From Archaeoglobus profundus DSM 5631 (GTDB taxonomy: Archaea; Halobacteriota; Archaeoglobi; Archaeoglobales; Archaeoglobaceae), in the NCBI RefSeq assembly GCF_000025285.1, contig NC_013741.1, positions 1,178,001 through 1,242,000 on the forward strand: a stretch of DNA of 64,000 nucleotides, read 5' to 3'. The notes under the pieces are model-generated. The model saw only the letters and a program-made list of their open reading frames with translations. It ran no database searches and was not told the DNA's origin. Numbering within the stretch: the first letter of the stretch is position 1; each line of letters begins with the position of its first letter. This document shows positions 1-64,000 of the stretch, piece after piece. Made by a program: the position numbers and the translations under genes.

Positions 1-210
1 AATTGCATCGCCCGAGATTGGAAAGCCATACTTTTTGCCGAAATGATTGATCCTTTCAACTGCAGCGTCTGTCCAAAGTATCCAGAAAAGGTCACCGTAA
101 TTCTCTGATATCCATCGGGCAATTCCGAGAAAGCTGTACATATCTGGGAATAGCATTAGTATTCTATCCCCTCCCTCCGCTAGTTTGAACACTGTCTTTA
201 TTATATCCAC
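1..210 (-). CDS. Unidentified protein, N-terminal fragment
   Basis: Only the first 70 codons are in the window; the gene continues off the left edge. A GTG start at 210 is preceded by an in-frame TGA six bases upstream and by a GGGGGTG ribosome binding site, so the start is well supported. The peptide is amphipathic (segments ILMLFPDMYSF and FWILWTDAAV) and resembles the fold rhythm of KaiC/RecA-like or DUF257-type archaeal proteins, but I cannot name a family. It lies downstream of the archaellum genes on the same strand after a gap of about 300 bases, so a functional link is possible but unproven. Confidence 0.6.
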   Translation of the reverse strand, partial: MDIIKTVFKLAEGGDRILMLFPDMYSFLGIARWISENYGDLFWILWTDAAVERINHFGKKYGFPISGDAI

Positions 211-303
211 TATTCAACACCCCCAACAATCATGAGTATTATGCTTATTTGATGACTACTTAAGATAAGATTTTCGTTGAAGAATAGAATTACAAGAAAG
301 TGA

Positions 304-531
304 ATGCAAAACTGTAATTATACTAAGATCGGAAAATCCTTAAATCGCCAGAATCTAACAGTTCTCATGGATATGATGGACGTAAGCCTTACAGCGTTAA
401 CCGTATTCTCTGCTGTGATGCTTGTTTATGAATGGATGTCCTTGTACAACAACGTCGATTACGGAGTCATGTTCTTTGCGGGATTGCTAGCAGGAACTCT
501 GTCAGCACTCATAATAAAGGGAAGAAGTTAA
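304..531 (+). CDS. Small two-helix membrane protein, hypothetical
   Basis: A 75-residue frame (or 54 residues if it starts at the ATG at 367) with two hydrophobic segments, LTALTVFSAVMLVYEW and YGVMFFAGLLAGTLSALII, ending in a basic tail. It points toward the archaellum operon and its stop overlaps the convergent gene at 528 by four bases. No family is recognised. The N-terminal part before 367 is polar and could be untranslated. The membrane pattern supports a real small gene, but nothing shows its role. Confidence 0.45.
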   Translation: MQNCNYTKIGKSLNRQNLTVLMDMMDVSLTALTVFSAVMLVYEWMSLYNNVDYGVMFFAGLLAGTLSALIIKGRS

Positions 532-1169
532 CTCCTCTTCTTAATGCTCTTCAACCTCTCTAAAACCTCCACTAACTCGGATTGCAACTCGTTTACGTCA
601 AATTTCTGACCCTTCAAGTCCCTTAGTAGATCTATTTCCTCCTCTTCCTCAACCGCAACCTCCTTTGCGAGAGACTCTATCAAGTCGTCCTTTTCATCGA
701 ACTCTACACCCTCCACATCATCTCCGGATTCTTCATTTTCCTCTTCCCCAAGCTTGAATTCGGAGTCTATATCTTCAGTATCTATTTCAAGATCGGAGTT
801 TACGCTTAGATCGGGTAGCTCAGGAATTTCTGGTTTAGATTCCTCTTCGTTTTCAGTTTCTTCACTACTCTTTAAACTACTTGCAGTCTCCATCTCCTCC
901 AAAAGATCTTCTTCAACTTTCACCTTCTCGGACGACTCTTCCACTACCTTCTCGACATTCTTATCTACACCAGAAGACACTACCTCCTCAAGCTTCTCAT
1001 CTATCTCCTTCATCTTCTCCTCAACCCCCTTTCTCCTAATGAATGAAAACTTCAAGGATGGCAACGATGGCAACTTCAAATGGCCTTGTCCCTTCAATTT
1101 GTTAAAAAACATGGGAATCCCCAACGCAACAGCCGTAAACGCCACCCCCAAAGCTATTGTGCCCTCCAT
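528..1169 (-). CDS. Membrane-anchored acidic coiled-coil protein, end of archaellum operon
   Basis: 213 residues. One N-terminal membrane helix (IALGVAFTAVALGIPMFF), a short basic linker with LKLPSLPSLKFSFIRRKG, then a very acidic, Glu/Ser-rich region predicted to be disordered or coiled coil. GGGGTGAT sits just before the ATG. It follows the lipoprotein gene at 1176-1808 by six bases and so appears to be the last gene of the archaellum transcription unit. No homologous family is recognised. The layout (membrane anchor, long acidic cytoplasmic tail) suggests a cytoplasmic scaffold or docking protein; that is inference. Confidence 0.65.
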   Translation of the reverse strand: MEGTIALGVAFTAVALGIPMFFNKLKGQGHLKLPSLPSLKFSFIRRKGVEEKMKEIDEKLEEVVSSGVDKNVEKVVEESSEKVKVEEDLLEEMETASSLKSSEETENEEESKPEIPELPDLSVNSDLEIDTEDIDSEFKLGEEENEESGDDVEGVEFDEKDDLIESLAKEVAVEEEEEIDLLRDLKGQKFDVNELQSELVEVLERLKSIKKRS

Positions 1170-1175
1170 ACCACA

Positions 1176-1808
1176 TCACCCCACAACCCAAACAGCCCAT
1201 TTATTTCTAAACAGGTTAAAGAAGGAACGGAAATCTGCCAAGGACTCAAAGCAGTAGGCTATCTTAAATTTCGTCTCATTCTCTGGGACTGTAAAAACTA
1301 TTACTCCTTCGACCTTTTCCCCTTTCTTAAGCTCCTTTAAGTCGAGAGCGTTCTGGAAAGAGTGAGTGAGTACGCTGTAGGAGTATACGTTTTTGTGCGA
1401 ATCTACAACGATGAAGTCGTGCGCTGTTGGATAAATTGTCTTGTTCCCATTGTTTGCTATTCTCACATAAACTACCATGAATTTGGCGCCCTCGCTGGCC
1501 ACACCGTAATATCTATCGATGGGATTGAATTCTCTAAATTCTTTCAGATCTTTTGAAAATTTTACATTTACGACTGTAACATTCACTCCCTCATACTCTG
1601 CAGATTCTCCTACATTCAAAACGATCTCAGCATTAGAATAACCTTCATTTCCACCTATATTGATGCCTGTAAGATTTGCAAGTTCGTTTAAATTACTAAT
1701 ATTAAAATCACTAATGTTGGCTATACTGAGGTTGGGAATGTTTGGTACGTCAATTTTTCCAACGCATCCGCACATGATCAAAGCTAAGATAATAACAATC
1801 CTCCTCAC
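1176..1808 (-). CDS. Secreted lipoprotein with DUF4352-like domain
   Basis: I place the start at GTG 1808, not further upstream, because GGAGG lies nine bases before it and the hydrophobic signal IVIILALIMCGCVG then begins at the N-terminus. The signal ends in a lipobox-like MCGC, predicting a lipid-anchored protein of about 210 residues. The C-terminal half (about residues 65-200) has the beta-sandwich pattern of DUF4352 proteins: VNVTVVNVKFSKD, FMVVYVRIANNGNKTIYP, GVIVFTVPENETKFKI. Its start abuts the stop of arlJ (TGA at 1810-1812), so it is probably cotranscribed. A cell-surface role next to the archaellum is inferred from position only. Confidence 0.7.
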   Translation of the reverse strand: MRRIVIILALIMCGCVGKIDVPNIPNLSIANISDFNISNLNELANLTGINIGGNEGYSNAEIVLNVGESAEYEGVNVTVVNVKFSKDLKEFREFNPIDRYYGVASEGAKFMVVYVRIANNGNKTIYPTAHDFIVVDSHKNVYSYSVLTHSFQNALDLKELKKGEKVEGVIVFTVPENETKFKIAYCFESLADFRSFFNLFRNKWAVWVVG

Positions 1809-1809
1809 C

Positions 1810-3444
1810 TCAACCACCCTCCAAGAAGGATGGTATCGAGAATATCCAATCAACCATTGGAGGCACAACTATCATGAGTAATCCAGATGTAATCATTAAA
1901 ATACTACCGTAGAAGTACAGGAAGTAGTTTGCACCACCCTTGACAACTTTCATGGCAAGTGTATTTGCTAGGATTAGAATCAATGAGATTATAAGGGAAT
2001 ACTTTCCTATAAGTTCGAGAGGAAGGCTACCAAACAATCCCAAGTTGAGTCCGGTAACGGGAACTCTGTTGAGGACATCTGTAGTACTGCCGATTGTTGC
2101 CATCTGAGACGCGAACATCATCGAAACCAAAGTTGTGAATCTGTTCAGAATTCTCGTTATGAAGAGCAGCAGACCAACCATTGAGATGTGTAATGGAATA
2201 ACGAGATTGACAAAACCACTTGCTATTAAGCCCCTTTTAAGCCTTAGGAGAACCATTTCGAGATTTGAGGAGCTTACTATCTCACCTATAGCATCCGTAT
2301 CTCCACCCATATCCGCAGCATCTACAAATATCTTCGTCAGTTTGTGGATAAGGTAGCTACCGCTTTCACCCATAAATTTCTCCCACGATAATCTGTGATC
2401 CAAACCCATAGAGAGTCTTCTGTAAAGTTTGGTAACCAGATCTTTCAATTCACTCAAGTTCTTTTGATCTATCCTACTCAAGGCTTCCGCTACAGATACA
2501 CCGGCACCAGCAACTATAGAACCTACACTTCTAATGAACGCTGTGTACGCTTCATCTCTCTTAGTAATCTTTTTGTCGTCTATCCACCCAAAAATGCCCA
2601 GAGGTAGCAGAATTATTCCACTTAAAACCAACCCCAGTCCCTTCATATCGATTCCCAACAGTTTCGCCTCTGGATTGAATATGGTAGGTACAACTGAAAA
2701 CATGATGATTACAAAGAAGGAGATAGGCAGTAGTACCTTCTGCAATCTGGCAATTATCATCTGCTCTACAGACTTTATACTTAGATCGTGCGTCTTGGCA
2801 TCTTTAGGGGACGACTTGTACAGCATGAAAACTCCAAAAAGTGAGAATGCCAAGCTTGCAAATGCTGAACCTATTAAGGATAGTACGGGATTTGTGCTAC
2901 TGTATATCGTTACAGCCAAAAGTACGACGATTGATATAAGGGTGGTCGAAACGAGTATGGATACGTAAGCATCGGTCCACTTTCTCAAACTCTCGAGATT
3001 TCTCTGATACTCGTCCTTTCTAATCGTCTTGAAAACTTTCCATTCGTTCTCTAAAACTTCCCTATCAGGCTCTCCGGCTTCAATAGCATTCGCAAGCCTG
3101 TTAAACAACTTTTTTACTCTCTCATGCCTTATAGTTTCTGCGACAAGTTTGCATGCGGTTGCGTAATCGTAGTGCCAGTTCTTAGTTAGATTTACAACCT
3201 TCTTGAAGTACTTGCTAGGAGCGTAATCTGTGCTTGCAGCCATTTCGAATATCTTGTCTCTACTGAGTTGTGCTGTGGAAAGAGAAGCCATATACGTAAG
3301 TATAAACAGAAGATCGTTGTCCATGTACTTGTTCTCCCTAAACTCTTTCAGCTTGTCAAGTACTTTCTTTACAAATCCAATTTCAAAGATTTTTCCAAAT
3401 CCCAAATTCAACTTAACGTTTTTAGTTACGAAACTCATGAACAT
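1810..3444 (-). CDS. arlJ: Archaellum membrane platform protein ArlJ (FlaJ)
   Basis: About 544 residues, the polytopic TadC/GspF-like membrane protein that anchors the archaellum motor. The sequence shows a soluble N-terminal helical domain, a first hydrophobic cluster near residues 165-220 (SILVSTTLISIVVLLAVTIY), a second cluster near 245-285, a conserved cytoplasmic four-helix domain, and a C-terminal cluster of helices. Two T2SSF-like repeats are visible. The ATG at 3444 overlaps the arlI stop (TGATG), indicating translational coupling with the motor ATPase. ArlJ is the usual last core gene of the operon; here two further genes follow closely. Confidence 0.93.
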   Translation of the reverse strand: MFMSFVTKNVKLNLGFGKIFEIGFVKKVLDKLKEFRENKYMDNDLLFILTYMASLSTAQLSRDKIFEMAASTDYAPSKYFKKVVNLTKNWHYDYATACKLVAETIRHERVKKLFNRLANAIEAGEPDREVLENEWKVFKTIRKDEYQRNLESLRKWTDAYVSILVSTTLISIVVLLAVTIYSSTNPVLSLIGSAFASLAFSLFGVFMLYKSSPKDAKTHDLSIKSVEQMIIARLQKVLLPISFFVIIMFSVVPTIFNPEAKLLGIDMKGLGLVLSGIILLPLGIFGWIDDKKITKRDEAYTAFIRSVGSIVAGAGVSVAEALSRIDQKNLSELKDLVTKLYRRLSMGLDHRLSWEKFMGESGSYLIHKLTKIFVDAADMGGDTDAIGEIVSSSNLEMVLLRLKRGLIASGFVNLVIPLHISMVGLLLFITRILNRFTTLVSMMFASQMATIGSTTDVLNRVPVTGLNLGLFGSLPLELIGKYSLIISLILILANTLAMKVVKGGANYFLYFYGSILMITSGLLMIVVPPMVDWIFSIPSFLEGG

Positions 3445-5327
3445 CACATCTTTATCTTAAGCAATCCGCTCTTCTGAATCTTGGCTATCGCCTTGAACAG
3501 TTCGTAGAAGTCGGTAATACCTTGGTCATGAAGCTTTTTGAGAATCTTTGCTCTCTTTTCGACCTCTCTGTATATCAGCTTCTTCTTGCTGGGTGGTATT
3601 CCCAAACGGGTTGCGATCTTGTGTTCTAAGAGGTATGAGCTTCCATATCCTGTGAAAACGTGTGTATCTGTTGCAGGGTCCCACTGAAAGACTTCAACGA
3701 AAGAAACTCCTCCTCTCTTAGGATCGTAACCAACAATCTCGTTCACACTTAAAACCCTTCTAACGAGCTTTCCATCCGGTCTCCTTACCGCACTCTGTAT
3801 CACGACGAAGTTAAGGTTATCTATGAAGGTCTTTGGGACGTTTATCGGTGGAGCTGTAAGCCTTTGAATCAATTTCTCAACTGTAGCAGCGTGGAATGTC
3901 GCCATGACTGGGTGTCCAGTCTGCATAGCCTGAAACGCTATGTTACCCTCTACACCTCTAATCTCACCGACAAGTATGTAGTTTGGTCTCTGTCTCAGAG
4001 CTGCTTTAAGCAGATCAAACATCGTCACTTCGCTACCACTTCCTTCTCCAAGATTTCCTCCTCTCGTTGAACCCCTTGTAACCTCTCTCGTCCAGTTCTT
4101 ATGAGGGACTTGGAGTTCAGGAGTATCCTCTATAGAGACAACTTTAGCTTCTGGTCTTATGAACGTAGTTATGGCATTCAGAAGGGTTGTCTTACCACTT
4201 GCAGTCTCACCACATATAAACCCACTCATTCCCTCAGATATCAGCAACCATAGATAGCCAGCTACCATGTAATCAAGTGTTCCAAACTCTATAAGCTGCA
4301 GAACGCTGAAGGGAGTCTCATTGAACTTTCTGATCGTGAAGTTGCTACCGTTCTTGCTTATGTCGGTTCCGTAGACTATGTTAATTCTCGAACCATCAGG
4401 CAACGTTGCATCCACTATCGGATCTTTGTAAGTTACGGGCTTTCCTATTCTCTCCGCAAGCTTTATTACAAATTTATTCAGAGTTTCCTCATCGCTAAAC
4501 TCGATGACACTTTTCAAACCCTTGAATATCTTATGCTCGATGAATATAGGCCCCAAACCGCTACAGGATATGTCTTCAATGTACTTGTCCCTTATGTAAG
4601 GCTCAAGTATTCCCAAACCGACCTTATCCCTTATCAGGGCGTACTCCAAAGCTTTGTACTGCTGTCTAGTAACGAATAACTTATCCCCATCTCCATTCTT
4701 CTTGTTAAAGAGGAAAAGCTTTGATAAAAAGCTAAGCTTGGGTTTCTTACCGTTACCATTCCCGTTGCTAACGGCTGACTTAATCTCTTCATCAATCTCT
4801 CTACCATCAACTATGATGCATATCTCCTTCAAAGCTTCCTTCAAAACTCTCTTCTTCTCTTCCTCATCCTCAGGATCAAAATCCACATCCGCTAGATAGT
4901 CTACAAGCCTTATTTCCACTTCCTTCAAAAGTTCATCAACACCGGTCAGAAGTGTTGGTTCTATGGGTATGTAGTAGTTTCTGACATCGTTCTTATCGGG
5001 GAATATGTGGATGTATATCTGCTCGTCCGCCGGATATATTAAGTTGGGATTTTCGAGATCTCCATGCTTCTTTCTGTCGAGCTTTGGAACAAATTTTGGA
5101 ATTCCAACCTTGTCGAGCGGTAATATGTGGAGATATTCAAGAAGGTGAAGGTTCTTTTCAACCTCCCTCTTCATTTCCTTAGGCAGTAGCCTGTAGATTC
5201 CGCAGCTCTTCAGATTGATGTGATCGTGCTCCTCGAACTTTCTTGGTTTAAATGGGAGATTGGCAACTACCCCTTTCACCTCCTTGGGTTTCAAACTCTT
5301 CTCGAGTCTCTGTACCGCTGTTGCCAT
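3444..5327 (-). CDS. arlI: Archaellum motor ATPase ArlI (FlaI)
   Basis: 627 residues, secretion-superfamily ATPase that powers both assembly and rotation of the archaellum. A Walker A motif GETASGKT lies near residues 372-380, followed by an Asp box (VVSIEDTPEL), Walker B-region LVGEIRG and a His box (GHPVMATFHAAT). The N-terminal third carries an extra acidic and Lys/Gly-rich linker (DVDFDPEDEEEKKR and NGNGNGKKPK), making it longer than typical ArlI proteins of about 550 residues. It is coupled to arlJ and separated from arlH by a 66-base AT-rich gap that could hold an internal promoter. Confidence 0.94.
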   Translation of the reverse strand: MATAVQRLEKSLKPKEVKGVVANLPFKPRKFEEHDHINLKSCGIYRLLPKEMKREVEKNLHLLEYLHILPLDKVGIPKFVPKLDRKKHGDLENPNLIYPADEQIYIHIFPDKNDVRNYYIPIEPTLLTGVDELLKEVEIRLVDYLADVDFDPEDEEEKKRVLKEALKEICIIVDGREIDEEIKSAVSNGNGNGKKPKLSFLSKLFLFNKKNGDGDKLFVTRQQYKALEYALIRDKVGLGILEPYIRDKYIEDISCSGLGPIFIEHKIFKGLKSVIEFSDEETLNKFVIKLAERIGKPVTYKDPIVDATLPDGSRINIVYGTDISKNGSNFTIRKFNETPFSVLQLIEFGTLDYMVAGYLWLLISEGMSGFICGETASGKTTLLNAITTFIRPEAKVVSIEDTPELQVPHKNWTREVTRGSTRGGNLGEGSGSEVTMFDLLKAALRQRPNYILVGEIRGVEGNIAFQAMQTGHPVMATFHAATVEKLIQRLTAPPINVPKTFIDNLNFVVIQSAVRRPDGKLVRRVLSVNEIVGYDPKRGGVSFVEVFQWDPATDTHVFTGYGSSYLLEHKIATRLGIPPSKKKLIYREVEKRAKILKKLHDQGITDFYELFKAIAKIQKSGLLKIKM

Positions 5328-5393
5328 CTCTGCTCACCTTGTCATTATCTTTATGATAATTATGTGTATAAGTCATAGGAAATAAAATTTTCG

Positions 5394-6128
5394 TTAGGCC
5401 TGTGCAGACTGTATCGGAATAATCTTCAAACCAAATCCGGGATGTACCTCGAAACTGACGATATTTCCCGTAGTTTTCTTAGCTCCTCTTATTTTTGCAA
5501 CTTCGAGTACACATACATACCTATCACCAACCTGCTCCTTCCTCAGGAAGAGGTGGCAATCACATGCAGATCTTATTCTAACTAAAGTATCCTCCTTGAA
5601 AGCGTGCTGGTGTAGGGTAATTAGAATTGTCTTTCCCCTATCACAGAGGTTCTTCAGCCTAGTTAAGAATTCAAGTACATCGTCTTCTGTGGAGTAAGTT
5701 GTGAACATCGTTAGCGAGTCTATTATTATAACGTTTTCACGTATTGACTTTATGTGATCCGATAGAAGTTGTAGAACCTTTCTCATCTGGTCAGGATTCC
5801 ATTCAACACCTTCGAGGTGTATTGGAAATATTCTGAGGTAACCCCAAGCGTAAAAGTCGGAAACATCCAAGCTCAACGACTCCATCTGTGCTAAAAGGCT
5901 TTTTATCGTGTTTTCAGTTGTGTAATAAGCTATGTTGTGTCCTTGCACGAGTCCTCCATACGTGAACTGTTGGCAGAGAACACTTTTTCCAGTATCGTTT
6001 TCACCCTCTATCAGTGTCAAAGATCCGAGAGGTATACCGCCTCCCAAACGCTTATCTATTTCCGAATTACCGCTTGAAAGGATGTTCTTCTTCTGTTTTT
6101 CCTCAAGTTCATCCAAATTAACCGCCAT
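5394..6128 (-). CDS. arlH: Archaellum KaiC-like ATPase ArlH (FlaH)
   Basis: 244 residues, a RecA/KaiC-family nucleotide-binding protein that docks under ArlI. Walker A is GENDTGKS at residues 42-49 and Walker B is VIIIDSL near residue 135. The N-terminus carries a short charged leader before the LGGGIPLGSLTLIEG strand typical of KaiC-like proteins. It begins six bases after the arlF stop. ArlH proteins generally bind but hydrolyse ATP poorly; the sequence alone does not settle this here. Confidence 0.93.
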   Translation of the reverse strand: MAVNLDELEEKQKKNILSSGNSEIDKRLGGGIPLGSLTLIEGENDTGKSVLCQQFTYGGLVQGHNIAYYTTENTIKSLLAQMESLSLDVSDFYAWGYLRIFPIHLEGVEWNPDQMRKVLQLLSDHIKSIRENVIIIDSLTMFTTYSTEDDVLEFLTRLKNLCDRGKTILITLHQHAFKEDTLVRIRSACDCHLFLRKEQVGDRYVCVLEVAKIRGAKKTTGNIVSFEVHPGFGLKIIPIQSAQA

Positions 6129-6134
6129 CTCACA

Positions 6135-6623
6135 TCACCCTCCTACAGTAAATTCTCCACTACAACAAACTCCATTCGGTGCACAAACAACCAATACATA
6201 TGTCCCGTTTGGGAGTGCCTGAGCAAGTTCTACATTTATCCTAACTATCTCATGGGGATCGAAAATACCCGGATTTGACAGTTCAGCAACTATATCAAAG
6301 ACAACACTCTTTATATCAGCGTAGTAAGTTTCAGAAGATCCATCCGGTTTACCGTATACAAAGACATCAAAGCGTGAGAAATCGCTGAATCTGGTCATAC
6401 CACTGTTCTTAATATCTGCTACAACTGTATTAGTCGTATTGTCATAACTCACACTCAGAACCGATAGTTTCGTGTTCATGATTTCTACAGCTTTGTCAAC
6501 CGCTTTCTTGTATTCCGTACTAGCCATATCAACGAGTGCGAAGCTTCCAGATGCAAACAGGTAGGCTACACTTATTATTAAGGCTATTGAGATTATCGAG
6601 GCAACAACAGTATCGAAGCCCAT
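6135..6623 (-). CDS. arlF: Archaellum stator protein ArlF (FlaF)
   Basis: About 162 residues. I choose the ATG at 6623 over the GTG at 6632 because the family typically begins with Met-Gly-Phe and AGGTGAT lies five bases upstream. One N-terminal membrane helix (VVASIISIALIISVAYLF) is followed by a beta-sandwich ectodomain with strands such as NTVVADIKNSGM. ArlF is known to interact with ArlG and to bind S-layer protein in other archaea. The start overlaps or abuts the arlG stop. The arlF/arlG labels could be swapped because both are single-helix beta-sandwich proteins. Confidence 0.75.
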   Translation of the reverse strand: MGFDTVVASIISIALIISVAYLFASGSFALVDMASTEYKKAVDKAVEIMNTKLSVLSVSYDNTTNTVVADIKNSGMTRFSDFSRFDVFVYGKPDGSSETYYADIKSVVFDIVAELSNPGIFDPHEIVRINVELAQALPNGTYVLVVCAPNGVCCSGEFTVGG

Positions 6624-6628
6624 GTTAA

Positions 6629-7093
6629 TCACCTTGAAAAGACTTCTGAATCCCCTACACCGTTGTAAAGGACAAAGTTCAGAATGTAGCTGCCACTGGG
6701 CAGACTAACATCGATGTTAACTCTCAAAGTCTCTCCTTCCTCCCAGTAGTTATCACCGTCCCCATTCTCTATAGAGTAACTAACGCTAGAGTCGGATAGA
6801 GTGAAGTGATACGATGTTGAGTTCGACACAATAAAGACGTCGCTCAAATTAAGTAAAGGAACTGCAATCCTGCTGGTTCCAATGTTCTTAACCCAGAATG
6901 TAAGGGACGTATCTGTGGATTCTATAAATATAATTCTTATATCTGTTCCGACTCTCTCCCCAAGTTTGCTCGTCATAGAATAGTAAGTGTTTGACATATC
7001 CCTTATAGATGGAATCATAGCAGTTGTAAATATAGAAACGGCAACTACAGTGGCTATAACTAGCAGAGCATTCGTTATCACCTCTCTTGTCAT
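6629..7093 (-). CDS. arlG: Archaellum stator protein ArlG (FlaG)
   Basis: 154 residues. An N-terminal hydrophobic helix (ALLVIATVVAVSIFTTAMI) without a prepilin cleavage site precedes a beta-sandwich with the ArlG-like pattern TDIRIIFIE...LTFWVKNIGTSRI. ArlG forms filaments capped by ArlF between the motor and the cell envelope in studied archaea. The ATG follows the arlD/E-like stop by 11 bases with GGTGGAG as ribosome binding site. Order G then F resembles the crenarchaeal arrangement more than that of methanogens. Confidence 0.75.
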   Translation of the reverse strand: MTREVITNALLVIATVVAVSIFTTAMIPSIRDMSNTYYSMTSKLGERVGTDIRIIFIESTDTSLTFWVKNIGTSRIAVPLLNLSDVFIVSNSTSYHFTLSDSSVSYSIENGDGDNYWEEGETLRVNIDVSLPSGSYILNFVLYNGVGDSEVFSR

Positions 7094-7104
7094 GTTTCTC
7101 CACC

Positions 7105-7872
7105 TTAGAAGTCATTGCCTCTCTTCTCCAGTAGGATTTTGAGTAGTTCGGAATCCATACTCTTGTCGTTGGGATTTACTGTCTTGTGTAACTTGTAGAG
7201 GTCTATCAGGAGTTCATCAAATCCGTCGCCTATCACTCCTACAATATCTACAATCTTACCAGTAAACTCCTTGAGTTCCGTTGAGATGTAGCCAGCGGAT
7301 TCGAAGAGATCGAGTATATCTCTTATCGTGTTCATATCGTACTTTTCGAGCATTCTTCTGACCCACACCATCATGTTGTAGAGAGTTACAATATTCATCC
7401 TCTTACCCACACCTTTTGGCATCACCTCCCTAACCTTTTTCTTGGGTTTTAATTCAGGAACCTGAAACACGTTATCTACCTCCTCTTTAACAAAATCTTC
7501 AACTTCCTCAGGCTCTTCAGCCTTTTCCTCAACTTCCTCCTTTTTTTCCTCTATCTCCTCTCTTTTCTCCTCTTCTTTCTTTTCTTCCTTTAACTCCGGC
7601 TTAGGGGTCTCTGGAGGTGGTGTGGGAATTACTTGGACTTGTTGAGGTGGCTGAGATGATGGTGCTCTATTGATAACTTCAGCAAGATTTTGAAGGCTTT
7701 GGAACGGGTTTTCGAGATTGTTCATGGTTTCACGAATGTCCATGAGAAGCTTCTTTATCGAACCCTTGAGGGTCTCGACCTCCTTCTCAAGCTTTGCTAT
7801 TTTGCTTTCGGGAGTATCCGCCTCAGCTGTAGCTACGAGCTGGTCTATCGTCGATTGGTCTATGTCCGCCAT
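7105..7872 (-). CDS. Archaellum cytoplasmic ring protein, ArlD/E family
   Basis: About 255 residues starting at ATG 7872, chosen because GAGGTGAT lies four bases upstream. Residues 1-60 are helical, the middle (about 70-135) is a Pro/Glu/Lys-rich linker with many KEE repeats, and residues 145-250 form the conserved FlaD/FlaE domain (VMPKGVGKRMNIVTLYNMM, WVRRMLEKYD, YISTEL). In euryarchaea ArlC/D/E form the switch complex that links chemotaxis to the motor. No separate ArlC is present, so this single protein may do the whole job. Confidence 0.85.
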   Translation of the reverse strand: MADIDQSTIDQLVATAEADTPESKIAKLEKEVETLKGSIKKLLMDIRETMNNLENPFQSLQNLAEVINRAPSSQPPQQVQVIPTPPPETPKPELKEEKKEEEKREEIEEKKEEVEEKAEEPEEVEDFVKEEVDNVFQVPELKPKKKVREVMPKGVGKRMNIVTLYNMMVWVRRMLEKYDMNTIRDILDLFESAGYISTELKEFTGKIVDIVGVIGDGFDELLIDLYKLHKTVNPNDKSMDSELLKILLEKRGNDF

Positions 7873-7928
7873 TTTCATCACCTCATAAAAATTTTAGGAA
7901 GGATAAAAAATGAGGTAAAAAATTGAGT

Positions 7929-8582
7929 TTACTGTAGCAGTACCATCGTTGGGTCGATCGTTGGTGGGACTTTGAGCTCTAGTGGATACGTAGCACCCAT
8001 AGGCGGCTTTATTTCTATTAGGAATACTTCGTTTGGTTCAAGCTGTGGATTCTTATATTCATTCAGTAGATCTCTGTATATGTCTTCGAAGTCTATGTAT
8101 ATCTGCGCTTTCTCAAATTCCTCCAAGTAGTTATCGGCATCTGCTGGGTTACCCGGATTATTTACATTGGTAACCCAGTATACTCCATAATGACTACCGT
8201 CAGCGCTATCATTAAGACTATTTAAGTCATTTGACTTGTTGTAGCTAAGATCTACAGACCATCCGTGCTTGGGACTTGAAACTGTGATTATCGTTTTGTT
8301 TAAGTCAATCGGCTGACCACCCGCAGCAAGCTGGATTGTAAGAGTTGTTCCGTTGAGGTATCCACCAGTTGTGTTACCATATCCGATTATGCTTCCGATT
8401 ATCTCAACACTTGAAGATACTTGCTGAACACCCGTGTGGACTACTTCCTGACCCTTCTGGGTTGAGAAGAATCCCGCTCCAAGCAGTATGTAGCTGAAGA
8501 CCGCTGCAACTGTAATGAACGCTATCAGCGTTATCGCTGCTTCAAGACCAGTAAATCCCCTTCTATCTTTAAACAACCTCAC
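7929..8582 (-). CDS. arlB: Archaellin (FlaB), second copy
   Basis: 217 residues, filament subunit. The N-terminus is a class III signal peptide, MRLFKDRRG cut before FTGLEAAI by the FlaK/PibD peptidase, followed by the hydrophobic assembly helix (ITLIAFITVAAVFSYILLGAGF). The C-terminal domain is a beta-sandwich with several Asn-x-Ser/Thr sequons consistent with N-glycosylation. Start is GTG at 8582 with GGAGGTGGTG upstream. It follows the first archaellin by 14 bases and is 42-47 bases before the arlD/E-like gene. Confidence 0.93.
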   Translation of the reverse strand: MRLFKDRRGFTGLEAAITLIAFITVAAVFSYILLGAGFFSTQKGQEVVHTGVQQVSSSVEIIGSIIGYGNTTGGYLNGTTLTIQLAAGGQPIDLNKTIITVSSPKHGWSVDLSYNKSNDLNSLNDSADGSHYGVYWVTNVNNPGNPADADNYLEEFEKAQIYIDFEDIYRDLLNEYKNPQLEPNEVFLIEIKPPMGATYPLELKVPPTIDPTMVLLQ

Positions 8583-8596
8583 TTACACCACCTCCT

Positions 8597-9214
8597 TTAT
8601 ATGTAGGTTAAGTTAGTTAAGCTCGGAGGAATGTGCTTGTTTATTATGAGCGGCGCTCCTATGGATGGCTTTAGCTCTATTGTTATATCATCATTAGTTT
8701 CTGGCAACTCTGCACCATATCCATCTTTAATCGCCGTCATGTTGATAATTATCTTGTACTTCTCATTCTTTTCAAGCAGGTTGTCGAATTGTCGGCCATC
8801 TATATGTACTATACCAAAATATCCCCACGGCTTATGTTGGTCAGTTCCATTAGGTGCTAAAGAAGTAGACTCATTATACGGTATCTGGTAGTAATAGTCC
8901 TTCCACCTAATTGCTAGTACAGTCTTGTTCAAGTCAACAGGAGTTCCTCCTGCTGTTAGTGTTACGTAGAAGAATATCTCTGACACATTACCATCGGATC
9001 CAGTTTCTTCTGCCACCAAATAGATGTACTGGCCATCCATTTCCAATGCACTTGATGCTTGCTTAACACCAGTGTCAACGCTCTGCTTACCCTTTTGTGC
9101 GGTGTAGAAACCTGCTCCAAGCATTACGTAGCTGAAGATCGCTGCTACCGTAACGAAGGCTATCAGTACGATCGCTGCCTCTAGTCCCGTGAATCCTTTT
9201 CTATCTTTTCTCAA
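8597..9214 (-). CDS. arlB: Archaellin (FlaB), first copy
   Basis: About 205 residues. Two starts are possible: GTG at 9229 or TTG at 9214. I prefer TTG 9214 because it gives LRKDRKG before FTGLEAAI, matching the leader length of the second archaellin, and GGAGG repeats lie upstream. The first 45 mature residues are nearly identical to the other copy while the outer domain has diverged, the usual signature of archaellin duplication. It is the first gene of the operon and sits behind a clear TATA box. Confidence 0.9.
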   Translation of the reverse strand: MRKDRKGFTGLEAAIVLIAFVTVAAIFSYVMLGAGFYTAQKGKQSVDTGVKQASSALEMDGQYIYLVAEETGSDGNVSEIFFYVTLTAGGTPVDLNKTVLAIRWKDYYYQIPYNESTSLAPNGTDQHKPWGYFGIVHIDGRQFDNLLEKNEKYKIIINMTAIKDGYGAELPETNDDITIELKPSIGAPLIINKHIPPSLTNLTYI

Positions 9215-9273
9215 CCTCCAACCTCCCACCGCACATCACCTCACCACTATCAGTATTATAATGCAACCCACAA

Positions 9274-9284
9274 ATATATAAAAG
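9274..9284 (-). promoter_or_regulatory. TATA box of the archaellum operon
   Basis: On the minus strand the sequence CTTTTATATATTTG spans 9271-9284, a good archaeal box A about 60-70 bases before the archaellin start. This predicts a transcript with a 5' leader of roughly 35-45 bases that contains the GGTGAGGTGAT and GGTGGGAGG motifs, unlike the leaderless genes elsewhere in the window. Confidence 0.65.
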
Positions 9285-9340
9285 TTTTTCCAATAATTAC
9301 TAATTACTTTTTTCTAAGTTGTAATTTCAAAAAAGCAATT

Positions 9341-9691
9341 TCAAATGTATAAGATCAAAAGAACTACGTTATGAACAGCTATGAGCCATAAAACTATGCA
9401 CGATAGAAAAGATCCCCAAAAGACACCAGAGAATAGTGCTTTACCAAATTCGCTCCTTTGAGAGAATTCGTAGAGGGATAGAAGTAATAGTGAAACTGAG
9501 AGAACTACACCTATTTTAAATAGAACTACTAGAAAAGGAGATTCCCTAGCTAACGAAAGTATTATCGGGTTAATTTCAACGAAATGAGGTAGCTTAAAGG
9601 CTATCACCGTTGTAAATAAGTCCATGAGGTTTGCTAAGTTTAGTAGAACTATTAGCAGCGGCAATTGATACTTACACTTTTGCAAGTTCAC
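9341..9691 (-). CDS. DUF5658-like integral membrane protein
   Basis: 116 residues with three or four membrane helices. The motif NLANLMDLFTTVIAFKLP followed by EINPIILSLA is typical of the small DUF5658 family (Asn-x-x-Asp, then an acidic-Asn-Pro signature). Starts with GTG. Function unknown in all members I am aware of. It stands alone between the archaellum promoter and the thiolation gene. Confidence 0.65.
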   Translation of the reverse strand: MNLQKCKYQLPLLIVLLNLANLMDLFTTVIAFKLPHFVEINPIILSLARESPFLVVLFKIGVVLSVSLLLLSLYEFSQRSEFGKALFSGVFWGSFLSCIVLWLIAVHNVVLLILYI

Positions 9692-9704
9692 AAATGAAAT
9701 TACA

Positions 9705-10631
9705 TTATTGACTTAAATTCTTTTTCTCTCTCAACTCCTCTAGGAGAACGCAGGCTTGACAGATTCTTTTAGAAGTAGGTTCACCACATCTCTCACACCT
9801 GTTCAACTTTATCTGCGGAAACATCTGCTTCAAGCAGGGTATGAGTGTTTCAAAGCTCCTCATTATCGAATACTTTCTCCCCGGATACTTCTCCTCAAAA
9901 TTGTAAATAAAGTCTCTAACCATTGCCCTGACTGGGAAGTAGCTGTAGGGACACTCGTTCATGTCCATCGGAAGGTTATGCAGTAAACCGTAGACGACAA
10001 CATCCCTTTCATACACTTCTCTGAACGGCTTTATTCTCATAATCAACCCCTCTTGAACTCTCTGAGGAATCAACCTCGCCAGTCTCTCTATATCTGCTTG
10101 CAAGAAATTCAGCAGAATTGTTTGAACTTCGTCATCTAGGTTGTGACCCGTTGCAAGCTTGGTAGCACCCATTTCCCTTGCAGTCTTGTTTAACAAATAT
10201 TTTCTGAAGACTCCACAGTAAGTGCAGGGTTTCTTATCACCCAGCTTGACCATCTCATCTAGAGTCATTCCAAAGTAATCCTTAAAAGATACGATGATGT
10301 GCTCAATTCCAAGCTCCGAAGTTATTTTCCTCGCTATCTTTACGGTAGGTGGCCTGTAGCCCTCAATTCCCTCATCGACTGTTATTGCGAAGAGTTCAAC
10401 ATCCCTTCTCTTGCTTAAAAACTTGTGAAGAACGTAGGTGAGGGTTACGCTATCTTTTCCACCGCTCAGAGCTATTGCTATCCTATCTCCGCTCTCTATC
10501 ATGTTGAACTTCTTTATCGCGTACTTCACTTTCCTTTCAAAGTACTCAATGAAGTGCTTTGCACAGAGGTGCAGATTCGCATGCCTTATGTAGGTTACGG
10601 CTGGTCTCTTACACTTATCACAGCTTATCAC
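9705..10631 (-). CDS. tRNA 2-thiolation enzyme, TtuA/NcsA (Ctu1) family
   Basis: 308 residues. N-terminal zinc finger (Cys4, Cys7, Cys23, His26), a PP-loop ATP-binding motif SGGKDS at residues 56-61, the internal Cys pair PCTYCGVFRK and Cys in the TGHNLDDE region, then a C-terminal zinc ribbon CERCG...CQAC. This layout is that of the TIGR00269 group that adenylates and thiolates U34 or U54 of tRNA, using an iron-sulfur cluster held by the central cysteines. In a hyperthermophile thiolation of U54 stabilises tRNA. Which uridine is the target cannot be told from sequence. Confidence 0.88.
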   Translation of the reverse strand: MISCDKCKRPAVTYIRHANLHLCAKHFIEYFERKVKYAIKKFNMIESGDRIAIALSGGKDSVTLTYVLHKFLSKRRDVELFAITVDEGIEGYRPPTVKIARKITSELGIEHIIVSFKDYFGMTLDEMVKLGDKKPCTYCGVFRKYLLNKTAREMGATKLATGHNLDDEVQTILLNFLQADIERLARLIPQRVQEGLIMRIKPFREVYERDVVVYGLLHNLPMDMNECPYSYFPVRAMVRDFIYNFEEKYPGRKYSIMRSFETLIPCLKQMFPQIKLNRCERCGEPTSKRICQACVLLEELREKKNLSQ

Positions 10632-10676
10632 AAGGAGAAATCGTCAGCTTGATTATAAAGCTACTTGCTCTCTGCT

Positions 10677-11015
10677 TCAATGAAAGACTGAACCTTTGAT
10701 AACTTTCGTAACTGATAGCATCCGATTCACATTTATCTTTCTTTTAAACCTCTCCACGTACTCTGGTCCGAGATACTCTTCGATCTAATTAATCCAAGCG
10801 TCGTAATTCAGATCGTTTTCGAATAGAGATGTTGTAAGCCAGTTTAGCACAAATTCCTTTACGGATGGAAATCTGCATTCGGCAAAAACTTCTAGCTTTT
10901 TCTTAATATCCATACCTTTGAAGATGTAATCCGAAATAGCGTTGAATAGGAAGAGTTTGTCTGAGCCTGTAAGCTTAGACTTCACATCTTTGAGAATTTC
11001 CCTTTCAATAGCCAT
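10677..11015 (-). pseudogene. Small helical protein interrupted by an in-frame TAG
   Basis: The open frame from ATG 11015 runs 76 codons to a TAG at 10785-10787. Beyond it the same frame stays open for 35 more codons to a TGA at 10677-10679, and that stretch (IEEYLGPEYVERFKRKIN and onward) has the same Glu/Lys/aromatic composition as the first part. A one-base change would give a single 112-residue protein. Alternatively the 76-residue product is the full gene and the rest is chance. Several neighbouring genes end in TAG normally, so amber decoding is unlikely. Family unknown. A TATA-like AATTTATATAAAGTAAATTT overlaps its upstream side. Confidence 0.45.
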
Positions 11016-11092
11016 TAAATAAATTTACTTTATATAAATTTACTTTATCTTGACAAATATGATTTCTCTTTCCTTGCAAATTATTACAATGA

Positions 11093-12220
11093 TCATTCAA
11101 ACGCTTTTCTTACACAATCCTCCAGAGTGCCGTATAAGACCTTAACTCCTCTCAACTTGGGGAGGTATGTTAAAGCTTTTCCTGAGTTGGTCATTACGCA
11201 TTCGAATCTTCTAGTTGCAGGGGAAACGACCATGCACGTATCCCTGAAAACCCTTACACCCTTCATTTCAAGATAGTCAACTACCTCTATCAAGTCTTCG
11301 TAAACTTTCCTAGATGTGAATATCCAGAATTCTCTCCTAACCTTTCCACTGAAGTTCTTTAGGAGGTTGTATACCTTTATCAGCTCTTCTTTTGAAAGGT
11401 GTGGACAACCCAGAGTAATTATATCGGGATCGCAATCGAAGTTTAATTCCAATTTGTCCACTACAATCTTCTCACTTGGTATTTCGAAATCGTTCCACTC
11501 TGGCGTTTGATCAATTACGTGGAAGATTGCAACGTTACCTGTTGATGCCAAGCCTGCTCCCAGAGCCTTAAGGTCATCATCGCTTAATTTTCTGTTAAAT
11601 TTGAATATGGGGATCCCCTCTATTTCACTTCCTATCTTGTAACCTAAAATCGACGGATCGCAATCACATTCAACCTTCACGAGAATGCTGGGCGCTCGAT
11701 TCTCTTTAATATGCAGGCCGTAATAAGGTGTTTTTCCAATTACGGCACTTGCTAAAGCACTAATTCCGCTCTCCCTATTTGTCCTCGCACCCAAAACCGA
11801 ATTTGCATAGATAACCGCTGAGGACTCCGCCCACGCCAAATGCTCACCGATTGACGGCCTGTAAATGTAGTAGGGAGTACACGTGAGAGTTAGCTCGGCG
11901 CCCATCTCCTTGAAAATATTTAAAAGTTTCATCTGCTTTCTAGCGAAGTCTTCGTCAATACCCATTTCCTTCCATCTATCCAAATCCATACCGGCTGGAT
12001 TTATCGTAGTCTTAACTGTAAATTTGACATTCAAACTTCTCAACCACTCCAATCCTTCATCTCCAATGTTCTGATAGGATACTCCAGATATGTGAGCATG
12101 TTTTATCGGGATAAGTCTCTCCGCATCAAATATCTCACCTAAAGCAACGAGTATTTCCATGCACTTGGAAACACCGTCGCCTCTTTCAAGCAACTTCTCC
12201 TCTTCTTTTGTCAAAAACAT
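11093..12220 (-). CDS. Aconitase X large subunit (phosphomevalonate dehydratase, large subunit)
   Basis: 375 residues of the AcnX/DUF521 catalytic family. In archaea the large and small subunits dehydrate 5-phosphomevalonate to trans-anhydromevalonate phosphate in the modified mevalonate pathway, using an iron-sulfur cluster. Family landmarks include KHAHISGVSYQNIGDEG near the N-terminus, TCTPYY, AWAESSAVIYANSVLGARTNRE, and the cluster-binding region GCPH...D(T)CMVV. The small DUF126 subunit is usually encoded next door but is absent here; the neighbours are unrelated small genes, so it must be elsewhere. Its stop is followed by the DUF5371-like gene in the same direction. Confidence 0.88.
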   Translation of the reverse strand: MFLTKEEEKLLERGDGVSKCMEILVALGEIFDAERLIPIKHAHISGVSYQNIGDEGLEWLRSLNVKFTVKTTINPAGMDLDRWKEMGIDEDFARKQMKLLNIFKEMGAELTLTCTPYYIYRPSIGEHLAWAESSAVIYANSVLGARTNRESGISALASAVIGKTPYYGLHIKENRAPSILVKVECDCDPSILGYKIGSEIEGIPIFKFNRKLSDDDLKALGAGLASTGNVAIFHVIDQTPEWNDFEIPSEKIVVDKLELNFDCDPDIITLGCPHLSKEELIKVYNLLKNFSGKVRREFWIFTSRKVYEDLIEVVDYLEMKGVRVFRDTCMVVSPATRRFECVMTNSGKALTYLPKLRGVKVLYGTLEDCVRKAFE

Positions 12221-12221
12221 G

Positions 12222-12431
12222 TCACTCGATGAAATCTTTAAGATATAATGGTTTCCTACCTCTCATCTTACTTACTTTCATCGTCGTCTTTACCTTCTTG
12301 ATATGGGGACAGCTTATGTAATGGTAAACTGCTTCACTCAAAGCATCCTTTATAGTGTTCCTACCACTTCTAGCCTTCAACTCCTCTACAATCTCAAGTG
12401 GTAAGGGAACTTGAACTATTTTAAGCTTCAC
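12222..12431 (-). CDS. DUF5371-like small protein, ribbon-helix-helix type
   Basis: 69 residues. A beta strand (LKIVQVPLP) followed by two helices (EIVEELKARSG, TIKDALSEAVYHYI) has the ribbon-helix-helix rhythm, with a basic C-terminal tail. The gene overlaps the end of the upstream YkgJ-like gene by four bases and runs into aconitase X one base later, so the three form a unit. A DNA-binding role is inferred from fold only; a small family found in Archaeoglobales is the likely home. Confidence 0.6.
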   Translation of the reverse strand: MKLKIVQVPLPLEIVEELKARSGRNTIKDALSEAVYHYISCPHIKKVKTTMKVSKMRGRKPLYLKDFIE

Positions 12432-12895
12432 ATGATAGCTTTATTTTTAACACTAAAAACTTTTCTACATGTTATACTTTCAACATCCCTCCTCTCTCCC
12501 AGATGAATTTGAATAGCTTCAACTATCATTCTCTTGAGGCTTTCACTAGGCCTACCTAAGACAATATTGGGACAGAACAAATCTACATAGACGTAGAATC
12601 TTTCACCTTTATACTCGAACTCAGCCTTTTCGTTGCCCTTTTTTCTTATTTTAAAGGGGTACAGCTTACACGCGATTGGCTTTAGCTCTCCTTGGAGCAT
12701 GCAGAATCTTCCAGCTTGGAAAGGGCACTTACCGTTTATTTTCTTAATATAAAACTTTCCAAACCTCTCCTCAACAAATCCAGTCCACTTCAATCTCAAA
12801 TACTCGTAAGCTCTGAGAGGAACCAAGTACTCATTGCAACACAGACCGCAAGCTGTGCAGTGCCAGCTGTGCACTTTCCTCCAAGGAACTTCCAT
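12428..12895 (-). CDS. YkgJ-family CxxC cluster protein
   Basis: 155 residues. The N-terminus holds CTACGLCC, then CPFQ..RFCML and CKLYPF, the spacing of the YkgJ/FliB family thought to bind zinc or an iron-sulfur cluster. Function of these proteins is not established. The gene precedes the DUF5371-like gene with a four-base overlap. Standing ATG at 12895 has GGAAC-like sequence upstream but no strong ribosome binding site. Confidence 0.75.
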   Translation of the reverse strand: MEVPWRKVHSWHCTACGLCCNEYLVPLRAYEYLRLKWTGFVEERFGKFYIKKINGKCPFQAGRFCMLQGELKPIACKLYPFKIRKKGNEKAEFEYKGERFYVYVDLFCPNIVLGRPSESLKRMIVEAIQIHLGERRDVESITCRKVFSVKNKAIM

Positions 12896-12932
12896 GAAAA
12901 TAGATTTTTAGCTCTGATTAAGTCGCTTTCGA

Positions 12933-13376
12933 TCAAAAAACTTCGTCAAACTCGACGAATTCCTCTGGAAGTTCTTCCGAGCTACCCGCCTCATCCAAAA
13001 CCTTGTCCTCAACGTAGATAGGACAACCGATTCTAACGGCTATAGCAATGCTGTCGCTAGGTCTAGCATCTATCTCAACCTCGTGGTCATTCTGCCTTAA
13101 GACAATACGAGCGTAAAACGTGTTATCTATGAGATCATCTATAACTATCTTCTCAACTTTCGCATTTAGCTTACCAAGTATATCTACGAGGAGATCGTGA
13201 GTCATGGGACGTGGGGGTATCACATTCTTCAAGGCGGAGTTTATAGCCATAGCTTCAGCAAGTCCAATGTAGATTGGCAAGAATCTACCATCTTCGCTCC
13301 TAAGCACTACAACTGGAGAAAGGCCGAAGAGACTTCTTGCCGCAAATACGCCGTACACTTCCGCAACTAGCTCCAT
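12933..13376 (-). CDS. Bifunctional nuclease family protein (DUF151)
   Basis: 147 residues. Conserved segments PVVVLRSEDGRFLPIYIG, EAMAINSAL, RPMTHDLL and DARPSDSIAIAVRIGCPIYV match the BFN/DUF151 family throughout. Some members have DNase and RNase activity in plants and Thermotoga structures suggest a small metal-free fold; the archaeal role is unknown. The C-terminus is acidic (EELPEEFVEFDEV). It is transcribed away from the divergent homocysteine pair. Confidence 0.85.
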   Translation of the reverse strand: MELVAEVYGVFAARSLFGLSPVVVLRSEDGRFLPIYIGLAEAMAINSALKNVIPPRPMTHDLLVDILGKLNAKVEKIVIDDLIDNTFYARIVLRQNDHEVEIDARPSDSIAIAVRIGCPIYVEDKVLDEAGSSEELPEEFVEFDEVF

Positions 13377-13523
13377 CGAATACTACTATATCTCATCCTA
13401 TTAATCCTTTTGCTCGAACTTCAAAAACTCCGTCCGAAGTCTTAAGATTAAAAGTGTTGAACTTACTGGCTTATAGACTATTTGAGAAAATTTTTAGATT
13501 CTAGAATTGGCTATCAGAAAAAG

Positions 13524-13531
13524 CTATATAT
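13524..13531 (+). promoter_or_regulatory. TATA box of the homocysteine synthesis pair
   Basis: CTATATAT preceded by the purine-rich AAAAAG lies 24-30 bases before the ATG at 13554. This spacing predicts transcription starting at the start codon and argues that the longer open frame beginning at 13482 is not translated, since the box lies inside it. Confidence 0.65.
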
Positions 13532-13553
13532 TCTAAATGAGTATTCGCATGCT

Positions 13554-15032
13554 ATGAAAAGAACTATCGATGAAATCAATGAAAAGATCAGAAAAGGCGA
13601 TGTTTGCGTCGTTACAGCTGAGGAGATGAAGGAAATAGTCGAAGAACTTGGTCCTGAGAAGGCTTTTAAGGAGGTTGACGTTGTTACAACTGGTACTTTC
13701 GGAGCTATGTGCTCATCGGGTGCATTCTTCAACTTTGGTCATTCCGATCCTCCCATAAAGATGCAGAGGGTTTGGTTGAACGATGTTGAGGCTTATACTG
13801 GCATTGCTGCAGTTGACGCTTATCTGGGCGTAACTCAACTTTCCGAAAGTAGGGAGGATTATGGAGGAGCTCACGTTATAGAGGAATTAGTTAGTGGAAG
13901 AGAAGTTGAGCTTAGAGCTACCGGCTACGGAACGGACTGCTATCCAAGAAAGAGCATCGTTACGGAAATATCGTTAGAGGATGTAAATCAGGCTGTCATG
14001 GTAAATCCAAGAAATGCCTATCAGAGGTACAAAGCTGCTACGAACTCTTCAGATAGAATTTTGAGAACTTACATGGGTACGCTGTTGCCACACTTTGGAA
14101 ACGTTACGTTTGCTGGATGTGGTGAAATATCTCCTCTGAACAACGATCCTGAATTCAGGACTATAGGCATTGGAACGAGGATATTTCTCTGCGGTACTAA
14201 GGGTTACATAATAGGTGAAGGAACTCAGCACTCTCCACCTTTCGGCACTCTGATGGTTAAGGGTGATCTGAAGGAGATGAAACCCGAGTTTATGAAGGCG
14301 ATAGTCATGCCGGGTTACGGAGTTACTCTGTGCTTAGGCATAGGAATTCCCATTCCCATATTGGATGTCGAGATGGCGAAGTTCACGGGTATAAGAGATA
14401 AGGATATAATTACCGAAATAATAGATTTCGGTGTTCCCAGAAGGGACAGACCTGTTGTAAGAAAGGTAAGCTACGCTGAGCTTAAGAGCGGTAGAGTTGT
14501 AATAAACGATGAAGAAGTGAGAGTATCACCACTTTCAAGCTACTACATGGCTAGAAAAGTCATGGAGGAGCTTAAGAAGTTAATAGAAAGAGGAGAATTC
14601 TTATTGACTGCTCCGGTCGAGAGATTACCTACTAAAGGTGTTTTTAAGCCGATGAGACAGAAGGATGTAAAGGTTGTAAAGAGCGTTATGACAAGGGCAA
14701 TAACCGTAAAGCCTGATACAAGTGTCGAGGAAGTAGCTAAGATAATAATTCAAAACAATGTCAATCACCTTCCAGTTGTGGACGATGAGGGAAGACTTGT
14801 TGGAATCGTAACGTCGTGGGACATTGCAAAGGCTGTTGCAATGGGAAAGATGGGTAAGGTTAAGGATGTTATGACAAGAAAGGTCATCACAGCATTGCCA
14901 GATGAACCAGTTGAGAGTGCTGCGAGGAAGATGGAGAAGCACAACATCTCAGCTTTACCCGTTGTAGATGCCAAAATGCGTGTGCTGGGTCTTGTTACGA
15001 GTGAAGATTTGAGCAAATTGCTTGCGAGGTGA
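13554..15032 (+). CDS. L-aspartate semialdehyde sulfurtransferase (DUF39) with two CBS domains
   Basis: 492 residues. Residues 1-360 are the HcyBio/DUF39 domain (SSGAFFNFGHSDPPIK, GGAHVIEELVSGREVELRATGYGTDCYPR, GGTQHSPPFGT-like segment); residues about 375-490 are a CBS pair with the repeats MTRAITVKPDTSVEEVAKII and MTRKVITALPDEPVE. Together with the ferredoxin-like gene that follows, this family makes homocysteine from aspartate semialdehyde and a sulfide donor, as shown for methanogens. A catalytic Cys in the TDCYPR/SSGAF regions is expected. The CBS pair suggests control by an adenosyl ligand such as ATP or S-adenosylmethionine. Confidence 0.88.
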   Translation: MKRTIDEINEKIRKGDVCVVTAEEMKEIVEELGPEKAFKEVDVVTTGTFGAMCSSGAFFNFGHSDPPIKMQRVWLNDVEAYTGIAAVDAYLGVTQLSESREDYGGAHVIEELVSGREVELRATGYGTDCYPRKSIVTEISLEDVNQAVMVNPRNAYQRYKAATNSSDRILRTYMGTLLPHFGNVTFAGCGEISPLNNDPEFRTIGIGTRIFLCGTKGYIIGEGTQHSPPFGTLMVKGDLKEMKPEFMKAIVMPGYGVTLCLGIGIPIPILDVEMAKFTGIRDKDIITEIIDFGVPRRDRPVVRKVSYAELKSGRVVINDEEVRVSPLSSYYMARKVMEELKKLIERGEFLLTAPVERLPTKGVFKPMRQKDVKVVKSVMTRAITVKPDTSVEEVAKIIIQNNVNHLPVVDDEGRLVGIVTSWDIAKAVAMGKMGKVKDVMTRKVITALPDEPVESAARKMEKHNISALPVVDAKMRVLGLVTSEDLSKLLAR

Positions 15033-15037
15033 TATAA

Positions 15038-15424
15038 ATGATTTTGAGACTTAAGTTTGATGCCAGAACGATTAGAAAGCCTGTCATATCAATTGCAACG
15101 CTTGAAACTAATGCTTTGATAAACATACTGAGAGCCGATGTAGGTGCAAGAGAAGGGGAGATGATAGTAGAAGTTGATGATGAGAAGGTTAAGAAAGTTG
15201 AGGAAGTTCTGAAGAGATACGGCGTTGAAATTCAGGAGCTTGGCGAGGGGATAGTCAAAGATGACAGCAAGTGCATCCACTGCGGTCTGTGCATAAGCGT
15301 ATGTCCCATGGAGGTTTTCAAGTTCGACGAAAACTGGAGAGTTGTTCTGGATCCAAAGAAGTGCATTCACTGTGGCTTCTGCGTTAAAGTTTGTGTAACT
15401 AAAGCTCTAACCCTCTACACCTGA
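15038..15424 (+). CDS. NIL-domain ferredoxin partner of homocysteine synthesis
   Basis: 128 residues. Residues 1-70 are a NIL domain (ferredoxin-like fold); residues 75-128 hold two four-cysteine motifs, CIHCGLCISVC and CIHCGFCVKVC, for two [4Fe-4S] clusters. In methanogens this partner is needed for reduction during sulfur transfer to aspartate semialdehyde. It begins five bases after the upstream stop with AGGTGATATAAATG as ribosome binding site and start, so the two are cotranslated. The end overlaps the convergent transporter gene by 18 bases. Confidence 0.9.
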   Translation: MILRLKFDARTIRKPVISIATLETNALINILRADVGAREGEMIVEVDDEKVKKVEEVLKRYGVEIQELGEGIVKDDSKCIHCGLCISVCPMEVFKFDENWRVVLDPKKCIHCGFCVKVCVTKALTLYT

Positions 15425-16225
15425 CTTCAGAGCAACCAAAACGCTCGAAAGGATTAAAACAGCACCAATTAGCTGCTTTAGAGTCAGAACCTCGTTGAAG
15501 AATAAAAATCCGAAAATTCCGGCTGAAACGGGCTCAATGAGAGCTATTATTGGCGCATTTTCCTTTTTACAAAACTTTATCCCATAATTCAAGAGTACGA
15601 ATGGAATGGCTGTGGGTATCAAACCCAAACCCAGTAACCAAAGTAATTTGGCCTCCAATACGCTCAGAATATCGAACGATAGTGCAATGGGAGCCAAAGC
15701 TAGAGACGATATTAGCAGCGTTATGAAGGTTATTTCAATCGATGATGCAAACTCTCTTACCTCTTTGGCAAGTAAAAAGTATCCGGCATAGCATAGACCA
15801 GCAAAAATTCCGAATATTATACCAAAATTTAAGCTGTAGTAGGGTGAAAGTAGGAGATAAAGGCCAAATAAAGCTGTGATTAAAGAGAAAATCGATACTC
15901 TACCAATGTCTTCTCCTCTAAGTATCATGAATATTATGACGTAAACTGGAGCCATATATAGGAGGAGGGCGGAAATTGCCATCTCTACAAGCTGAATTGA
16001 TGAAATGTAGAAAGTAATGGTAAGTAAGCTTACGAAAGATAGTGATAAAACCTTTAAGTTTTTGAAAAGGGAAAATCTAACCAGCTTTATTGCAGGAAGG
16101 AGGTAGATTAAACCGAAAGCCATTCTTAAGAACGTAACAATTAAAGGATTGACATCGATGTTCCTTACAAATATTGCGAGAGATCCCATTAAGACAGCTG
16201 ATACTGTTACAGTCAAGCATCTCAT
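15407..16225 (-). CDS. EamA-family drug/metabolite transporter
   Basis: 272 residues with ten predicted membrane helices in two five-helix EamA repeats, for example VTFLRMAFGLIYLLPAIKL and FGFLFFNEVLTLKQLIGAVLILSSV, which carries the family signature near the C-terminus. The substrate cannot be predicted. It ends in TAG and overlaps tail-to-tail with the NIL-ferredoxin gene. Confidence 0.85.
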   Translation of the reverse strand: MRCLTVTVSAVLMGSLAIFVRNIDVNPLIVTFLRMAFGLIYLLPAIKLVRFSLFKNLKVLSLSFVSLLTITFYISSIQLVEMAISALLLYMAPVYVIIFMILRGEDIGRVSIFSLITALFGLYLLLSPYYSLNFGIIFGIFAGLCYAGYFLLAKEVREFASSIEITFITLLISSLALAPIALSFDILSVLEAKLLWLLGLGLIPTAIPFVLLNYGIKFCKKENAPIIALIEPVSAGIFGFLFFNEVLTLKQLIGAVLILSSVLVALKSGVEG

Positions 16226-16283
16226 GAAGGTTTGAGCTGAATAACATAGAATATAGAGTTTTTGAAAAGAAAAAATAGGATGT

Positions 16284-18701
16284 TTACTTGTCCTCTATTC
16301 CTTTCTCAGTTATCTTGAAAACGACTTCCGCCTCTGGCAAATGCGGTGAGTCTATTAATCTTGCGACTCTCAGATCACCTTTACCCTTTCTGAGGTATAC
16401 TCTGTAAGTTGCCGTATGAGCCACTATATGACCACCTATGGGCCTTGTTGGATCTCCATAGAACGTATCTGGTTTAGCCATAACCTGATTTGTCACGACT
16501 ACAGCGGCATTGAATATCTCTCCGAATCTCATAAGGTCGTGAAGATGCCTATTCAACTTCTGCTGTCTGTCAGCCAAAGCTCCCCTTCCAACGTATTCCG
16601 CTCTGAAATGGGAAGTTAGAGAATCAACTATGAGCAGTCTTACAGGTGGTTTTCCTTCCTTTGCAAGTTTCTTAGCTAACTCTTTAGCGTTGTCAACCAA
16701 GAGCATCTGGTGATTGGAGTTGTAAGCGTGAGCAACGTATATGTTCTTCAAAACCTCCTTTCCATCCAACCCCTTAGCTTCAGCCATCTGAATTATTCTT
16801 TCTGGCCTGAAAGTCTTTTCGGTGTCTATCACTATTACCGAACCTTCTAAGCCACCTTTGTCTCTTGGCAACTGCACGTTTACAGCCAACTGATGACATA
16901 TTTGCGTGTTGTGTAGTATTAAGCCGTTAGGCGCTATGAAGTTGTGTGTTTCTGGGACTACGAGATCGTAAACGTAATCGTTGTAATCCACGATCTCAAC
17001 ATCTTCAACGGTGTAGAAACTCAAAGACTTGCACGTTTCGATTAACCTTAAAGCTTTCCTTGCAATCTCCTTCCTTTTTTCGATTTCCGTCAACAGAGCT
17101 TTTTTAACGTCTTCGTTCTTGGGGAGCCCTCTGAATCTGTAATTCTTAATTTGAGTGTCCTTGAATCCGTAGTTTCTCAACACCGTCCATGAAAAAGGTA
17201 GCTTTACCTTTCTTCCAGCTTTTACATTCCTTTCAGCCTCTTCAAGCATCTTTAGGGAAGTTAAGAACAACTCCTCTATTTCACTTAAAGTTCTTTCCGT
17301 AAACCAAACGTTCAAATCTCTCGTCAGAAGGTGGTATGCTTGCTTGTTATCTAAATTCATCTCGGTCTTAGGCAATTCAACGCAATTCCTATACAACTCT
17401 CTTAAGACCTTTGCAATCTCTGGCGGATACCTTCCAACGCCATCAGCCTTAAGCGATTTTTCTCTCTTCAGTTTTGCAAACCTTAGAACTTCCTTCATCT
17501 TAGCTCTGTCCTCACCCGTTATGTAAATTCTAAGTTTACCGTTCTCCGAAACCTTTGCCGAGATTCCGATAAACTTAAGGAGTGCTATAAGATCGTCCGC
17601 CAACTCCTTACTTACCGTTGATAACTCAACGACGTTACCTACGTATCCATCTCCGTCGATGTAACCAGCTAAGAACGACTTTATGCAATCCTCGTCTGAG
17701 TTGAAGATTATCTCTGGAATTCTCTTGTTCTTAGCCTTGCACTCCTTCAGATTCAACCTTTCCGCTGTAACTTTTCTAAGTAAAATCGTATAAACCGTTC
17801 TTTCTCTCCTTCTGTCTTCCCTAACCTTAGGAGTGTAGTTATCCTTTTTCTTGATGTAATCCACAACGAAATCAACCAAATCCTTTGAGGTTGTAGAAAT
17901 CGAAAGGGGGTTAAATGAACCTTCAGCGGTAAAGATTCCCATGAAGTAGGCATCATCTTCGTCTATGTCACTACCGTTGTTGGTGGGTATTCTCCTAACT
18001 CCGACTACTATATCTCCTACCCTCAACTCACATGCTTTAATCCACTTTAAACCGTCTCTGAAAACCAGAACGGGGTGGTTTGGTGTTACCTTTACACTCA
18101 AACCTTTCGAAAGCTTGATCTTTACGAGTTTTGGTGCGAATTCCTTGTATATGAACTCCGCTCTGACCTTTCTCAATTCACCGTCGAATGTCCAAACGAA
18201 GACGTTTTTGAGCGGAACTGCAAAACCTTCGTCTAATCTGAACTCACCGTTAATCTTGGAATATTTTGAATACATCTCTTCTATACTTTCTATATGATAT
18301 ATTTCGTCGTTTACGTAGAGAACCTTCGTATCCCTTGCAAAACACTTTCCACTCCCGAACTCTCCAAAGAACTCAGTTATAGCCTGAGTTTCAACTCCTC
18401 CGCCCAGTAGATTGTCTAAAGCATTACTTCCAGTCGTAATCTTACCTATTTCTTGTCTTCTCTGGAATATGACTTCACCACTCTCAAAGCCTCCTAGGTT
18501 GGCCATCTTTCTCGCAGCGGTTATGATCTTGAGAGCTGTAGCCTCACCAATATCTGCAACAGCACTCAATTCAGCAGGTGAGCTTACTGCAATGAGCTCT
18601 ATACTGTCATATCCAGCTTCCCTAAGCTTCTCAGCTATGGCAGATCCTACTCCGGGCAAGTCCTCCAAATCTATTACCTTACCATTCTCACTCTTCGCCA
18701 T
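16284..18701 (-). CDS. radA: DNA recombinase RadA precursor with intein
   Basis: 805 codons. After removal of the intein (residues 120-598) the exteins join to a 326-residue RadA, the normal length. The N-terminus has the helix-hairpin-helix domain ([19 protein letters not shown]), the core has Walker A GEFGSGK/TQ split by the intein, Walker [16 protein letters not shown], and the L2 region [12 protein letters not shown]. RadA forms filaments on single-stranded DNA and catalyses strand exchange. Start ATG 18701 has GGTGG upstream. The protein cannot bind ATP until the intein is spliced out. Confidence 0.95.
16908..18344 (-). mobile_element. Intein with LAGLIDADG homing endonuclease in radA
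   Basis: 479 residues inserted directly after Lys of the RadA Walker A motif. First residue Cys ([11 protein letters not shown], block A), block [12 protein letters not shown] with TxxH, two LAGLIDADG motifs [13 protein letters not shown] (residues about 251-263) and [13 protein letters not shown] (342-354), block [14 protein letters not shown] and C-terminal His-Asn before Thr of the C-extein. All residues required for splicing and both endonuclease acidic residues (Glu260 and Asp349/351) are present, so the element looks able to splice and home. Insertion in the P-loop is the commonest radA/recA intein site. Confidence 0.93.
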
Positions 18702-18719
18702 ACCTTACCACCCGCTACA

Positions 18720-18729
18720 GTTATATACA
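18720..18729. promoter_or_regulatory. TATA box between radA and the guide RNA
   Basis: GTTATATAC on the plus strand (18720-18728) is nearly symmetric and reads GTATATAAC on the minus strand. It is about 25 bases from the radA ATG on one side and about 26-28 bases from the 5' end of the predicted H/ACA RNA on the other. It fits a promoter for either or both. Confidence 0.5.
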
Positions 18730-18749
18730 CACACTCCGATATTACGTTA

Positions 18750-18812
18750 GTGCTCCGCCCCTCACGCCCGATTGATAAGCATGATATCGGGTCGGTTGGC
18801 GGAGCTACACTT
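18750..18812 (+). ncRNA. Predicted H/ACA pseudouridylation guide RNA, probably for 23S rRNA
   Basis: One hairpin with all archaeal H/ACA hallmarks. Lower stem GCTCCGCC (18752-18759) pairs with GGCGGAGC (18798-18805), eight pairs. Upper stem CCCGAT (18767-18772) pairs with ATCGGG (18786-18791). The loop TGATAAGCATGAT has the two GA elements of a K-loop that binds L7Ae. An ACA box (18807-18809) follows the lower stem after one base, and the distance from upper stem to ACA is 14-15 bases, as required. The pocket strands CCTCAC and CGGTT can pair with (G/A)ACCG-UN-GUGAG, which matches, from memory, the archaeal 23S rRNA segment GACCGUCGUGAG near E. coli position 2587. A TATA box lies about 26 bases upstream. 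Confidence 0.78.
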
Positions 18813-18996
18813 TATACATATGATCATCTTTTTGTAATTCGCAAAGCAAGGATGTCATTAAGGATATTTCAAACTTTTGATTGTCTCTTGCAACATAATA
18901 TATACAAATGTTTAAATACTTTTGAACACATTGTCTTCCTTGAGTCGTACTTCAAGCAAAAGGTTTAAAATAAATGTCATAGATTGGTTCAGTTGC

Positions 18997-20235
18997 ATGG
19001 AGTCGGTTAAACTTGTCGAGCTACTCTTGACAGCGGAGATATACAACAGGTTTGAAGAGCTTACTGAGGACGATATACCCAAAGAGTTAAGAAAGGCTTT
19101 CTACGGAAAAAATGGCCTAACGAGACCACTTGTAGTTAAGTACGATACTGCCAAGAAAGTTGTTAAAGACGTGGATTCTGCTTTGAAGAACTTACCATTC
19201 GTTGACTACAACGCAATAACCAGGCAGATAAAGTTGACATCCTTTGAGCTTGCCGTCAAGTGGTTTGCTCAAAGAGCCTTAGACAGGATAGAAAGAAATC
19301 CCATACTCGCATACTACTACCAGAACTACGACTCTTTGAACGTTTCGTATGAGAGAGCTAAGAAGATGAACGCTCCCAAGTGTAGCGATAAGGAGTGGCT
19401 GATGTGTGTTCTAGCAGAGCTTGAAAAGAACAAGGAAACGTCGGAAATGCTTAGTTTGGTTAGGGTGTATTCGCCAGAAGACATAAGAGTTGACTTCTCA
19501 GACATTGCTTTAACCGATGATCAAATTGAAGAGATTAGAAAGATTGAGATTGCTCTTGAAGAGAGGGAATTCTTAAGGGAGATAGGTTTGACGGATGTAG
19601 GAAAGCTACTCTTCATAGGGCCTCCCGGGACTGGAAAGACTACCACAGCGAGAGCGTTGAGTAGAAAGCTCGGATTACCTCTCGTGGAAGTTAAGCTCTC
19701 AATGATAACGTCCCAATACCTAGGTGAAACTTCGAAAAACATAGAGAAGGTTTTCGAACTTGCAAAGATACTAAGTCCTTGCATACTCTTCATAGATGAG
19801 TTCGACTACGTTGCAAAGACCAGAACGAGCGATGAACATGCAGCTGTAAAGAGGGCAGTTAATACGCTTCTCAAGTCCATAGATGAGATTAATCTCGTTG
19901 AGGACGGTGTAATACTCATAGCTGCAACCAACCATCCAAGTCTGCTCGATCCGGCAGTGTGGAGGAGATTCGATAAAGTTATTGAATTTCCAGAGCCTTC
20001 AGAAAGTTTAAGGAGGAGGATACTCGAGATAATACTCGCTAAGGTGCCGGGGAGCTACGACATAGATGAGATAGTTAAGATCACTGAAGGATTTACCGGA
20101 GCGGAGCTGAGACTAGTTGTAAGGGAAGCTGTGTTAAAAGCTTTGCTTGAGGAAAGGAAGGAAATAACCCAGAATGATCTAAAGTCAGCTGTTGAAGAAG
20201 TTAAGAGCAGGTTAAAGCTTAGAGAGACTTATTAG
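18997..20235 (+). CDS. AAA-family ATPase
   Basis: About 412 residues from ATG 18997; the TTTAAAATA box at 18963-18971 lies 26-34 bases upstream, which rules out the longer frame from 18922. The C-terminal half is a single AAA module: Walker A GPPGTGKTT (about 208-216), pore-loop region, Walker B LFIDEFD (about 264-270), sensor 1 AATNHPS, arginine finger region WRRFDKVIEFPEPS and the C-terminal lid. The N-terminal 180 residues are helical and match no domain I know. Archaeal proteins of this type resemble proteasome-activating ATPases only in the AAA domain, so substrate and role are unknown. Confidence 0.85.
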   Translation: MESVKLVELLLTAEIYNRFEELTEDDIPKELRKAFYGKNGLTRPLVVKYDTAKKVVKDVDSALKNLPFVDYNAITRQIKLTSFELAVKWFAQRALDRIERNPILAYYYQNYDSLNVSYERAKKMNAPKCSDKEWLMCVLAELEKNKETSEMLSLVRVYSPEDIRVDFSDIALTDDQIEEIRKIEIALEEREFLREIGLTDVGKLLFIGPPGTGKTTTARALSRKLGLPLVEVKLSMITSQYLGETSKNIEKVFELAKILSPCILFIDEFDYVAKTRTSDEHAAVKRAVNTLLKSIDEINLVEDGVILIAATNHPSLLDPAVWRRFDKVIEFPEPSESLRRRILEIILAKVPGSYDIDEIVKITEGFTGAELRLVVREAVLKALLEERKEITQNDLKSAVEEVKSRLKLRETY

Positions 20236-20271
20236 TAAAATTTTTATCACTTTTCGATTAATTCATCACGA

Positions 20272-20356
20272 GCGGGGGTTGCCGAGTCAGGTCAAAGGCG
20301 CGGGATTCAGGGTCCCGTCCCGTAGGGGTTCGAGGGTTCAAATCCCTCCCCCCGCA
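20272..20356 (+). tRNA. tRNA-Leu, anticodon CAG
   Basis: 85 bases, no intron. Acceptor GCGGGGG pairs with CCCCCGC, discriminator A, D arm GCCG...GGC, anticodon stem CGGGA/TCCCG with loop TTCAGGG (anticodon CAG), a long class II variable arm and T arm AGGGTTCAAATCCCT. CCA is not encoded. The long variable arm and discriminator A fit leucine. A promoter-like AAATTTTTATCAC lies upstream. The 3' end touches a protein-gene remnant on the other strand, the kind of place where integrating elements insert. Confidence 0.95.
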
Positions 20357-20473
20357 TGTTCTTAGAATTTCTCTAAGTTTTTCTTCGAGAATTGAGTTAA
20401 TATTAATCCCTAATTCCTTTGCTCTCTCAAGGAGATTTTTATCGATTTTACTGGAATCTCCAAATTTAAAGTA
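20357..20473 (-). pseudogene. Remnant of a ribbon-helix-helix (CopG/CcdA-like) antitoxin-type gene
   Basis: On the minus strand a frame reads KIDKNLLERAKELGININ followed by SILEEKLREILR, the typical helix pattern of small antitoxin-like ribbon-helix-helix proteins. There is no start codon: TAA lies 13 codons upstream of that segment, and at the other end the frame runs straight into antisense tRNA-Leu. It is therefore a fragment. It may be left over from an element that used the tRNA-Leu 3' end. The similarity is by eye. Confidence 0.45.
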
Positions 20474-20505
20474 TTAAAAATGAAAAATATCTTTATAATA
20501 ACATA

Positions 20506-20535
20506 AAATTCATTCTTAGCAAATTCATTCTTAGC
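20506..20535 (+). repeat. Perfect 15-base tandem duplication
   Basis: AAATTCATTCTTAGC occurs twice back to back (20506-20520 and 20521-20535) and is followed by another TTAGC. It lies in the AT-rich, gene-free stretch between tRNA-Leu and the lipoprotein gene. Apart from this and the fragment at 20357-20473 I see no gene between 20357 and 20674. Confidence 0.85.
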
Positions 20536-20674
20536 TTAGCACAAGTAGGTTGTACAAGCTTAAAAAATAAGAAAAATCAAATTTGAGTCGAAGTACTTAC
20601 ATCGTATTTTGGAAAGATTTATGAATTGAAAATCTTGCAAATAAATTGTCAACAACATTTAAGGGGGTAAACTT

Positions 20675-21392
20675 ATGACGAAGAAATTTGTGTACCTAAG
20701 TTTTAATATGTGTAGCTGGAGTTCTAGTTCTGGGGTGTATTAGCGAAGAGGTGAAAGCTACCATAAAAGGATATGAAATTACAGATTTCGATGGACGGCC
20801 AGCGATAAAAGTCAATATTGAGACTAATGAATATCCAATAACAGTATACCTATTGGGCCCCGATCGAAGAACAATAGATATGAAGGTGATTGAAAGCGAA
20901 AAGGATATTCCAGCGATTTTGTACTTTGGATTGCCAGGGGCTAATACCAAGCCTGGAACATATTACCTAAAACTTGAGTATGGTGCAAAAACTCTCGAAG
21001 AAAAAGAAATTGAATTAGTAGGATCAAAGGTTCAGCTCGTCGATTATAAATTTAGTTTTGAATACAATGAACTTATTGGATACAAGTTTAAGCGAGTGGA
21101 ATTAACACTTAAAAATATTGGAGATACTCCCGCGTATGTGTACTACATCGAACTAAAAGTAGATGATAAAACACCACTTTCAATGGTTGCAGAGCAATAT
21201 AAAACTCCAATGAATCCTGGCGAAACAAAAACATACTCCGCCGACTTCTCTCTACTGTTTGTTGATAAACCAGGCACATACAAAGTTGAGATAAGAGTTG
21301 CAGATTCCTATGGTACAGTAATTGGAGAATTCGTAAAAACTATCGAAGTTAAATGGGACCAATATTCTGGGGTATCATTTTATTTTTTATAG
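20675..21392 (+). pseudogene. Lipoprotein with CARDB-like beta-sandwich domains, frameshifted in the signal peptide
   Basis: A ribosome binding site AAGGGGGT and ATG at 20675 start MTKKFVYL, but the continuing hydrophobic signal VLICVAGVLVLGC is one base out of frame. Skipping one A at about 20698-20699 joins them into a normal signal peptide with lipobox LVLGC (Cys near residue 21). The rest (20751-21392) is open: about 210 residues with two beta-rich units and phrases such as VELTLKNIGDTPAYVYYIELKV typical of CARDB/NEW3 surface domains. Either the gene is dead, the base is a sequencing error, or translation shifts frame. Codon use is more AT-rich than the surrounding core genes. Confidence 0.6.
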
Positions 21393-21568
21393 GATTGGTC
21401 GGTTGGGTTACATTCAGCGTTGTCGGAGCACTTGAAAAGTTTACAACAGCAAAACTTAGTTCAATAACTTTAATTTATTTTTTTGGATTAACATTCTTTT
21501 TCAGCTTACCAATTGCAATCTTGCTCGAAATCGTTAAATGGATTAAAACGAAGAGAAAGACCAAATGA
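21353..21568 (+). CDS. Small two-helix membrane protein overlapping the lipoprotein gene
   Basis: 71 residues with two strong membrane helices (WGIILFFIGLVGWVTFSVV and ITLIYFFGLTFFFSLPIAIL) and a basic tail KWIKTKRKTK. Its first 40 bases overlap the end of the lipoprotein frame. No clear ribosome binding site precedes ATG 21353, so expression would need coupling. It could also be the original C-terminal anchor of the lipoprotein, split off by a second frameshift. Unknown family. Confidence 0.45.
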   Translation: MGPIFWGIILFFIGLVGWVTFSVVGALEKFTTAKLSSITLIYFFGLTFFFSLPIAILLEIVKWIKTKRKTK

Positions 21569-21985
21569 CAAAGAGTATTATTACACCAATTGAAACAAAT
21601 ACTGACTTAGTTGATACTGTTCGTAAAGCCACATTCATTTGAAAAGACAAAATGTTTTAAAGACTACAGAGGAGAATTACCGAATTACCCAAGATTACTC
21701 AAATTATTTTAACATATAATTTATTTTAACAATTTACAGGCAAAGGAAGAACACATACGTAGGAATAAAAAATGTTAGAACCCCGACTTTTGCCGACTAC
21801 GAATCAGCAGTTAGATACTGTCCGAGAAGAGTTCAAGTCAGGGGCATGAACATCTTTCTATAGAAAAGAGAGAAGATGACAAGAACGATTGGAAAAGTTG
21901 TTGTTGAAGAGAAAAGATTCCAAAAACTATTTTAAGCAATTGTATTGGCGAAGATTCCAAATTACTGATGAGAAAGTGATCAAAA
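21569..21985. other. Gene-free accessory stretch
   Basis: No credible gene. The longest coherent piece on the plus strand, about 21730-21861, reads NTYVGIKNVRTPTFADYES and on to a TAG, with no start codon; it looks like the tail of a decayed protein, family unknown. The segment separates the frameshifted lipoprotein from the hydantoin-type cluster. The last bases before 21986 (GAGAAAGTGATC) serve as ribosome binding site for the enolase-superfamily gene. Confidence 0.5.
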
Positions 21986-23065
21986 ATGAGGATAAAATCC
22001 GTAGAGGTTATCCCGCTCAATATACCCCTTGTGGAGCCTTTCGAAATAGCAATAGGAAAGTTCAGCTTCGCCGAGAACGTTTTAATCAAAGTCCAGCTGG
22101 AGGACGGGACCGTAGGTTATGGTGAAGTCTCATCTTCCGGGATAATCACTGGAGATATTCAATCTACCGCCATAGATATTGTGAAGTACATATCTCCAGC
22201 TCTCGTGGGGGAGTCCATAGAGAGATACAGATACCTGATTAAAAAATTAAGAAGCATAATTAAGTTTCATCCGGGTACTTTTGCAGGTTTGGAAAATGCA
22301 ATTCTCGACGCCTACACCAACTACATAGGCGTTCCGCTTTACAAGTTCTTGGGTGGTGCGAGCTATGAGATCGAGTCCGATGTTACGCTATCTATAACAA
22401 CACCCGAAAAAGCTACTGAGACTGCTTTGAGTTATTTCGAGAAAGGATACCACATATTCAAGCTCAAAGTCGGGAAGGATTTCGATGAGGATTTGAAGAG
22501 GGTTTTGGCTGTAAGCGAAGCAGTTCCGGATTGCGAGATCAGGGTGGATGCTAATCAGGGATACACTCCGAAAGAGGCTGTAAGGTTCATAAACAAGCTT
22601 TACAGCAAAGATGTTAACATCACGCTGTTCGAACAACCAGTTTACTGGAAGGACATTCAAGGTTTGAAGTTCGTTACGGATCACTCGCCCGTCCCGGTGG
22701 CGGCGGATGAAACCGTCTTTACGGCAACAGATGCGTTTAACGTTGCCAGAGAAAGGGTTGTTGACGTTATAAACATCAAGCTCGCAAAGTGCGGTGGCGT
22801 GCTGGAGGCGCTTGACATCATAGCTGTAGCGAAAGCTTCTGGGTTGGAACTCATGATAGGTTGCATGGTGGAATCGAACATCGGTTTAGCTCCGAGCGTT
22901 CACCTAGCATGCGGAACTGGCGAATTTTCGTATATTGATTTGGACTCTTACCTCTTCCTGAAGGAATTGCCACTTAAAGGCGGTTTTGAAGTAGATGGCC
23001 CGAGATTGATCGTGAAGAACATCAAAAAGGGATTGGGCATTGAGGAGAGCAAAAAAGAAAAATAA
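21986..23065 (+). CDS. Enolase-superfamily racemase/epimerase (muconate-lactonizing subgroup)
   Basis: 359 residues. N-terminal capping domain then a TIM barrel carrying the catalytic set of the muconate lactonizing/dipeptide epimerase subgroup: KLKVGKD (Lys acid/base), RVDANQG (metal Asp), LFEQPV (metal Glu), PVAADE (metal Asp) and NIKLAKCGG (second Lys). Two opposed lysines imply a 1,1-proton transfer, so racemisation or epimerisation of an N-acyl amino acid or dipeptide is likely. It is convergent with a hydantoin-type racemase gene two bases away, which suggests an N-carbamoyl or related amino-acid substrate; that last step is inference. Confidence 0.85.
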   Translation: MRIKSVEVIPLNIPLVEPFEIAIGKFSFAENVLIKVQLEDGTVGYGEVSSSGIITGDIQSTAIDIVKYISPALVGESIERYRYLIKKLRSIIKFHPGTFAGLENAILDAYTNYIGVPLYKFLGGASYEIESDVTLSITTPEKATETALSYFEKGYHIFKLKVGKDFDEDLKRVLAVSEAVPDCEIRVDANQGYTPKEAVRFINKLYSKDVNITLFEQPVYWKDIQGLKFVTDHSPVPVAADETVFTATDAFNVARERVVDVINIKLAKCGGVLEALDIIAVAKASGLELMIGCMVESNIGLAPSVHLACGTGEFSYIDLDSYLFLKELPLKGGFEVDGPRLIVKNIKKGLGIEESKKEK

Positions 23066-23067
23066 AA

Positions 23068-23823
23068 TCAGAGCAGTCTGTACTTCTCTCTCGGAGGTCT
23101 GTATGCTTCTTTGCTATGGCTTATTCCCATCAATACGAGCATTATTGCCGTATGAATTGCGGCTCTAAGCGGTTCTATGACTGGAACATTTATTCCCTTC
23201 TCTTTCAACGCTTTCTCCATTGCATCAGCAATCGGAGACATCCCCGTGCATCCGAGCACTATTGCATAGGCTCTGTCTTCAACGACGGCTTTCTCAGCTG
23301 CCTCTATCATTCTTCGAATCGTTAGCTCGGGATTCTTTTCGAGCTCAAGCACAGGCACGTTTATCGTCCTTATCGAAGCCAGATTTTGGATGAGGCCATA
23401 TTTAGTTACGAGCCCTCTTATCAGCGTCTCTGTTTCTGGTAAAATATTAATTATTGAGAATCTACCAGCTATCTGCGATGCCAGATGAATCGAAGCTTGA
23501 TTTGCACCAACGACGGGGATTTTTACAAGTTCTCTCCCTGCATCAAGCCCCGGGTCTCCAAAGCAGTCAAGAACAACGGCATCGTAGCCGTTATCTTCAG
23601 CCCATTTAATCTTCTCCAGAATATAGGGTGTGTTTAGTGCTTCATCGTATGCTCCTTCTATGGATGCCGTTCCCTTTTCTATAGTCACGACTTCCAGCTC
23701 AACAAGCCCGTTTGTTTCCTCCTTTAGCTTTCTCCCCAAATTTTTGCGATCATCTATTGCGCTTTGAATCCCTTCTGTGTAAATTATGGGAACGAGATCA
23801 ACTATTTTTATGGTCTTTACCAT
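23068..23823 (-). CDS. Asp/Glu/hydantoin racemase family protein
   Basis: 251 residues. Two-domain cofactor-independent racemase fold with the paired catalytic cysteines in VVLDCFGDPGLDAGRE (about residue 83) and AIVLGCTGM (about residue 190). The start VKTIKIVDLVPIIYTEG lacks a signal peptide, so it is cytoplasmic. The close neighbours (NCS1 permease, HyuA, DUF917) favour hydantoin or allantoin racemase over aspartate racemase. It is the distal gene of the four-gene minus-strand unit, 12 bases after the permease. Confidence 0.82.
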   Translation of the reverse strand: MVKTIKIVDLVPIIYTEGIQSAIDDRKNLGRKLKEETNGLVELEVVTIEKGTASIEGAYDEALNTPYILEKIKWAEDNGYDAVVLDCFGDPGLDAGRELVKIPVVGANQASIHLASQIAGRFSIINILPETETLIRGLVTKYGLIQNLASIRTINVPVLELEKNPELTIRRMIEAAEKAVVEDRAYAIVLGCTGMSPIADAMEKALKEKGINVPVIEPLRAAIHTAIMLVLMGISHSKEAYRPPREKYRLL

Positions 23824-23835
23824 TTTTTCACCTCC

Positions 23836-25101
23836 TTACTCTCTTTTAATTAATTTCCACAACACCAAATACACAACCATCGCCGTTACTATGCCATTTA
23901 TCGGTGCAATTCCCATCTTCAGCAATAGACCTACTGCAGATCCGGCTATCCATGCAACCACACCTATCCAGTTAACACCCGGATATTCCTCCCATTTCTC
24001 CGGCTTTCCGCTTCTAAGTATCCAGTAATCCGCTATTAAAACTCCAGCGAGTGGTGGTATAGTTGAGGTTAGCAGACTCAACCAGTCGATGAAGTGGTCG
24101 AGTATTCCGCCAACGGCGAGCACCGTACCTATAACACCGGCAATGACTGTTGCAAGTGCTCTTTTCTCTCCTGGGAGATTGAACATGTTTGCCAATGCTA
24201 AACCACCAGAATATGCATTTATTGTGTTGGTCGTCCATGTGGCAAGGATTAGAATCACAAGTGCTATTCCTGAGAGACCGAGTGTTGATAGCACTTCCGT
24301 GATGTCGTATGTTCCGGCAACGACGGACATTATGGCTCCCATGGCGAGCATACCAACTCCAGCGGGCCATACACCTACTACTGACGACAAAACCGCATCT
24401 CTTCTATTTTTAGCGTATCTTGAATAGTCGGCAGCTATTGTAGCACCGACTGCAAATGATCCGACTGTAAGAGCAACTCCTTGGATAAATGGGAATGGAG
24501 AAGGGGGTGAATGCGACACCAGAGTCTCAAGCCCAAACTTCTGTATTGAGACGTAGGTTCCGTAGAGTGAGAGAATTAAAAGTGCCGGGACTGCAATATA
24601 GTTCAGGTATTCCAGAGCTTTGTATCCTATTACAGCGGTCGTGAGCATTATTAATCCCCAAACAAGTGATGATATCCACACTGGAATATCTGCACCAACC
24701 CATGTTTTCATTATGCTCGAGAAAGCTAATCCAGCAACGTTTGCTTGAACTCCAAACCAGCCTATAGTTCCGACAGCGAGGATAAGTGATATTATTACTC
24801 TCGAACCTGCAACACCAAAGGCCGATCTTGATATCACTGCTGCAGGTCTTCCGAGGTCTGCACCCTGCATTCCCGTGAAGGTCATGATTAAGATGATTAT
24901 CGTATAGCCGGCCACTCCAGCCAGTATCCCCTCTTTCAACGGCAAACCACTAACAAGTGCGCCACCAATCATCAGTGCTGGTATGCAGATCATAACTCCA
25001 ATCCAAATCATTGCTATGCTATACCATGGCTGCCTCTCCTCTAGAGGTATTGCGTCAATAGCGTGTTTTTCGATTATCCCATCTTCTTTCACGAAAATCA
25101 C
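23836..25101 (-). CDS. NCS1/CodB-type permease for a pyrimidine- or hydantoin-like substrate
   Basis: 421 residues, about twelve membrane helices. Family features include AVISRSAFGVAGSRV in the first third, GWFGVQANVAGLAF, DYSRYAKNRRDA in the middle and DYWILRSGKPEKWEEYPGVNW near the end, all typical of the cytosine/purine/allantoin/hydantoin (NCS1) transporters. The N-terminal cytoplasmic tail has EERQPWYSIAMIWIG. Located between the racemase and the hydantoinase, it most likely imports the ring compound that HyuA opens. Confidence 0.87.
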   Translation of the reverse strand: MIFVKEDGIIEKHAIDAIPLEERQPWYSIAMIWIGVMICIPALMIGGALVSGLPLKEGILAGVAGYTIIILIMTFTGMQGADLGRPAAVISRSAFGVAGSRVIISLILAVGTIGWFGVQANVAGLAFSSIMKTWVGADIPVWISSLVWGLIMLTTAVIGYKALEYLNYIAVPALLILSLYGTYVSIQKFGLETLVSHSPPSPFPFIQGVALTVGSFAVGATIAADYSRYAKNRRDAVLSSVVGVWPAGVGMLAMGAIMSVVAGTYDITEVLSTLGLSGIALVILILATWTTNTINAYSGGLALANMFNLPGEKRALATVIAGVIGTVLAVGGILDHFIDWLSLLTSTIPPLAGVLIADYWILRSGKPEKWEEYPGVNWIGVVAWIAGSAVGLLLKMGIAPINGIVTAMVVYLVLWKLIKRE

Positions 25102-25116
25102 CCAATAAAAAAAATT

Positions 25117-26670
25117 TTATTTAGAGAGATATCCGGCCGCTTTTACTCTAATTCTTGTTGCGTTTCCTGGCAAATAAGCTAATGGAATCTCTTCAAAGTT
25201 GACGATTTCGACCGTGTCTGGATTTGCTCCGGCCTTTATGGCTTCCTCGACAGCCATTCTCTTTGCCTCTTCAATAGCCTTCTCTCTTCTTATCTGATCT
25301 AAAGAGAACACTCTGTCCACTTCTCCGCTAACCTGAGCTATTGCAGCTCCGATTGCGTTGGCAACATCGTAGTTTGGAGGTCTTATAACTTTGGATGCTC
25401 CTTTCAACTCGTCTGGGACTAAGATACTTCCTCCTCCGACGAGTATCACTGGCATTGGTTCTGGACTGGTTTTGATCTTCTCTATAGCCTCTTCAACCAT
25501 GCTCTTGATCTTCTCCGTTGCCTTGGCTACGAGGTTTCTATCCAAGTTCTTCACTCTCGATGGGTCTCCTATGCTACATCTTCCAGATGCAACCGCAATA
25601 TCCGTGGCTGTTAGCGTATTTCCTCCGAATACAAGCGCTTCATTGACGATTCTGAATCCAACGCTCTCCGGACCTACTTTTATTTCTCCGTTCTCCTCTC
25701 TGACCAAGCTGCCTCCACCGAGTCCTATAGATATAATGTCTGGCATTCTGAAATTCGTTCTAACCCCTCCAATCTCAACCGCAACCGAAGACTCTCTCGG
25801 GAATCCGTTTACAAGGATACCAATATCAGTTGTCGTTCCTCCAACATCCACAACGATCGCATTCTTCTCGTTGGATAGGAAAGCTGCTCCTCTCAGACTG
25901 TTTGTCGGCCCTGAGGCTATTGTCAGAACTGGATATTTAAGTGCATACTCTGCAGTCATTAAAGTTCCATCGTTCTGGGTCAGATACAGCTGAGCATCAA
26001 TGTTTTTCTCGGCTAAAGCTGCTTTAAATGCACCTACAGCTGTTTTGATAACCTTTGTAACCGCGGCATTCAAAGCCGCAGCATTCTCTCTTTCAAGCAA
26101 ACCCAGACTACCTATTTCATGGGATAGCGTTATTGGAATATTATCTCCCAAAATCTCTCTTAGAATTTCAGCCGCTCTTTTCTCATGCTCCGGATTTACG
26201 AGAGAGAAAACTGACGAAATCGCAATTGCTTCAACGTTTTTCTCCTTCAGCTCCTTACCAATCCTTCTTATCTCCTCTTCATCCAGAGGTGCTATCTCTC
26301 TTCCGTCGAATTCGTGTCCTCCCTGAACGATGTATATGTTGTTTCCAACCTTTTCAACCAAATCTGCAGGCCATGAGGTCAGCGGTTTTATGGCTAAAGT
26401 TGCTGGTTTACCTATTCTGATGACAGCTATTTTTGCGAGGTTCTTTCTCTCAACTATTGCGTTTGTTGCGTGAGTCGTTCCGAGCATCGCATATTTTATC
26501 TCAGCGGGATCAACGCCGCTCTTTTTCAGGACAGCATCTATGGCGTTTACTATTCCAGTAGTTACATCTTCAGTCGTTGGAGTTTTTGCCTTGGCTATTA
26601 CGTTGTTCTTTTCATCCAAGATTACGCCGTCGGTGTTGGTACCTCCGACATCAATACCAATCCTCAACAT
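25117..26670 (-). CDS. Hydantoinase/oxoprolinase family protein, HyuA type
   Basis: 517 residues. ATP-binding ASKHA-type fold with phosphate loops IGIDVGGTNTDGV at the N-terminus and VVDVGGTTTDIGILVNG near residue 275, plus LGTTHATNAIVERKN and the C-terminal GGGS segment. HyuA proteins couple ATP cleavage to opening of hydantoin or oxoproline rings, normally with a HyuB partner. No HyuB is present here; instead the DUF917 gene lies upstream with a one-base overlap, a pairing often seen in bacteria and archaea. Confidence 0.87.
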   Translation of the reverse strand: MLRIGIDVGGTNTDGVILDEKNNVIAKAKTPTTEDVTTGIVNAIDAVLKKSGVDPAEIKYAMLGTTHATNAIVERKNLAKIAVIRIGKPATLAIKPLTSWPADLVEKVGNNIYIVQGGHEFDGREIAPLDEEEIRRIGKELKEKNVEAIAISSVFSLVNPEHEKRAAEILREILGDNIPITLSHEIGSLGLLERENAAALNAAVTKVIKTAVGAFKAALAEKNIDAQLYLTQNDGTLMTAEYALKYPVLTIASGPTNSLRGAAFLSNEKNAIVVDVGGTTTDIGILVNGFPRESSVAVEIGGVRTNFRMPDIISIGLGGGSLVREENGEIKVGPESVGFRIVNEALVFGGNTLTATDIAVASGRCSIGDPSRVKNLDRNLVAKATEKIKSMVEEAIEKIKTSPEPMPVILVGGGSILVPDELKGASKVIRPPNYDVANAIGAAIAQVSGEVDRVFSLDQIRREKAIEEAKRMAVEEAIKAGANPDTVEIVNFEEIPLAYLPGNATRIRVKAAGYLSK

Positions 26671-27755
26671 TATTTACCCTCCATTCTCTTTTCTATCGGG
26701 ACATAATCGATATCGTAACCAAAATAGCGAGGACCAGCCACTTCCAGACCTTTGGGCGTTCTCCACTTCTCACTACAGGGTATCCCTATTACCACACATC
26801 TATATCCGTACTTCAGACCTTCAGTAGTTATCGGCTCTCCAGTCGTTACGTCAAGAACTGTTATTAAGTCCGGAACACTCGCTATGACTTCACCATCACG
26901 AATAGCAACAAGATTTTCATTCTGGAAGTGTATCTCAAGTTTTTGCCCACTGTATTCGTCAATACCCTCAAGAATTGCCTCTCCTCTTGCAAAACCGCCA
27001 GTAGTCCTTCTAACAACATCTACTATCTTTCCTTTGAAGAGCTCAAATCCGTTTGTTACATCCAGAATCGCATCGACTGGATTTACCTTTCTTTCTCTGC
27101 TTTCTCTTATCGCTCTTCCTATTTCTTCAGCCAGAGTTATTGTGTTGAGGATTGCAGCTTCCTTCAGCTGTTTTCCGGTCATTGGATAGATTGCAATCCA
27201 TGCAGTTCCTCCAAACTGCACTGTTATCGTTCTCGCAATCCATTCTGCCCAGTAGTTGTTTGCCGCTTTCAGTAGAACTACATTGTCCCTTTCATCAGCC
27301 AAAGCCATTGGAGTTGCCGAAATTCCATAAATATGGAATGTCGTCATCTGAAGCTCCGGAAAAGCCCTCCCCATGCCATCCGCGTCGACGATTGGAATGC
27401 CCATTCTTGCACCCACTGCAAGTGGAGTTGTTGAGTTCAACCCCCCAGCCTCAATCGGCAGTGTGGCATAGACTTCCTACCCAAAGTAATCGCTCAAAGT
27501 CTTAAAGGCGTTTATAATCTCTGTTCCTTTTGGTATCTTCTCGATAATGACTGTTGGAGCGCCCATTCCGGCTGAGGGGATTACCAGAGCATCGTTTGGC
27601 ACGTCTTTTGGATCAATGACGCATATCTCGTAGCCCTCTTCTAAAGCCTGCAAAGCTGCGAGTTTTCCGATGTATGGATCTCCACCACCGCCAGTTCCCA
27701 GGACTGTGGCACCTAATGCAAGATCCTCAATATCCTGCTTGTCTAAGACCCTAAT
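26670..27755 (-). pseudogene. DUF917 (S-methyl thiohydantoin desulfurase-like) protein with in-frame amber codon and no normal start
   Basis: The full-length family frame runs from 27755 to 26670, about 360 codons, but is interrupted by TAG at 27477-27479: upstream it reads NAFKTLSDYFG, then TAG, then EVYATLPIEAGG. The upstream part has the nucleotide-binding-like LGTGGGGDPYIGKLAA; the downstream part starts again at residue 106 and carries GARMGIPIVDADGMGRAFPELQMTTF. The ribosome binding site GGGGGTGAT is intact, yet the codon at start position is ATT. Two independent lesions suggest decay, though a split protein or readthrough cannot be excluded. Confidence 0.8.
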
Positions 27756-27784
27756 TTAAATCACCCCCTAACGTAGACCGTAAT

Positions 27785-27825
27785 TGAGTCACTCAGTGTC
27801 GAGCCACCAACCTACTTATATACTT
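27785..27825 (-). promoter_or_regulatory. Promoter and dyad operator of the hydantoin-type cluster
   Basis: On the minus strand AAGTATATAAG (27815-27825) is a strong TATA box. About 26 bases downstream, where transcription should start, lies the perfect dyad TGAGT-C-ACTCA (27785-27795). A repressor bound there would block initiation. The leader to the ATT/ribosome binding site would be about 40 bases. Confidence 0.55.
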
Positions 27826-27848
27826 TAAGATCCCTACCAGATCACATC

Positions 27849-28007
27849 TCAGTCAACTTCTGTAAGGCTTTTCTCCTCTCTAAAACCCATAGCAACAACT
27901 ACGACAGCTATAGGATAGCGTTTGAACAAACGGGCGGTTGATTTGAAGACTATAAGCTCAAAATTCGTCAAAGTGACTAAACAGAACAGCTTTTCTTGGC
28001 TACCCAT
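27849..28007 (-). CDS. Small ORF coupled to the upstream membrane protein, hypothetical
   Basis: 52 codons starting at an ATG that overlaps the stop of the 28007-28621 gene (TAATG). The product has a basic amphipathic middle (FKSTARLFKRYP), a short hydrophobic run IAVVVVAMGF and a charged end. The coupled position favours translation; the unremarkable sequence and lack of a family argue against. Weak call. Confidence 0.3.
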   Translation of the reverse strand: MGSQEKLFCLVTLTNFELIVFKSTARLFKRYPIAVVVVAMGFREEKSLTEVD

Positions 28008-28621
28008 TATAACCTAATCAACAAAGGGATTGTAGACAATACTACGAACATGAACAGTAAGAAAACAGCAATCACAACTGTCATAACACATCTCTTCCAC
28101 TCATCAAAACTCATAACGTTCAGCTTCAGTCTCTTCTCCTCGCATCCTTCAACATGTCTTACGTGCACATCGTAGTTACCTCGCCTCAAGTTCGGGAGCT
28201 TAAAAGAAAACTTGCCATCCTTCAAGCTGCATCTGCCAAAAACAACCCCGTTCATCAAGAGGACAACGCTACCCTTTGCAGGAATCCATCTCCTCCCAAT
28301 TCTCTCCCTAACTACACCCACAATTTCCGCACTGTCACCCTCTTTAATGCCGAAAAGGCCTCCAGAGACGTGTGCAGAAATTTTGAAATTTCTATCAAAT
28401 CTTTCCGACTTTCTAAATTTGAGAAAGCTAGCGAGCTTCAAAGCTCTGAGAACAAGAAACCATCCAAAGACGACAAAGCAGACTCCTATGTAAACGACTT
28501 TAAGTGCAAGGCTCTTATCCTTTAGAGAAAGAAATATTCCAGATGCGATGATAAGGTATCCTAGGGACTTTATGCCCACACCTATGAGAATTCTCGCATG
28601 AATTGGTGTAAACTCTCTCAT
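28007..28621 (-). CDS. Membrane protein with carboxypeptidase-regulatory-like beta domain
   Basis: 204 residues. Two N-terminal membrane helices (IGVGIKSLGYLIIASGIFL and VVYIGVCFVVFGWFLVL), a beta-sandwich segment (residues about 85-165) with GKFSFKLPNLRRGNYDVHVRHV that resembles Ig-like regulatory domains, and a C-terminal helix MTVVIAVFLLFMFVVLSTI. Unknown function. It overlaps the mqnC stop by four bases and so is cotranscribed with the menaquinone gene, which does not by itself show a shared role. Confidence 0.65.
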   Translation of the reverse strand: MREFTPIHARILIGVGIKSLGYLIIASGIFLSLKDKSLALKVVYIGVCFVVFGWFLVLRALKLASFLKFRKSERFDRNFKISAHVSGGLFGIKEGDSAEIVGVVRERIGRRWIPAKGSVVLLMNGVVFGRCSLKDGKFSFKLPNLRRGNYDVHVRHVEGCEEKRLKLNVMSFDEWKRCVMTVVIAVFLLFMFVVLSTIPLLIRL

Positions 28622-29697
28622 AAGCGCTTCAGAATTCTGTAGTAAGTATCCCTTACAGCGACAGGTCTACCTATGGATTTTACAGTTCTAACTACCCTCT
28701 CAACTTCGAGAGGTCTAAACTCTTTTCCAGTTGCGGTTATTACATTCTCCTCAAGCATTAGATCGCCAAAATCGTTCGCTCCAAATATAAGACCTAGAGT
28801 TGCTATCTCCAAGCCCTGAGTCAACCAAGACGTTTGAACGTTTCTGAAGTTGTGAAGGACTATACGGGATATTGCCAAAACCTGAAGGTATCTCGTAGGT
28901 GGGACTGGCTCTTTGATTATCTCGTAAAGTTCAGTGTTTTCCGGCTGAAATGTCCAAGGTATAAATGCTGTAAATCCTCCAGTCCTTGACTGAAGATCCC
29001 TTATTTTAAATAGATGCTCGATTATATCCTCATTGCTCTCCACATGACCAAACATCATAGTAGCAGTAGTTCTCATACCTAACCTGTGTGCAGTTTCCAT
29101 GACTCTCAACCAACCTTCGCTGTCAACCTTGTTTGGGCTGATCTTCTTTCTAATTCTATCGACTAGGATTTCAGCACCGCCACCCGGTATAGAATCCAAT
29201 CCAGCTTCTCTCAGCCTTTCAATAACTTCTCTGATACTCATTTTCTCCTTCTTGGCTAAGAAGTATATCTCAGGCGCTGAAAGACTGTGAATGTGTACGT
29301 TTGGATACTTTTCCTTCACAGCCCTAAAAACATCTTCAAACCATTCTATTCCCAAGTCGGGATTTATTCCTCCCTGCATTAATATTTGAGTTGCTCCTCT
29401 CTGAACAGCCATACCAACCTTTCTCAAGATCTCATCCTTAGAAAGTACGTAGCCGTTATCCTTAGCGTAGAAGGCACAGAACTTGCACTTCGATATGCAG
29501 ATGTTCGTATAGTTTATGTTTATGCCTATTACAAATGTCACCAGATCCCCACATTTCGCCTTCCTTATCTCATCAGCCAACTTGCCCAGAATAGGTAGGG
29601 GTAGTTCAAAAAGCTCAAGAGCTTCCTCAAAGCTCAAATCCTCTCCTCTCAAATTCTTCTCAACGTAATATTCATAGTCTGAAGAGTTCATCCTCAC
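28618..29697 (-). CDS. mqnC: Cyclic dehypoxanthinyl futalosine synthase MqnC
   Basis: 359 residues, radical SAM enzyme. The cluster motif CISKCKFCAF lies near residue 70. GLDSIPGGGAEIL, TTATMMFGHVE and GGFTAFIPWTFQPENT identify the MqnC group rather than CofH of F420 synthesis, which lacks the GGG-AEI signature. It cyclises dehypoxanthine futalosine on the futalosine path to menaquinone, the respiratory quinone of Archaeoglobales. Start may be the ATG at 29697 or 29691; either overlaps the preceding ZPR1-like gene. Confidence 0.85.
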   Translation of the reverse strand: MRMNSSDYEYYVEKNLRGEDLSFEEALELFELPLPILGKLADEIRKAKCGDLVTFVIGININYTNICISKCKFCAFYAKDNGYVLSKDEILRKVGMAVQRGATQILMQGGINPDLGIEWFEDVFRAVKEKYPNVHIHSLSAPEIYFLAKKEKMSIREVIERLREAGLDSIPGGGAEILVDRIRKKISPNKVDSEGWLRVMETAHRLGMRTTATMMFGHVESNEDIIEHLFKIRDLQSRTGGFTAFIPWTFQPENTELYEIIKEPVPPTRYLQVLAISRIVLHNFRNVQTSWLTQGLEIATLGLIFGANDFGDLMLEENVITATGKEFRPLEVERVVRTVKSIGRPVAVRDTYYRILKRL

Positions 29698-30250
29698 TTA
29701 ACCCCGTCAAATCTACTACAGTCATTCCCGTCTTTAAAGCTTTAGCCTCCTCTTCCTTCATCCTCTCCCTGAAAGCGCTATCGGAAAGAATCAGGCTGTT
29801 TCCGAAGGGATCCTCCAAGATCAAGGTCAGCTCATCCTTACCTTCAACCGTATCGTCTATTCTCTTTAAGATCTCGTCACATCTGCTAACTTTTTCTTCA
29901 TCATCGGCATTCCATCTCCTTGCCATCTCTACAATGTCTCTGATCTTCACGAGAACTCCTTCCAAGTTCGTTATGAAGGCTTGAGAAGCTGGTCCCGGCT
30001 CTATCTCGACTCCGATCTCCGGAACTCTTATTGTGCCAGATGTAGACCTAATCACCTTGTCGTAAAGAGTTTTCTTGTTGATTTTCACAGTAAACCTCGT
30101 AGGCTCCTTTATCTCAGAAACTATCGCATCAGAATGCTTGAATCCGCATTCACAGATTATAGTGGTGAGTAGGACTTTCCCGAAGAAGGGTGTGTCGTAA
30201 AGTAAGGTGTTTATCTTTAACTCCCTACCGCATGCGGGGCAAGGTATCAT
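29672..30250 (-). CDS. ZPR1-type zinc finger protein
   Basis: 192 residues. A four-cysteine finger CPACGRELK...CECGFKH at the N-terminus is followed by the ZPR1 beta-barrel signature (IVRSTSGTIRVPEIGVEIEPG, then GLSEDELF). Eukaryotic ZPR1 binds the elongation factor eEF1A; archaeal single-module forms are assumed to do similarly but are little studied. The start at 30250 is 15 bases after the SepF stop, and the end overlaps mqnC by 26 bases. Confidence 0.85.
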   Translation of the reverse strand: MIPCPACGRELKINTLLYDTPFFGKVLLTTIICECGFKHSDAIVSEIKEPTRFTVKINKKTLYDKVIRSTSGTIRVPEIGVEIEPGPASQAFITNLEGVLVKIRDIVEMARRWNADDEEKVSRCDEILKRIDDTVEGKDELTLILEDPFGNSLILSDSAFRERMKEEEAKALKTGMTVVDLTGLSEDELFRL

Positions 30251-30265
30251 AAGGTTAAATTACAC

Positions 30266-30637
30266 CTATGGACTTTCAAAACTTTTGCTCCCCCTTATCT
30301 TAACCCTATCAACCTTTATTCCGGTGGGCGTCACTATTATGTAATCCTCCCCCAAGCCCACAATATCTCCTTTCACATCCTGAGCCAACTGCTTTAGATC
30401 CTTCAAGACTCTCTCGTATACCCACTTATCGTGCTTTATGAAAGCTATGTCCGCTATGACTATGTTCCCGTTGTAAACCTGCCTTCTTATTTCAGGAATT
30501 TCGTTTATCCCGGTCACTTCAGCAACCTTTATGTAGGTGACACCCTCGTCTACAATCTCAGCCTCATACTCGCTCAAATCCAGTTCTTCGTAATCTTCAA
30601 CCTCGACTTTTTCCTTCTTGAAGAGCTTAAATATCAT
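30266..30637 (-). CDS. sepF: Archaeal SepF, FtsZ membrane anchor
   Basis: 123 residues. The N-terminal MIFKLFKKEK is an amphipathic membrane-targeting helix, followed by an acidic linker and the SepF/DUF552 domain (TYIKVAEVTGINEIPEIRRQVYNGNIVIADIAF, in shorter pieces in the family). In archaea SepF tethers FtsZ to the membrane and is essential for division. A TATA box 25 bases upstream predicts a leaderless transcript. No ftsZ is adjacent, but the tubulin homologue CetZ lies 2 kb away. Confidence 0.87.
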   Translation of the reverse strand: MIFKLFKKEKVEVEDYEELDLSEYEAEIVDEGVTYIKVAEVTGINEIPEIRRQVYNGNIVIADIAFIKHDKWVYERVLKDLKQLAQDVKGDIVGLGEDYIIVTPTGIKVDRVKIRGSKSFESP

Positions 30638-30654
30638 GACCTTTTGTCGAAAAA

Positions 30655-30669
30655 CAAATATTTAAAGTT
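30655..30669 (-). promoter_or_regulatory. TATA box of the sepF-ZPR1-mqnC unit
   Basis: CTTTAAATATTTG on the minus strand, centre about 25 bases before the sepF ATG. Between this and the next gene (30670-30883) I see no credible protein gene; a perfect 6-base hairpin ACGCTC-TGT-GAGCGT sits at 30808-30822. Confidence 0.55.
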
Positions 30670-30883
30670 AATGAGTCCAATCGATCAACACCATACTAGC
30701 GACATTGTTCCTGAGATAATTTTCATGCCTTTGATCCAACTGGATAACCTCTTATGATGCAAGAGATAAAGAGCCACTATATTCGCTCCTTCCTTCGAAA
30801 GAGTCTTACGCTCTGTGAGCGTCTTTCCTGAGTAAATTTTGTACAACTCGCTAATGGGCAGAACTTTGCGAATTCAAAAAAGA

Positions 30884-31441
30884 TTAAACTTCGTTAAGCC
30901 CTTCCCATCTCTTGCACTCAACTTCCAATCCCAAGAGATCCAAAACTCTACAAACCGTGTGGTCTATCAAGTCATCTATCGTCTTTGGCTTTATGTAGAA
31001 TGCAGGGACGGGTGGCATTATTACAGCTCCCATCTCAGCCAACCTTGTCAGAGTCTTCAAATGTCCCAAATGAAGAGGTGTTTCTCTTATCAAAAGTATG
31101 AGTTTTCTCTTCTCCTTCAGAGTTACATCGGCACTTCTCGTTATTAAGTTATCAGTTATACCGTAAGCTATGCTCGAAGCTGTTTTCACACTGCACGGAG
31201 CTATAACCATTCCATCGTGTTTGAAGCTACCACTCGATATCGGTGCGGTTATCTCGTTCTCTTCATAAAACCTAGTGGATACATCCCTAAGCATTTCAAC
31301 ATCCAATCCTTCGAGCTTTGCAATTCTTTTTGCCGTTCTAGAAACTACCGTATAAACTTCCCCTATCTTGGAAAGCTCTTTAACGATTCTAAAACCGTAT
31401 ACTTGACCGCTCGCTCCTGTTAAAGCTACGACGAACCTCAT
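30884..31441 (-). CDS. ubiX: Flavin prenyltransferase UbiX
   Basis: 185 residues. N-terminal LTGASGQVYGFRIVKEL FMN-binding strand-loop-helix, then GSFKHDGMVIAPCSVKTASSIAYGITDNLITRSADV in family register and the C-terminal MGAVIMPPVPAFY. UbiX makes prenylated FMN for UbiD-type decarboxylases, one of which completes menaquinone synthesis in futalosine-using archaea, matching the mqnC gene 1.2 kb away. Start overlaps the end of the coiled-coil membrane protein by four bases. Confidence 0.92.
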   Translation of the reverse strand: MRFVVALTGASGQVYGFRIVKELSKIGEVYTVVSRTAKRIAKLEGLDVEMLRDVSTRFYEENEITAPISSGSFKHDGMVIAPCSVKTASSIAYGITDNLITRSADVTLKEKRKLILLIRETPLHLGHLKTLTRLAEMGAVIMPPVPAFYIKPKTIDDLIDHTVCRVLDLLGLEVECKRWEGLNEV

Positions 31442-32691
31442 TTAAGTTCGTCCCACCTTCTCCTCTTCATATACTTCTTTAACCCGATTACTGCCAAAGC
31501 AACCACAACTATCGCTCCGGCTACGATGCCACCGTAGAATCCCACAATTTTCCAGTCAATCTTTGGTAACTCTATCTCTGGTAACTCTATCTGAGGAGAT
31601 CCTTCTGAGCTCTCTTGAGTTGTTGTCGTTATTACGGTTACAAGAGAACTCAATTCACTCAGCAAGCCGTTTACTTCACTCTCAATCTCATCAAGTTTCG
31701 ACAAAATGTTTTCTAGCTTAGCTTTAGCATCCTCGTAGCTTCCAGCACTTATGTATCCATTTGCAACGGCCAAATCAGTGGTAATATCATCAAAAACGCT
31801 TTTCAGGCTACTGTACCTCGTCTTGTAATCGATTAGGACACTCGTATTCACAAGTTCTTTCTTTTCGATTTCTTCAATATAGACATCAATTTTGTTTATA
31901 TTCTCTCCAATGTCCTTAATCCTTTTATCTGCTAAGGAGAAGAGGTATTTGGCTTCTACGGCAACCTTCTCCTCTTCAGCCTTTTCAAGCCAGAATTCTG
32001 CGTTGCTCAGCCTTTTATTTGCGTTGATATAATCTTTCTCATTCAAGTTCTCTTCGGCCAGAGTTAAGTTATCGCCCACCATGTCCAAGTAATTCCTAAG
32101 TGTAGTCACATCCGCTTTGCCCATGTAATTTGCCAAGAAATCCTTTAACTCGTTGTATTTGCTCTTAGCATTCTCAAGATCAGCTGTAAACTTTCCATCA
32201 TCCTTGACGTAGATTATCACAGCTGGTAGTATGTATCCTCCATCCTGAACCCTAATCTTTAGAGCAGTGATCTCCTTGAGCCTGACATCTATTGTAGGTG
32301 TGTAACCTGTCAGATTTATCTCTATCATATCTACGCCGTCAAGATCGTCTGCGTCTGGCACGGAAATCGTAAATCCACTCTTCGAAATGCTCGCACCATT
32401 CTTAAACACTATCCTATACTTCATGCTCGCATCCGACAACTCTGTTGAGATATCGTAATTTCTTTCGTCTATTTTCGTTGCATCATCATCTGTCTTCGGC
32501 TCTATGATATAGGAGATCCATACGTATTCATTCTCGTTAAGCACGAGCGTAGTTTCGTTCGGAACGTATGTCTTGTTGTTTACCTTTATCTCAGGCTCGG
32601 CAAAGTTATCCTTTGTAAGAGTCTCCGCTCCGAGAACCGGCACAGCAAAGATTAATAAGGTGGCTAGGAAAATAAAGAATCTCTTGAACAT
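31438..32691 (-). CDS. Secreted coiled-coil protein with C-terminal membrane anchor
   Basis: 417 residues. Signal peptide (FIFLATLLIFAVPVLGAET), a beta-rich ectodomain to about residue 165, a long helical region of three to four heptad-rich coils (about 175-345: KSKYNELKDFLANYM, EKKELVNTSVLIDYKTRY, AKLENILSKLDEIESEVNGL), a Ser/Thr/Pro linker with twin repeats IELPEIELPKI, one membrane helix (VGFYGGIVAGAIVVVALAVIGL) and a basic cytoplasmic tail. It ends at ubiX and begins nine bases after the cetZ stop. Orientation predicts an outside coiled coil and a short cytoplasmic tail that could meet CetZ; inference. Confidence 0.75.
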   Translation of the reverse strand: MFKRFFIFLATLLIFAVPVLGAETLTKDNFAEPEIKVNNKTYVPNETTLVLNENEYVWISYIIEPKTDDDATKIDERNYDISTELSDASMKYRIVFKNGASISKSGFTISVPDADDLDGVDMIEINLTGYTPTIDVRLKEITALKIRVQDGGYILPAVIIYVKDDGKFTADLENAKSKYNELKDFLANYMGKADVTTLRNYLDMVGDNLTLAEENLNEKDYINANKRLSNAEFWLEKAEEEKVAVEAKYLFSLADKRIKDIGENINKIDVYIEEIEKKELVNTSVLIDYKTRYSSLKSVFDDITTDLAVANGYISAGSYEDAKAKLENILSKLDEIESEVNGLLSELSSLVTVITTTTQESSEGSPQIELPEIELPKIDWKIVGFYGGIVAGAIVVVALAVIGLKKYMKRRRWDELK

Positions 32692-32700
32692 AGTAACCCC

Positions 32701-33861
32701 TCATATCAGAGGTTCTATATCCTCATCAAATATCTCAAGAGTCTTCTCTATCCTCTCCTTCTCAACACTTTCAATCTCCTCCTTCGCCTCAGCCGCAAGC
32801 CTCTGCAACTGCTTGACTCTCGGAACATCTGTAACGTTAGCTAAGACGACCAAAGCTGCGACATGCTTCGTTCTCCTCGTCGGATAATCACCGGCTCTAA
32901 CTTCGACACCAGCTATCTGCTCCTCAAGCCAGAGCTTTGCCTTCTCTAAACCCTTTCTATCCAAATGCTCCGGAGGGCCAGCAACCAGAACCAAAGCTCT
33001 CTCAGCGCTCCTTATGTTGCATGGGATAGTTAGTCTGCCTAAGGCAGCTCTTCTCACGAGTGAAGCAATCTTTGTAGCCTTATCGTTTTCTGCAAACTCG
33101 TCAACATTCTTCCTGCGGAAGAGCGAAAATCCTCTCTTTTTCTCTTCTACCAACGTAGTTGCATAGCCTATTGAAGATATTCCCCCACCTCTCAACGTGT
33201 TTATGACTTCACTGCTGTCCACAACCATCTCACCTATGCTTTCCTCTTCAACTGGCTCTCCAGCCCTTGCAAGCAGTGCCAACCTCTTTACTATCTCCTC
33301 ATTTATCTTTGCAAAGCTCTCTCTTAAGCTCATTCCTTCAAACTTCCAAGCTCCGTTGTCTACGAGTATGAGATTGTCAACGTATTTCAGGAGGGATATC
33401 ATGCTCCTAGCAGCGTTTAAGGAGTAGAGTTTTCCTTCTTCAGGTGCTGGCAGAACGCCAACGGCATAAACGGGTTCCGAATAAGTTTCCGATAGATACT
33501 TTGCTAAAACTGGCGAACCACCGCTTCCAGTCCCTCCACCCAAACCAGCTATTATCAGGAAAGCATCGATGTCATGAGTACCCATCTTGTCGATTGCGTT
33601 CAAAATAGTATCTATCTCATCCCGAGCAATCTTTGCACCCAGCTTATTGTCAGTTCCGACTCCATGCCCTTTTACAACAGTTTGACCTATCAAGAGCCTG
33701 CATTCTTTGGGAACGTACTTCAAACCCATTAAATCTGTTCTTGCGGTATTGACAGCGAGAGGCTTGATTGTGATGTTTGATCCGCTCTCCTTTTCTCTTC
33801 CTAAGAATAAGTCGAGTATTTTACCTCCAGCTTGCCCAAAGCCTATGATGAAGAACCTCAT
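32701..33861 (-). CDS. cetZ: Tubulin-superfamily GTPase CetZ
   Basis: About 386 residues from ATG 33861 (an extra 18-codon extension upstream lacks support). The GTPase signature GLGGGTGSG is at residues 106-114 (AGLGGGTGSGGSP), with FFIIGFGQAGGKI at the N-terminus and NTARTDLMGL in the T3 region, and the family T7 loop in the second domain. CetZ proteins control cell shape and motility in haloarchaea. The C-terminal tail is acidic and ends FDEDIEPLI. The coiled-coil membrane protein and ubiX follow in an apparent operon. Confidence 0.88.
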   Translation of the reverse strand: MRFFIIGFGQAGGKILDLFLGREKESGSNITIKPLAVNTARTDLMGLKYVPKECRLLIGQTVVKGHGVGTDNKLGAKIARDEIDTILNAIDKMGTHDIDAFLIIAGLGGGTGSGGSPVLAKYLSETYSEPVYAVGVLPAPEEGKLYSLNAARSMISLLKYVDNLILVDNGAWKFEGMSLRESFAKINEEIVKRLALLARAGEPVEEESIGEMVVDSSEVINTLRGGGISSIGYATTLVEEKKRGFSLFRRKNVDEFAENDKATKIASLVRRAALGRLTIPCNIRSAERALVLVAGPPEHLDRKGLEKAKLWLEEQIAGVEVRAGDYPTRRTKHVAALVVLANVTDVPRVKQLQRLAAEAKEEIESVEKERIEKTLEIFDEDIEPLI

Positions 33862-33937
33862 GCCATCACCGTCTTTAAGGATTTTTAATAAGCTTTTCTC
33901 CAAAAGGTATTTCACATTTTTGTTAGCATTCTTAATT

Positions 33938-34279
33938 ATGAGAGTTGAGCACTACAGTTTCGGCTACATAAAGCTTGATGGTCAGGAATTTAGGCACGAT
34001 GTAATAGTTTATGGAGACTTTGTAAAGAAGTGGTGGAGGAAGGAGGGCCATAGAGTACAAATTGAAGATATCGAAGATATACTTAGGCTAAAGCCTGAGA
34101 TTGTCGTGATAGGAACCGGTTACTACGGCGTTGTTAAGGTTGATAGAGATGTCATAGAGAGGCTTAGGAGTGAAGGTATAGAGGTCGTATGTGAAGAATC
34201 GAGAAAAGCTGTAGAAACTTACAACAAATTATTAGAAGAAGGAAAAAAAGTAGCTTTGGCTATTCACTTGACTTGTTAG
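33938..34279 (+). CDS. Mth938-like domain protein (DUF498)
   Basis: 113 residues from ATG 33938. The entire protein is one Mth938/AAMDC domain: [64 protein letters not shown] in family order. Function is unknown in archaea. It is divergent from cetZ and overlaps the convergent thermosome gene by four bases. The region between (33862-33937) has the AT-rich features of two promoters. Confidence 0.85.
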
Positions 34280-35919
34280 TCGCTCTCGCTCTCCTCTTCC
34301 TCCTTTCCTCCGGTCTCGGTTTCTCCCTTTTCCTTCTCTAGACCCTTAGCGGCGATGACATCGTCGATTCTTAGTATCATGATTGCTACTTCTGTAGCGC
34401 TAGTTATTGCCTGTTTCTTGACTCTGAGAGGTTCTAGGACACCCTTTTCCTTCATGCAAGTTACCTTGCCCTCGAATACGTCTACTCCGTAGGTTACCTT
34501 GCCCTCTTCGTGAGCCTTTCTCAATTCTACAAGTATGTCTATTGGATCAAGTCCAGCGTTCTCAGCCAATGTCCTCGGTATTATCTCCAACGCCTGTGCA
34601 AACGCTTCCGCAGCTAGCTGCTCCCTGCCTCCTAGGCTCGGTGCCCACTCCCTGATCCTTAAGCTCAGCTCAATCTCCGGCGCCCCTCCTCCCGCCACTA
34701 CCTTTCCGTCCTCAATGACAGCCTTGGTGACCTTAATAGCATCTGTAAGACTCCTTTCGACTTCGTCGACGATGTGCTCGGTACCACCTCTGACGAGGAT
34801 TGTTACAGCTCTCGGGTTCTTGCATCCTGTGACGAATACCATCTTGTCTTCGCCAACCTTCCTCTCCTCTACCAACTCCGCCTCTCCTAAGTCCTCTGGC
34901 TTGATGTCTCTCAAGTCAGTTATTATCCTTGCACCGGTAGCCTTAGCCAGCTTTTCTATGTCACTCTGCTTGACTCTCCTTACAGCCAATACGCCTGCCT
35001 TAGCCAAGTAGTACTGAGCCAGGTCATCGATACCCTTCTGACAGAACACTACTTTCGCTCCAGCCTGCACTATTCTATCAACCATTTCCTTGATCATCTT
35101 CTCCTCCTGCTCGATGAACTTCTGCAACATCTCCGGATCCGTGATGTTTATCTCAGCATCGGTCTCAGTCTCCTTAACCTCCAATGCAGCCTTCAGAACG
35201 GCAATTTTTGCGTTCTTTATCCTCTTAGGCATTGCCGGGTGTACTACTTCCTTGTCTAGCACTACACCGTCTACGAGTAGAGTCTCTTCAATTGCACCAC
35301 CGTGCTTCTTCTCGATCTTTATGTCATCGTCGTAGACCTTGTAGGAATCACCGACCTTCTCCGTAACCTTCTTCACAGCTTCAACCACTATCCTCGAGAG
35401 GTGCTCTATCGCGTACTCTGCATGCTTACCAGTTATCGCCGTTGCAGCTATCTTTCTCAAAGTCTCATCATCGTTAGGATCGACATTTATTGCGATCTCA
35501 TCGAGTATCTGAAGAACCTTATCGCAAGCTAGTCTATAACCTTTAGCGATTATGGTTGGGTGGACGTCCTGGTCGAGCAATTCCTCAGCCTTCTTCAACA
35601 ACTCTCCTGCCAGTACTACAGCCGTAGTCGTGCCGTCTCCAACCTCGTTCTCCTGAGTCTTAGCCACTTCTACGATCATTTTAGCGGCTGGGTGTTCTAC
35701 GTCCATTTCTTTGAGGATTGTAACACCGTCGTTAGTTATAGTTATATCACCCAAGCTATCCACGAGCATTTTATCCATACCTCTTGGGCCCAATGTAGTT
35801 CTTACAGCCTCAGCTATTACCTTTGCAGCTGTTATGTTCATCCTCAATGCATCCCTACCGGTCGTTCTCTGTGTCCCTTCCTTTAATATCAACACAGGTA
35901 CTCCCTGCAACGTCGCCAT
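34276..35919 (-). CDS. ths: Thermosome subunit (group II chaperonin)
   Basis: 547 residues. Family motifs [44 protein letters not shown] (ATP-binding), [11 protein letters not shown] and the acidic C-terminal tail ([15 protein letters not shown]). Subunit of the ATP-driven double-ring folding machine, abundant in heat-stressed hyperthermophiles. Standing alone, it is presumably one of two or more paralogues in the genome. It ends against the Mth938-like gene. Confidence 0.97.
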
Positions 35920-36025
35920 GTTACATCACCCAAAATCACTAGGTCAGTAGGTCTATATAAAATTTTTGAATGATATGATGGTTATTATGGATTCGTTTAA
36001 ATTAATTTTGAATTAAGTACAAAAT

Positions 36026-36955
36026 TCAATCTTCGATTTTCTCCTTCAGTAAGCTTATGAAATCTTTTGGAGAACTTAGGCACTGAAGCTCATCCTTCAT
36101 TACAAAGGCGACGCTGTTCACATCTACCTTAACTTTTCTATCCACAATGTATACGGCTTTTGTCGATAGAACCTTTGATATTCTGCCGAGTATCGTAGCC
36201 CTCTTATCTATCTCTTTAACTTGCCTGACTCCAGTCAATATGTTCTCCTCCTCAGCCTGAGAAACTATATCAAACGGGGCGTGTTTTATCGGATAAACCT
36301 TTACACCTATGCATTCGAGTTGTTTAACAATCTCACCCTCCTTTCCAGCGAAATCGCACTTCAGATCTACGCTCTCATCTTGAACGAAGTTCAAGAGGTC
36401 TATAGCCTTTATGATTTCAACACCCAAGACCTCTTCAAGCTTTAGAGCAGTCTCAATACTAGCATCAACATCTTCCTCATACTTCTTAACAGTCCTTCTC
36501 GAAACACCCAAGATGTTTGCGAGTTCTCCAATCGACAGACCCAATCTTTCTCTCATTTCTCTAAGCTTCTCACCATCTATTTTTACAAAAAATCCACCCG
36601 GGGCTGAGTAAACCAAAGGATAGATTCCCTCAACTACGAAGTCGTAGAATGTCGCTGTGTTTACAACGGGCAAGCCGTGTCTGTTGTAAACAACACCCCT
36701 TTCAAGGTAATCGCTCTTGTACTTTTCACCTACAACGATTGGACTCGCTTTAAGGAGTTTGGCGACTATCTTCATCTCTCTGGCCATTTCGGGCTTTAGA
36801 GAGTCGATATTGTAGAGTATCTTCAGAAGAAGAATTATATCCCCCTTTCTTGCGACTATATCGAAGCATCTCGGCTTAGTCTCCACCAAGTCTGTAACTG
36901 TATATCCAGCCTTGGACAGTATCCTGAGCACGCTCTCGACTATGGCCATCTGCAT
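36026..36955 (-). CDS. Archaeal HTH transcriptional regulator (MF_00584-type)
   Basis: 309 residues. Residues 1-120 form a RecB-like nuclease-fold N-terminal domain without visible catalytic motif (VETKPRCFDIVARKGDIILLLKILYNID in family register); a helix-turn-helix lies at about 130-185 (LREMRERLGLSIGELANILGVSRRTVKKYEED). The C-terminal 120 residues are uncharacterised. Such proteins are widespread in euryarchaea; their targets are not established. Divergent from the transporter at 37007 with a shared TATA box. Confidence 0.82.
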   Translation of the reverse strand: MQMAIVESVLRILSKAGYTVTDLVETKPRCFDIVARKGDIILLLKILYNIDSLKPEMAREMKIVAKLLKASPIVVGEKYKSDYLERGVVYNRHGLPVVNTATFYDFVVEGIYPLVYSAPGGFFVKIDGEKLREMRERLGLSIGELANILGVSRRTVKKYEEDVDASIETALKLEEVLGVEIIKAIDLLNFVQDESVDLKCDFAGKEGEIVKQLECIGVKVYPIKHAPFDIVSQAEEENILTGVRQVKEIDKRATILGRISKVLSTKAVYIVDRKVKVDVNSVAFVMKDELQCLSSPKDFISLLKEKIED

Positions 36956-36977
36956 TCTGATCGATATTAGTCAAAGG

Positions 36978-36987
36978 TTATATATAA
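36978..36987. promoter_or_regulatory. Symmetric TATA box shared by two divergent genes
   Basis: TTATATATAA is a perfect palindrome. Its centre is about 24 bases before the GTG at 37007 and about 27 before the ATG at 36955, the spacing for leaderless transcripts in both directions. Purine-rich BRE-like AAAGG and CGAAAGC flank it on each side. Confidence 0.65.
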
Positions 36988-37006
36988 GCTTTCGTTCACG
37001 ACTGAC

Positions 37007-38170
37007 GTGCTCGAAGCCATTGCACTCGGTGTAATTCTCGGAATTTTGACAGGTTTAACTCCGGGCATTCACAGCAACACATCGGCCATGCTAATCTTAT
37101 CTTTAGCTTCAATGCTCTCCAGATACTTCAACAGGGAAGAACTTGCAATTGTAATCTTCGTAAATGCAATAGTTCACACATTCCTTGATATAATTCCAAC
37201 GGTCTTCTTAGGCGTTCCAGATGAAGATACCGCTGTAGGAGTCCTACCAATGCACGAACTCGTTTTGGATGGAAAAGGAATTTCAGCTTGTATAAACTCA
37301 GCTTTCTCAAGTTTGGGCGGATTTTTACTTTCCATTCCCGTATTTGCAATCTACCTAAGCTTGAAATTAGACTTAAGTCCGATAGTTCCTTTCGTTCTTA
37401 TTGCAGTTTCAGCCTATTTAATTGGGAGCGAGAGAGAATTTTTGGAGAGTAGGCTTAAGAAATCTTTACAGGCTCTGGCCGTGTTTGTACTGTCAGGATT
37501 ATTAGGTTTCCTCTGCTTTGGTAATTCAAACTTACTTCTACCTCTGCTAACGGGCCTCTTTGCATCCCCAATCCTATTAACCTCCATATTCAGCGCAGGA
37601 AAAGTTGATAGACAGAAGATAGACTTTCACAATCCCTCCCTTAAGGATGTTGCATCGGGAGTACTAGCCGGTTCATTTGTTTCTCTATTCCCGAGCATAA
37701 GCTCTGGAGTAGCAACGCTCCTCTCCTCAAACCATCTCAGAGACAATCAAAGGATTGTATCAGCAATAAGTTCTGCAAACACTTCCAACTCTATTCTATG
37801 CTTTGCAGTCTTTTTCTCAAGCGGAAAAGTTAGAAGTGGAGCGGTATCGGCCTTCAAAATGCTTTTTCCAAGCCTCGATCCCTTAAAAATACTGTACATT
37901 GGTCTAATTGCATCGTTAATAGCTACACTTCTAACTATCGCTTTTGCAATAGCCTTTGGAAAGTTTTCCGAGAAAATAAAGCCTTCAAAACTTTCTCTAA
38001 TCGTTTTCGTATTCAACACGATTGTAGTTTACGCTCTCACAGGTGGATACGGTCTGATGATATTTGCTTTGGCAACTCTAATAGGGTTCCTAGCTGTAGT
38101 GTTCAGGGTTAGAAGGGTGAACTGCATGGGATCGTTGATAGTTCCTACGATCTTAGTTTATCTGCTATAA
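37007..38170 (+). CDS. TctA/DUF112-type membrane transporter
   Basis: 387 residues with about ten helices and the family opening (GVILGILTGLTPGIHSNTSAML), a glycine/proline-rich re-entrant segment FLDIIPTVFLGVPDEDTAVGVLP and SLGGFLLSIP, repeated later as FVSLFPSISSGVATLLSSNH. TctA proteins take up carboxylates with a binding-protein partner; archaeal forms often occur without TctB/TctC, as here. Start GTG with no leader. It overlaps Thi4 by 26 bases tail-to-tail. Confidence 0.75.
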   Translation: MLEAIALGVILGILTGLTPGIHSNTSAMLILSLASMLSRYFNREELAIVIFVNAIVHTFLDIIPTVFLGVPDEDTAVGVLPMHELVLDGKGISACINSAFSSLGGFLLSIPVFAIYLSLKLDLSPIVPFVLIAVSAYLIGSEREFLESRLKKSLQALAVFVLSGLLGFLCFGNSNLLLPLLTGLFASPILLTSIFSAGKVDRQKIDFHNPSLKDVASGVLAGSFVSLFPSISSGVATLLSSNHLRDNQRIVSAISSANTSNSILCFAVFFSSGKVRSGAVSAFKMLFPSLDPLKILYIGLIASLIATLLTIAFAIAFGKFSEKIKPSKLSLIVFVFNTIVVYALTGGYGLMIFALATLIGFLAVVFRVRRVNCMGSLIVPTILVYLL

Positions 38171-38897
38171 GTTCTGCAACTTTCTTTCCGCTCAATAGCA
38201 TACCACCGAATATCGGACCCATTCTTGGCAAACCGTAAACGCTTGCTACAGCCATTCCAGTGGCGTACAAATTTGGATAGACCTCTCCAGTCTTTTCAAC
38301 AACAAGCTTCTCAGCTAAATCGGCGTACATACCTCCCTCTCCCTTAACTTCAAAAGCCTTCGTTTTCTTCGCTGTAATTCTACACACAACGGCATCATGT
38401 CCAGTAGCGTCGACAACGACTTTACTTCTCAAAACGAGAGGATCGACGTGAAGACCGCTCATGAAAGTTGCACTCCAGTTCACGACGACACCCTCAACAC
38501 CATCTCTGACAACAACATCCTCAACACACACACCGTTTAGAACTTCCACTCTCTTCGCAACCTCCCTTATCAGAGAACCCGCAAGTTCGATTGCATCCAA
38601 AACGTAATGCTCCTCATCGTATCTTTCGTAGCCAATTCCAAACTCGTCAAGTATCGGGAGAGCCTGACTCTGAACGACTATCTTGTTGAAGAACATGCCA
38701 CCGCCCCAAATTCCTCCTCCCAAGCTTAATCTCTTTTCAATCAAACAGACGTTAAAACCCGATTCTGATAGGTAGTATGAGGCAGTTAAGCCACTTGGAC
38801 CAGCTCCAACAACTATAACATCGACATTCAAACACCTTTTAAGCCTCTCGAAGTAGCTTTCGATTATAGCCTTTGATATGACAGTTTCATCAACCAT
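38145..38897 (-). CDS. thi4: Sulfide-dependent thiamine thiazole synthase Thi4
   Basis: 250 residues from ATG 38897, preferred over the longer frame because it lies eight bases after the ogt stop. FAD/NAD-like dinucleotide loop VIVVGAGPSGLTASYYL, then GGGIWGGGMFFNK. Yeast Thi4 donates sulfur from its own Cys once; this protein has His in the corresponding TFMSGLHVDP segment, as in Methanocaldococcus, so it should use sulfide catalytically. It makes ADP-thiazole for thiamine. Fits an anaerobic sulfidic habitat. Confidence 0.9.
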   Translation of the reverse strand: MVDETVISKAIIESYFERLKRCLNVDVIVVGAGPSGLTASYYLSESGFNVCLIEKRLSLGGGIWGGGMFFNKIVVQSQALPILDEFGIGYERYDEEHYVLDAIELAGSLIREVAKRVEVLNGVCVEDVVVRDGVEGVVVNWSATFMSGLHVDPLVLRSKVVVDATGHDAVVCRITAKKTKAFEVKGEGGMYADLAEKLVVEKTGEVYPNLYATGMAVASVYGLPRMGPIFGGMLLSGKKVAELIADKLRS

Positions 38898-38904
38898 GCG
38901 GACA

Positions 38905-39369
38905 CTAAAGTTGTTGAGATAAAAACGTTGCCCCCTCAAGCTTCAAGAGTTCTCTCTTTATCCAAACTCCAGCACTAAACCCACCCAAACCATCTTTAGC
39001 TACCACACGATGGCAGGGAATTATTACTGGGACTGGGTTTAACTTTAAAGCGATTCCAATAGCCCTTGGAGAAGTTTTCAAAATTCTTGCAAGGTAACCG
39101 TACGTTACGACCTTTCCATATGGAATATTCTTAACGATTTCCAGAACGGATTTAACAAATGAAGAAACCCTGAGATCTACATCGTATTTACGAAAATCAA
39201 CCCTCCTCCCACTAAAGTATTTTTCAAGATCTTTTTTCAACATTTTCGCTGTGGTAGATACAAATTTCTCTTCAACCGGGTTTTTTGAAAATTCGACCTT
39301 GAATACCTTCCCATTCTCGATGTAGACATTCACAAAAACCTTCCATTCAACGCTCAGCGATTCTATCAT
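38905..39369 (-). CDS. ogt: Methylated-DNA-protein-cysteine methyltransferase (Ogt)
   Basis: About 154 residues, ATG 39369. Contains the reactive site VIIPCHRVVAKDG, DNA-binding wing GKVVTYGYLARIL and GGFSAGVWIKRELLKLEGA. Suicide repair of O6-alkylguanine. The N-terminal domain is divergent but of normal length. The start overlaps the end of the NMN adenylyltransferase gene by about 23 bases, so the genes are coupled. Confidence 0.95.
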   Translation of the reverse strand: MIESLSVEWKVFVNVYIENGKVFKVEFSKNPVEEKFVSTTAKMLKKDLEKYFSGRRVDFRKYDVDLRVSSFVKSVLEIVKNIPYGKVVTYGYLARILKTSPRAIGIALKLNPVPVIIPCHRVVAKDGLGGFSAGVWIKRELLKLEGATFLSQQL

Positions 39370-39880
39370 TTTTCGCAATCTCTCTAATTCTCTCTACACC
39401 GCCCACTTCCTTTATAACCTTAGCAACAGACTTAGGAACGTACTTCTCCCAAGAATCCCCCTCAATCATCATCTTTCTAATCTCCCTACCTTGGAGGAAC
39501 TCTCTGTTGTACAGTTTTGTCTTTCTAACTTCAAATCCAGCCTCCTTGAAGAGTCTCACAACTAGGGGATTGTTCGAGAAGACTACATCAAAGGGAGGTA
39601 CCATTGAAACTACGTGAGACACCCAAAGGGCATTTCTGTATATGTCTTCAAGGGGGATTATGTAAACTCTCTTCCTCAGCTCGGGATCTATCTCATCTAA
39701 AGCCTTCGAAACCATCAGTATCCTTTCCCCAGCAGTGAAAGGGTTTTCAAGTGTATGGCTTTCCTGAGCACTTCCAATACCTATTATAAGCTCGTCAACC
39801 TCGTTAATGATCTCCCTGACTATTTCATGATGACCGAGATGGTATGGCTGAAACCGACCTATGAAGAATCCTCTCATCAT
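39347..39880 (-). CDS. nadM: Nicotinamide-nucleotide adenylyltransferase, archaeal type
   Basis: 177 residues. HxGH nucleotidyltransferase motif GRFQPYHLGHHE at the N-terminus, GIGSAQESHTLENPFTAGER and SSTRIR-like end replaced by GREIRKMMIEGDSWEKYVP. Joins NMN and ATP to NAD. Start ATG 39880 overlaps the sugar-isomerase stop (AGATGATG); two adjacent ATGs make the exact start uncertain by one codon. Confidence 0.93.
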   Translation of the reverse strand: MMRGFFIGRFQPYHLGHHEIVREIINEVDELIIGIGSAQESHTLENPFTAGERILMVSKALDEIDPELRKRVYIIPLEDIYRNALWVSHVVSMVPPFDVVFSNNPLVVRLFKEAGFEVRKTKLYNREFLQGREIRKMMIEGDSWEKYVPKSVAKVIKEVGGVERIREIAKNDRIAER

Positions 39881-40635
39881 CTCCACCTCTCGATGAACTC
39901 CTTAGATTTGATTATTGCTTCGACATCCCTACACTCTATCGTCATATAACCCTTGTAGTTCTTTGGTATAATGCTTAAATCTACCTTACCTTCACCCAAG
40001 GCCAGATGCAAATCGTTCTTCAAGTCGTTATCGTGAAGGTGAACATTCCTAACCCTTTCAAAGTGCTTTAGGAAGACGTCGTGTCCTCCCTTGCAGAAAT
40101 AGTGTCCTATGTCAAAGGTTAGGCTTACATCAGTATTCTCTATCAGGAACTCTATAGCCAAGCTTAGATTATCATCAAGAGGGATAGTGTTCTCCAAAGC
40201 TAAAAATTCGGCATCAATTTTCTTCAAAAATTCGTACATCTCATTCGTAAGTACTCGGTAGTTGTGATCTCTGTAAAGTTCTTTTGGAAAAACGAAGCCC
40301 TTTGCCGTTATAAACCCCGGGTTCCACCCTATGTGAAACGTTATTAATTTAGCATCGCATTTCTCAGCAAATCTGATTGTTCTGCATAGCTCTTCGTAGC
40401 TGGCCTTTCTCATCATATCGCTTATTGAAAGGAAGTTTGTGGAGGTGGCAGGAGCGTGCAAGAGAATTTCGAGATCGTAGCACTCCTTCATCTCCAAAAC
40501 TTCTGCTGGATTGAGATTTTCAATAGAATACAAGGGATGATCCATTAAAATTTCTATATGATCAAATCCGTGCTCCTTAGCGAATTCGAACGCCTCTCTT
40601 GGTTTCTGATCTATGGCTGGTTGCATTCCAAGCAT
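39877..40635 (-). CDS. TIM-barrel sugar-phosphate isomerase/epimerase-like protein
   Basis: 252 residues of the AP endonuclease 2/xylose isomerase-like fold. Metal-ligand candidates are visible: His in LLHAPA, His in ITFHIGWNP, Glu in LALENTIP, Asp-His in FDIGHYF, His-Asp in NVHLHDND, Glu in MTIECRD. Substrate unknown; the link to NAD synthesis next door is only positional. ATG 40635 begins MLGMQPAIDQ. Confidence 0.8.
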   Translation of the reverse strand: MLGMQPAIDQKPREAFEFAKEHGFDHIEILMDHPLYSIENLNPAEVLEMKECYDLEILLHAPATSTNFLSISDMMRKASYEELCRTIRFAEKCDAKLITFHIGWNPGFITAKGFVFPKELYRDHNYRVLTNEMYEFLKKIDAEFLALENTIPLDDNLSLAIEFLIENTDVSLTFDIGHYFCKGGHDVFLKHFERVRNVHLHDNDLKNDLHLALGEGKVDLSIIPKNYKGYMTIECRDVEAIIKSKEFIERWR

Positions 40636-40704
40636 ACTTCAACCAATGCATATGGTTATTCAAGTTTGCGAAAAAGCCTTTAAAGATGAGGAAGTTTTGG
40701 AATC

Positions 40705-41598
40705 GTGCTTCCAGACATCCAGCTCTTAAAACCCGATATCCCTATAAGGATAAATAGGGTGGGCGTTAGAGGTGTAAAAAAGCTTGTGGAGGTTGATGTT
40801 GGGAAAAAAAGGCCCATCGTTTTGATATCGACGTTTGATATATTTATTGATCTCCCACCAAGCTTAAAGGGTGCCAACTTAAGCAGAAACTTAGAAGCAA
40901 TATACACTACGCTTGAAAAAGCTACAGAGAAACCTGTTAAGGGAATAGAGGCGCTGTGTATAAGTTTGGCTGAAGAAGTCTTGAATAAACACGAGTATGC
41001 AGAGATAGCAGAGGTAACTATGAACTCCGAACTGATAGTTAGAAAGAGAACTCCTATAACGAAGCTGAGAACGGATGAAGTCGTAAACATAAGCTGTGAA
41101 GTTTTGATGAGTAAAGAAGGTAAGAGAAGGGTTTTCGTTGGTGTTGAGGTAGTTGGTGCAACAGCTTGTCCCTGCGCTCAGGAGATGATGAGAGCAAAAC
41201 TAATCGATGAGTTTGGAAATGATAAACTCATTAAGAAATTGCCTCTACCAACACACAACCAGAGAGGAAGGGCCATTATAAGGGTAGAGGTAAAAGATAA
41301 GCCAGTGAGGATTGAAGAGCTGATAGAAATCGCAAAGAGAGCAATGAGTTCAGAAGTTTATGAGCTTTTAAAGAGAGAGGATGAAGTGGAAGTTGTAAGA
41401 AGGATGCACGAAAACCCAAGGTTTGTTGAGGATTGTGTTAGGGCTATGGCTAAAGGTATCGTTGAAAGATTTGGAGATCTACCTGACAGTACGCTCGTTT
41501 ATCTGAGGCAGGAGAATGAAGAAAGCATACACCCTCACAACGTAGTTGCAGAACTCTTTTCGACGCTCGGAGAGTTAAAGAGAAGATTGGGTGTTTAG
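40705..41598 (+). CDS. mptA: GTP cyclohydrolase MptA (FolE2 type)
   Basis: 297 residues, GTG start, TATA-like CTTTAAAG 24 bases upstream. Iron-dependent enzyme that opens GTP for tetrahydromethanopterin synthesis, the C1 carrier of Archaeoglobales. Signature residues: TACPCAQEMM, PTHNQRGRAII, and NPRFVEDCVRA; the His and Cys in these bind the metal. Length matches the archaeal family (about 300). Confidence 0.94.
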   Translation: MLPDIQLLKPDIPIRINRVGVRGVKKLVEVDVGKKRPIVLISTFDIFIDLPPSLKGANLSRNLEAIYTTLEKATEKPVKGIEALCISLAEEVLNKHEYAEIAEVTMNSELIVRKRTPITKLRTDEVVNISCEVLMSKEGKRRVFVGVEVVGATACPCAQEMMRAKLIDEFGNDKLIKKLPLPTHNQRGRAIIRVEVKDKPVRIEELIEIAKRAMSSEVYELLKREDEVEVVRRMHENPRFVEDCVRAMAKGIVERFGDLPDSTLVYLRQENEESIHPHNVVAELFSTLGELKRRLGV

Positions 41599-42912
41599 AT
41601 GATATGGATTCTAATTTTATTTCTACTGCTGTTTCCAGTAAATGCGGAGATACTTGAGGTCTGCCCAAATCCCTACAATCCGCAGGCGGAGTATGTAAAG
41701 GTGAGATGCAACACAACCTGTATTTTAAGCGATGAAGAAGGAAATGTAACGTTGAATACTGGCATTCACTACGTTACAAAGAACCTTTCAGCATTTGCGA
41801 AGGAGTTTGGATTTGAGCCAGATACAGAATTCAGAGGAAGGTTTGCACTCGCGAACAGCGGAGAAAGGTTACTGCTCTACGAAAATGGTGTGCTTGTTGA
41901 CGAGTTCAGCTACAGGAATTCGGATAAGGGATTGATATATTATAGGGAGAATGGCTGGAAATTCAGATACGAAGGCTGGACAGACTTCGAGCCAGTAAGA
42001 GACCATGTGAGCGGAGAGATTATAGTAACTCCTTCAAATTTCGTGTTTGAAGCAGATACTATCGTATCCTACATCTTTACAACTGACAGATACGTTAGAG
42101 GCAATTACACTCTGTACCTCGATGCAAATCCTATAGGAGGAGTTCCCGTCAACGAAATAGAGCTTACGAGAAATCGCGAAACTTATTTTTTGAAATCGCA
42201 ATCTTACAGGTTCTTCCACTGGAAGTTCGGATTGAACGGCAATGAAGTTGTAGTGACAACAGAAAACTGGAAGTGGGATAACTTGGGATTCATAATTCAC
42301 TTCAAAAGCCAAAAGATTTCGAAGTTCCTCAAAGATGTACTTGAGCATGATAAGATTTATGCCAGCGATCACGGGAGCGTTGGAGAACTAAAAGCGTTCA
42401 AGTCTTTTGGAGGGAGAGGGAAAGTTTACAGCTTTGAGGGAAACGTTACAGTATTTGTCTTGCCAGATTACAACCCGATATTTGAGGAGATGACTAATGC
42501 AAAGAGTAGACTTTACATAATGGCGCCGTACATACACTTCAAAGGTACAAAATTGCTGGACATTCTAAGGAATAAAAGTTGCGAAATCAAGATAATAACG
42601 GCAGATGAGGACTGTGCAGAATTTCTTAAAGATTTTGGAAGTAGAAACGGCTTAAAACTGAATGTTAAGGTTGACAAGAGAGTTCACGGGAAGTTGGTAA
42701 TTGTCGATGACAAGGCGATAGTTACATCAGCGAATTTCGACGAATACGGTTTTAACAGGAACAGGGAGATCGGTGTCGTGCTGGAAGGAAGTGTTGTTGA
42801 CGATCTTGCGAGCTTGTTCAACAATGAAAGTGATATGAAATATACAGCACCGGCTTTGGTCTTGCTCTGCTTAGCTGTAGCAATTGCCTATATCTGGTTT
42901 AGATTTCACTGA
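41599..42912 (+). CDS. Secreted phospholipase-D-like protein with lamin-tail-like domain and membrane anchor
   Basis: 437 residues. Signal peptide ILILFLLLFPVNAE, an N-terminal region with ILEVCPNPYNPQAEYVKVRC that resembles a lamin-tail domain, a beta-rich middle, a PLD domain with one HKD-type motif HGKLVIVDDKAIVTSANFDE (about residues 368-387) and a C-terminal helix APALVLLCLAVAIAYIWF. A single HKD motif means the active site would need a dimer. It begins one base after the mptA stop. Active outside the membrane, on lipids or nucleic acid; unknown. Confidence 0.75.
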   Translation: MIWILILFLLLFPVNAEILEVCPNPYNPQAEYVKVRCNTTCILSDEEGNVTLNTGIHYVTKNLSAFAKEFGFEPDTEFRGRFALANSGERLLLYENGVLVDEFSYRNSDKGLIYYRENGWKFRYEGWTDFEPVRDHVSGEIIVTPSNFVFEADTIVSYIFTTDRYVRGNYTLYLDANPIGGVPVNEIELTRNRETYFLKSQSYRFFHWKFGLNGNEVVVTTENWKWDNLGFIIHFKSQKISKFLKDVLEHDKIYASDHGSVGELKAFKSFGGRGKVYSFEGNVTVFVLPDYNPIFEEMTNAKSRLYIMAPYIHFKGTKLLDILRNKSCEIKIITADEDCAEFLKDFGSRNGLKLNVKVDKRVHGKLVIVDDKAIVTSANFDEYGFNRNREIGVVLEGSVVDDLASLFNNESDMKYTAPALVLLCLAVAIAYIWFRFH

Positions 42913-43166
42913 CTCGCCAACTTCTCAAGCTTCTCTATAGATTCGTCGTCCGATGGGAAGTCGTATATCTCAAAGTTGTAATCTAAATGCCTGATTATCT
43001 TACCAATTCTCTTACAATCCTTACATCTTACGATCATGACCTCAACGTTACCTTTGATGAGCTTCATTTCATCTCTTTCGAGTTTTCCCCTCTCCCTCTT
43101 CAAAACCTCAGCCTTGTGCTTCTTTCCGTCATCACAAACTGGACATTCAAACTCTATCTCTTCCAT
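42906..43166 (-). CDS. Small HVO_0476-type zinc finger protein
   Basis: 86 residues. CPVCDDGKKHKAEVLK at the N-terminus and RCKDCKRIGK in the middle form a treble-clef or ribbon site with two CxxC pairs. The type protein in Haloferax is uncharacterised. The end overlaps the PLD-like gene by seven bases. Confidence 0.7.
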   Translation of the reverse strand: MEEIEFECPVCDDGKKHKAEVLKRERGKLERDEMKLIKGNVEVMIVRCKDCKRIGKIIRHLDYNFEIYDFPSDDESIEKLEKLASQ

Positions 43167-43181
43167 AAAGGCTTTTCAATC

Positions 43182-43847
43182 TTACAGCATAAATCGCTTT
43201 CCAAACTTTTCTTGAAATGTGGAAAGTTTAGACTGGCAAACATCTTTATAATTGCAGAATTCACATCTTGCATTCTTGCCCTTCTCCGGCATGAAACCGT
43301 TCTTAATTCTTTCAACCTTTTCGACAAGCTTTAAGGTGTAGTACCTCTCCTTCCTCCCCACATCAACCCTTCTAAGAACTCCATCATAGCAGTAATAGAC
43401 GAATCCGTAATCGCAATTGACATCCCTCTCTTTCAAAAGCATGCAGAAGGCAGACACCTTTATCCTATCCTTAAACCTAATATCCTTTTGAGGACTTTTC
43501 AAAGACAGAATAAGTGGATGGAAATTAGATCGGAATTCTACAAGCTCGTCGAGTATACCTTTAAGCCTATACTTCTCGGATTCAAGTTTAACCTCCCAAT
43601 CGACTGGTTTTAAAACTTCTAGCTCACTTAGGAATTTGAAATTCGACTTCGCTTTCTCAAAAACATCTTTATCTCCACCGAGTTCGAGAAATCTGTTCTC
43701 AGCCCATTCTACATCGTATCCCTTTCTCAAACTCAGATAAATTTCTCTGGCAGCGTTCATTTCGTTCAACTCTGTTCCGAATCTCATTCTAAAATAGCAG
43801 AGCCTAGGACAAGTCAAATAACTCGTCAAATAGCTTACATTTATCAT
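43182..43847 (-). CDS. Cas4-like protein lacking catalytic residues
   Basis: 221 residues. Iron-sulfur cysteines typical of Cas4 are present: CPRLC near residue 14 and CEFCNYKDVC at 202-211. The PD-(D/E)XK core is degenerate: the His of motif I is missing, motif II/III read GILDELVEF and LILSLKSPQ with Ser where Glu/Asp should precede Lys, and the Gln-x-x-x-Tyr helix is replaced by KVSAFC. It may have lost nuclease activity and kept the cluster. Divergent from a second, intact Cas4-like gene 50 bases away. Confidence 0.72.
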   Translation of the reverse strand: MINVSYLTSYLTCPRLCYFRMRFGTELNEMNAAREIYLSLRKGYDVEWAENRFLELGGDKDVFEKAKSNFKFLSELEVLKPVDWEVKLESEKYRLKGILDELVEFRSNFHPLILSLKSPQKDIRFKDRIKVSAFCMLLKERDVNCDYGFVYYCYDGVLRRVDVGRKERYYTLKLVEKVERIKNGFMPEKGKNARCEFCNYKDVCQSKLSTFQEKFGKRFML

Positions 43848-43870
43848 TCAACTGAGAACGTGAACAAAGC

Positions 43871-43877
43871 TTTAAAA
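43871..43877. promoter_or_regulatory. TATA-like box between the two Cas4-like genes
   Basis: CTTTAAAATTTTTG, with TTTAAAA at 43871-43877. The centre is 24 bases before ATG 43898 and 27 before ATG 43847, the same geometry as the box at 36978-36987. Confidence 0.5.
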
Positions 43878-43897
43878 TTTTTGATTGAACTTGCTCT

Positions 43898-44476
43898 ATG
43901 ATTATAGAAGTCGTAGTGGATTGGCGCTTAAGAGAGCTGGAGAAGCATAAGAGACTTAAGGAAGAGGGAGCAATTGAGGTAACCGATTTGATAAGATGTC
44001 CGCTTAAAAGGGAGTTTGAAGAAAAATTTCCAGACTTATACAAAGCTTCGGCATACACGCCCGCAACGATATTGGGATCGCTCGTCCATCTGGGATTGGA
44101 GCAGATTTTATCGAATGAACTGAATGCTGAGGTGGAGGTTAAAGGTGAAAAGTCAATAGGAGAGTACAAGATAGTTGGACGGATTGATGCAAAGTTGGGT
44201 AAGGTAGGAATAGAGATAAAGACTTCTCGAGCAGATTTTGAAATTCCCTACGATCATCACGTTCTTCAGGCTAGGATTTACAACTGGCTATTCGATCTGG
44301 AGAAGACAGTCCTCGTTTATGTAACCCCAGACAGGATTACGGAGTATGTTGTTGAGGAAGACATAGAGGAAGATGAAATAGTTAAGCTGATCGTTGACAA
44401 AACTGCACCTAGATACGACTGGGAGTGCAGGTATTGCTTCTTTTCGCTCATCTGTCCTAACAAGAGAAAGAAGTGA
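43898..44476 (+). CDS. Cas4-like PD-(D/E)XK nuclease
   Basis: 192 residues. Nuclease motifs are intact: His in GSLVHLGLEQ, GRIDAK, GIEIKTS, and VLQARIYNWLF (Gln-x-x-x-Tyr). The cluster cysteines are RCPLK near residue 33 and CRYCFFSLICP at the C-terminus. Cas4 trims spacer ends in CRISPR adaptation, but solo forms act elsewhere. No repeat array or other cas gene is in the window. The end is 53 bases from tRNA-Ser. Confidence 0.8.
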   Translation: MIIEVVVDWRLRELEKHKRLKEEGAIEVTDLIRCPLKREFEEKFPDLYKASAYTPATILGSLVHLGLEQILSNELNAEVEVKGEKSIGEYKIVGRIDAKLGKVGIEIKTSRADFEIPYDHHVLQARIYNWLFDLEKTVLVYVTPDRITEYVVEEDIEEDEIVKLIVDKTAPRYDWECRYCFFSLICPNKRKK

Positions 44477-44528
44477 TCAGGTTGGCGGCTTTTCATCACA
44501 ATTCAGAGACCCCTCCAATCATCACGAA

Positions 44529-44610
44529 CGCCGGGACGGGGATTCGAACCCCGGAGCCCCGAAGGGCACGGGCTCTCCAGGCCCGCGCAGTACCACTCTG
44601 CAATCCCGGC
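44529..44610 (-). tRNA. tRNA-Ser, anticodon GGA
   Basis: 82 bases, no intron. Acceptor GCCGGGA pairs with TCCCGGC, discriminator G, anticodon stem CGGGC/GCCCG with loop CTGGAGA, long variable arm TGCCCTTCGGGGCTC with UUCG tetraloop, T arm CGGGGTTCGAATCCCCG. Discriminator G and class II arm agree with serine. CCA is not encoded. Confidence 0.96.
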
Positions 44611-44690
44611 ATCACACTTTAAACCTTCAGTTTTAAAACATTGTCGATAAAATAGAAAACATTAAACGGTATCGAGATCAGGTGAGGGCT

Positions 44691-45974
44691 ATGGAAATAA
44701 CGAGCCTAGTGATTTCGCATAAGAAGGCGGATATAAGGGATATAGAGAAGGCGTGGCATGGGGACTGTTGTGAAATAATTTCGAGGGTTTTGTCCAATCC
44801 GAATATAGATGAATGTGCTTTACTTTTCACGTGTAACAGGGTGGAGGTTTACGTTGTTGGTAAGGATACCGTAAATTTTCTTTACGAATTTGCGAAGGAG
44901 ATGGGAGTTCCTAAAAGAATTCTTGACATTTACGTTGGTAGGGATTGTTTGAATCACATTCTTAGAGTTGCGTCCGGCTTGGAATCGATGATAGTTGGAG
45001 AGGACCAGATTTTGGGTCAGGTTAAGTACTTTTACAACATCTGCAAGAAGTGTGGCGGAATTGGTGAAATCCTCGATCTCGTGTTCAGAAAGGCTATTCA
45101 CGTCGGAACGAAGGTTAGAAGGCTTACAAGGATAAACAAGGGATCGGTATCAATTGCTTCGACCGGAGTAGAGCTGTTAGATAGGGAAGTTGGATTAAAT
45201 GGAAAGAAAGTACTTCTGATAGGAGCTGGAGAGATGGGAAGTGCAGTGGCAAGGCATCTCTCTGGAAAAGTTGACCTGTACATAGCTAACAGAACTTTTG
45301 AGAGAGGTTTGAATTTAGCTAAAGAGGTTGGTGCCAAAGCGGTCAGATTCGATGAAATTGAGAAATATATCGATCTCTGCGACATAATAATTACAGCAAC
45401 TTCAGCAACCCATCCAATAATTACCAGAGACATGGCCAAACCCGGAAAGGTCTTCTTGGATATTGCCCTTCCAAGAAATGTGGATGAAGATGTCTGCAAG
45501 GTTGAAGGGGTAAGGCTGTACACGATAGACGATTTAAGGAGGTTGAGTGAGGAGAATTTGAGAAAGAGATTAAAAGAGATTGAAAAGGCTGAAAAAATAA
45601 TTGACGAGGAGTTAAAACTCCTCGAGGAGAGCTTGAAAGCTCTCAGAGCTAAAAGGGCTATCAGAGCTATGTACAAGAGGGCTGAAGCCGTGAAAAGAGA
45701 AGAGATTATCGAGGCCTTCAACAAGCTAAAAGCCAAATACAATATAGATGACTCCGCTATCCAGATCCTCGAGTCCTTCGCTAACTCCCTAATCAAAAAA
45801 TTCCTCAGCTACCCTACCCTAAAACTCAAAGAACTCGCCAAAAGCAATTCTAACCTCAATATCCTCCCTATTATCGAATCTATGTTCGTCGATGGAGGTG
45901 ATGGGTTTGTTTCCGACAGTGAGAATGAGGAGGTTAAGGCAAGAGAGATTAAGAAGACTTGTGAGAGAGGCTAA
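44691..45974 (+). CDS. hemA: Glutamyl-tRNA reductase HemA
   Basis: 427 residues from ATG 44691 with GGTGAGG eight bases upstream. Catalytic Cys in [12 protein letters not shown] (about residue 47), glutamyl-binding [20 protein letters not shown]-binding [17 protein letters not shown] and a C-terminal helical dimer domain. It supplies glutamate semialdehyde for tetrapyrroles. The last 82 bases overlap hemB in a different frame, an unusually long overlap; the region is GC-poor with many Asn/Glu and could be a degenerate tail. Confidence 0.95.
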
Positions 45975-46887
45975 AGTTGAATTAGACGATCTCATCGTCC
46001 CGATATTTGTTGACGAAACCATCTCAAAACCTTTGGAAATTCGTTCGATGCCCGGATACTACAGAATCCCAGTTGAGGGGGTAGTTGAAGAAGTTGAAAA
46101 GTGTTTAGATTTGGGTTTAAATTCGTTCATATTCTTTGGAATTCCGTCGTACAAAGACGAAATAGGTTCTTCAGCCTTTGACAAAAATGGTGTCATTCAA
46201 AAAGCTGTCAGACTTGTGAGAAAGGAGTTTCCTGATGTTGTCATAGTAACAGACGTCTGCCTATGCGAATACACTACACACGGGCACTGCGGGATAGTTA
46301 AAGACGGGAAGATTATGAACGATGAAACACTGCCAATACTCGGAAAGATAGCAGTAAGTCATGCTGAAGCCGGTGCCGATATTGTTGCTCCATCTGGCAT
46401 GATGGATGGAATGGTTAAAGCCATAAGGAGCGCCTTGGATGATGAAGGCTTTACCGATGTTGCGATAATGAGCTACTCAGCCAAATACGCATCGAGCTTC
46501 TACGGGCCATTCAGAGAGGCTGCGGATAGCGGCTACAAGTTCGGAGATAGAAGGAGTTATCAGGCGGATATACACAACGGTGATGAAGCTTTAAGAGAAG
46601 TAGAACTTGATTTGAAAGAGGGAGCAGATATAGTAATGGTCAAACCCGCTCTGGCGTACTTGGACATAGTTAGGAGAGTTAAGGAGACATTTAGAGTTCC
46701 AACGTGTGCATACAACGTAAGTGGAGAATATTCGATGGTTAAGGCCTCAGCTATTCAAGGCTGGCTTGATGAGAAGGATATAGTTTACGAGATTTTAACG
46801 AGCATAAAGAGGGCCGGAGCAGATTTGATAATCACATACCATGCGAAAGATTTCGCTAGGTGGATGAAGGAAGGATTCGATTGGTAA
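45892..46887 (+). CDS. hemB: Porphobilinogen synthase HemB
   Basis: 331 residues at the longest start. Three starts are possible: ATG 45892, ATG 45901, and TTG 45907, which is placed best behind the perfect ribosome binding site GGAGGTGAT. Zinc-type enzyme: [14 protein letters not shown] gives the three Cys, [18 protein letters not shown] the first Lys and [10 protein letters not shown] the Schiff-base Lys. It condenses two 5-aminolevulinate molecules. Follows hemA as in most archaea. Confidence 0.95.
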
Positions 46888-46921
46888 ATTTATTATCTAA
46901 CTTATTGCCGTAACGGTTTCA

Positions 46922-48040
46922 ATGATCGCAAGCAGAGTTAAGGGTATATCGACTTCTCTGATTCGAAGGATGTTTGAGATAGTCGAGAAAGCTAAGAAAG
47001 AGGGTAAGAAAATAATAAATCTCTCGATAGGAGAGCCGGATTTTGACACTCCCTTAGAAATCATTGAAAAGGCTTACGAGTACATGAAAAAGGGCTACAC
47101 ACATTACACATCCAACTTCGGCATCGAAGAGCTTAGAGTTGCAATAGCTGAGAGGTACGGAGTGGAGAAAGATAACGTCATGGTTACGACAGGTGGTAGC
47201 GAAGCTCTTCTGAATGCAAGTTTAGCTTTCATCGAGGAAGGTAGCGATGTTGTAATACCTTCACCAAACTTCCTAAGCTATTTCACGTATGCAAAGCTCT
47301 GTAAGGCTAGAGTTTTAGAAATTTTAACACATCCAACATTTGAGCTCGACTTGGACAAGCTCAACGAAGTCATGAGCAAAAACATCTCAGTCATATTCCT
47401 CAACTACCCAAACAATCCTACAGGTGTTGTTTTAGATGAGAAAACAATCAAAGGTGTTGTGGAAATTGCAAGAGACTACGGTACGATAGTTGTTAGCGAT
47501 GAGATATACGACCAAATCTATTATGACAAAAAACCCATAAGCTTGGCTGGAGAAGAGAATGTGGTGGTTGTAAACGGTTTCTCCAAGTCTTTGGCTATGA
47601 CGGGATGGCGTATTGGGTTTGTAATAGCTGAGAAGGATTTGCTGGATGAGATGCTTAAAGTTCATCAAGTGAACGGAGTGTGTGCTCCAGCCTTTGCACA
47701 GAAAGCTGTAGCTGATATCTTAAGCAGTGGTGAGGCTGAAAAACTTACGAGGAAGATGGTTGAAGAGTTTAGAAGGCGCAGGGATTTTGTATATTCAAAG
47801 CTGAAAAAAGTATTTGATGTTGTTAAGCCGGAAGGGGCATTCTACATATTCCCAAATGTCGGTAAGGATTGCGATGAGTTTTGCGAAAAATTATTGATGA
47901 GCAAAGGCGTTTGCGTAACACCGGGGAAGGCTTTTGGAAGTGGAAATGAAAACTACGTTAGAATATCCTTCGCAATATCGATGGAAAATCTGAAGGTTGC
48001 TATGGAAAGGATTGAGGAGTATGCTCGTGAAAACTCTTGA
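46922..48040 (+). CDS. Class I/II pyridoxal-phosphate aminotransferase
   Basis: 372 residues, AspC/aromatic aminotransferase type. PLP Lys in NGFSKSLAMTGWRIG (about residue 225), substrate carboxylate Arg in NYVRISFA, MTTGGSEA loop and NYPNNPTG. Aspartate or aromatic substrates are both possible. It starts 35 bases after hemB. Confidence 0.9.
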   Translation: MIASRVKGISTSLIRRMFEIVEKAKKEGKKIINLSIGEPDFDTPLEIIEKAYEYMKKGYTHYTSNFGIEELRVAIAERYGVEKDNVMVTTGGSEALLNASLAFIEEGSDVVIPSPNFLSYFTYAKLCKARVLEILTHPTFELDLDKLNEVMSKNISVIFLNYPNNPTGVVLDEKTIKGVVEIARDYGTIVVSDEIYDQIYYDKKPISLAGEENVVVVNGFSKSLAMTGWRIGFVIAEKDLLDEMLKVHQVNGVCAPAFAQKAVADILSSGEAEKLTRKMVEEFRRRRDFVYSKLKKVFDVVKPEGAFYIFPNVGKDCDEFCEKLLMSKGVCVTPGKAFGSGNENYVRISFAISMENLKVAMERIEEYARENS

Positions 48041-48596
48041 AAAGGATGAGGTGAGGGAATTCGTTAAGCTCCTCTTCGAGTGCTGTGAGGAGTTGAAATT
48101 GATATTTGGAGATGAGTACATCGGAAGAGAGATACTTGAAAGCTATTACAACTCTTTAGAGGATTACGATGGTATAATGGTTGTAAAGGGTGAGAAGAGA
48201 TTACTAGGATTTGCGGAGCTTAAGACAAGTGAAATCAAACGAAAGCTACCTACAAAACCCTTCCTAATTCTTGGAATTTCGAAGGGAATTAAAGCCAGAC
48301 TTTTGATGAGCTTCTTTGATAAGAAACCGAAAAGGGACGAAGTTTACATCAGATTCATGGGAGTTCATCCGAGACTAGACTGCTATGAAATAGGAAGAAC
48401 GATAGTAGATCACATTATCGAGTTTGCTAAAGTAAGGGGAAAGAGCAGGATAACGGCATGGTTGCCAGTTGAGAGTGATCTCGTTGATGTTTGTCTAGAA
48501 AGGGGTTTTGAAATAAAAAGAATGCTCGAAAGCTCATTCGCACGGAAGTACCTCGGAAGGAAGTACTACTACCTGCTTGAACTCAGATTACAATAG
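48021..48596 (+). CDS. GNAT-family acetyltransferase-like protein
   Basis: 191 residues from ATG 48021, overlapping the aminotransferase end by 20 bases. The C-terminal half has the GNAT strand-helix pattern [30 protein letters not shown] and [12 protein letters not shown]. Substrate unknown. Ends 14 bases inside the convergent gyrA. Confidence 0.65.
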
Positions 48597-50799
48597 TGGC
48601 AAAGTTATCCACTATCTTCTTACCTTTCTTGTATCTATCTCCCTTCGGAATTCTCTTTACGTTTATCCTTACTGCGTTACCCTCAGAAGTGTAGGCGTAG
48701 TACTCTTCCTCACTAACTATCTCCGCAACTGCTATCTCTCCTCTAACACCTCTCACACCCATTGCACCTCTATTTGTTAATCTGAACTCATCTATAGGTA
48801 CTTTCTTTGCATATCCATCTCTCGTCAGGATTAGAACGTAATCTCCTTTTCCGATAGACATCCAAGCTATCTCGTCACCTTCTCTAAGCGTTATAGCCTT
48901 AACACCCTTCGCACTTCTTCCGTATTCTGGTATCTCGCTTGATCTAAATCTCACAATGTAACCGTTTTTAGTGGCGATGATTACGTCTCCATCCTCGTAA
49001 AGCCTTGCAAATCCTATATTCTCACCAGCTATTATACCTGCTCTCTTTGCATTTGCAAATTCTTCCAGTCTGACTTTCTTTATGTTTCCATCTTTACTCA
49101 AGATAACTACATCTCCCTTCGCAACAACCCCCGTTTCTACTTTTTCTGCAGATATGAACTTGGAAAGTGGAGTAAAGTCAAGGGGAATATCCCTGGCATG
49201 GATCGAGTAAGCTTTATCGCTCGAAAACAGTAGTATGTCCAGATTGCTCATAGCTCGAAGTAGAATCTTTGGATTAGACCTCAAAGCCTTGCCAATCTCA
49301 AATCTCTTTATCTGACCATCTAATGTGACCGCAACGCCGAACTCCTCAACTACCTCCTTTAAAATCTCTTTATCGATTATTTCTGTTCTTCTATTGTCTC
49401 CAAACTTTCTCTTAACTTCTCTCAGCTCCTCCACGATTATTTCGTCAACTCTCTTTGGATCTGCCAAAATACTCTTAAGCTCGTCAATTCTTCCCTTTAG
49501 CTCGTTAAATTCCTTCATAAGACTCTCATATTCCAATCTGGTAAGCATCTGCAACCTCAACTGTAATATCGCTTCAGCCTGTTTCTCCGTAATTCTCAAA
49601 AGCTTCATCAATCCCTCCTTGGCATTCTTAGTAGAATCGGACTGTTTTATCAGATTAATGACCTCATCAAGCTTCTCTATTGCCCTTATAAGCCCTTCTA
49701 CAATATGATTTCTTTCTTCAGCTTTCTTGAGCTCATATTCAGCTTTTCTCCTAACGACCTCCCTTCTATGATTGACGTAATGGGCTATGAGTTCCTTCAA
49801 GTTCAAAAGCTTCGGCTCGTTGTTAACGAGAGCGAGCATTACAACATTGAAAGTTACCTTTAAGGGAGTGTGATCGTATAGCTTCTTCAGAGCGGAGTAA
49901 GGATCTTCTTTGAGCTCGATAACTACCCTTATTCCTTCTCTATCCGACTCATCCCTTACAGTTTTGGCCAGAAGTTTATCCTTCTTTATTAGATCTGCAA
50001 TCTTCTCAACGAGCTTAGCCTTGTTTACCATGTAAGGTATCTCTCTTATGATTATCTTGTCTTCCTCAACATCAACTTTACCTCTAAGAATTATCTTTCC
50101 TTTTCCAGTCCTGTAAGCCTCGATTATTCCATCCCTTCCCACAATAACTCCGCCAGTCGGGAAGTCTGGACCCTTTATGAAATTCATGAGCTCCTCAATA
50201 CTTATATTCGGATTTTTTATATAAGCTATAATGCCGTCGCAAACTTCTCTGATGTTGTGAGGGGGAATATTAGTCATCATACCCACCGCTATGCCAGTGC
50301 AACCGTTTATCAGGAGGTTTGGTATCTTAGCTGGCAAAACAACAGGTTCCTGCTTTGAAGCGTCGAAGTTGGGCTGGAAATCGACCGTATTCTTGTCTAT
50401 ATCCTCAAGCATTTTTTCCGCTATCTCCGTGAGTCTACATTCGGTATATCTCATAGCAGCTGGTTCATCTCCGTCAATACTCCCGAAGTTACCTTGTCCG
50501 TCTATTAACGGGTATCTCATGCTGAAATCCTGAGCCATCCTAACAAGAGCTTCATACACAGGAGCATCTCCATGCGGGTGGTAATGACCCAGAACGTGAC
50601 CCACAACCCTCGCACATTTGACATGCGGTTTATCGTGCGTCAAACCCATCTCATACATCGCGTACAATATTCTCCTCTGCACCGGCTTCAATCCATCTCT
50701 AACATCTGGCAAAGCTCTTCCAACGATTACACTCATTGCATAATCCAAATAAGCGTCTTTGAGTTCTTCAGCTATATCTCTGATGAGCACTTCAGCCAT
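48583..50799 (-). CDS. gyrA: DNA gyrase subunit A
   Basis: 738 residues from ATG 50799. The catalytic domain is standard: [35 protein letters not shown], active Tyr118 in [10 protein letters not shown], coiled-coil tower and [17 protein letters not shown]. The C-terminal beta-pinwheel is short and lacks a canonical GyrA box (Gln-(R/K)-R-G-G-(R/K)-G); the equivalent strand reads [19 protein letters not shown]. The box is needed for DNA wrapping and negative supercoiling in E. coli. gyrB is not adjacent. Confidence 0.9.
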
Positions 50800-50928
50800 A
50801 CGCTTCAATTTTGGTTGTTAGGCATTTAGGTCTTGCTATCTTTTAGATCTCGTATCGGCTTTCTGACTTCTGAGATAGAATGAGTTGATTTCAACAAACT
50901 TGTAGTGAGTAGCTAACAGATTACAAGA

Positions 50929-52077
50929 TTAAATCACGACCCCGGCAAATATCCCGTCCTTCTCCCTCGTGATTCTAATCTTTACGAACTCTCCAACTTC
51001 TCTATCCGTCAAAACGGAAACCAGTCTATCCTTAACTATACACAGCCTTTCACCCTTCATCCTTCCCGGTAAGACTATCTGAGCGTTGTAAATTTCTCCT
51101 TTCCTTATAGGTTGAGGCATTCTCGGTCTCTTCTCAATTCCAAAGTCCTCTGGACTTAGGACGAGCTTAACACCGTATTCCTTTTCAAGCTCTCTAAGTT
51201 TGTCGTAGAACTCTTTGAAAGTCATAACTTTAACCTTCGGCTTCCTGCCGTGCCTGTGGGGTATGTATTTTTGAATGCCTAGGGGCGGAAACCTCTTACC
51301 AGCACCTATTTCCAAAGCCCACTCAATTATCTTTGGTATTTCATCGTCATTGTAACCGGGAAGCCAGACTGGAGCAATGTGCAAATCTATCTTGCTGTTC
51401 GCTATGTATTCCGCTATGCTCAAAACCATCTTCAGTGGATATCTCACTCCGTAAAGCTTGTTCGCAACATCCTGAGTTAAAGCACTGATAGACAGGTTTA
51501 TCCTGTCCATGTAGCCTTCAAGGTCATCTACGATCTTCTCGCTCAGCAGAACGCCGTTCGTTTGCATAGAAACTATCTCAACTTCTCTAACTTCTTTCAA
51601 ACCTCTGACGAAATCAACCAAGTAGGGATAGAGTGTGGGCTCTCCCTGTCCGTCTATGTGTGCTTCAACACCCTTTCCTTTAAACTCTGCAACCTTTCTA
51701 AATTCCTCAAGTAGGTAATCTGGATCGACGATGTAATCGACAAGCCTCGTTTTGCTGAATCTCCCCTCATCTACGCTGCAGAATATGCAGTTGAAATTGC
51801 ATCCGGTTATCGGTCTAACTTGTATGAGATTCGTTCCTCTATCTATCAGGCCGAAGGCATTGTAACCCAAGAGGGGAATTCCGCTCTCTCTAGTTATGAA
51901 GTAGAGAGGCCTCTTAGTTATATAGTTGAGAACAGTCTTCTCTTCAGCGAACGATATGATGTATTCTTTCGAATACCTCTTTATGAGCTTATCGTAAGTC
52001 TTCTTCGGAATTCTAACCTCAATCAGGTTCCTTATGAGGAATACTTTCTCTCCTCTCTCTTCAAATTCTTTTAACAT
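50929..52077 (-). CDS. Radical SAM enzyme with TRAM-like C-terminal domain
   Basis: 382 residues. Cluster motif GCNFNCIFC at about residues 92-100, GQGEPTLYPYLV, QTNGVLLSE and LSISALTQ indicate the SPASM-free archaeal radical SAM group; the C-terminal 60 residues (VKDRLVSVLTDREVGEFVKIRITREKDG) resemble TRAM RNA-binding domains. Substrate unknown, possibly tRNA. A small winged-helix gene overlaps its start by 17 bases, which suggests coupling. Confidence 0.75.
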   Translation of the reverse strand: MLKEFEERGEKVFLIRNLIEVRIPKKTYDKLIKRYSKEYIISFAEEKTVLNYITKRPLYFITRESGIPLLGYNAFGLIDRGTNLIQVRPITGCNFNCIFCSVDEGRFSKTRLVDYIVDPDYLLEEFRKVAEFKGKGVEAHIDGQGEPTLYPYLVDFVRGLKEVREVEIVSMQTNGVLLSEKIVDDLEGYMDRINLSISALTQDVANKLYGVRYPLKMVLSIAEYIANSKIDLHIAPVWLPGYNDDEIPKIIEWALEIGAGKRFPPLGIQKYIPHRHGRKPKVKVMTFKEFYDKLRELEKEYGVKLVLSPEDFGIEKRPRMPQPIRKGEIYNAQIVLPGRMKGERLCIVKDRLVSVLTDREVGEFVKIRITREKDGIFAGVVI

Positions 52078-52270
52078 ACTTCTGCAACTCTTTCAATCCC
52101 TTTTCGCTAATTTTAACCTTTTCGTTGTCAACGTTAACGAAACCTTTCTCCTTCATCCTTTCAACTTCCAGCTTGACAACAACTTCGGGAACTCTGATAT
52201 TTTTTGCAATCTCTTTCAATTCACTCTCTCCTCTCTTCCAGAGAAATTCGAGTATTCTAATCCACTGCAT
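52061..52270 (-). CDS. Small winged-helix DNA-binding protein
   Basis: 69 residues. Helix-turn-helix pattern WKRGESELKEIAKNIRVPEVVVKLEVERMKEKGFVNV followed by a wing and a C-terminal helix. First gene of a unit with the radical SAM protein; might regulate it. Confidence 0.7.
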   Translation of the reverse strand: MQWIRILEFLWKRGESELKEIAKNIRVPEVVVKLEVERMKEKGFVNVDNEKVKISEKGLKELQKYVKRI

Positions 52271-52341
52271 ATCTAAAGTTCGTTTGATAGATAAAAACGT
52301 TGATGGACAAGTCTTAATACCGAATTTACAACCTTTGAAGG

Positions 52342-53040
52342 ATGAAGGTTATGGGAATAAACGGCGTCATGGAAGCTCTAAAGTCCGGAAAGGTTAACAA
52401 GATTTTCGTACTCAAGGATGCCACAAATCCTAGGATAAAAGAGATTGTAGCTCTTGCCAAGAAGAAAAAGATTCCAGTGGTGTACACACCTCAACTTCCA
52501 AAGGAAGCAAGGGGGGTAATGGCCGAAATATCACCAATAGAGTACAAGGAGGTAGACACAATTATAGATAAATGCATTAGAGAGGGTTCGTTCATTCTAT
52601 TCCTAGACTCAGTTGAAGATCCTCAGAATATGGGAGCTATAATGAGATCAGCTGAATTTTTCGGTTGTGCGGGCGTTGTTATTCCAAAAAGGAGATGTGT
52701 TCAAGTTAACGAGACCGTTGCAAAGGTTTCAGCTGGCGCCGTCTTCCATTTGGATATTGCCAGAGTAGAAAACTTGGCAAACATACTCAAAAAGCTTAAA
52801 AAATTCGGAATTACGGTAGTTGGTGCTGACTTAGATGGAGAACCCTTGAGAAACGTTGATCTGTCACCACCTCTAGCCATAGTTGTCGGTGGAGAGGATA
52901 AAGGTCTTTCAAAGCCTGTCAAGAAACAGTGCGACTTTATAGCAAAGATTGAAGGCTATGGGAAGATCAACAGCTTAAACTTGTCGGTAGCTGGAGCGAT
53001 AATAATGTACGAATTCAGGAGGAGGTTGCATGAAGGGTGA
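52342..53040 (+). CDS. TrmH/SpoU-family rRNA 2'-O-methyltransferase
   Basis: 232 residues. N-terminal L30e-like region (INGVMEALKSGKVNKIFVLK) then a trefoil-knot SPOUT core: LDSVEDPQNMGAIMRSAEFFGCAGVVIP, AIVVGGEDKGLSKPV and LNLSVAGAIIMYEF. These are the three classic SpoU motifs. Likely modifies 23S rRNA (RlmB type). Overlaps the following small transporter by 11 bases. Confidence 0.93.
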   Translation: MKVMGINGVMEALKSGKVNKIFVLKDATNPRIKEIVALAKKKKIPVVYTPQLPKEARGVMAEISPIEYKEVDTIIDKCIREGSFILFLDSVEDPQNMGAIMRSAEFFGCAGVVIPKRRCVQVNETVAKVSAGAVFHLDIARVENLANILKKLKKFGITVVGADLDGEPLRNVDLSPPLAIVVGGEDKGLSKPVKKQCDFIAKIEGYGKINSLNLSVAGAIIMYEFRRRLHEG

Positions 53041-53452
53041 AATTCTAGCTCTAATTTCGGCTCTACTCTGGGGAATTGCACCGCTCTTCGACAAATACGT
53101 CGTTAGCACGGGAGTTTCTCCCTACTTGGCTAATTTGATAAGAGTGAGTGGAGCATTGGTATTCCTAGCGGCTGTGACGTTCGTTGCAAAGGATTACTCT
53201 TCCGCAAAGCTGACAATCAAGAGCGTTACATACCTTCTAATAGCTGGAATAATAGCAAGCGGTGTAGCTATGGTAATTTACTTCCAAGCTTTGAAGCTTT
53301 CACAGGCTTCAAAAGTTGTTCCTATAACTTCAATCTATCCGCTTTTTACAGTGATTTTCTCGGCATTACTCTTGGGTGAAAACATAAGTCCAAAGGTTGT
53401 GATCGGAGCTGTTTTAATAGTCGTTGGGCTGTCTTTGGTAAGTGGGGAGTGA
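53030..53452 (+). CDS. Half-size EamA transporter protein
   Basis: 140 residues, five membrane helices, one EamA repeat: ISALLWGIAPLFDKYVVS and KVVPITSIYPLFTVIFSALLLGE. Half-size members work as dimers with dual topology. Coupled to the methyltransferase gene by overlap. Confidence 0.85.
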   Translation: MKGEILALISALLWGIAPLFDKYVVSTGVSPYLANLIRVSGALVFLAAVTFVAKDYSSAKLTIKSVTYLLIAGIIASGVAMVIYFQALKLSQASKVVPITSIYPLFTVIFSALLLGENISPKVVIGAVLIVVGLSLVSGE

Positions 53453-53456
53453 GACT

Positions 53457-54008
53457 GTGGACATAGACCAGATACTTCAATGTGTCCACCAGTATCAGAC
53501 CCTAATTTACGGAATACTATCTTTCATATCCTTTATCGTATCTGTAATAATCGGTGGATCACGATTTATTCATCAGAAACGTCTCCTTACAAAATTTCAT
53601 CGTGAGCGGTGGATATTCGTTCTTTGCAAAGAATATATCGAATTTGAAAGAGAGCTTTTCAGTGATATAAATCTCCTAATAAATTTCTCCTCTCTTATTA
53701 GCAGTAGTATTATATATCCTTTATTAAGTTTATATATTATCAACGTGTTGTTCAGATTTGAATATCTAAGACCCTTTATAGCAATCCCTATTGGATTCTT
53801 CTCGGTACCTTTAATTATTTGCGTCATAATATGGGCACTGATCAGACGGAAAACCTCTAAGAGCAAAGATTTAGATGCATTAAAGAAAACACTAAGTTCT
53901 TCACAGAAGTATTACTCCCATATGCTTGGCATTACGATATGGTTAATGCTCGTTTTTGTTTTGTTGATTTTTTTCAATTGGGTGGAGTTTAATCGTTATC
54001 AATCCTAA
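53457..54008 (+). CDS. Hypothetical membrane protein, AT-rich
   Basis: 183 residues from GTG 53457, preceded by GGGGAGTGAG. Four predicted helices (LIYGILSFISFIVSVIIGG, SLISSSIIYPLLSLYIINVL, IAIPIGFFSVPLIICVIIWAL, GITIWLMLVFVLLIFF). Codon use is AT-rich compared with neighbours. No family. A second small membrane protein follows 17 bases later. Confidence 0.55.
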   Translation: MDIDQILQCVHQYQTLIYGILSFISFIVSVIIGGSRFIHQKRLLTKFHRERWIFVLCKEYIEFERELFSDINLLINFSSLISSSIIYPLLSLYIINVLFRFEYLRPFIAIPIGFFSVPLIICVIIWALIRRKTSKSKDLDALKKTLSSSQKYYSHMLGITIWLMLVFVLLIFFNWVEFNRYQS

Positions 54009-54024
54009 TGACAGAACGAGCTAT

Positions 54025-54315
54025 ATGAGCTATCTATCAACACTAATGATTGCCATTCCAATGTTATTAACTTGTTGGATAACAGTGCAAGAAACCCGTT
54101 GGACATTGGATAACCTTAGGCTCAAGCTAATGACTGAATTTGCCAAGACTTTGCCTTTAGTCAAAGTTTACACAGGCGTAGATATATTTTTAGGAAAGGT
54201 TTTGGAAGTGAAACGAAATTTTATACAACTAAGATGCGGTTTCTCTCAAATATTGATTCCATGGGAAGAGATTAAAGTCATAGAAATCCAAGGGCAAACT
54301 CAATTAAACTCTTAA
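54025..54315 (+). CDS. Small hypothetical protein with one membrane helix
   Basis: 96 residues. N-terminal helix STLMIAIPMLLTCWITVQE, then a soluble strand-rich tail (VYTGVDIFLGKVLEVKRNFIQL). Starts ATG 54025 right after the upstream gene. Same AT-rich composition as its neighbour, so the two likely came together. Unknown. Confidence 0.5.
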   Translation: MSYLSTLMIAIPMLLTCWITVQETRWTLDNLRLKLMTEFAKTLPLVKVYTGVDIFLGKVLEVKRNFIQLRCGFSQILIPWEEIKVIEIQGQTQLNS

Positions 54316-54336
54316 GCTTTGAGAGGACTTACGAAT

Positions 54337-55659
54337 ATGGACTTAGAGGGCTATGCAAGAAAACTGCTCGAAAGATTTAGTGAAAGTAAGGTTAGGGAGA
54401 TGTTAATCGAAAGGATTATGGAAATAAAGGACTTCGATAGAGGAAAGGCTGAAAAGTGGGCCGATTCTGTAATTTTAGAAGTTAAGAACGCTTACTCCAA
54501 GACTTTGCCAATTTTAAGTTATTACAGGACAGGAGTTAAAATGGGTGAGTTCGGAGTGGGATCTCGTGGAATTGGAGATTTCTACGTTCACAGAAAGATA
54601 GGTGAGATGATTTCAAAATCTGTTAAGGCTGAACTATCTTCAGCGGATTTGGACGATGCGGGAGTTGTGAAGGTTGGAGATTTGTATATTTCCGTTTCCG
54701 TGGATGGTATACATTCGCGTTTAAGCGAGTTTCCATTTATAGCCGGGTTTCACGTTACGAGGGCTTGTATGAGAGATGTAATGGTGATGGGAGCCAAGCC
54801 GATAGCAGTCTTTTCCGACATTCACATTGCAGATGACGGCGACGTTTCAAAGATTTTTGACCACATAGCTGGGATTCTGGCAGTTTGCGAACTTATGAAT
54901 GTACCCCTTGTAAGTGGTTCAACTCTGAGAATTGGAGGAGATATGGTAATAGGGGAAAGGATGACCGGTGCAGTTGGATGTATTGGGATTTCGAAGTGCA
55001 TTACACCAAGAAAGAACGCTAAAGATGGAGATGTCATACTCCTAACGGAGGGAGCTGGTGGTGGTACGATTGCGACAACAGCCATCTATTACGGGATGCA
55101 CGAAGTTGTTGACGAGACAATAAACATCGATTTTTTGAGGGCTTGCAATGCAATCATTGAAAGTGGTTTGGTTGAGAGAATTCATTCCATGAGCGACGTT
55201 ACAAATGGTGGAATTAGGGGTGATGCTGAAGAGATAGCTTACGTTTCGAAAAAAGCTCTTGTCTTTGATTACGAAAAGTGTAGAAAAATTGTCAATCCTA
55301 AAGTGCTGAAAATGCTAGAAGAGCTTGAGATAGACTTCATGGGAGTTTCGATAGATTCCTTAATGGTTATATGTGATGAGGAGACGGCTAAAGATGTTAA
55401 GAAAGTCGTTAGATCTGTTGGTGTTAGAATAGAAGAGGTTGGGTGGGTGGAGAAAGGGGAAGGTGCATACATCGTAGAGGGTGGAGTAAAAAAGCCTTTG
55501 AAACCGAGATTTAGGGAGTCAGCATATACACCAATAAAAAAGGTTGTTGGTGAAGATGTTCCAGAAGACTTGAATGAAATGATGAGGAAGATAGATAAAG
55601 CTGTTGAGGAGGCTATTAGGAAGAAGGAGAATGTTGTGAGAAGGTTGAAAAAACCTTAA
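54337..55659 (+). CDS. AIR-synthase-related (PurM/HypE-like) protein
   Basis: 440 residues from ATG 54337. PurM fold with DDAGVVKVGDLYISVSVDGIHSRLSEFPFI, DVMVMGAKPIAVFSDIHIADDGD, and SDVTNGGIRGD in family register; the N-terminal 100 residues are an extra helical domain. Relatives include methanogenesis marker and thiamine-phosphate/selenophosphate enzymes, but none matches well enough to name a reaction. ATP or phosphoribosyl binding is expected. Confidence 0.75.
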   Translation: MDLEGYARKLLERFSESKVREMLIERIMEIKDFDRGKAEKWADSVILEVKNAYSKTLPILSYYRTGVKMGEFGVGSRGIGDFYVHRKIGEMISKSVKAELSSADLDDAGVVKVGDLYISVSVDGIHSRLSEFPFIAGFHVTRACMRDVMVMGAKPIAVFSDIHIADDGDVSKIFDHIAGILAVCELMNVPLVSGSTLRIGGDMVIGERMTGAVGCIGISKCITPRKNAKDGDVILLTEGAGGGTIATTAIYYGMHEVVDETINIDFLRACNAIIESGLVERIHSMSDVTNGGIRGDAEEIAYVSKKALVFDYEKCRKIVNPKVLKMLEELEIDFMGVSIDSLMVICDEETAKDVKKVVRSVGVRIEEVGWVEKGEGAYIVEGGVKKPLKPRFRESAYTPIKKVVGEDVPEDLNEMMRKIDKAVEEAIRKKENVVRRLKKP

Positions 55660-55695
55660 ATATTTTCACCGTCCTAAGGACTTTTGGTGATAAGT

Positions 55696-55926
55696 ATGAT
55701 CACTGCGAAGTCTCTGGCTAAGAAGACAGTTACACTCTCCGATGGGACTATAGTAGGAGAGCTCTACAACATTCTTGTAGATTTCAAAACTGGTACTCTT
55801 CTAAGCTTGCTCGTGAAACCATCGAGAAAGGTTGATGACTTTGAGATGCAGGATGGTCTTTACGTCATACCTTTTGAGTACGTTAAGGCTGTTAGCGACT
55901 ATGTAGTCATCAACAGGAGAAGATGA
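55696..55926 (+). CDS. PRC-barrel domain protein
   Basis: 76 residues. MITAKSLAKKTVTLSDGTIVGELYNILVDFKTGTLLSLLVKPSR is the whole barrel core in family pattern, followed by VIPFEYVKAVSDYVVI. Such archaeal stand-alone PRC proteins may bind RNA or the division machinery. GGTGATAAGT lies just upstream. Overlaps the DUF1614 gene by four bases. Confidence 0.85.
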   Translation: MITAKSLAKKTVTLSDGTIVGELYNILVDFKTGTLLSLLVKPSRKVDDFEMQDGLYVIPFEYVKAVSDYVVINRRR

Positions 55927-56597
55927 TAATCCCTCCCCTACTTCTACCCTTCTTCATACTCTTCGTCCTGCTCCCTTTTTCACTACTTTTCGTCTTAGCA
56001 ACACCGAAAGTTTTTCAAATAACGTTCGGATTAAGTTATGAAGAAGCTCTGCTTCTCTTCACGCTAATAGTTCTGGGCAGTTTCATTAACATACCCCTAT
56101 ACAGGAAGAAGGGGAAGTTTGTAGTAGGAATGTACAGTTTCTTTGGCATAATATATCAAGTCGTTGAGAGAAGGGACATAGTGATAGCCGTAAACTTGGG
56201 GGGCTGTATAATTCCGTCGACACTGGCAATAAAGTTGCTTTTGGAGATACCGTTAGAAGCTTTTCTTATCACTTTCATAGTCTGCACGGCCATAATTTAC
56301 ATGTTCGCAAAACCCATCCCAAATGTCGGTATAGCCGTTCCGATGTTTATTCCACCGATGGTGTCGAGCTTGATGAGTTATCTGACAATAGTATCGATGA
56401 ATCTCCCCCTATACATTATTCCAAAGCTTGCTTTTTCCGCCGGTGTTTTATCTGCTTTGGTTGGTGCAGATATCCTCCACTTGAAAGACATTGAAAAGAT
56501 AGGAAGTGGTGTTGTTAGTATCGGTGGTGCTGGAACTTTTGACGGAATATTCTTGACAGGCGTTTTTGCTGTAATATTTTCACTCTTGCTCGTCTAA
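55923..56597 (+). CDS. DUF1614 membrane protein
   Basis: 224 residues, six to seven helices. NVGIAVPMFIPPMVSSLMSYL and GADILHLKDIEKIGSGVVSIGGAGTFDGIFLTG are the family signature near the C-terminus. Unknown function; some relatives resemble rhomboid-like or transporter folds. Coupled to the PRC gene. Confidence 0.78.
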   Translation: MIIPPLLLPFFILFVLLPFSLLFVLATPKVFQITFGLSYEEALLLFTLIVLGSFINIPLYRKKGKFVVGMYSFFGIIYQVVERRDIVIAVNLGGCIIPSTLAIKLLLEIPLEAFLITFIVCTAIIYMFAKPIPNVGIAVPMFIPPMVSSLMSYLTIVSMNLPLYIIPKLAFSAGVLSALVGADILHLKDIEKIGSGVVSIGGAGTFDGIFLTGVFAVIFSLLLV

Positions 56598-56987
56598 TTC
56601 GAAAGACTTAACGAATTCCCTCTTTAACTGATTCTTCAGCCAACCAACAAATTTTGTGAACAGAAAGAACGCTCCCAAAAAGCTTTCAACGGATTTGTTC
56701 AATCTTGTGCTCCATATCTCAAATATAAGATCGTTATCATCATCCAAGCCTACGGATACTTTGAACTTCGTGGGTATCTTCAATATCTCTTTGAGAAGAT
56801 CTACCCTATTTAGTACGTCTCCAGCATCATAAATAATTCCAACAGTTCTTCCATCCCTGTAAGCTAAGAACTCTACCAACTTTATATCACTCTCAGCATC
56901 AACCTTAAACGGGACTACAAGTTCGTCTCCTTTAAGGAAACATCTAAATCCGTTTTCTTTGAGTACCTTCTCAACATCTTCCAGCAT
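56580..56987 (-). CDS. Hypothetical acidic protein
   Basis: 135 residues, alpha/beta pattern (VEKVLKENGFRCFLKGDELVVPF, ILKIPTKFKVSVGLDDDNDLIFEIWSTRL), soluble, without recognised motif. It is convergent with the DUF1614 gene (18-base overlap) and shares the promoter region with the S-adenosylhomocysteinase gene. Confidence 0.55.
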   Translation of the reverse strand: MLEDVEKVLKENGFRCFLKGDELVVPFKVDAESDIKLVEFLAYRDGRTVGIIYDAGDVLNRVDLLKEILKIPTKFKVSVGLDDDNDLIFEIWSTRLNKSVESFLGAFFLFTKFVGWLKNQLKREFVKSFELDEQE

Positions 56988-57059
56988 CGCCTTAAGCCAG
57001 TACCGATGTTTAATAAAGCTGTTGGCAATCGAAAGAACCTTTAACAGGCTTGAATTCTA

Positions 57060-58292
57060 ATGTTCATGAATGCTGAGAGCGGTTACAGAAAGATTGAGTG
57101 GGCTAAAAGGAACATGAAAACCCTTGCAAAGATAAGAGAGGAATTCAGAAGAGAGAAACCTCTCGAAGGTTACAAAATTGGGATGGCTCTTCATGTTGAG
57201 GCAAAGACAGCAGTTTTAGTTTTAACGCTAATTGAAGGTGGCGCTGAAGTTGCCATAACCGGATGTAACCCTCTCAGTACTCAGGATGATGTAGCAGAAG
57301 CTTTGAGGGATATGGGAATAAAGTGCTTTGCGAGAAGGGGGATGAGCAGAGAAGAGTATTACGAGGCTTTGAACAAGGTTATAGACTTCAAGCCGGATGT
57401 AGTGGTGGATGACGGTGCAGATTTGATATTCCTTCTACATAAGGAGAGGCTTGACTGGGCTGATAACGTTTTGGGGGCTAGTGAAGAAACTACTACCGGT
57501 GTTATAAGGCTTAGAGCTATGGAGAGGGAGGGCGTTCTAAGATTTCCAGTTATTGCTGTGAATGACGCATACACGAAATTCCTGTTTGATAACAGGTACG
57601 GTACTGGACAATCCACGTGGGATGGAATACTTAGAGCTACAAACGTCCTAATAGCGGGAAAGACTGTCGTTGTTGCTGGATATGGATGGTGCGGTAGAGG
57701 TATTGCAATGAGGGCCAAGGGTTTGGGAGCTAATGTTATAGTTACGGAAGTTGATGAAATAAGGGCGCTTGAAGCGGTAATGGATGGATTTAGAGTCATG
57801 CCAATGAAGGAAGCGTGTAAATACGGTGACATATTCATCACTGCAACTGGAAATATAAACGTGATAAGGGGAGAACACTTCAAGCTGATGAAAGACGGAG
57901 CTATTTTAGCGAATGCGGGACACTTTAACGTAGAGATTTGTATACAAGATTTAGAAGAGATGAGCAAATCAAAGAGGGAGATAAGACCTTACCTAACTGA
58001 ATACGATCTTGGAGATAAAAAGCTGTATCTAATTGCGGAGGGTAGGCTGGTAAACTTGGTTGTTGGAGATGGGCATCCGATAGAGGTTATGGACATGAGC
58101 TTCTCCGATCAGGCTTTAGCAGTTAGGTACATCGTAGAAAATCACGAAAAGCTTGAAAAGAAAGTCTACAGGTTACCAGAAGAGCTTGACAGAAAAGTTG
58201 CAAGATTAAAGCTCGAAAGCATGGGTATAGAAATAGACAAGCTTACAGAGGAGCAGATAAGGTATCTGAGCGACTGGAGGTATGGAACTTAG
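57060..58292 (+). CDS. ahcY: S-adenosylhomocysteinase
   Basis: 410 residues. NAD-binding [25 protein letters not shown], substrate Glu/Asp in [11 protein letters not shown], His in ALHVEAKTA, and the C-terminal [20 protein letters not shown]. Splits S-adenosylhomocysteine into adenosine and homocysteine, so it links methylation to the homocysteine pair at 13.5 kb. Archaeal forms may prefer the inosine analogue. Start could be ATG 57060 or 57066. Confidence 0.94.
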
Positions 58293-58435
58293 CATCTCTA
58301 AAATCGCCTGAAGATTTTTTCAAAGTAGGTGCCATAACTGAGAGAACTTTAAGGGTAGATTTGAAGGAAGAGATTAGATTTGTGCTTATCCACCTCAGTA
58401 AAGAGGAGTTTGGGGAGATTGTAAAGATTGGGTGA
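58280..58435 (+). other. Coding-like frame without start codon after ahcY
   Basis: Frame +2 relative to ahcY holds 51 codons from 58280 to a TGA at 58433-58435, with normal-looking protein (SLKSPEDFFKVGAITERTL, EEIRFVLIHLSKEEFGEIV). An ATG at 58282 is one frame off and closes after nine codons. A one-base change between them would make a 55-residue protein. It ends close to the start region of the DUF2150 gene. Frameshifted small gene or start from a rare codon; not certain to be real. Confidence 0.35.
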
Positions 58436-58490
58436 AAGATACAGTTTGACATCAGTAAAATTTTTTTGTAGTGATGTGCGAAAGGGTGTT

Positions 58491-60695
<2,205 letters not shown>

Positions 60696-60715
60696 ATAAC
60701 ATGGTTGTTCTCAGG

Positions 60716-61363
60716 CTATATATTGTTGAGGATGAGCTTACCCCTCTTCAAAAATCTCCTTGCCATCTCGAAACACCAATCAACATCGCCAACTCTCTCA
60801 ACGCTGTGAGCATCGCTTCCAATCGAGTACTTCATGGGCTTATTTGAGCACATGTCCAGAAAATCTATGAGGGGTGCGTGATGAAGAGAGTTTATTTCCA
60901 GAGCGACGTCGTACTCCAATAGGAGATCTATTATCTCCACATCCTGAGTAAAGTCCCTTCCGCAGTTGAACATTTCAGAGTGAAGATGTCCCAAAACGTG
61001 AATTCTGTCTCCATTCTTCTTCAAACACTCCTTTATCCTGTAGTAATACTCTTCAGTTCTCATAATATCGTGGATGGATGCTATGACTATGTCGAATTCA
61101 AAATTTGGTAAGGCGATCTCACCATCGGGCAGTATTCCACACTCTATCCCGCTTAGAATCTCTATACCGTAAACGTCCTTAGCTCTCTCGATTTCCATCT
61201 GTCTTTTCTTCAGCTTCTCTTCAGTAATGCCCCTCCTATGCTCTACAGAATGATCGACTATTGCTATTACTTTCAGTCCTCTTTCTTTAGCCCTTCTTGC
61301 TATCTGATCGATCGTCGCTACTCCATCCGAATAAATTGAATGGATGTGCAAATCGACCTTCAT
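60716..61363 (-). CDS. PHP-domain phosphoesterase
   Basis: 215 residues. Metal motifs DLHIHSIYSDG, IVDHS, GIECGI, VIASIHDI, LGHLH and SDAH occur in the order of PHP histidinol-phosphatase-like enzymes. The start overlaps the end of the Mrp gene by four bases. Confidence 0.87.
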   Translation of the reverse strand: MKVDLHIHSIYSDGVATIDQIARRAKERGLKVIAIVDHSVEHRRGITEEKLKKRQMEIERAKDVYGIEILSGIECGILPDGEIALPNFEFDIVIASIHDIMRTEEYYYRIKECLKKNGDRIHVLGHLHSEMFNCGRDFTQDVEIIDLLLEYDVALEINSLHHAPLIDFLDMCSNKPMKYSIGSDAHSVERVGDVDWCFEMARRFLKRGKLILNNI

Positions 61364-62121
61364 ATTTCCTTAATCAGCTTATCTACAATCTCCATGAAGG
61401 CCTTTGAAGTCTCACTCTCCTCCTTTACAAATGGCGATCCTTTTTCACCACTCTCCATTACCTTCTCATCCAAAGGCACCGCTCCCAAGAACTTAATACC
61501 AAACTCCTTAGCCAACTGCTCTCCGCCACCCTTTCCAAATATGTAAACCACATTTCCACAGTGAGGACATCTGAAACCGCTCATGTTCTCAACAACAAAA
61601 ACTTTCATGTTCGCCTTCTTTGCAAAGTTCACAGCCTTTCTTACATCTTCCAAAGCTACACTCTGAGGTGTGGTAACAATTACGGCAATCTCTGGATTTA
61701 GAAGCTGTGTAAGGCTTATAACCTCATCTCCAGTTCCCGGCGGGCAGTCTATGACCAAGAAGTCTATATCACCCCAATTTACATCGTTCGATATCTGCTC
61801 CAAGAACTTGTGCTTCATAGGTCCCCTCCAAACGACTGGAGTATCCTTTGAAGGAAGGAAAAATCCTATAGATATGACTTTAACGCCGTTTACTTCAATC
61901 GGCTTAATCTTATTACCCTCGACTTCTAAGCCCTTAACTTCCTCTATTCCAACCAGCTTTGGAACTGTAGGACCATGGATATCCGCGTCCAAAAGACCAA
62001 CCTTGTATCCCTTCTTTGCCAGAGCAAAAGCCAAGTTTACAGCTACGGTACTTTTGCCCACTCCACCCTTACCGCTCATCACGAGAATCTTTTTCATAAG
62101 CGGAAAGACTTCTTTCGACAT
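61360..62121 (-). CDS. Mrp/NBP35-family iron-sulfur carrier ATPase
   Basis: 253 residues. Deviant Walker A SGKGGVGKS at residues 16-24, switch FLVIDCPPGTGDE, and the CPHCG pair at about 195-198 that carries a bridging [4Fe-4S] cluster between two subunits. Delivers clusters to apoproteins; fits the many iron-sulfur enzymes of an anaerobe. Start may instead be the internal Met9. Confidence 0.92.
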   Translation of the reverse strand: MSKEVFPLMKKILVMSGKGGVGKSTVAVNLAFALAKKGYKVGLLDADIHGPTVPKLVGIEEVKGLEVEGNKIKPIEVNGVKVISIGFFLPSKDTPVVWRGPMKHKFLEQISNDVNWGDIDFLVIDCPPGTGDEVISLTQLLNPEIAVIVTTPQSVALEDVRKAVNFAKKANMKVFVVENMSGFRCPHCGNVVYIFGKGGGEQLAKEFGIKFLGAVPLDEKVMESGEKGSPFVKEESETSKAFMEIVDKLIKEI

Positions 62122-62182
62122 AAGAACCTATCTTAATTTTAGACATCTCCTAAGGATGCAATTTCATCTTGGGAAGTAAATG

Positions 62183-62190
62183 TTATATCT
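62183..62190 (+). promoter_or_regulatory. TATA box of the sensor kinase gene
   Basis: TTATATCT about 26 bases before the GTG at 62213, predicting a leaderless transcript and arguing against the ATG at 62180, which lies upstream of the box. Confidence 0.6.
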
Positions 62191-62212
62191 ATCAAAGAAG
62201 GTTGGATTTTTA

Positions 62213-63547
62213 GTGAGGTTCGTAATAGCTACTCAGAATTCTTTCGAAAGAAGTAGAATAGCTGAAAGGATAGAATCGGAATTTGATTGCGAGATAATTG
62301 AATGTGAGAGTTGTGAGGAGGTTTACAAACTTGCGAAGTTAGCCGACTGCCTCATAGTGGGTATAGAGATACTCTGTGGATTGAAGGCTGTTAAAGATTT
62401 GAGAGTATCCTATCCTTATCTACCGATAGTCGTGATCCTAAATAGAGGCGACGAGAGATACATTTCTCACGCTTTGAAAGAAGGTGTCGATTACTACGTT
62501 TTCAGATTGGGTGACTACTACTCCAGAATTCCCGCTGTAGCTTTGTCTGCAATTGAGAAGAAAAGGAGAGAATTTGAGTTGGACAAATTTAGAAAAGCGT
62601 TAGAGGAAAAGGAGAGATTGTACAGATCTCTGACAGAGAATCTTCCTGATCTTGTAATTCTTCATGATGGTGATAAGATTGCCTTTGTGAATTCTGCTGT
62701 TGAATCTCTCGGATACACAAAGGAGGAGGTTCTAGGTAGGAGTATCTTCGAATTTATCCATCCAGAATCCGCAGATCTCGCAAGAGAAAGAATTGAAACA
62801 ATGATAAAAACAGGTAAAAGTCTTCCACCAGTCGAAGAGAAGATTTTCGCAAAGGATGGATCTCTAAAGGTATTTGAAATAAGATCGACACCGATCGATA
62901 TAGAAGGAAAGAGGTATATCTTAGTAGTGGCGAGAGACATTACAAGGAGAAAGAAGTATGAGATGGAGCTTGAGAAAACAAATAGAATATTAAGGACTGT
63001 TAACAGCATAAACGAGCTAATGGTAAGAGCAAAGAATGATGATGATCTTCTAAAAGGAGTAGTAGATCTTCTTTCGAGGGTATACAAAAACGTTAAACTT
63101 TGGGTTTTGAATGGGGAAAAGGCTAGATTGTACTCTACGAACGGCAGAACCATTAAGGATGATGTTTACGCATTCCCCATAGTAGGTGAAGGAGAGGTTC
63201 TGGGATTCCTATCTCTTGAAGCGGATGACATTGAAGGAGATGAGATGGCAATTCTGAAGACACTAGCAAAAGACATAGGATTTACATTAGTATCGCTAAA
63301 GCGAAGGAGAGCAATCAAAGAGGCTTTGAGAAGGGTTGAAGAGAATACAGAAAAAATAGCTACACTGATAGATCAAATAAGAAATCCACTCACAGTCATA
63401 CAAGGTATTGCAGAGATAAAGCACGATGAATATTACGAAAAAATTGTTGAGCAAGTTAAAAGAATTGAAAGATTACTCGAAGATCTTGATAAAGGGTGGG
63501 TAGAATCTAAAAAAGTAGGGGAACTCCTAAAAAGATATGATTTTTGA
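62213..63547 (+). pseudogene. PAS/GAF sensor kinase, broken before the ATPase domain
   Basis: 444 residues from GTG 62213. N-terminal receiver-like fold (about 1-115) without the usual phosphoacceptor pattern, a PAS domain (about 140-250: LPDLVILHDGDKIAFVNSAVESLGYT), a GAF-like segment (260-360), and a dimerisation helix with IDQIRNPLTVIQG at about 386-398, where Asp stands in place of the conserved His of the phosphorylation box. Translation stops at TGA 63545-63547 before any ATP-binding domain. The ATPase remains lie downstream in other frames (63736-64000), so the kinase looks inactivated or split. Confidence 0.6.
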
Positions 63548-63701
63548 TATAGAAAGTTTTATTTACGGTTTTTACAGCGTAATCAATAACAGTAGCAACA
63601 ATCGCGAGGGTGTTTTGAAAGATGTCAATAACTCCTTTAGAGAGATTAAGTCGTTGAGCGACTCTCTGCGGCTTTTGAATATTTGTGGATTACAAACCTA
63701 A
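63537..63701 (+). pseudogene. Linker fragment of the broken sensor kinase
   Basis: A second frame opens with ATG 63537 and reads 54 codons (DIESFIYGFYSVINNS, then VLKDVNNSFREIKSLSDSL) to TAA 63699-63701. A further shift after LRLLN continues as FVDYKPKEMNIRKVIE, then TAA at 63730, then the ATPase fragment. The pieces line up in order like one interrupted coding region, though the 54-codon piece might be a separate small protein. Confidence 0.4.
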
Positions 63702-63735
63702 AGAAATGAACATTCGAAAAGTGATTGAATAAGTC

Positions 63736-64000
63736 ATGAGAGAATACAAGAATGCCATAAAGCATGGAAAGAGCAGTAGGATAGACTTTAGGATTAGATG
63801 TCTTGAAAACTTTGTTGAGGTAGATGTTATAGATTACGGAAAAGGAATTCCAAACGAGATAAAGGTAAAGAATATCCGAAAAAGTTTCTCGACATCGAAC
63901 AGCACCGGCTTAGGCCTTTTTATAGTCAAAAAGTTAGTTGAAAGGTATAACGGTTCAATATTCGTCAAAGATAATTCCCCCTCTGGCACGATCTTTACAA
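63736..64000 (+). pseudogene. Histidine-kinase ATPase (HATPase_c) fragment, runs off the window
   Basis: From ATG 63736 the N-box NAIKHGKSS, G1 box VIDYGKGIPNEI and G2 box STGLGLFIVKKLVE are intact and in order. The same frame is blocked by TAA 63730-63732 six bases upstream. It belongs with the sensor gene 200 bases before. An independent small ATPase protein is possible since its motifs are undamaged. Confidence 0.6.

Follow-up and report, generated by a model that had tools for sequence, protein, structure and literature searches.

A mosaic, probably reduced and partly broken gene cluster of Archaeoglobus profundus and its tentative relation to the opening of cyclic dipeptides

The window, which is the whole stretch of DNA analysed here, comprises 64,000 nucleotides of the genome of Archaeoglobus profundus DSM 5631 (NC_013741.1, positions 1,178,001 to 1,242,000). 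In this window, a five-gene cluster for the catabolism of a hydantoin-like ring was originally predicted, and all five gene families were found by Pfam at the claimed positions. The following features were identified:

20272-20356: tRNA-Leu, 1.6 kb from the enolase gene
21986..23065, plus strand: enolase-superfamily protein, dipeptide-epimerase-like, 359 amino acids (PF13378/PF02746)
23068..23823, minus strand: Asp/Glu/hydantoin racemase, 251 amino acids (PF01177, E 5.8e-41)
23836..25101, minus strand: NCS1 permease, 421 amino acids (PF02133, E 1.6e-42)
25117..26670, minus strand: short HyuA-type ATPase, 517 amino acids (PF05378 and the first part of PF01968)
26670..27755, minus strand: DUF917/S-Me-THD-like coding region, probably a pseudogene (PF06032 and PF20906)
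27477..27479, minus strand: in-frame TAG in DUF917 (AGA or AAA in relatives)
27753..27755, minus strand: ATT in place of the GTG start of relatives; the preceding codon is an in-frame TAA
27768-27760, minus strand: GGGGGTGAT, resembling a ribosome-binding site just upstream of the DUF917 start position (read by eye)
27816..27823, minus strand: TATATAAG, TATA-box-like, upstream of DUF917 (read by eye, without statistics)

While the families of the predicted cluster are present, the DUF917 gene is broken by the TAG and the ATT, and the enolase gene is located on the opposite strand. Being encoded on the plus strand and convergent with the four-gene run on the minus strand (the gene ends are at 23065 and 23068), the enolase gene lies outside the transcript of the other four. 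Within this run, the end of DUF917 overlaps the start of the HyuA gene, both being located at position 26670. When the TAG is read through, the PF06032 and PF20906 domains extend throughout the DUF917 frame, which contains only this single internal stop and has no ATG, GTG or TTG at its start. Scans for sigma-70 promoters (7 sites, with a mean of 9.2 in shuffled sequences) and for terminators (5 sites, with 5.3 in shuffles) showed no excess over the shuffled sequences and tell little in an archaeon.

It had been asked whether other Archaeoglobales carry the block. In four Archaeoglobaceae (G149, G092, G188 and G253), a same-strand row of nine genes was identified, in the order DUF917, HyuA, NCS1 permease, Asp/Glu racemase, AlbA-like nitroreductase, AlbB-like DUF6092 protein, dipeptide-epimerase-like enolase, Lrp and a second DUF917; the nitroreductase, DUF6092 and Lrp/AsnC genes were identified by Pfam in two of the four relatives. 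A described archaeal pathway with both racemases was not found, in agreement with the original prediction, but the pair is not unique to A. profundus, since the row contains both in all four relatives. For G149, the two best PDB matches of the nitroreductase are 9exv_A, an entry which also contains AlbB, and 8uc3_A, albonoursin synthase, and the DUF6092 protein matches AlbB (8uc3_D, E 4.6e-11). AlbA and AlbB together form cyclodipeptide oxidase. Among 392 genomes of the phylum, DUF6092 was above the cut-off in four, which are the same four relatives, and one further genome gave a weak match below the cut-off. In the A. profundus genome, CDOB/DUF6092 (PF19585) gave 0 matches and a second DUF917 is absent. 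Since the DUF917 gene is interrupted and both the AlbB-like subunit and the second DUF917 are missing, the pathway in A. profundus itself is probably impaired.

The genes of the cluster differ in their relation to this row. HyuA and DUF917 share 73-78% identity with the four relatives (73-74% for HyuA, and 73-78% for DUF917 in comparison to the first DUF917 of the row), and the permease, racemase and enolase share 32-44%. In the HyuA tree, the window row is placed in a starred set of Archaeoglobus rows and one Syntrophobacterales row. For the permease, the best NCBIfam model is cytosine permease PRK11017 (248.9 bits, below the cut-off of 326), and its row falls into a clade of bacterial rows, split 100/100 from the permease of the relatives; as judged from this placement, at least the permease has a source other than the Archaeoglobus lineage to which the remaining genes belong. 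The proposed horizontal acquisition is thus supported for the permease. The racemase groups apart from the operon copies of the relatives, with a racemase from G316 (87/94), in a tree which carries a long-branch warning on the L038 row and on the window group. The enolase tree of eight rows effectively falls into three groups, one with the proteins L143-L145, one with the copies from the operons, and the window row by itself. L143-L145 are from relatives in the phylum outside the class, probably haloarchaea, and no DUF917 or HyuA match was found in about 4 kb around each of them. With 284.6 bits for L143 and 275.9 bits for the operon copy of G149, the operon copies are no nearer to the window enolase than proteins from outside its class are, so that it is not assigned as their orthologue.

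The reading favoured here, with a probability of about 0.45, is that A. profundus has a reduced version of a catabolic set of the Archaeoglobaceae, in mosaic and partly broken form, and that the complete set would serve to import and open cyclic dipeptides (2,5-diketopiperazines) or cyclic amides closely resembling them. The content, order and relatedness of the genes, the lack of HyuB, the lesions in DUF917 and the mosaic were observed directly, and the steps of the pathway are proposed from them. For the window, this corrects the reading of an intact pathway to that of a decaying mosaic.

For A. profundus, it is a serious possibility, somewhat short of even odds, that the cluster is a dead remnant without present function and that the co-location of its genes is historical, which would not conflict with the reading favoured here for the relatives. 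Besides the TAG and ATT lesions and the absence of DUF6092 from the genome, the adjoining decayed DNA argues for this. As predicted, decayed DNA is present near the tRNA-Leu: between this gene and the cluster, the DNA is AT-rich, with a G+C content of 0.374 in one 1-kb step and 0.333 in another, and a lipoprotein-like frame appears, when read by eye, to contain a frameshift near the signal peptide. A second copy of the 3' end of the tRNA-Leu (25 bases, at most 3 mismatches) was not found within the window, which thus contains no sign of an att-type repeat, and the tRNA-Leu was rejected as an integration site for the same reason. Also in favour of a dead remnant, the DNA homology to the window ends at 28091 in the sampled stretch of the sister genome G004, and no PF06032 match was identified in G004. 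Against it, the four remaining genes have open frames, and the HyuA sequence is conserved. In addition, the lesions in DUF917 look recent, since the rest of the frame is intact and its dN to G149 is 0.146, compared to 0.184 for HyuA (dS was not computable).

For the enolase-superfamily protein, the best NCBIfam model is the L-Ala-D/L-Glu epimerase NF041118 (E 1.1e-102), with a score of 343.7 bits below the equivalog cut-off of 500. The closest solved relative is the dipeptide epimerase from Thermotoga maritima (2zad/3deq, E 7.2e-74). Dipeptide epimerases lead among the 21 PDB sequences listed at E <=1e-30, none of which carries the name N-acylamino-acid racemase, and for the epimerases of both lineages, that of the window and that of the relatives, the top PDB matches include characterised or named dipeptide epimerases. 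The residues K159-x-K161, D188, E216, D241, K265 and D318-L-D320 are invariant in the five sequences from the window and the four relatives, and the DLDS stretch and the catalytic region of 2zad are aligned with the window enolase. The K-x-K motif with the second lysine and the three metal-binding acids presumably have the roles of the corresponding residues in dipeptide epimerases, and the D-x-D motif is taken to bind the amino end of the dipeptide. In contrast to the T. maritima enzyme, the window gene adjoins a ring-opening cassette and scores below the equivalog cut-off. The substrates of the T. maritima epimerase include L-Ala-Phe, L-Ala-Tyr and L-Ala-His and hydrophobic dipeptides, according to PMC3605383 and PMC13338154. 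By sequence, an activity of the window enolase on dipeptides appears the likelier one, and such an activity had been named at the outset as a condition that would refute the original prediction.

The original prediction of a HyuA-type ATPase without HyuB was confirmed, with 0 matches to PF02538 beside the cluster and in the whole A. profundus genome; in a control, the search was positive in 6 of 14 known genomes. The window HyuA is above the cut-off for both PF05378 and PF01968, the match to the latter being partial. Loci anchored on HyuA were taken as the best 80 of 400 confirmed pattern-scan candidates, themselves among the matches listed, so that all fractions are limited to near relatives of this HyuA; at some loci the contig is short and truncates the neighbourhood, and L039 is the same contig as that of G188. 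Within these best 80 of 400, DUF917 is located on the same strand less than 300 bp from HyuA in 78, HyuB is present in 4, and an enolase match in 3, the close one being that of Archaeoglobus only, so that the link to the epimerase rests on one family. An NCS1 permease was identified at 45 of the 80 loci and an oligopeptide/dipeptide-type ABC ATPase within 6 kb at 19, with both at none and neither at 16 (Fisher p 3.5e-9, ignoring shared ancestry); the two importer types mostly track separate branches of the HyuA tree.

The predicted import of a ring, stereochemical inversion and ATP-driven opening fit the families, and an alternative pathway of the hydantoin/allantoin type would use them as follows: a 5-substituted hydantoin would enter through NCS1 and be inverted by the Asp/Glu-type racemase, its opening by HyuA and DUF917 would yield an N-carbamoyl amino acid, and the enolase would be an N-acyl/N-carbamoyl amino-acid racemase. 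The family names agree with this, and the best PDB relatives of the window racemase are annotated as a putative hydantoin racemase, followed by an allantoin racemase (3qvj, 5lfd). With these, the protein shares the fold family and the two conserved cysteines, C87 and C192, which do not vary among six sequences and are presumably catalytic as in PF01177 racemases. Unlike 3qvj and 5lfd, it groups with the Archaeoglobaceae racemase of G316, whose locus also contains DUF917 and NCS1 adjoining an M29-like peptidase. PucR, a regulator of purine catabolism, is the commonest regulator in the neighbours scanned (14 of 108, from 140 nearest neighbours of which 32 were removed by hand), and in L049, a Thermotogota bin, genes for a carbamoyltransferase and a member of the amino-acid-kinase family come after the cassette, which would suit a hydantoin. 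However, the lead of dipeptide epimerases among the listed matches of the enolase, the AlbA/AlbB-like subunits added in the relatives and the oligopeptide/dipeptide-type ABC ATPase in place of NCS1 at 19 loci make this pathway unlikely. Hydantoin, thiohydantoin or allantoin was thus not retained as the favoured substrate, the enolase being nearest to 2zad/3deq and the row of the relatives containing AlbA/AlbB-like genes.

Related clusters with cyclodipeptide-oxidase-like genes have been published. Outside cyclodipeptide synthase loci, AlbA-type nitroreductases (PF00881) and CDOB (PF19585) were described as co-enriched, together with PF01177 racemases, DUF917 and dipeptide/oligopeptide transporters, in clusters which include archaeal ones and for which hydantoin- or allantoin-like substrates were favoured by the discoverers (PMC11055893, Nat Commun 2024). 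In the main text of this paper, 'epimerase', 'enolase' and 'Archaeoglob' do not occur. The row of the relatives shares the nitroreductase, the CDOB-like protein, PF01177 and DUF917 with these clusters, from which the A. profundus genome differs in having no PF19585 match. It was also suggested that some genes annotated as oxoprolinases may encode cyclic dipeptide hydrolases (PMC6061476). A description of the combination of epimerase, DUF917 and HyuA was not found in the literature searched. With a dipeptide-epimerase-like protein added to the oxidase-like subunits, the gene combination points to cyclic dipeptides more than to hydantoins.

That the DUF917 gene is in fact whole, the TAG being recoded (by pyrrolysine or readthrough) or a sequencing error, is improbable. 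The frame is intact and well conserved on both sides of the TAG, but the ATT at the start is a second oddity and the published coverage is 136x 454 and 30x Illumina. Recoding by pyrrolysine was rejected, with 0 matches for PylC and two for PylS of at most 25 bits (cut-off 178) in the A. profundus genome. The two lesions without a pyrrolysine machinery imply that DUF917 is probably a pseudogene.

The two NCBIfam equivalogs matched by DUF917, with which it shares the two-domain Pfam family, are the S-methyl thiohydantoin desulfurase and thiohydantoin desulfurase (NF058532, NF058529; E 2.9e-28 and 1.2e-27), and a catabolism of thiohydantoin or of a sulfur ring derived from ergothioneine, in which DUF917 desulfurates and HyuA then opens the hydantoin, is very improbable with scores of 98.8 and 97 bits, far below the cut-offs of 450 and 440. 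From these desulfurases, the window protein also differs in its broken frame and in the location of its family beside HyuA in nearly all of the best 80 of 400 loci. In the literature matches listed, some of which mention DUF917, the term 'thiohydantoin desulfurase' does not occur. By Foldseek/VIA-align, the one clear match of the DUF917 model is 2o3i, which belongs to the family and has no assigned function, and on which 336 residues superpose with Z 40.6 and rmsd 2.2; other rows have Z <=4.2, none towards HyuB.

For the opening of cyclic dipeptides, the reading preferred here, the following sequence is proposed. NCS1, as its family suggests, would import the ring, which in the four relatives may be oxidised or otherwise prepared by the AlbA/AlbB-like subunits. 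By analogy to the proposals for CapA and 5-oxoprolinase, HyuA would phosphorylate an amide of the ring at its lactim oxygen. DUF917 would then replace HyuB and open the ring by attack of water on the activated C=N carbon. Its named relatives, the thiohydantoin and S-methyl thiohydantoin desulfurases, catalyse a comparable displacement of a leaving group from such a carbon. Stereoisomers would be interconverted by the racemase of the Asp/Glu type and by the enolase-type dipeptide epimerase, so that both could enter the breakdown of peptides and amino acids. For the ATP-dependent caprolactamase CapAB, a two-subunit mechanism of activation followed by hydrolysis was proposed (PMC8453981). HyuAB, CapAB and 5-oxoprolinase have the HyuA-type ATPase domains in common with the window HyuA, but A. 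profundus is devoid of HyuB, and its 517-residue HyuA is partial for PF01968 and has DUF917 as neighbour.

More tentatively, and with some doubt, HyuA and DUF917 may constitute an undescribed ATP-dependent ring-opening enzyme, with DUF917 in place of HyuB, which would drive anaerobic breakdown of cyclic dipeptides in hyperthermophilic archaea. A single operon would then encode it along with a cyclodipeptide-oxidase-like enzyme, a racemase of cyclic amides and a dipeptide epimerase, and the patchwork copy of A. profundus would be in the course of being lost. The pair, which occurs in bacteria and archaea and has a peptide-type setting in Archaeoglobaceae, is a concrete candidate enzyme and could explain the role of some cyclodipeptide-oxidase-like and DUF917 genes. 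At two loci (L038 and L152), DUF917 was identified without an adjoining HyuA, so that it need not always work with HyuA. In favour of cyclic dipeptides, a third DUF917 of G149 is located with an Asp/Glu racemase and with an ABC importer of the Opp/Dpp type, represented by five genes, and the G316 locus contains the M29-like peptidase; against this, importers of the SBP_bac_5 type also transport many solutes other than peptides.

In A. profundus, whose genome comprises 1,563,423 bp in two contigs (for AV18T, the part of PMC3035285 available describes a chromosome of 1,560,622 bp, a plasmid of 2,801 bp and 35 pseudogenes, with the same total length), the positions originally predicted for five clustered genes proved correct. 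The observation of the cluster is confirmed in part; its DUF917 gene is damaged. The genes are arranged as follows:

27755-26670, minus strand: DUF917 (S-Me-THD family), first in minus-strand order
26670-25117, minus strand: HyuA, a ring-opening-type ATPase, second
25101-23836, minus strand: NCS1 permease, third
23823-23068, minus strand: Asp/Glu racemase, fourth
21986-23065, plus strand: enolase-superfamily gene, convergent with the four minus-strand genes

PF06032, the DUF917 family, was identified in nine of 392 genomes of the phylum, A. profundus itself counted. Four related Archaeoglobaceae genomes (G149, G092, G188 and G253) share a one-strand row of nine genes, which begins with DUF917, HyuA, NCS1, Asp/Glu racemase and a nitroreductase of 171-179 aa, and continues with DUF6092, an enolase-type protein, an Lrp/AsnC regulator and a second DUF917. 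For the G149 nitroreductase, the top two PDB matches are 9exv_A and 8uc3_A (albonoursin synthase); entry 9exv also contains AlbB, and the DUF6092 protein of G149 matches AlbB (8uc3_D, E 4.6e-11). AlbAB is a cyclodipeptide oxidase, the small subunit of which is placed in PF19585 in the part of PMC11055893 available. DUF6092 (PF19585) scores above cut-off in the four row carriers among the 392 genomes, and weakly, below cut-off, in a fifth, G183. In two further genomes of the carriers' genus the row is absent: G050 has no PF06032 or PF19585 match at E 0.001, and G282 (80% complete) contains DUF917 only as broken pieces. Clusters with DUF917, a PF01177 racemase and cyclodipeptide oxidase-like genes are already described in the accessible text of PMC11055893, of which the present combination is a variant. 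Added here are the dipeptide-epimerase-like gene as a member of the row, a HyuA-DUF917 pair without HyuB that is read as a candidate single enzyme, and the recognition of the A. profundus copy as a mosaic with a broken DUF917.

A scan of genome contigs for HyuA was evaluated on the best 80 of 400 confirmed loci, to which the following counts refer. In 78 of the 80, a same-strand DUF917 lies no more than 300 bp from HyuA, and in four HyuB (PF02538), the partner subunit in HyuAB, was found; in the whole A. profundus genome no HyuB was found, and DUF917 adjoins HyuA. For the caprolactamase CapAB, it was proposed that CapA activates the lactim, by phosphorylation in two of three schemes, and that hydrolysis occurs at the metal site of CapB (PMC8453981, in the part available). 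The predicted DUF917 model, with its TAG read through, has a pLDDT of 92.7, and its sole clear structural match is the hypothetical protein 2o3i. Named DUF917 relatives are thiohydantoin desulfurases; by our own reasoning, exchange of water for sulfur at a ring C=N carbon would chemically resemble hydrolysis of an O-phospho lactim. Given the CapAB precedent, the missing HyuB, the adjacent DUF917 and this desulfurase-like chemistry, we infer that HyuA and DUF917 may be two halves of one ATP-dependent ring-opening enzyme.

Among PDB entries, the window enolase protein scores best against the T. maritima epimerase (2zad/3deq, E 7.2e-74); B. subtilis L-Ala-D/L-Glu epimerase (1jpm) comes next. The relatives' copy is nearest to dipeptide epimerase 3jva. 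The window protein falls below the curated equivalog cut-off; its acid-base residues, metal residues and D-L-D stretch are conserved. According to the available parts of PMC3605383 and PMC13338154, the T. maritima enzyme accepts L-Ala-D/L-Phe, Tyr and His as well as dipeptides whose C-terminal residue is hydrophobic.

Among the same 80 loci, 45 carry NCS1 and 19 an ABC ATPase of the oligopeptide/dipeptide type no more than 6 kb away; none has both and 16 have neither (Fisher 3.5e-9, uncorrected for ancestry). An Asp/Glu racemase was found in 12, a nitroreductase match in four, DUF6092 in three and an enolase match in three, the only close one being from Archaeoglobus. The 108 neighbour proteins include 14 PucR, 13 oligo_HPY and four SBP_bac_5. 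A separate row of G149 (L038, 5528-12798, minus strand) comprises a third DUF917, an Asp/Glu racemase and five Opp/Dpp-type ABC importer genes, with no HyuA within the 13 kb sampled. On a 5.7-kb contig of the bin G316 (contamination 9%), DUF917 is accompanied by a racemase, NCS1, an AsnC-type regulator and an M29-like peptidase (E 8.9e-13 in Pfam, no match in NCBIfam), and HyuA is absent from that contig. Taken together, the AlbA/AlbB-like subunits, the dipeptide-epimerase-like protein, the peptide-type importers and the peptidase support cyclic dipeptides better than any other class of substrate. A possible alternative is hydantoins or allantoin, favoured in PMC11055893 as far as its text was available. 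A Thermotogota bin (L049, 11671-13664) also speaks for it: there, a carbamoyltransferase gene and one of the amino-acid-kinase family come after an NCS1-DUF917-HyuA cassette, an arrangement that would be consistent with a carbamoyl-yielding substrate of the hydantoin type in that organism. The original interpretation, ATP-driven opening of an imported hydantoin-, thiohydantoin- or allantoin-like ring, is supported in part, with cyclic dipeptides preferred as substrates.

By sequence comparison, the window copy is a mosaic. Identity to the four relatives is 73-74% for HyuA, 41-44% for the enolase protein, 40-42% for the racemase and 32-34% for the permease. In a quick-method HyuA tree of 85 rows, a starred set of six unites the window row with those of Archaeoglobus and a single Syntrophobacterales row. 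The window permease, in a tree of 46 rows, groups with Bacillota, Spirochaetota and Thermotogota rows, and a 100/100 branch stands between it and the permeases of the relatives. In the racemase tree, which carries a long-branch warning, the window copy joins the G316 racemase (87/94), and the relatives' operon copies form a separate 100/99 group. G004, the sister genome, lacks a match to PF06032, and homology of its sampled stretch to the window stops, on the cluster side, at 28091. From these placements and the G004 comparison, the horizontal acquisition suggested for the cluster is supported for the permease.

The DUF917 frame is interrupted by a TAG at 27479-27477 (minus strand), a codon that reads AGA or AAA in the four relatives; the start position of the frame is ATT instead of their GTG, directly preceded by an in-frame TAA. 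It is otherwise intact, with 73-78% identity to the relatives; dN to G149, taken alone as dS was not computable, is 0.146 for DUF917 and 0.184 for HyuA. The damage is probably recent. Less probably, ATT allows some weak translation and the stop is read through, or the sequence is in error; the depth stated in the part of PMC3035285 available is 136x 454 plus 30x Illumina. Pyrrolysine recoding of the TAG is unlikely, since the genome contains no PylC and no PylS match above cut-off. In G282, DUF917 (L153, G282:C207, 2-892) is apparently fragmented as well, over several frames, and one of the pieces contains a TAG, so that loss of the gene may be recurrent, or that assembly may be poor.

Beside the cluster, the AT-rich stretch 20676-21570 (plus strand) by eye contains a lipoprotein-like frame with a lipobox-like VLVLGC, apparently frameshifted from its ATG, and then a short membrane-type frame; it looks like decayed accessory genes. 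An AAA ATPase (18922-20235, plus strand) adjoins tRNA-Leu; of the NCBIfam models it fits the anti-phage ATPase IteA best (E 3.4e-57), at 194 bits and below the cut-off of 510. RadA (16284-18701, minus strand) carries an intein of about 480 residues, matched by the N-terminal splicing model at residues 120-213 and by the C-terminal one at 576-599.
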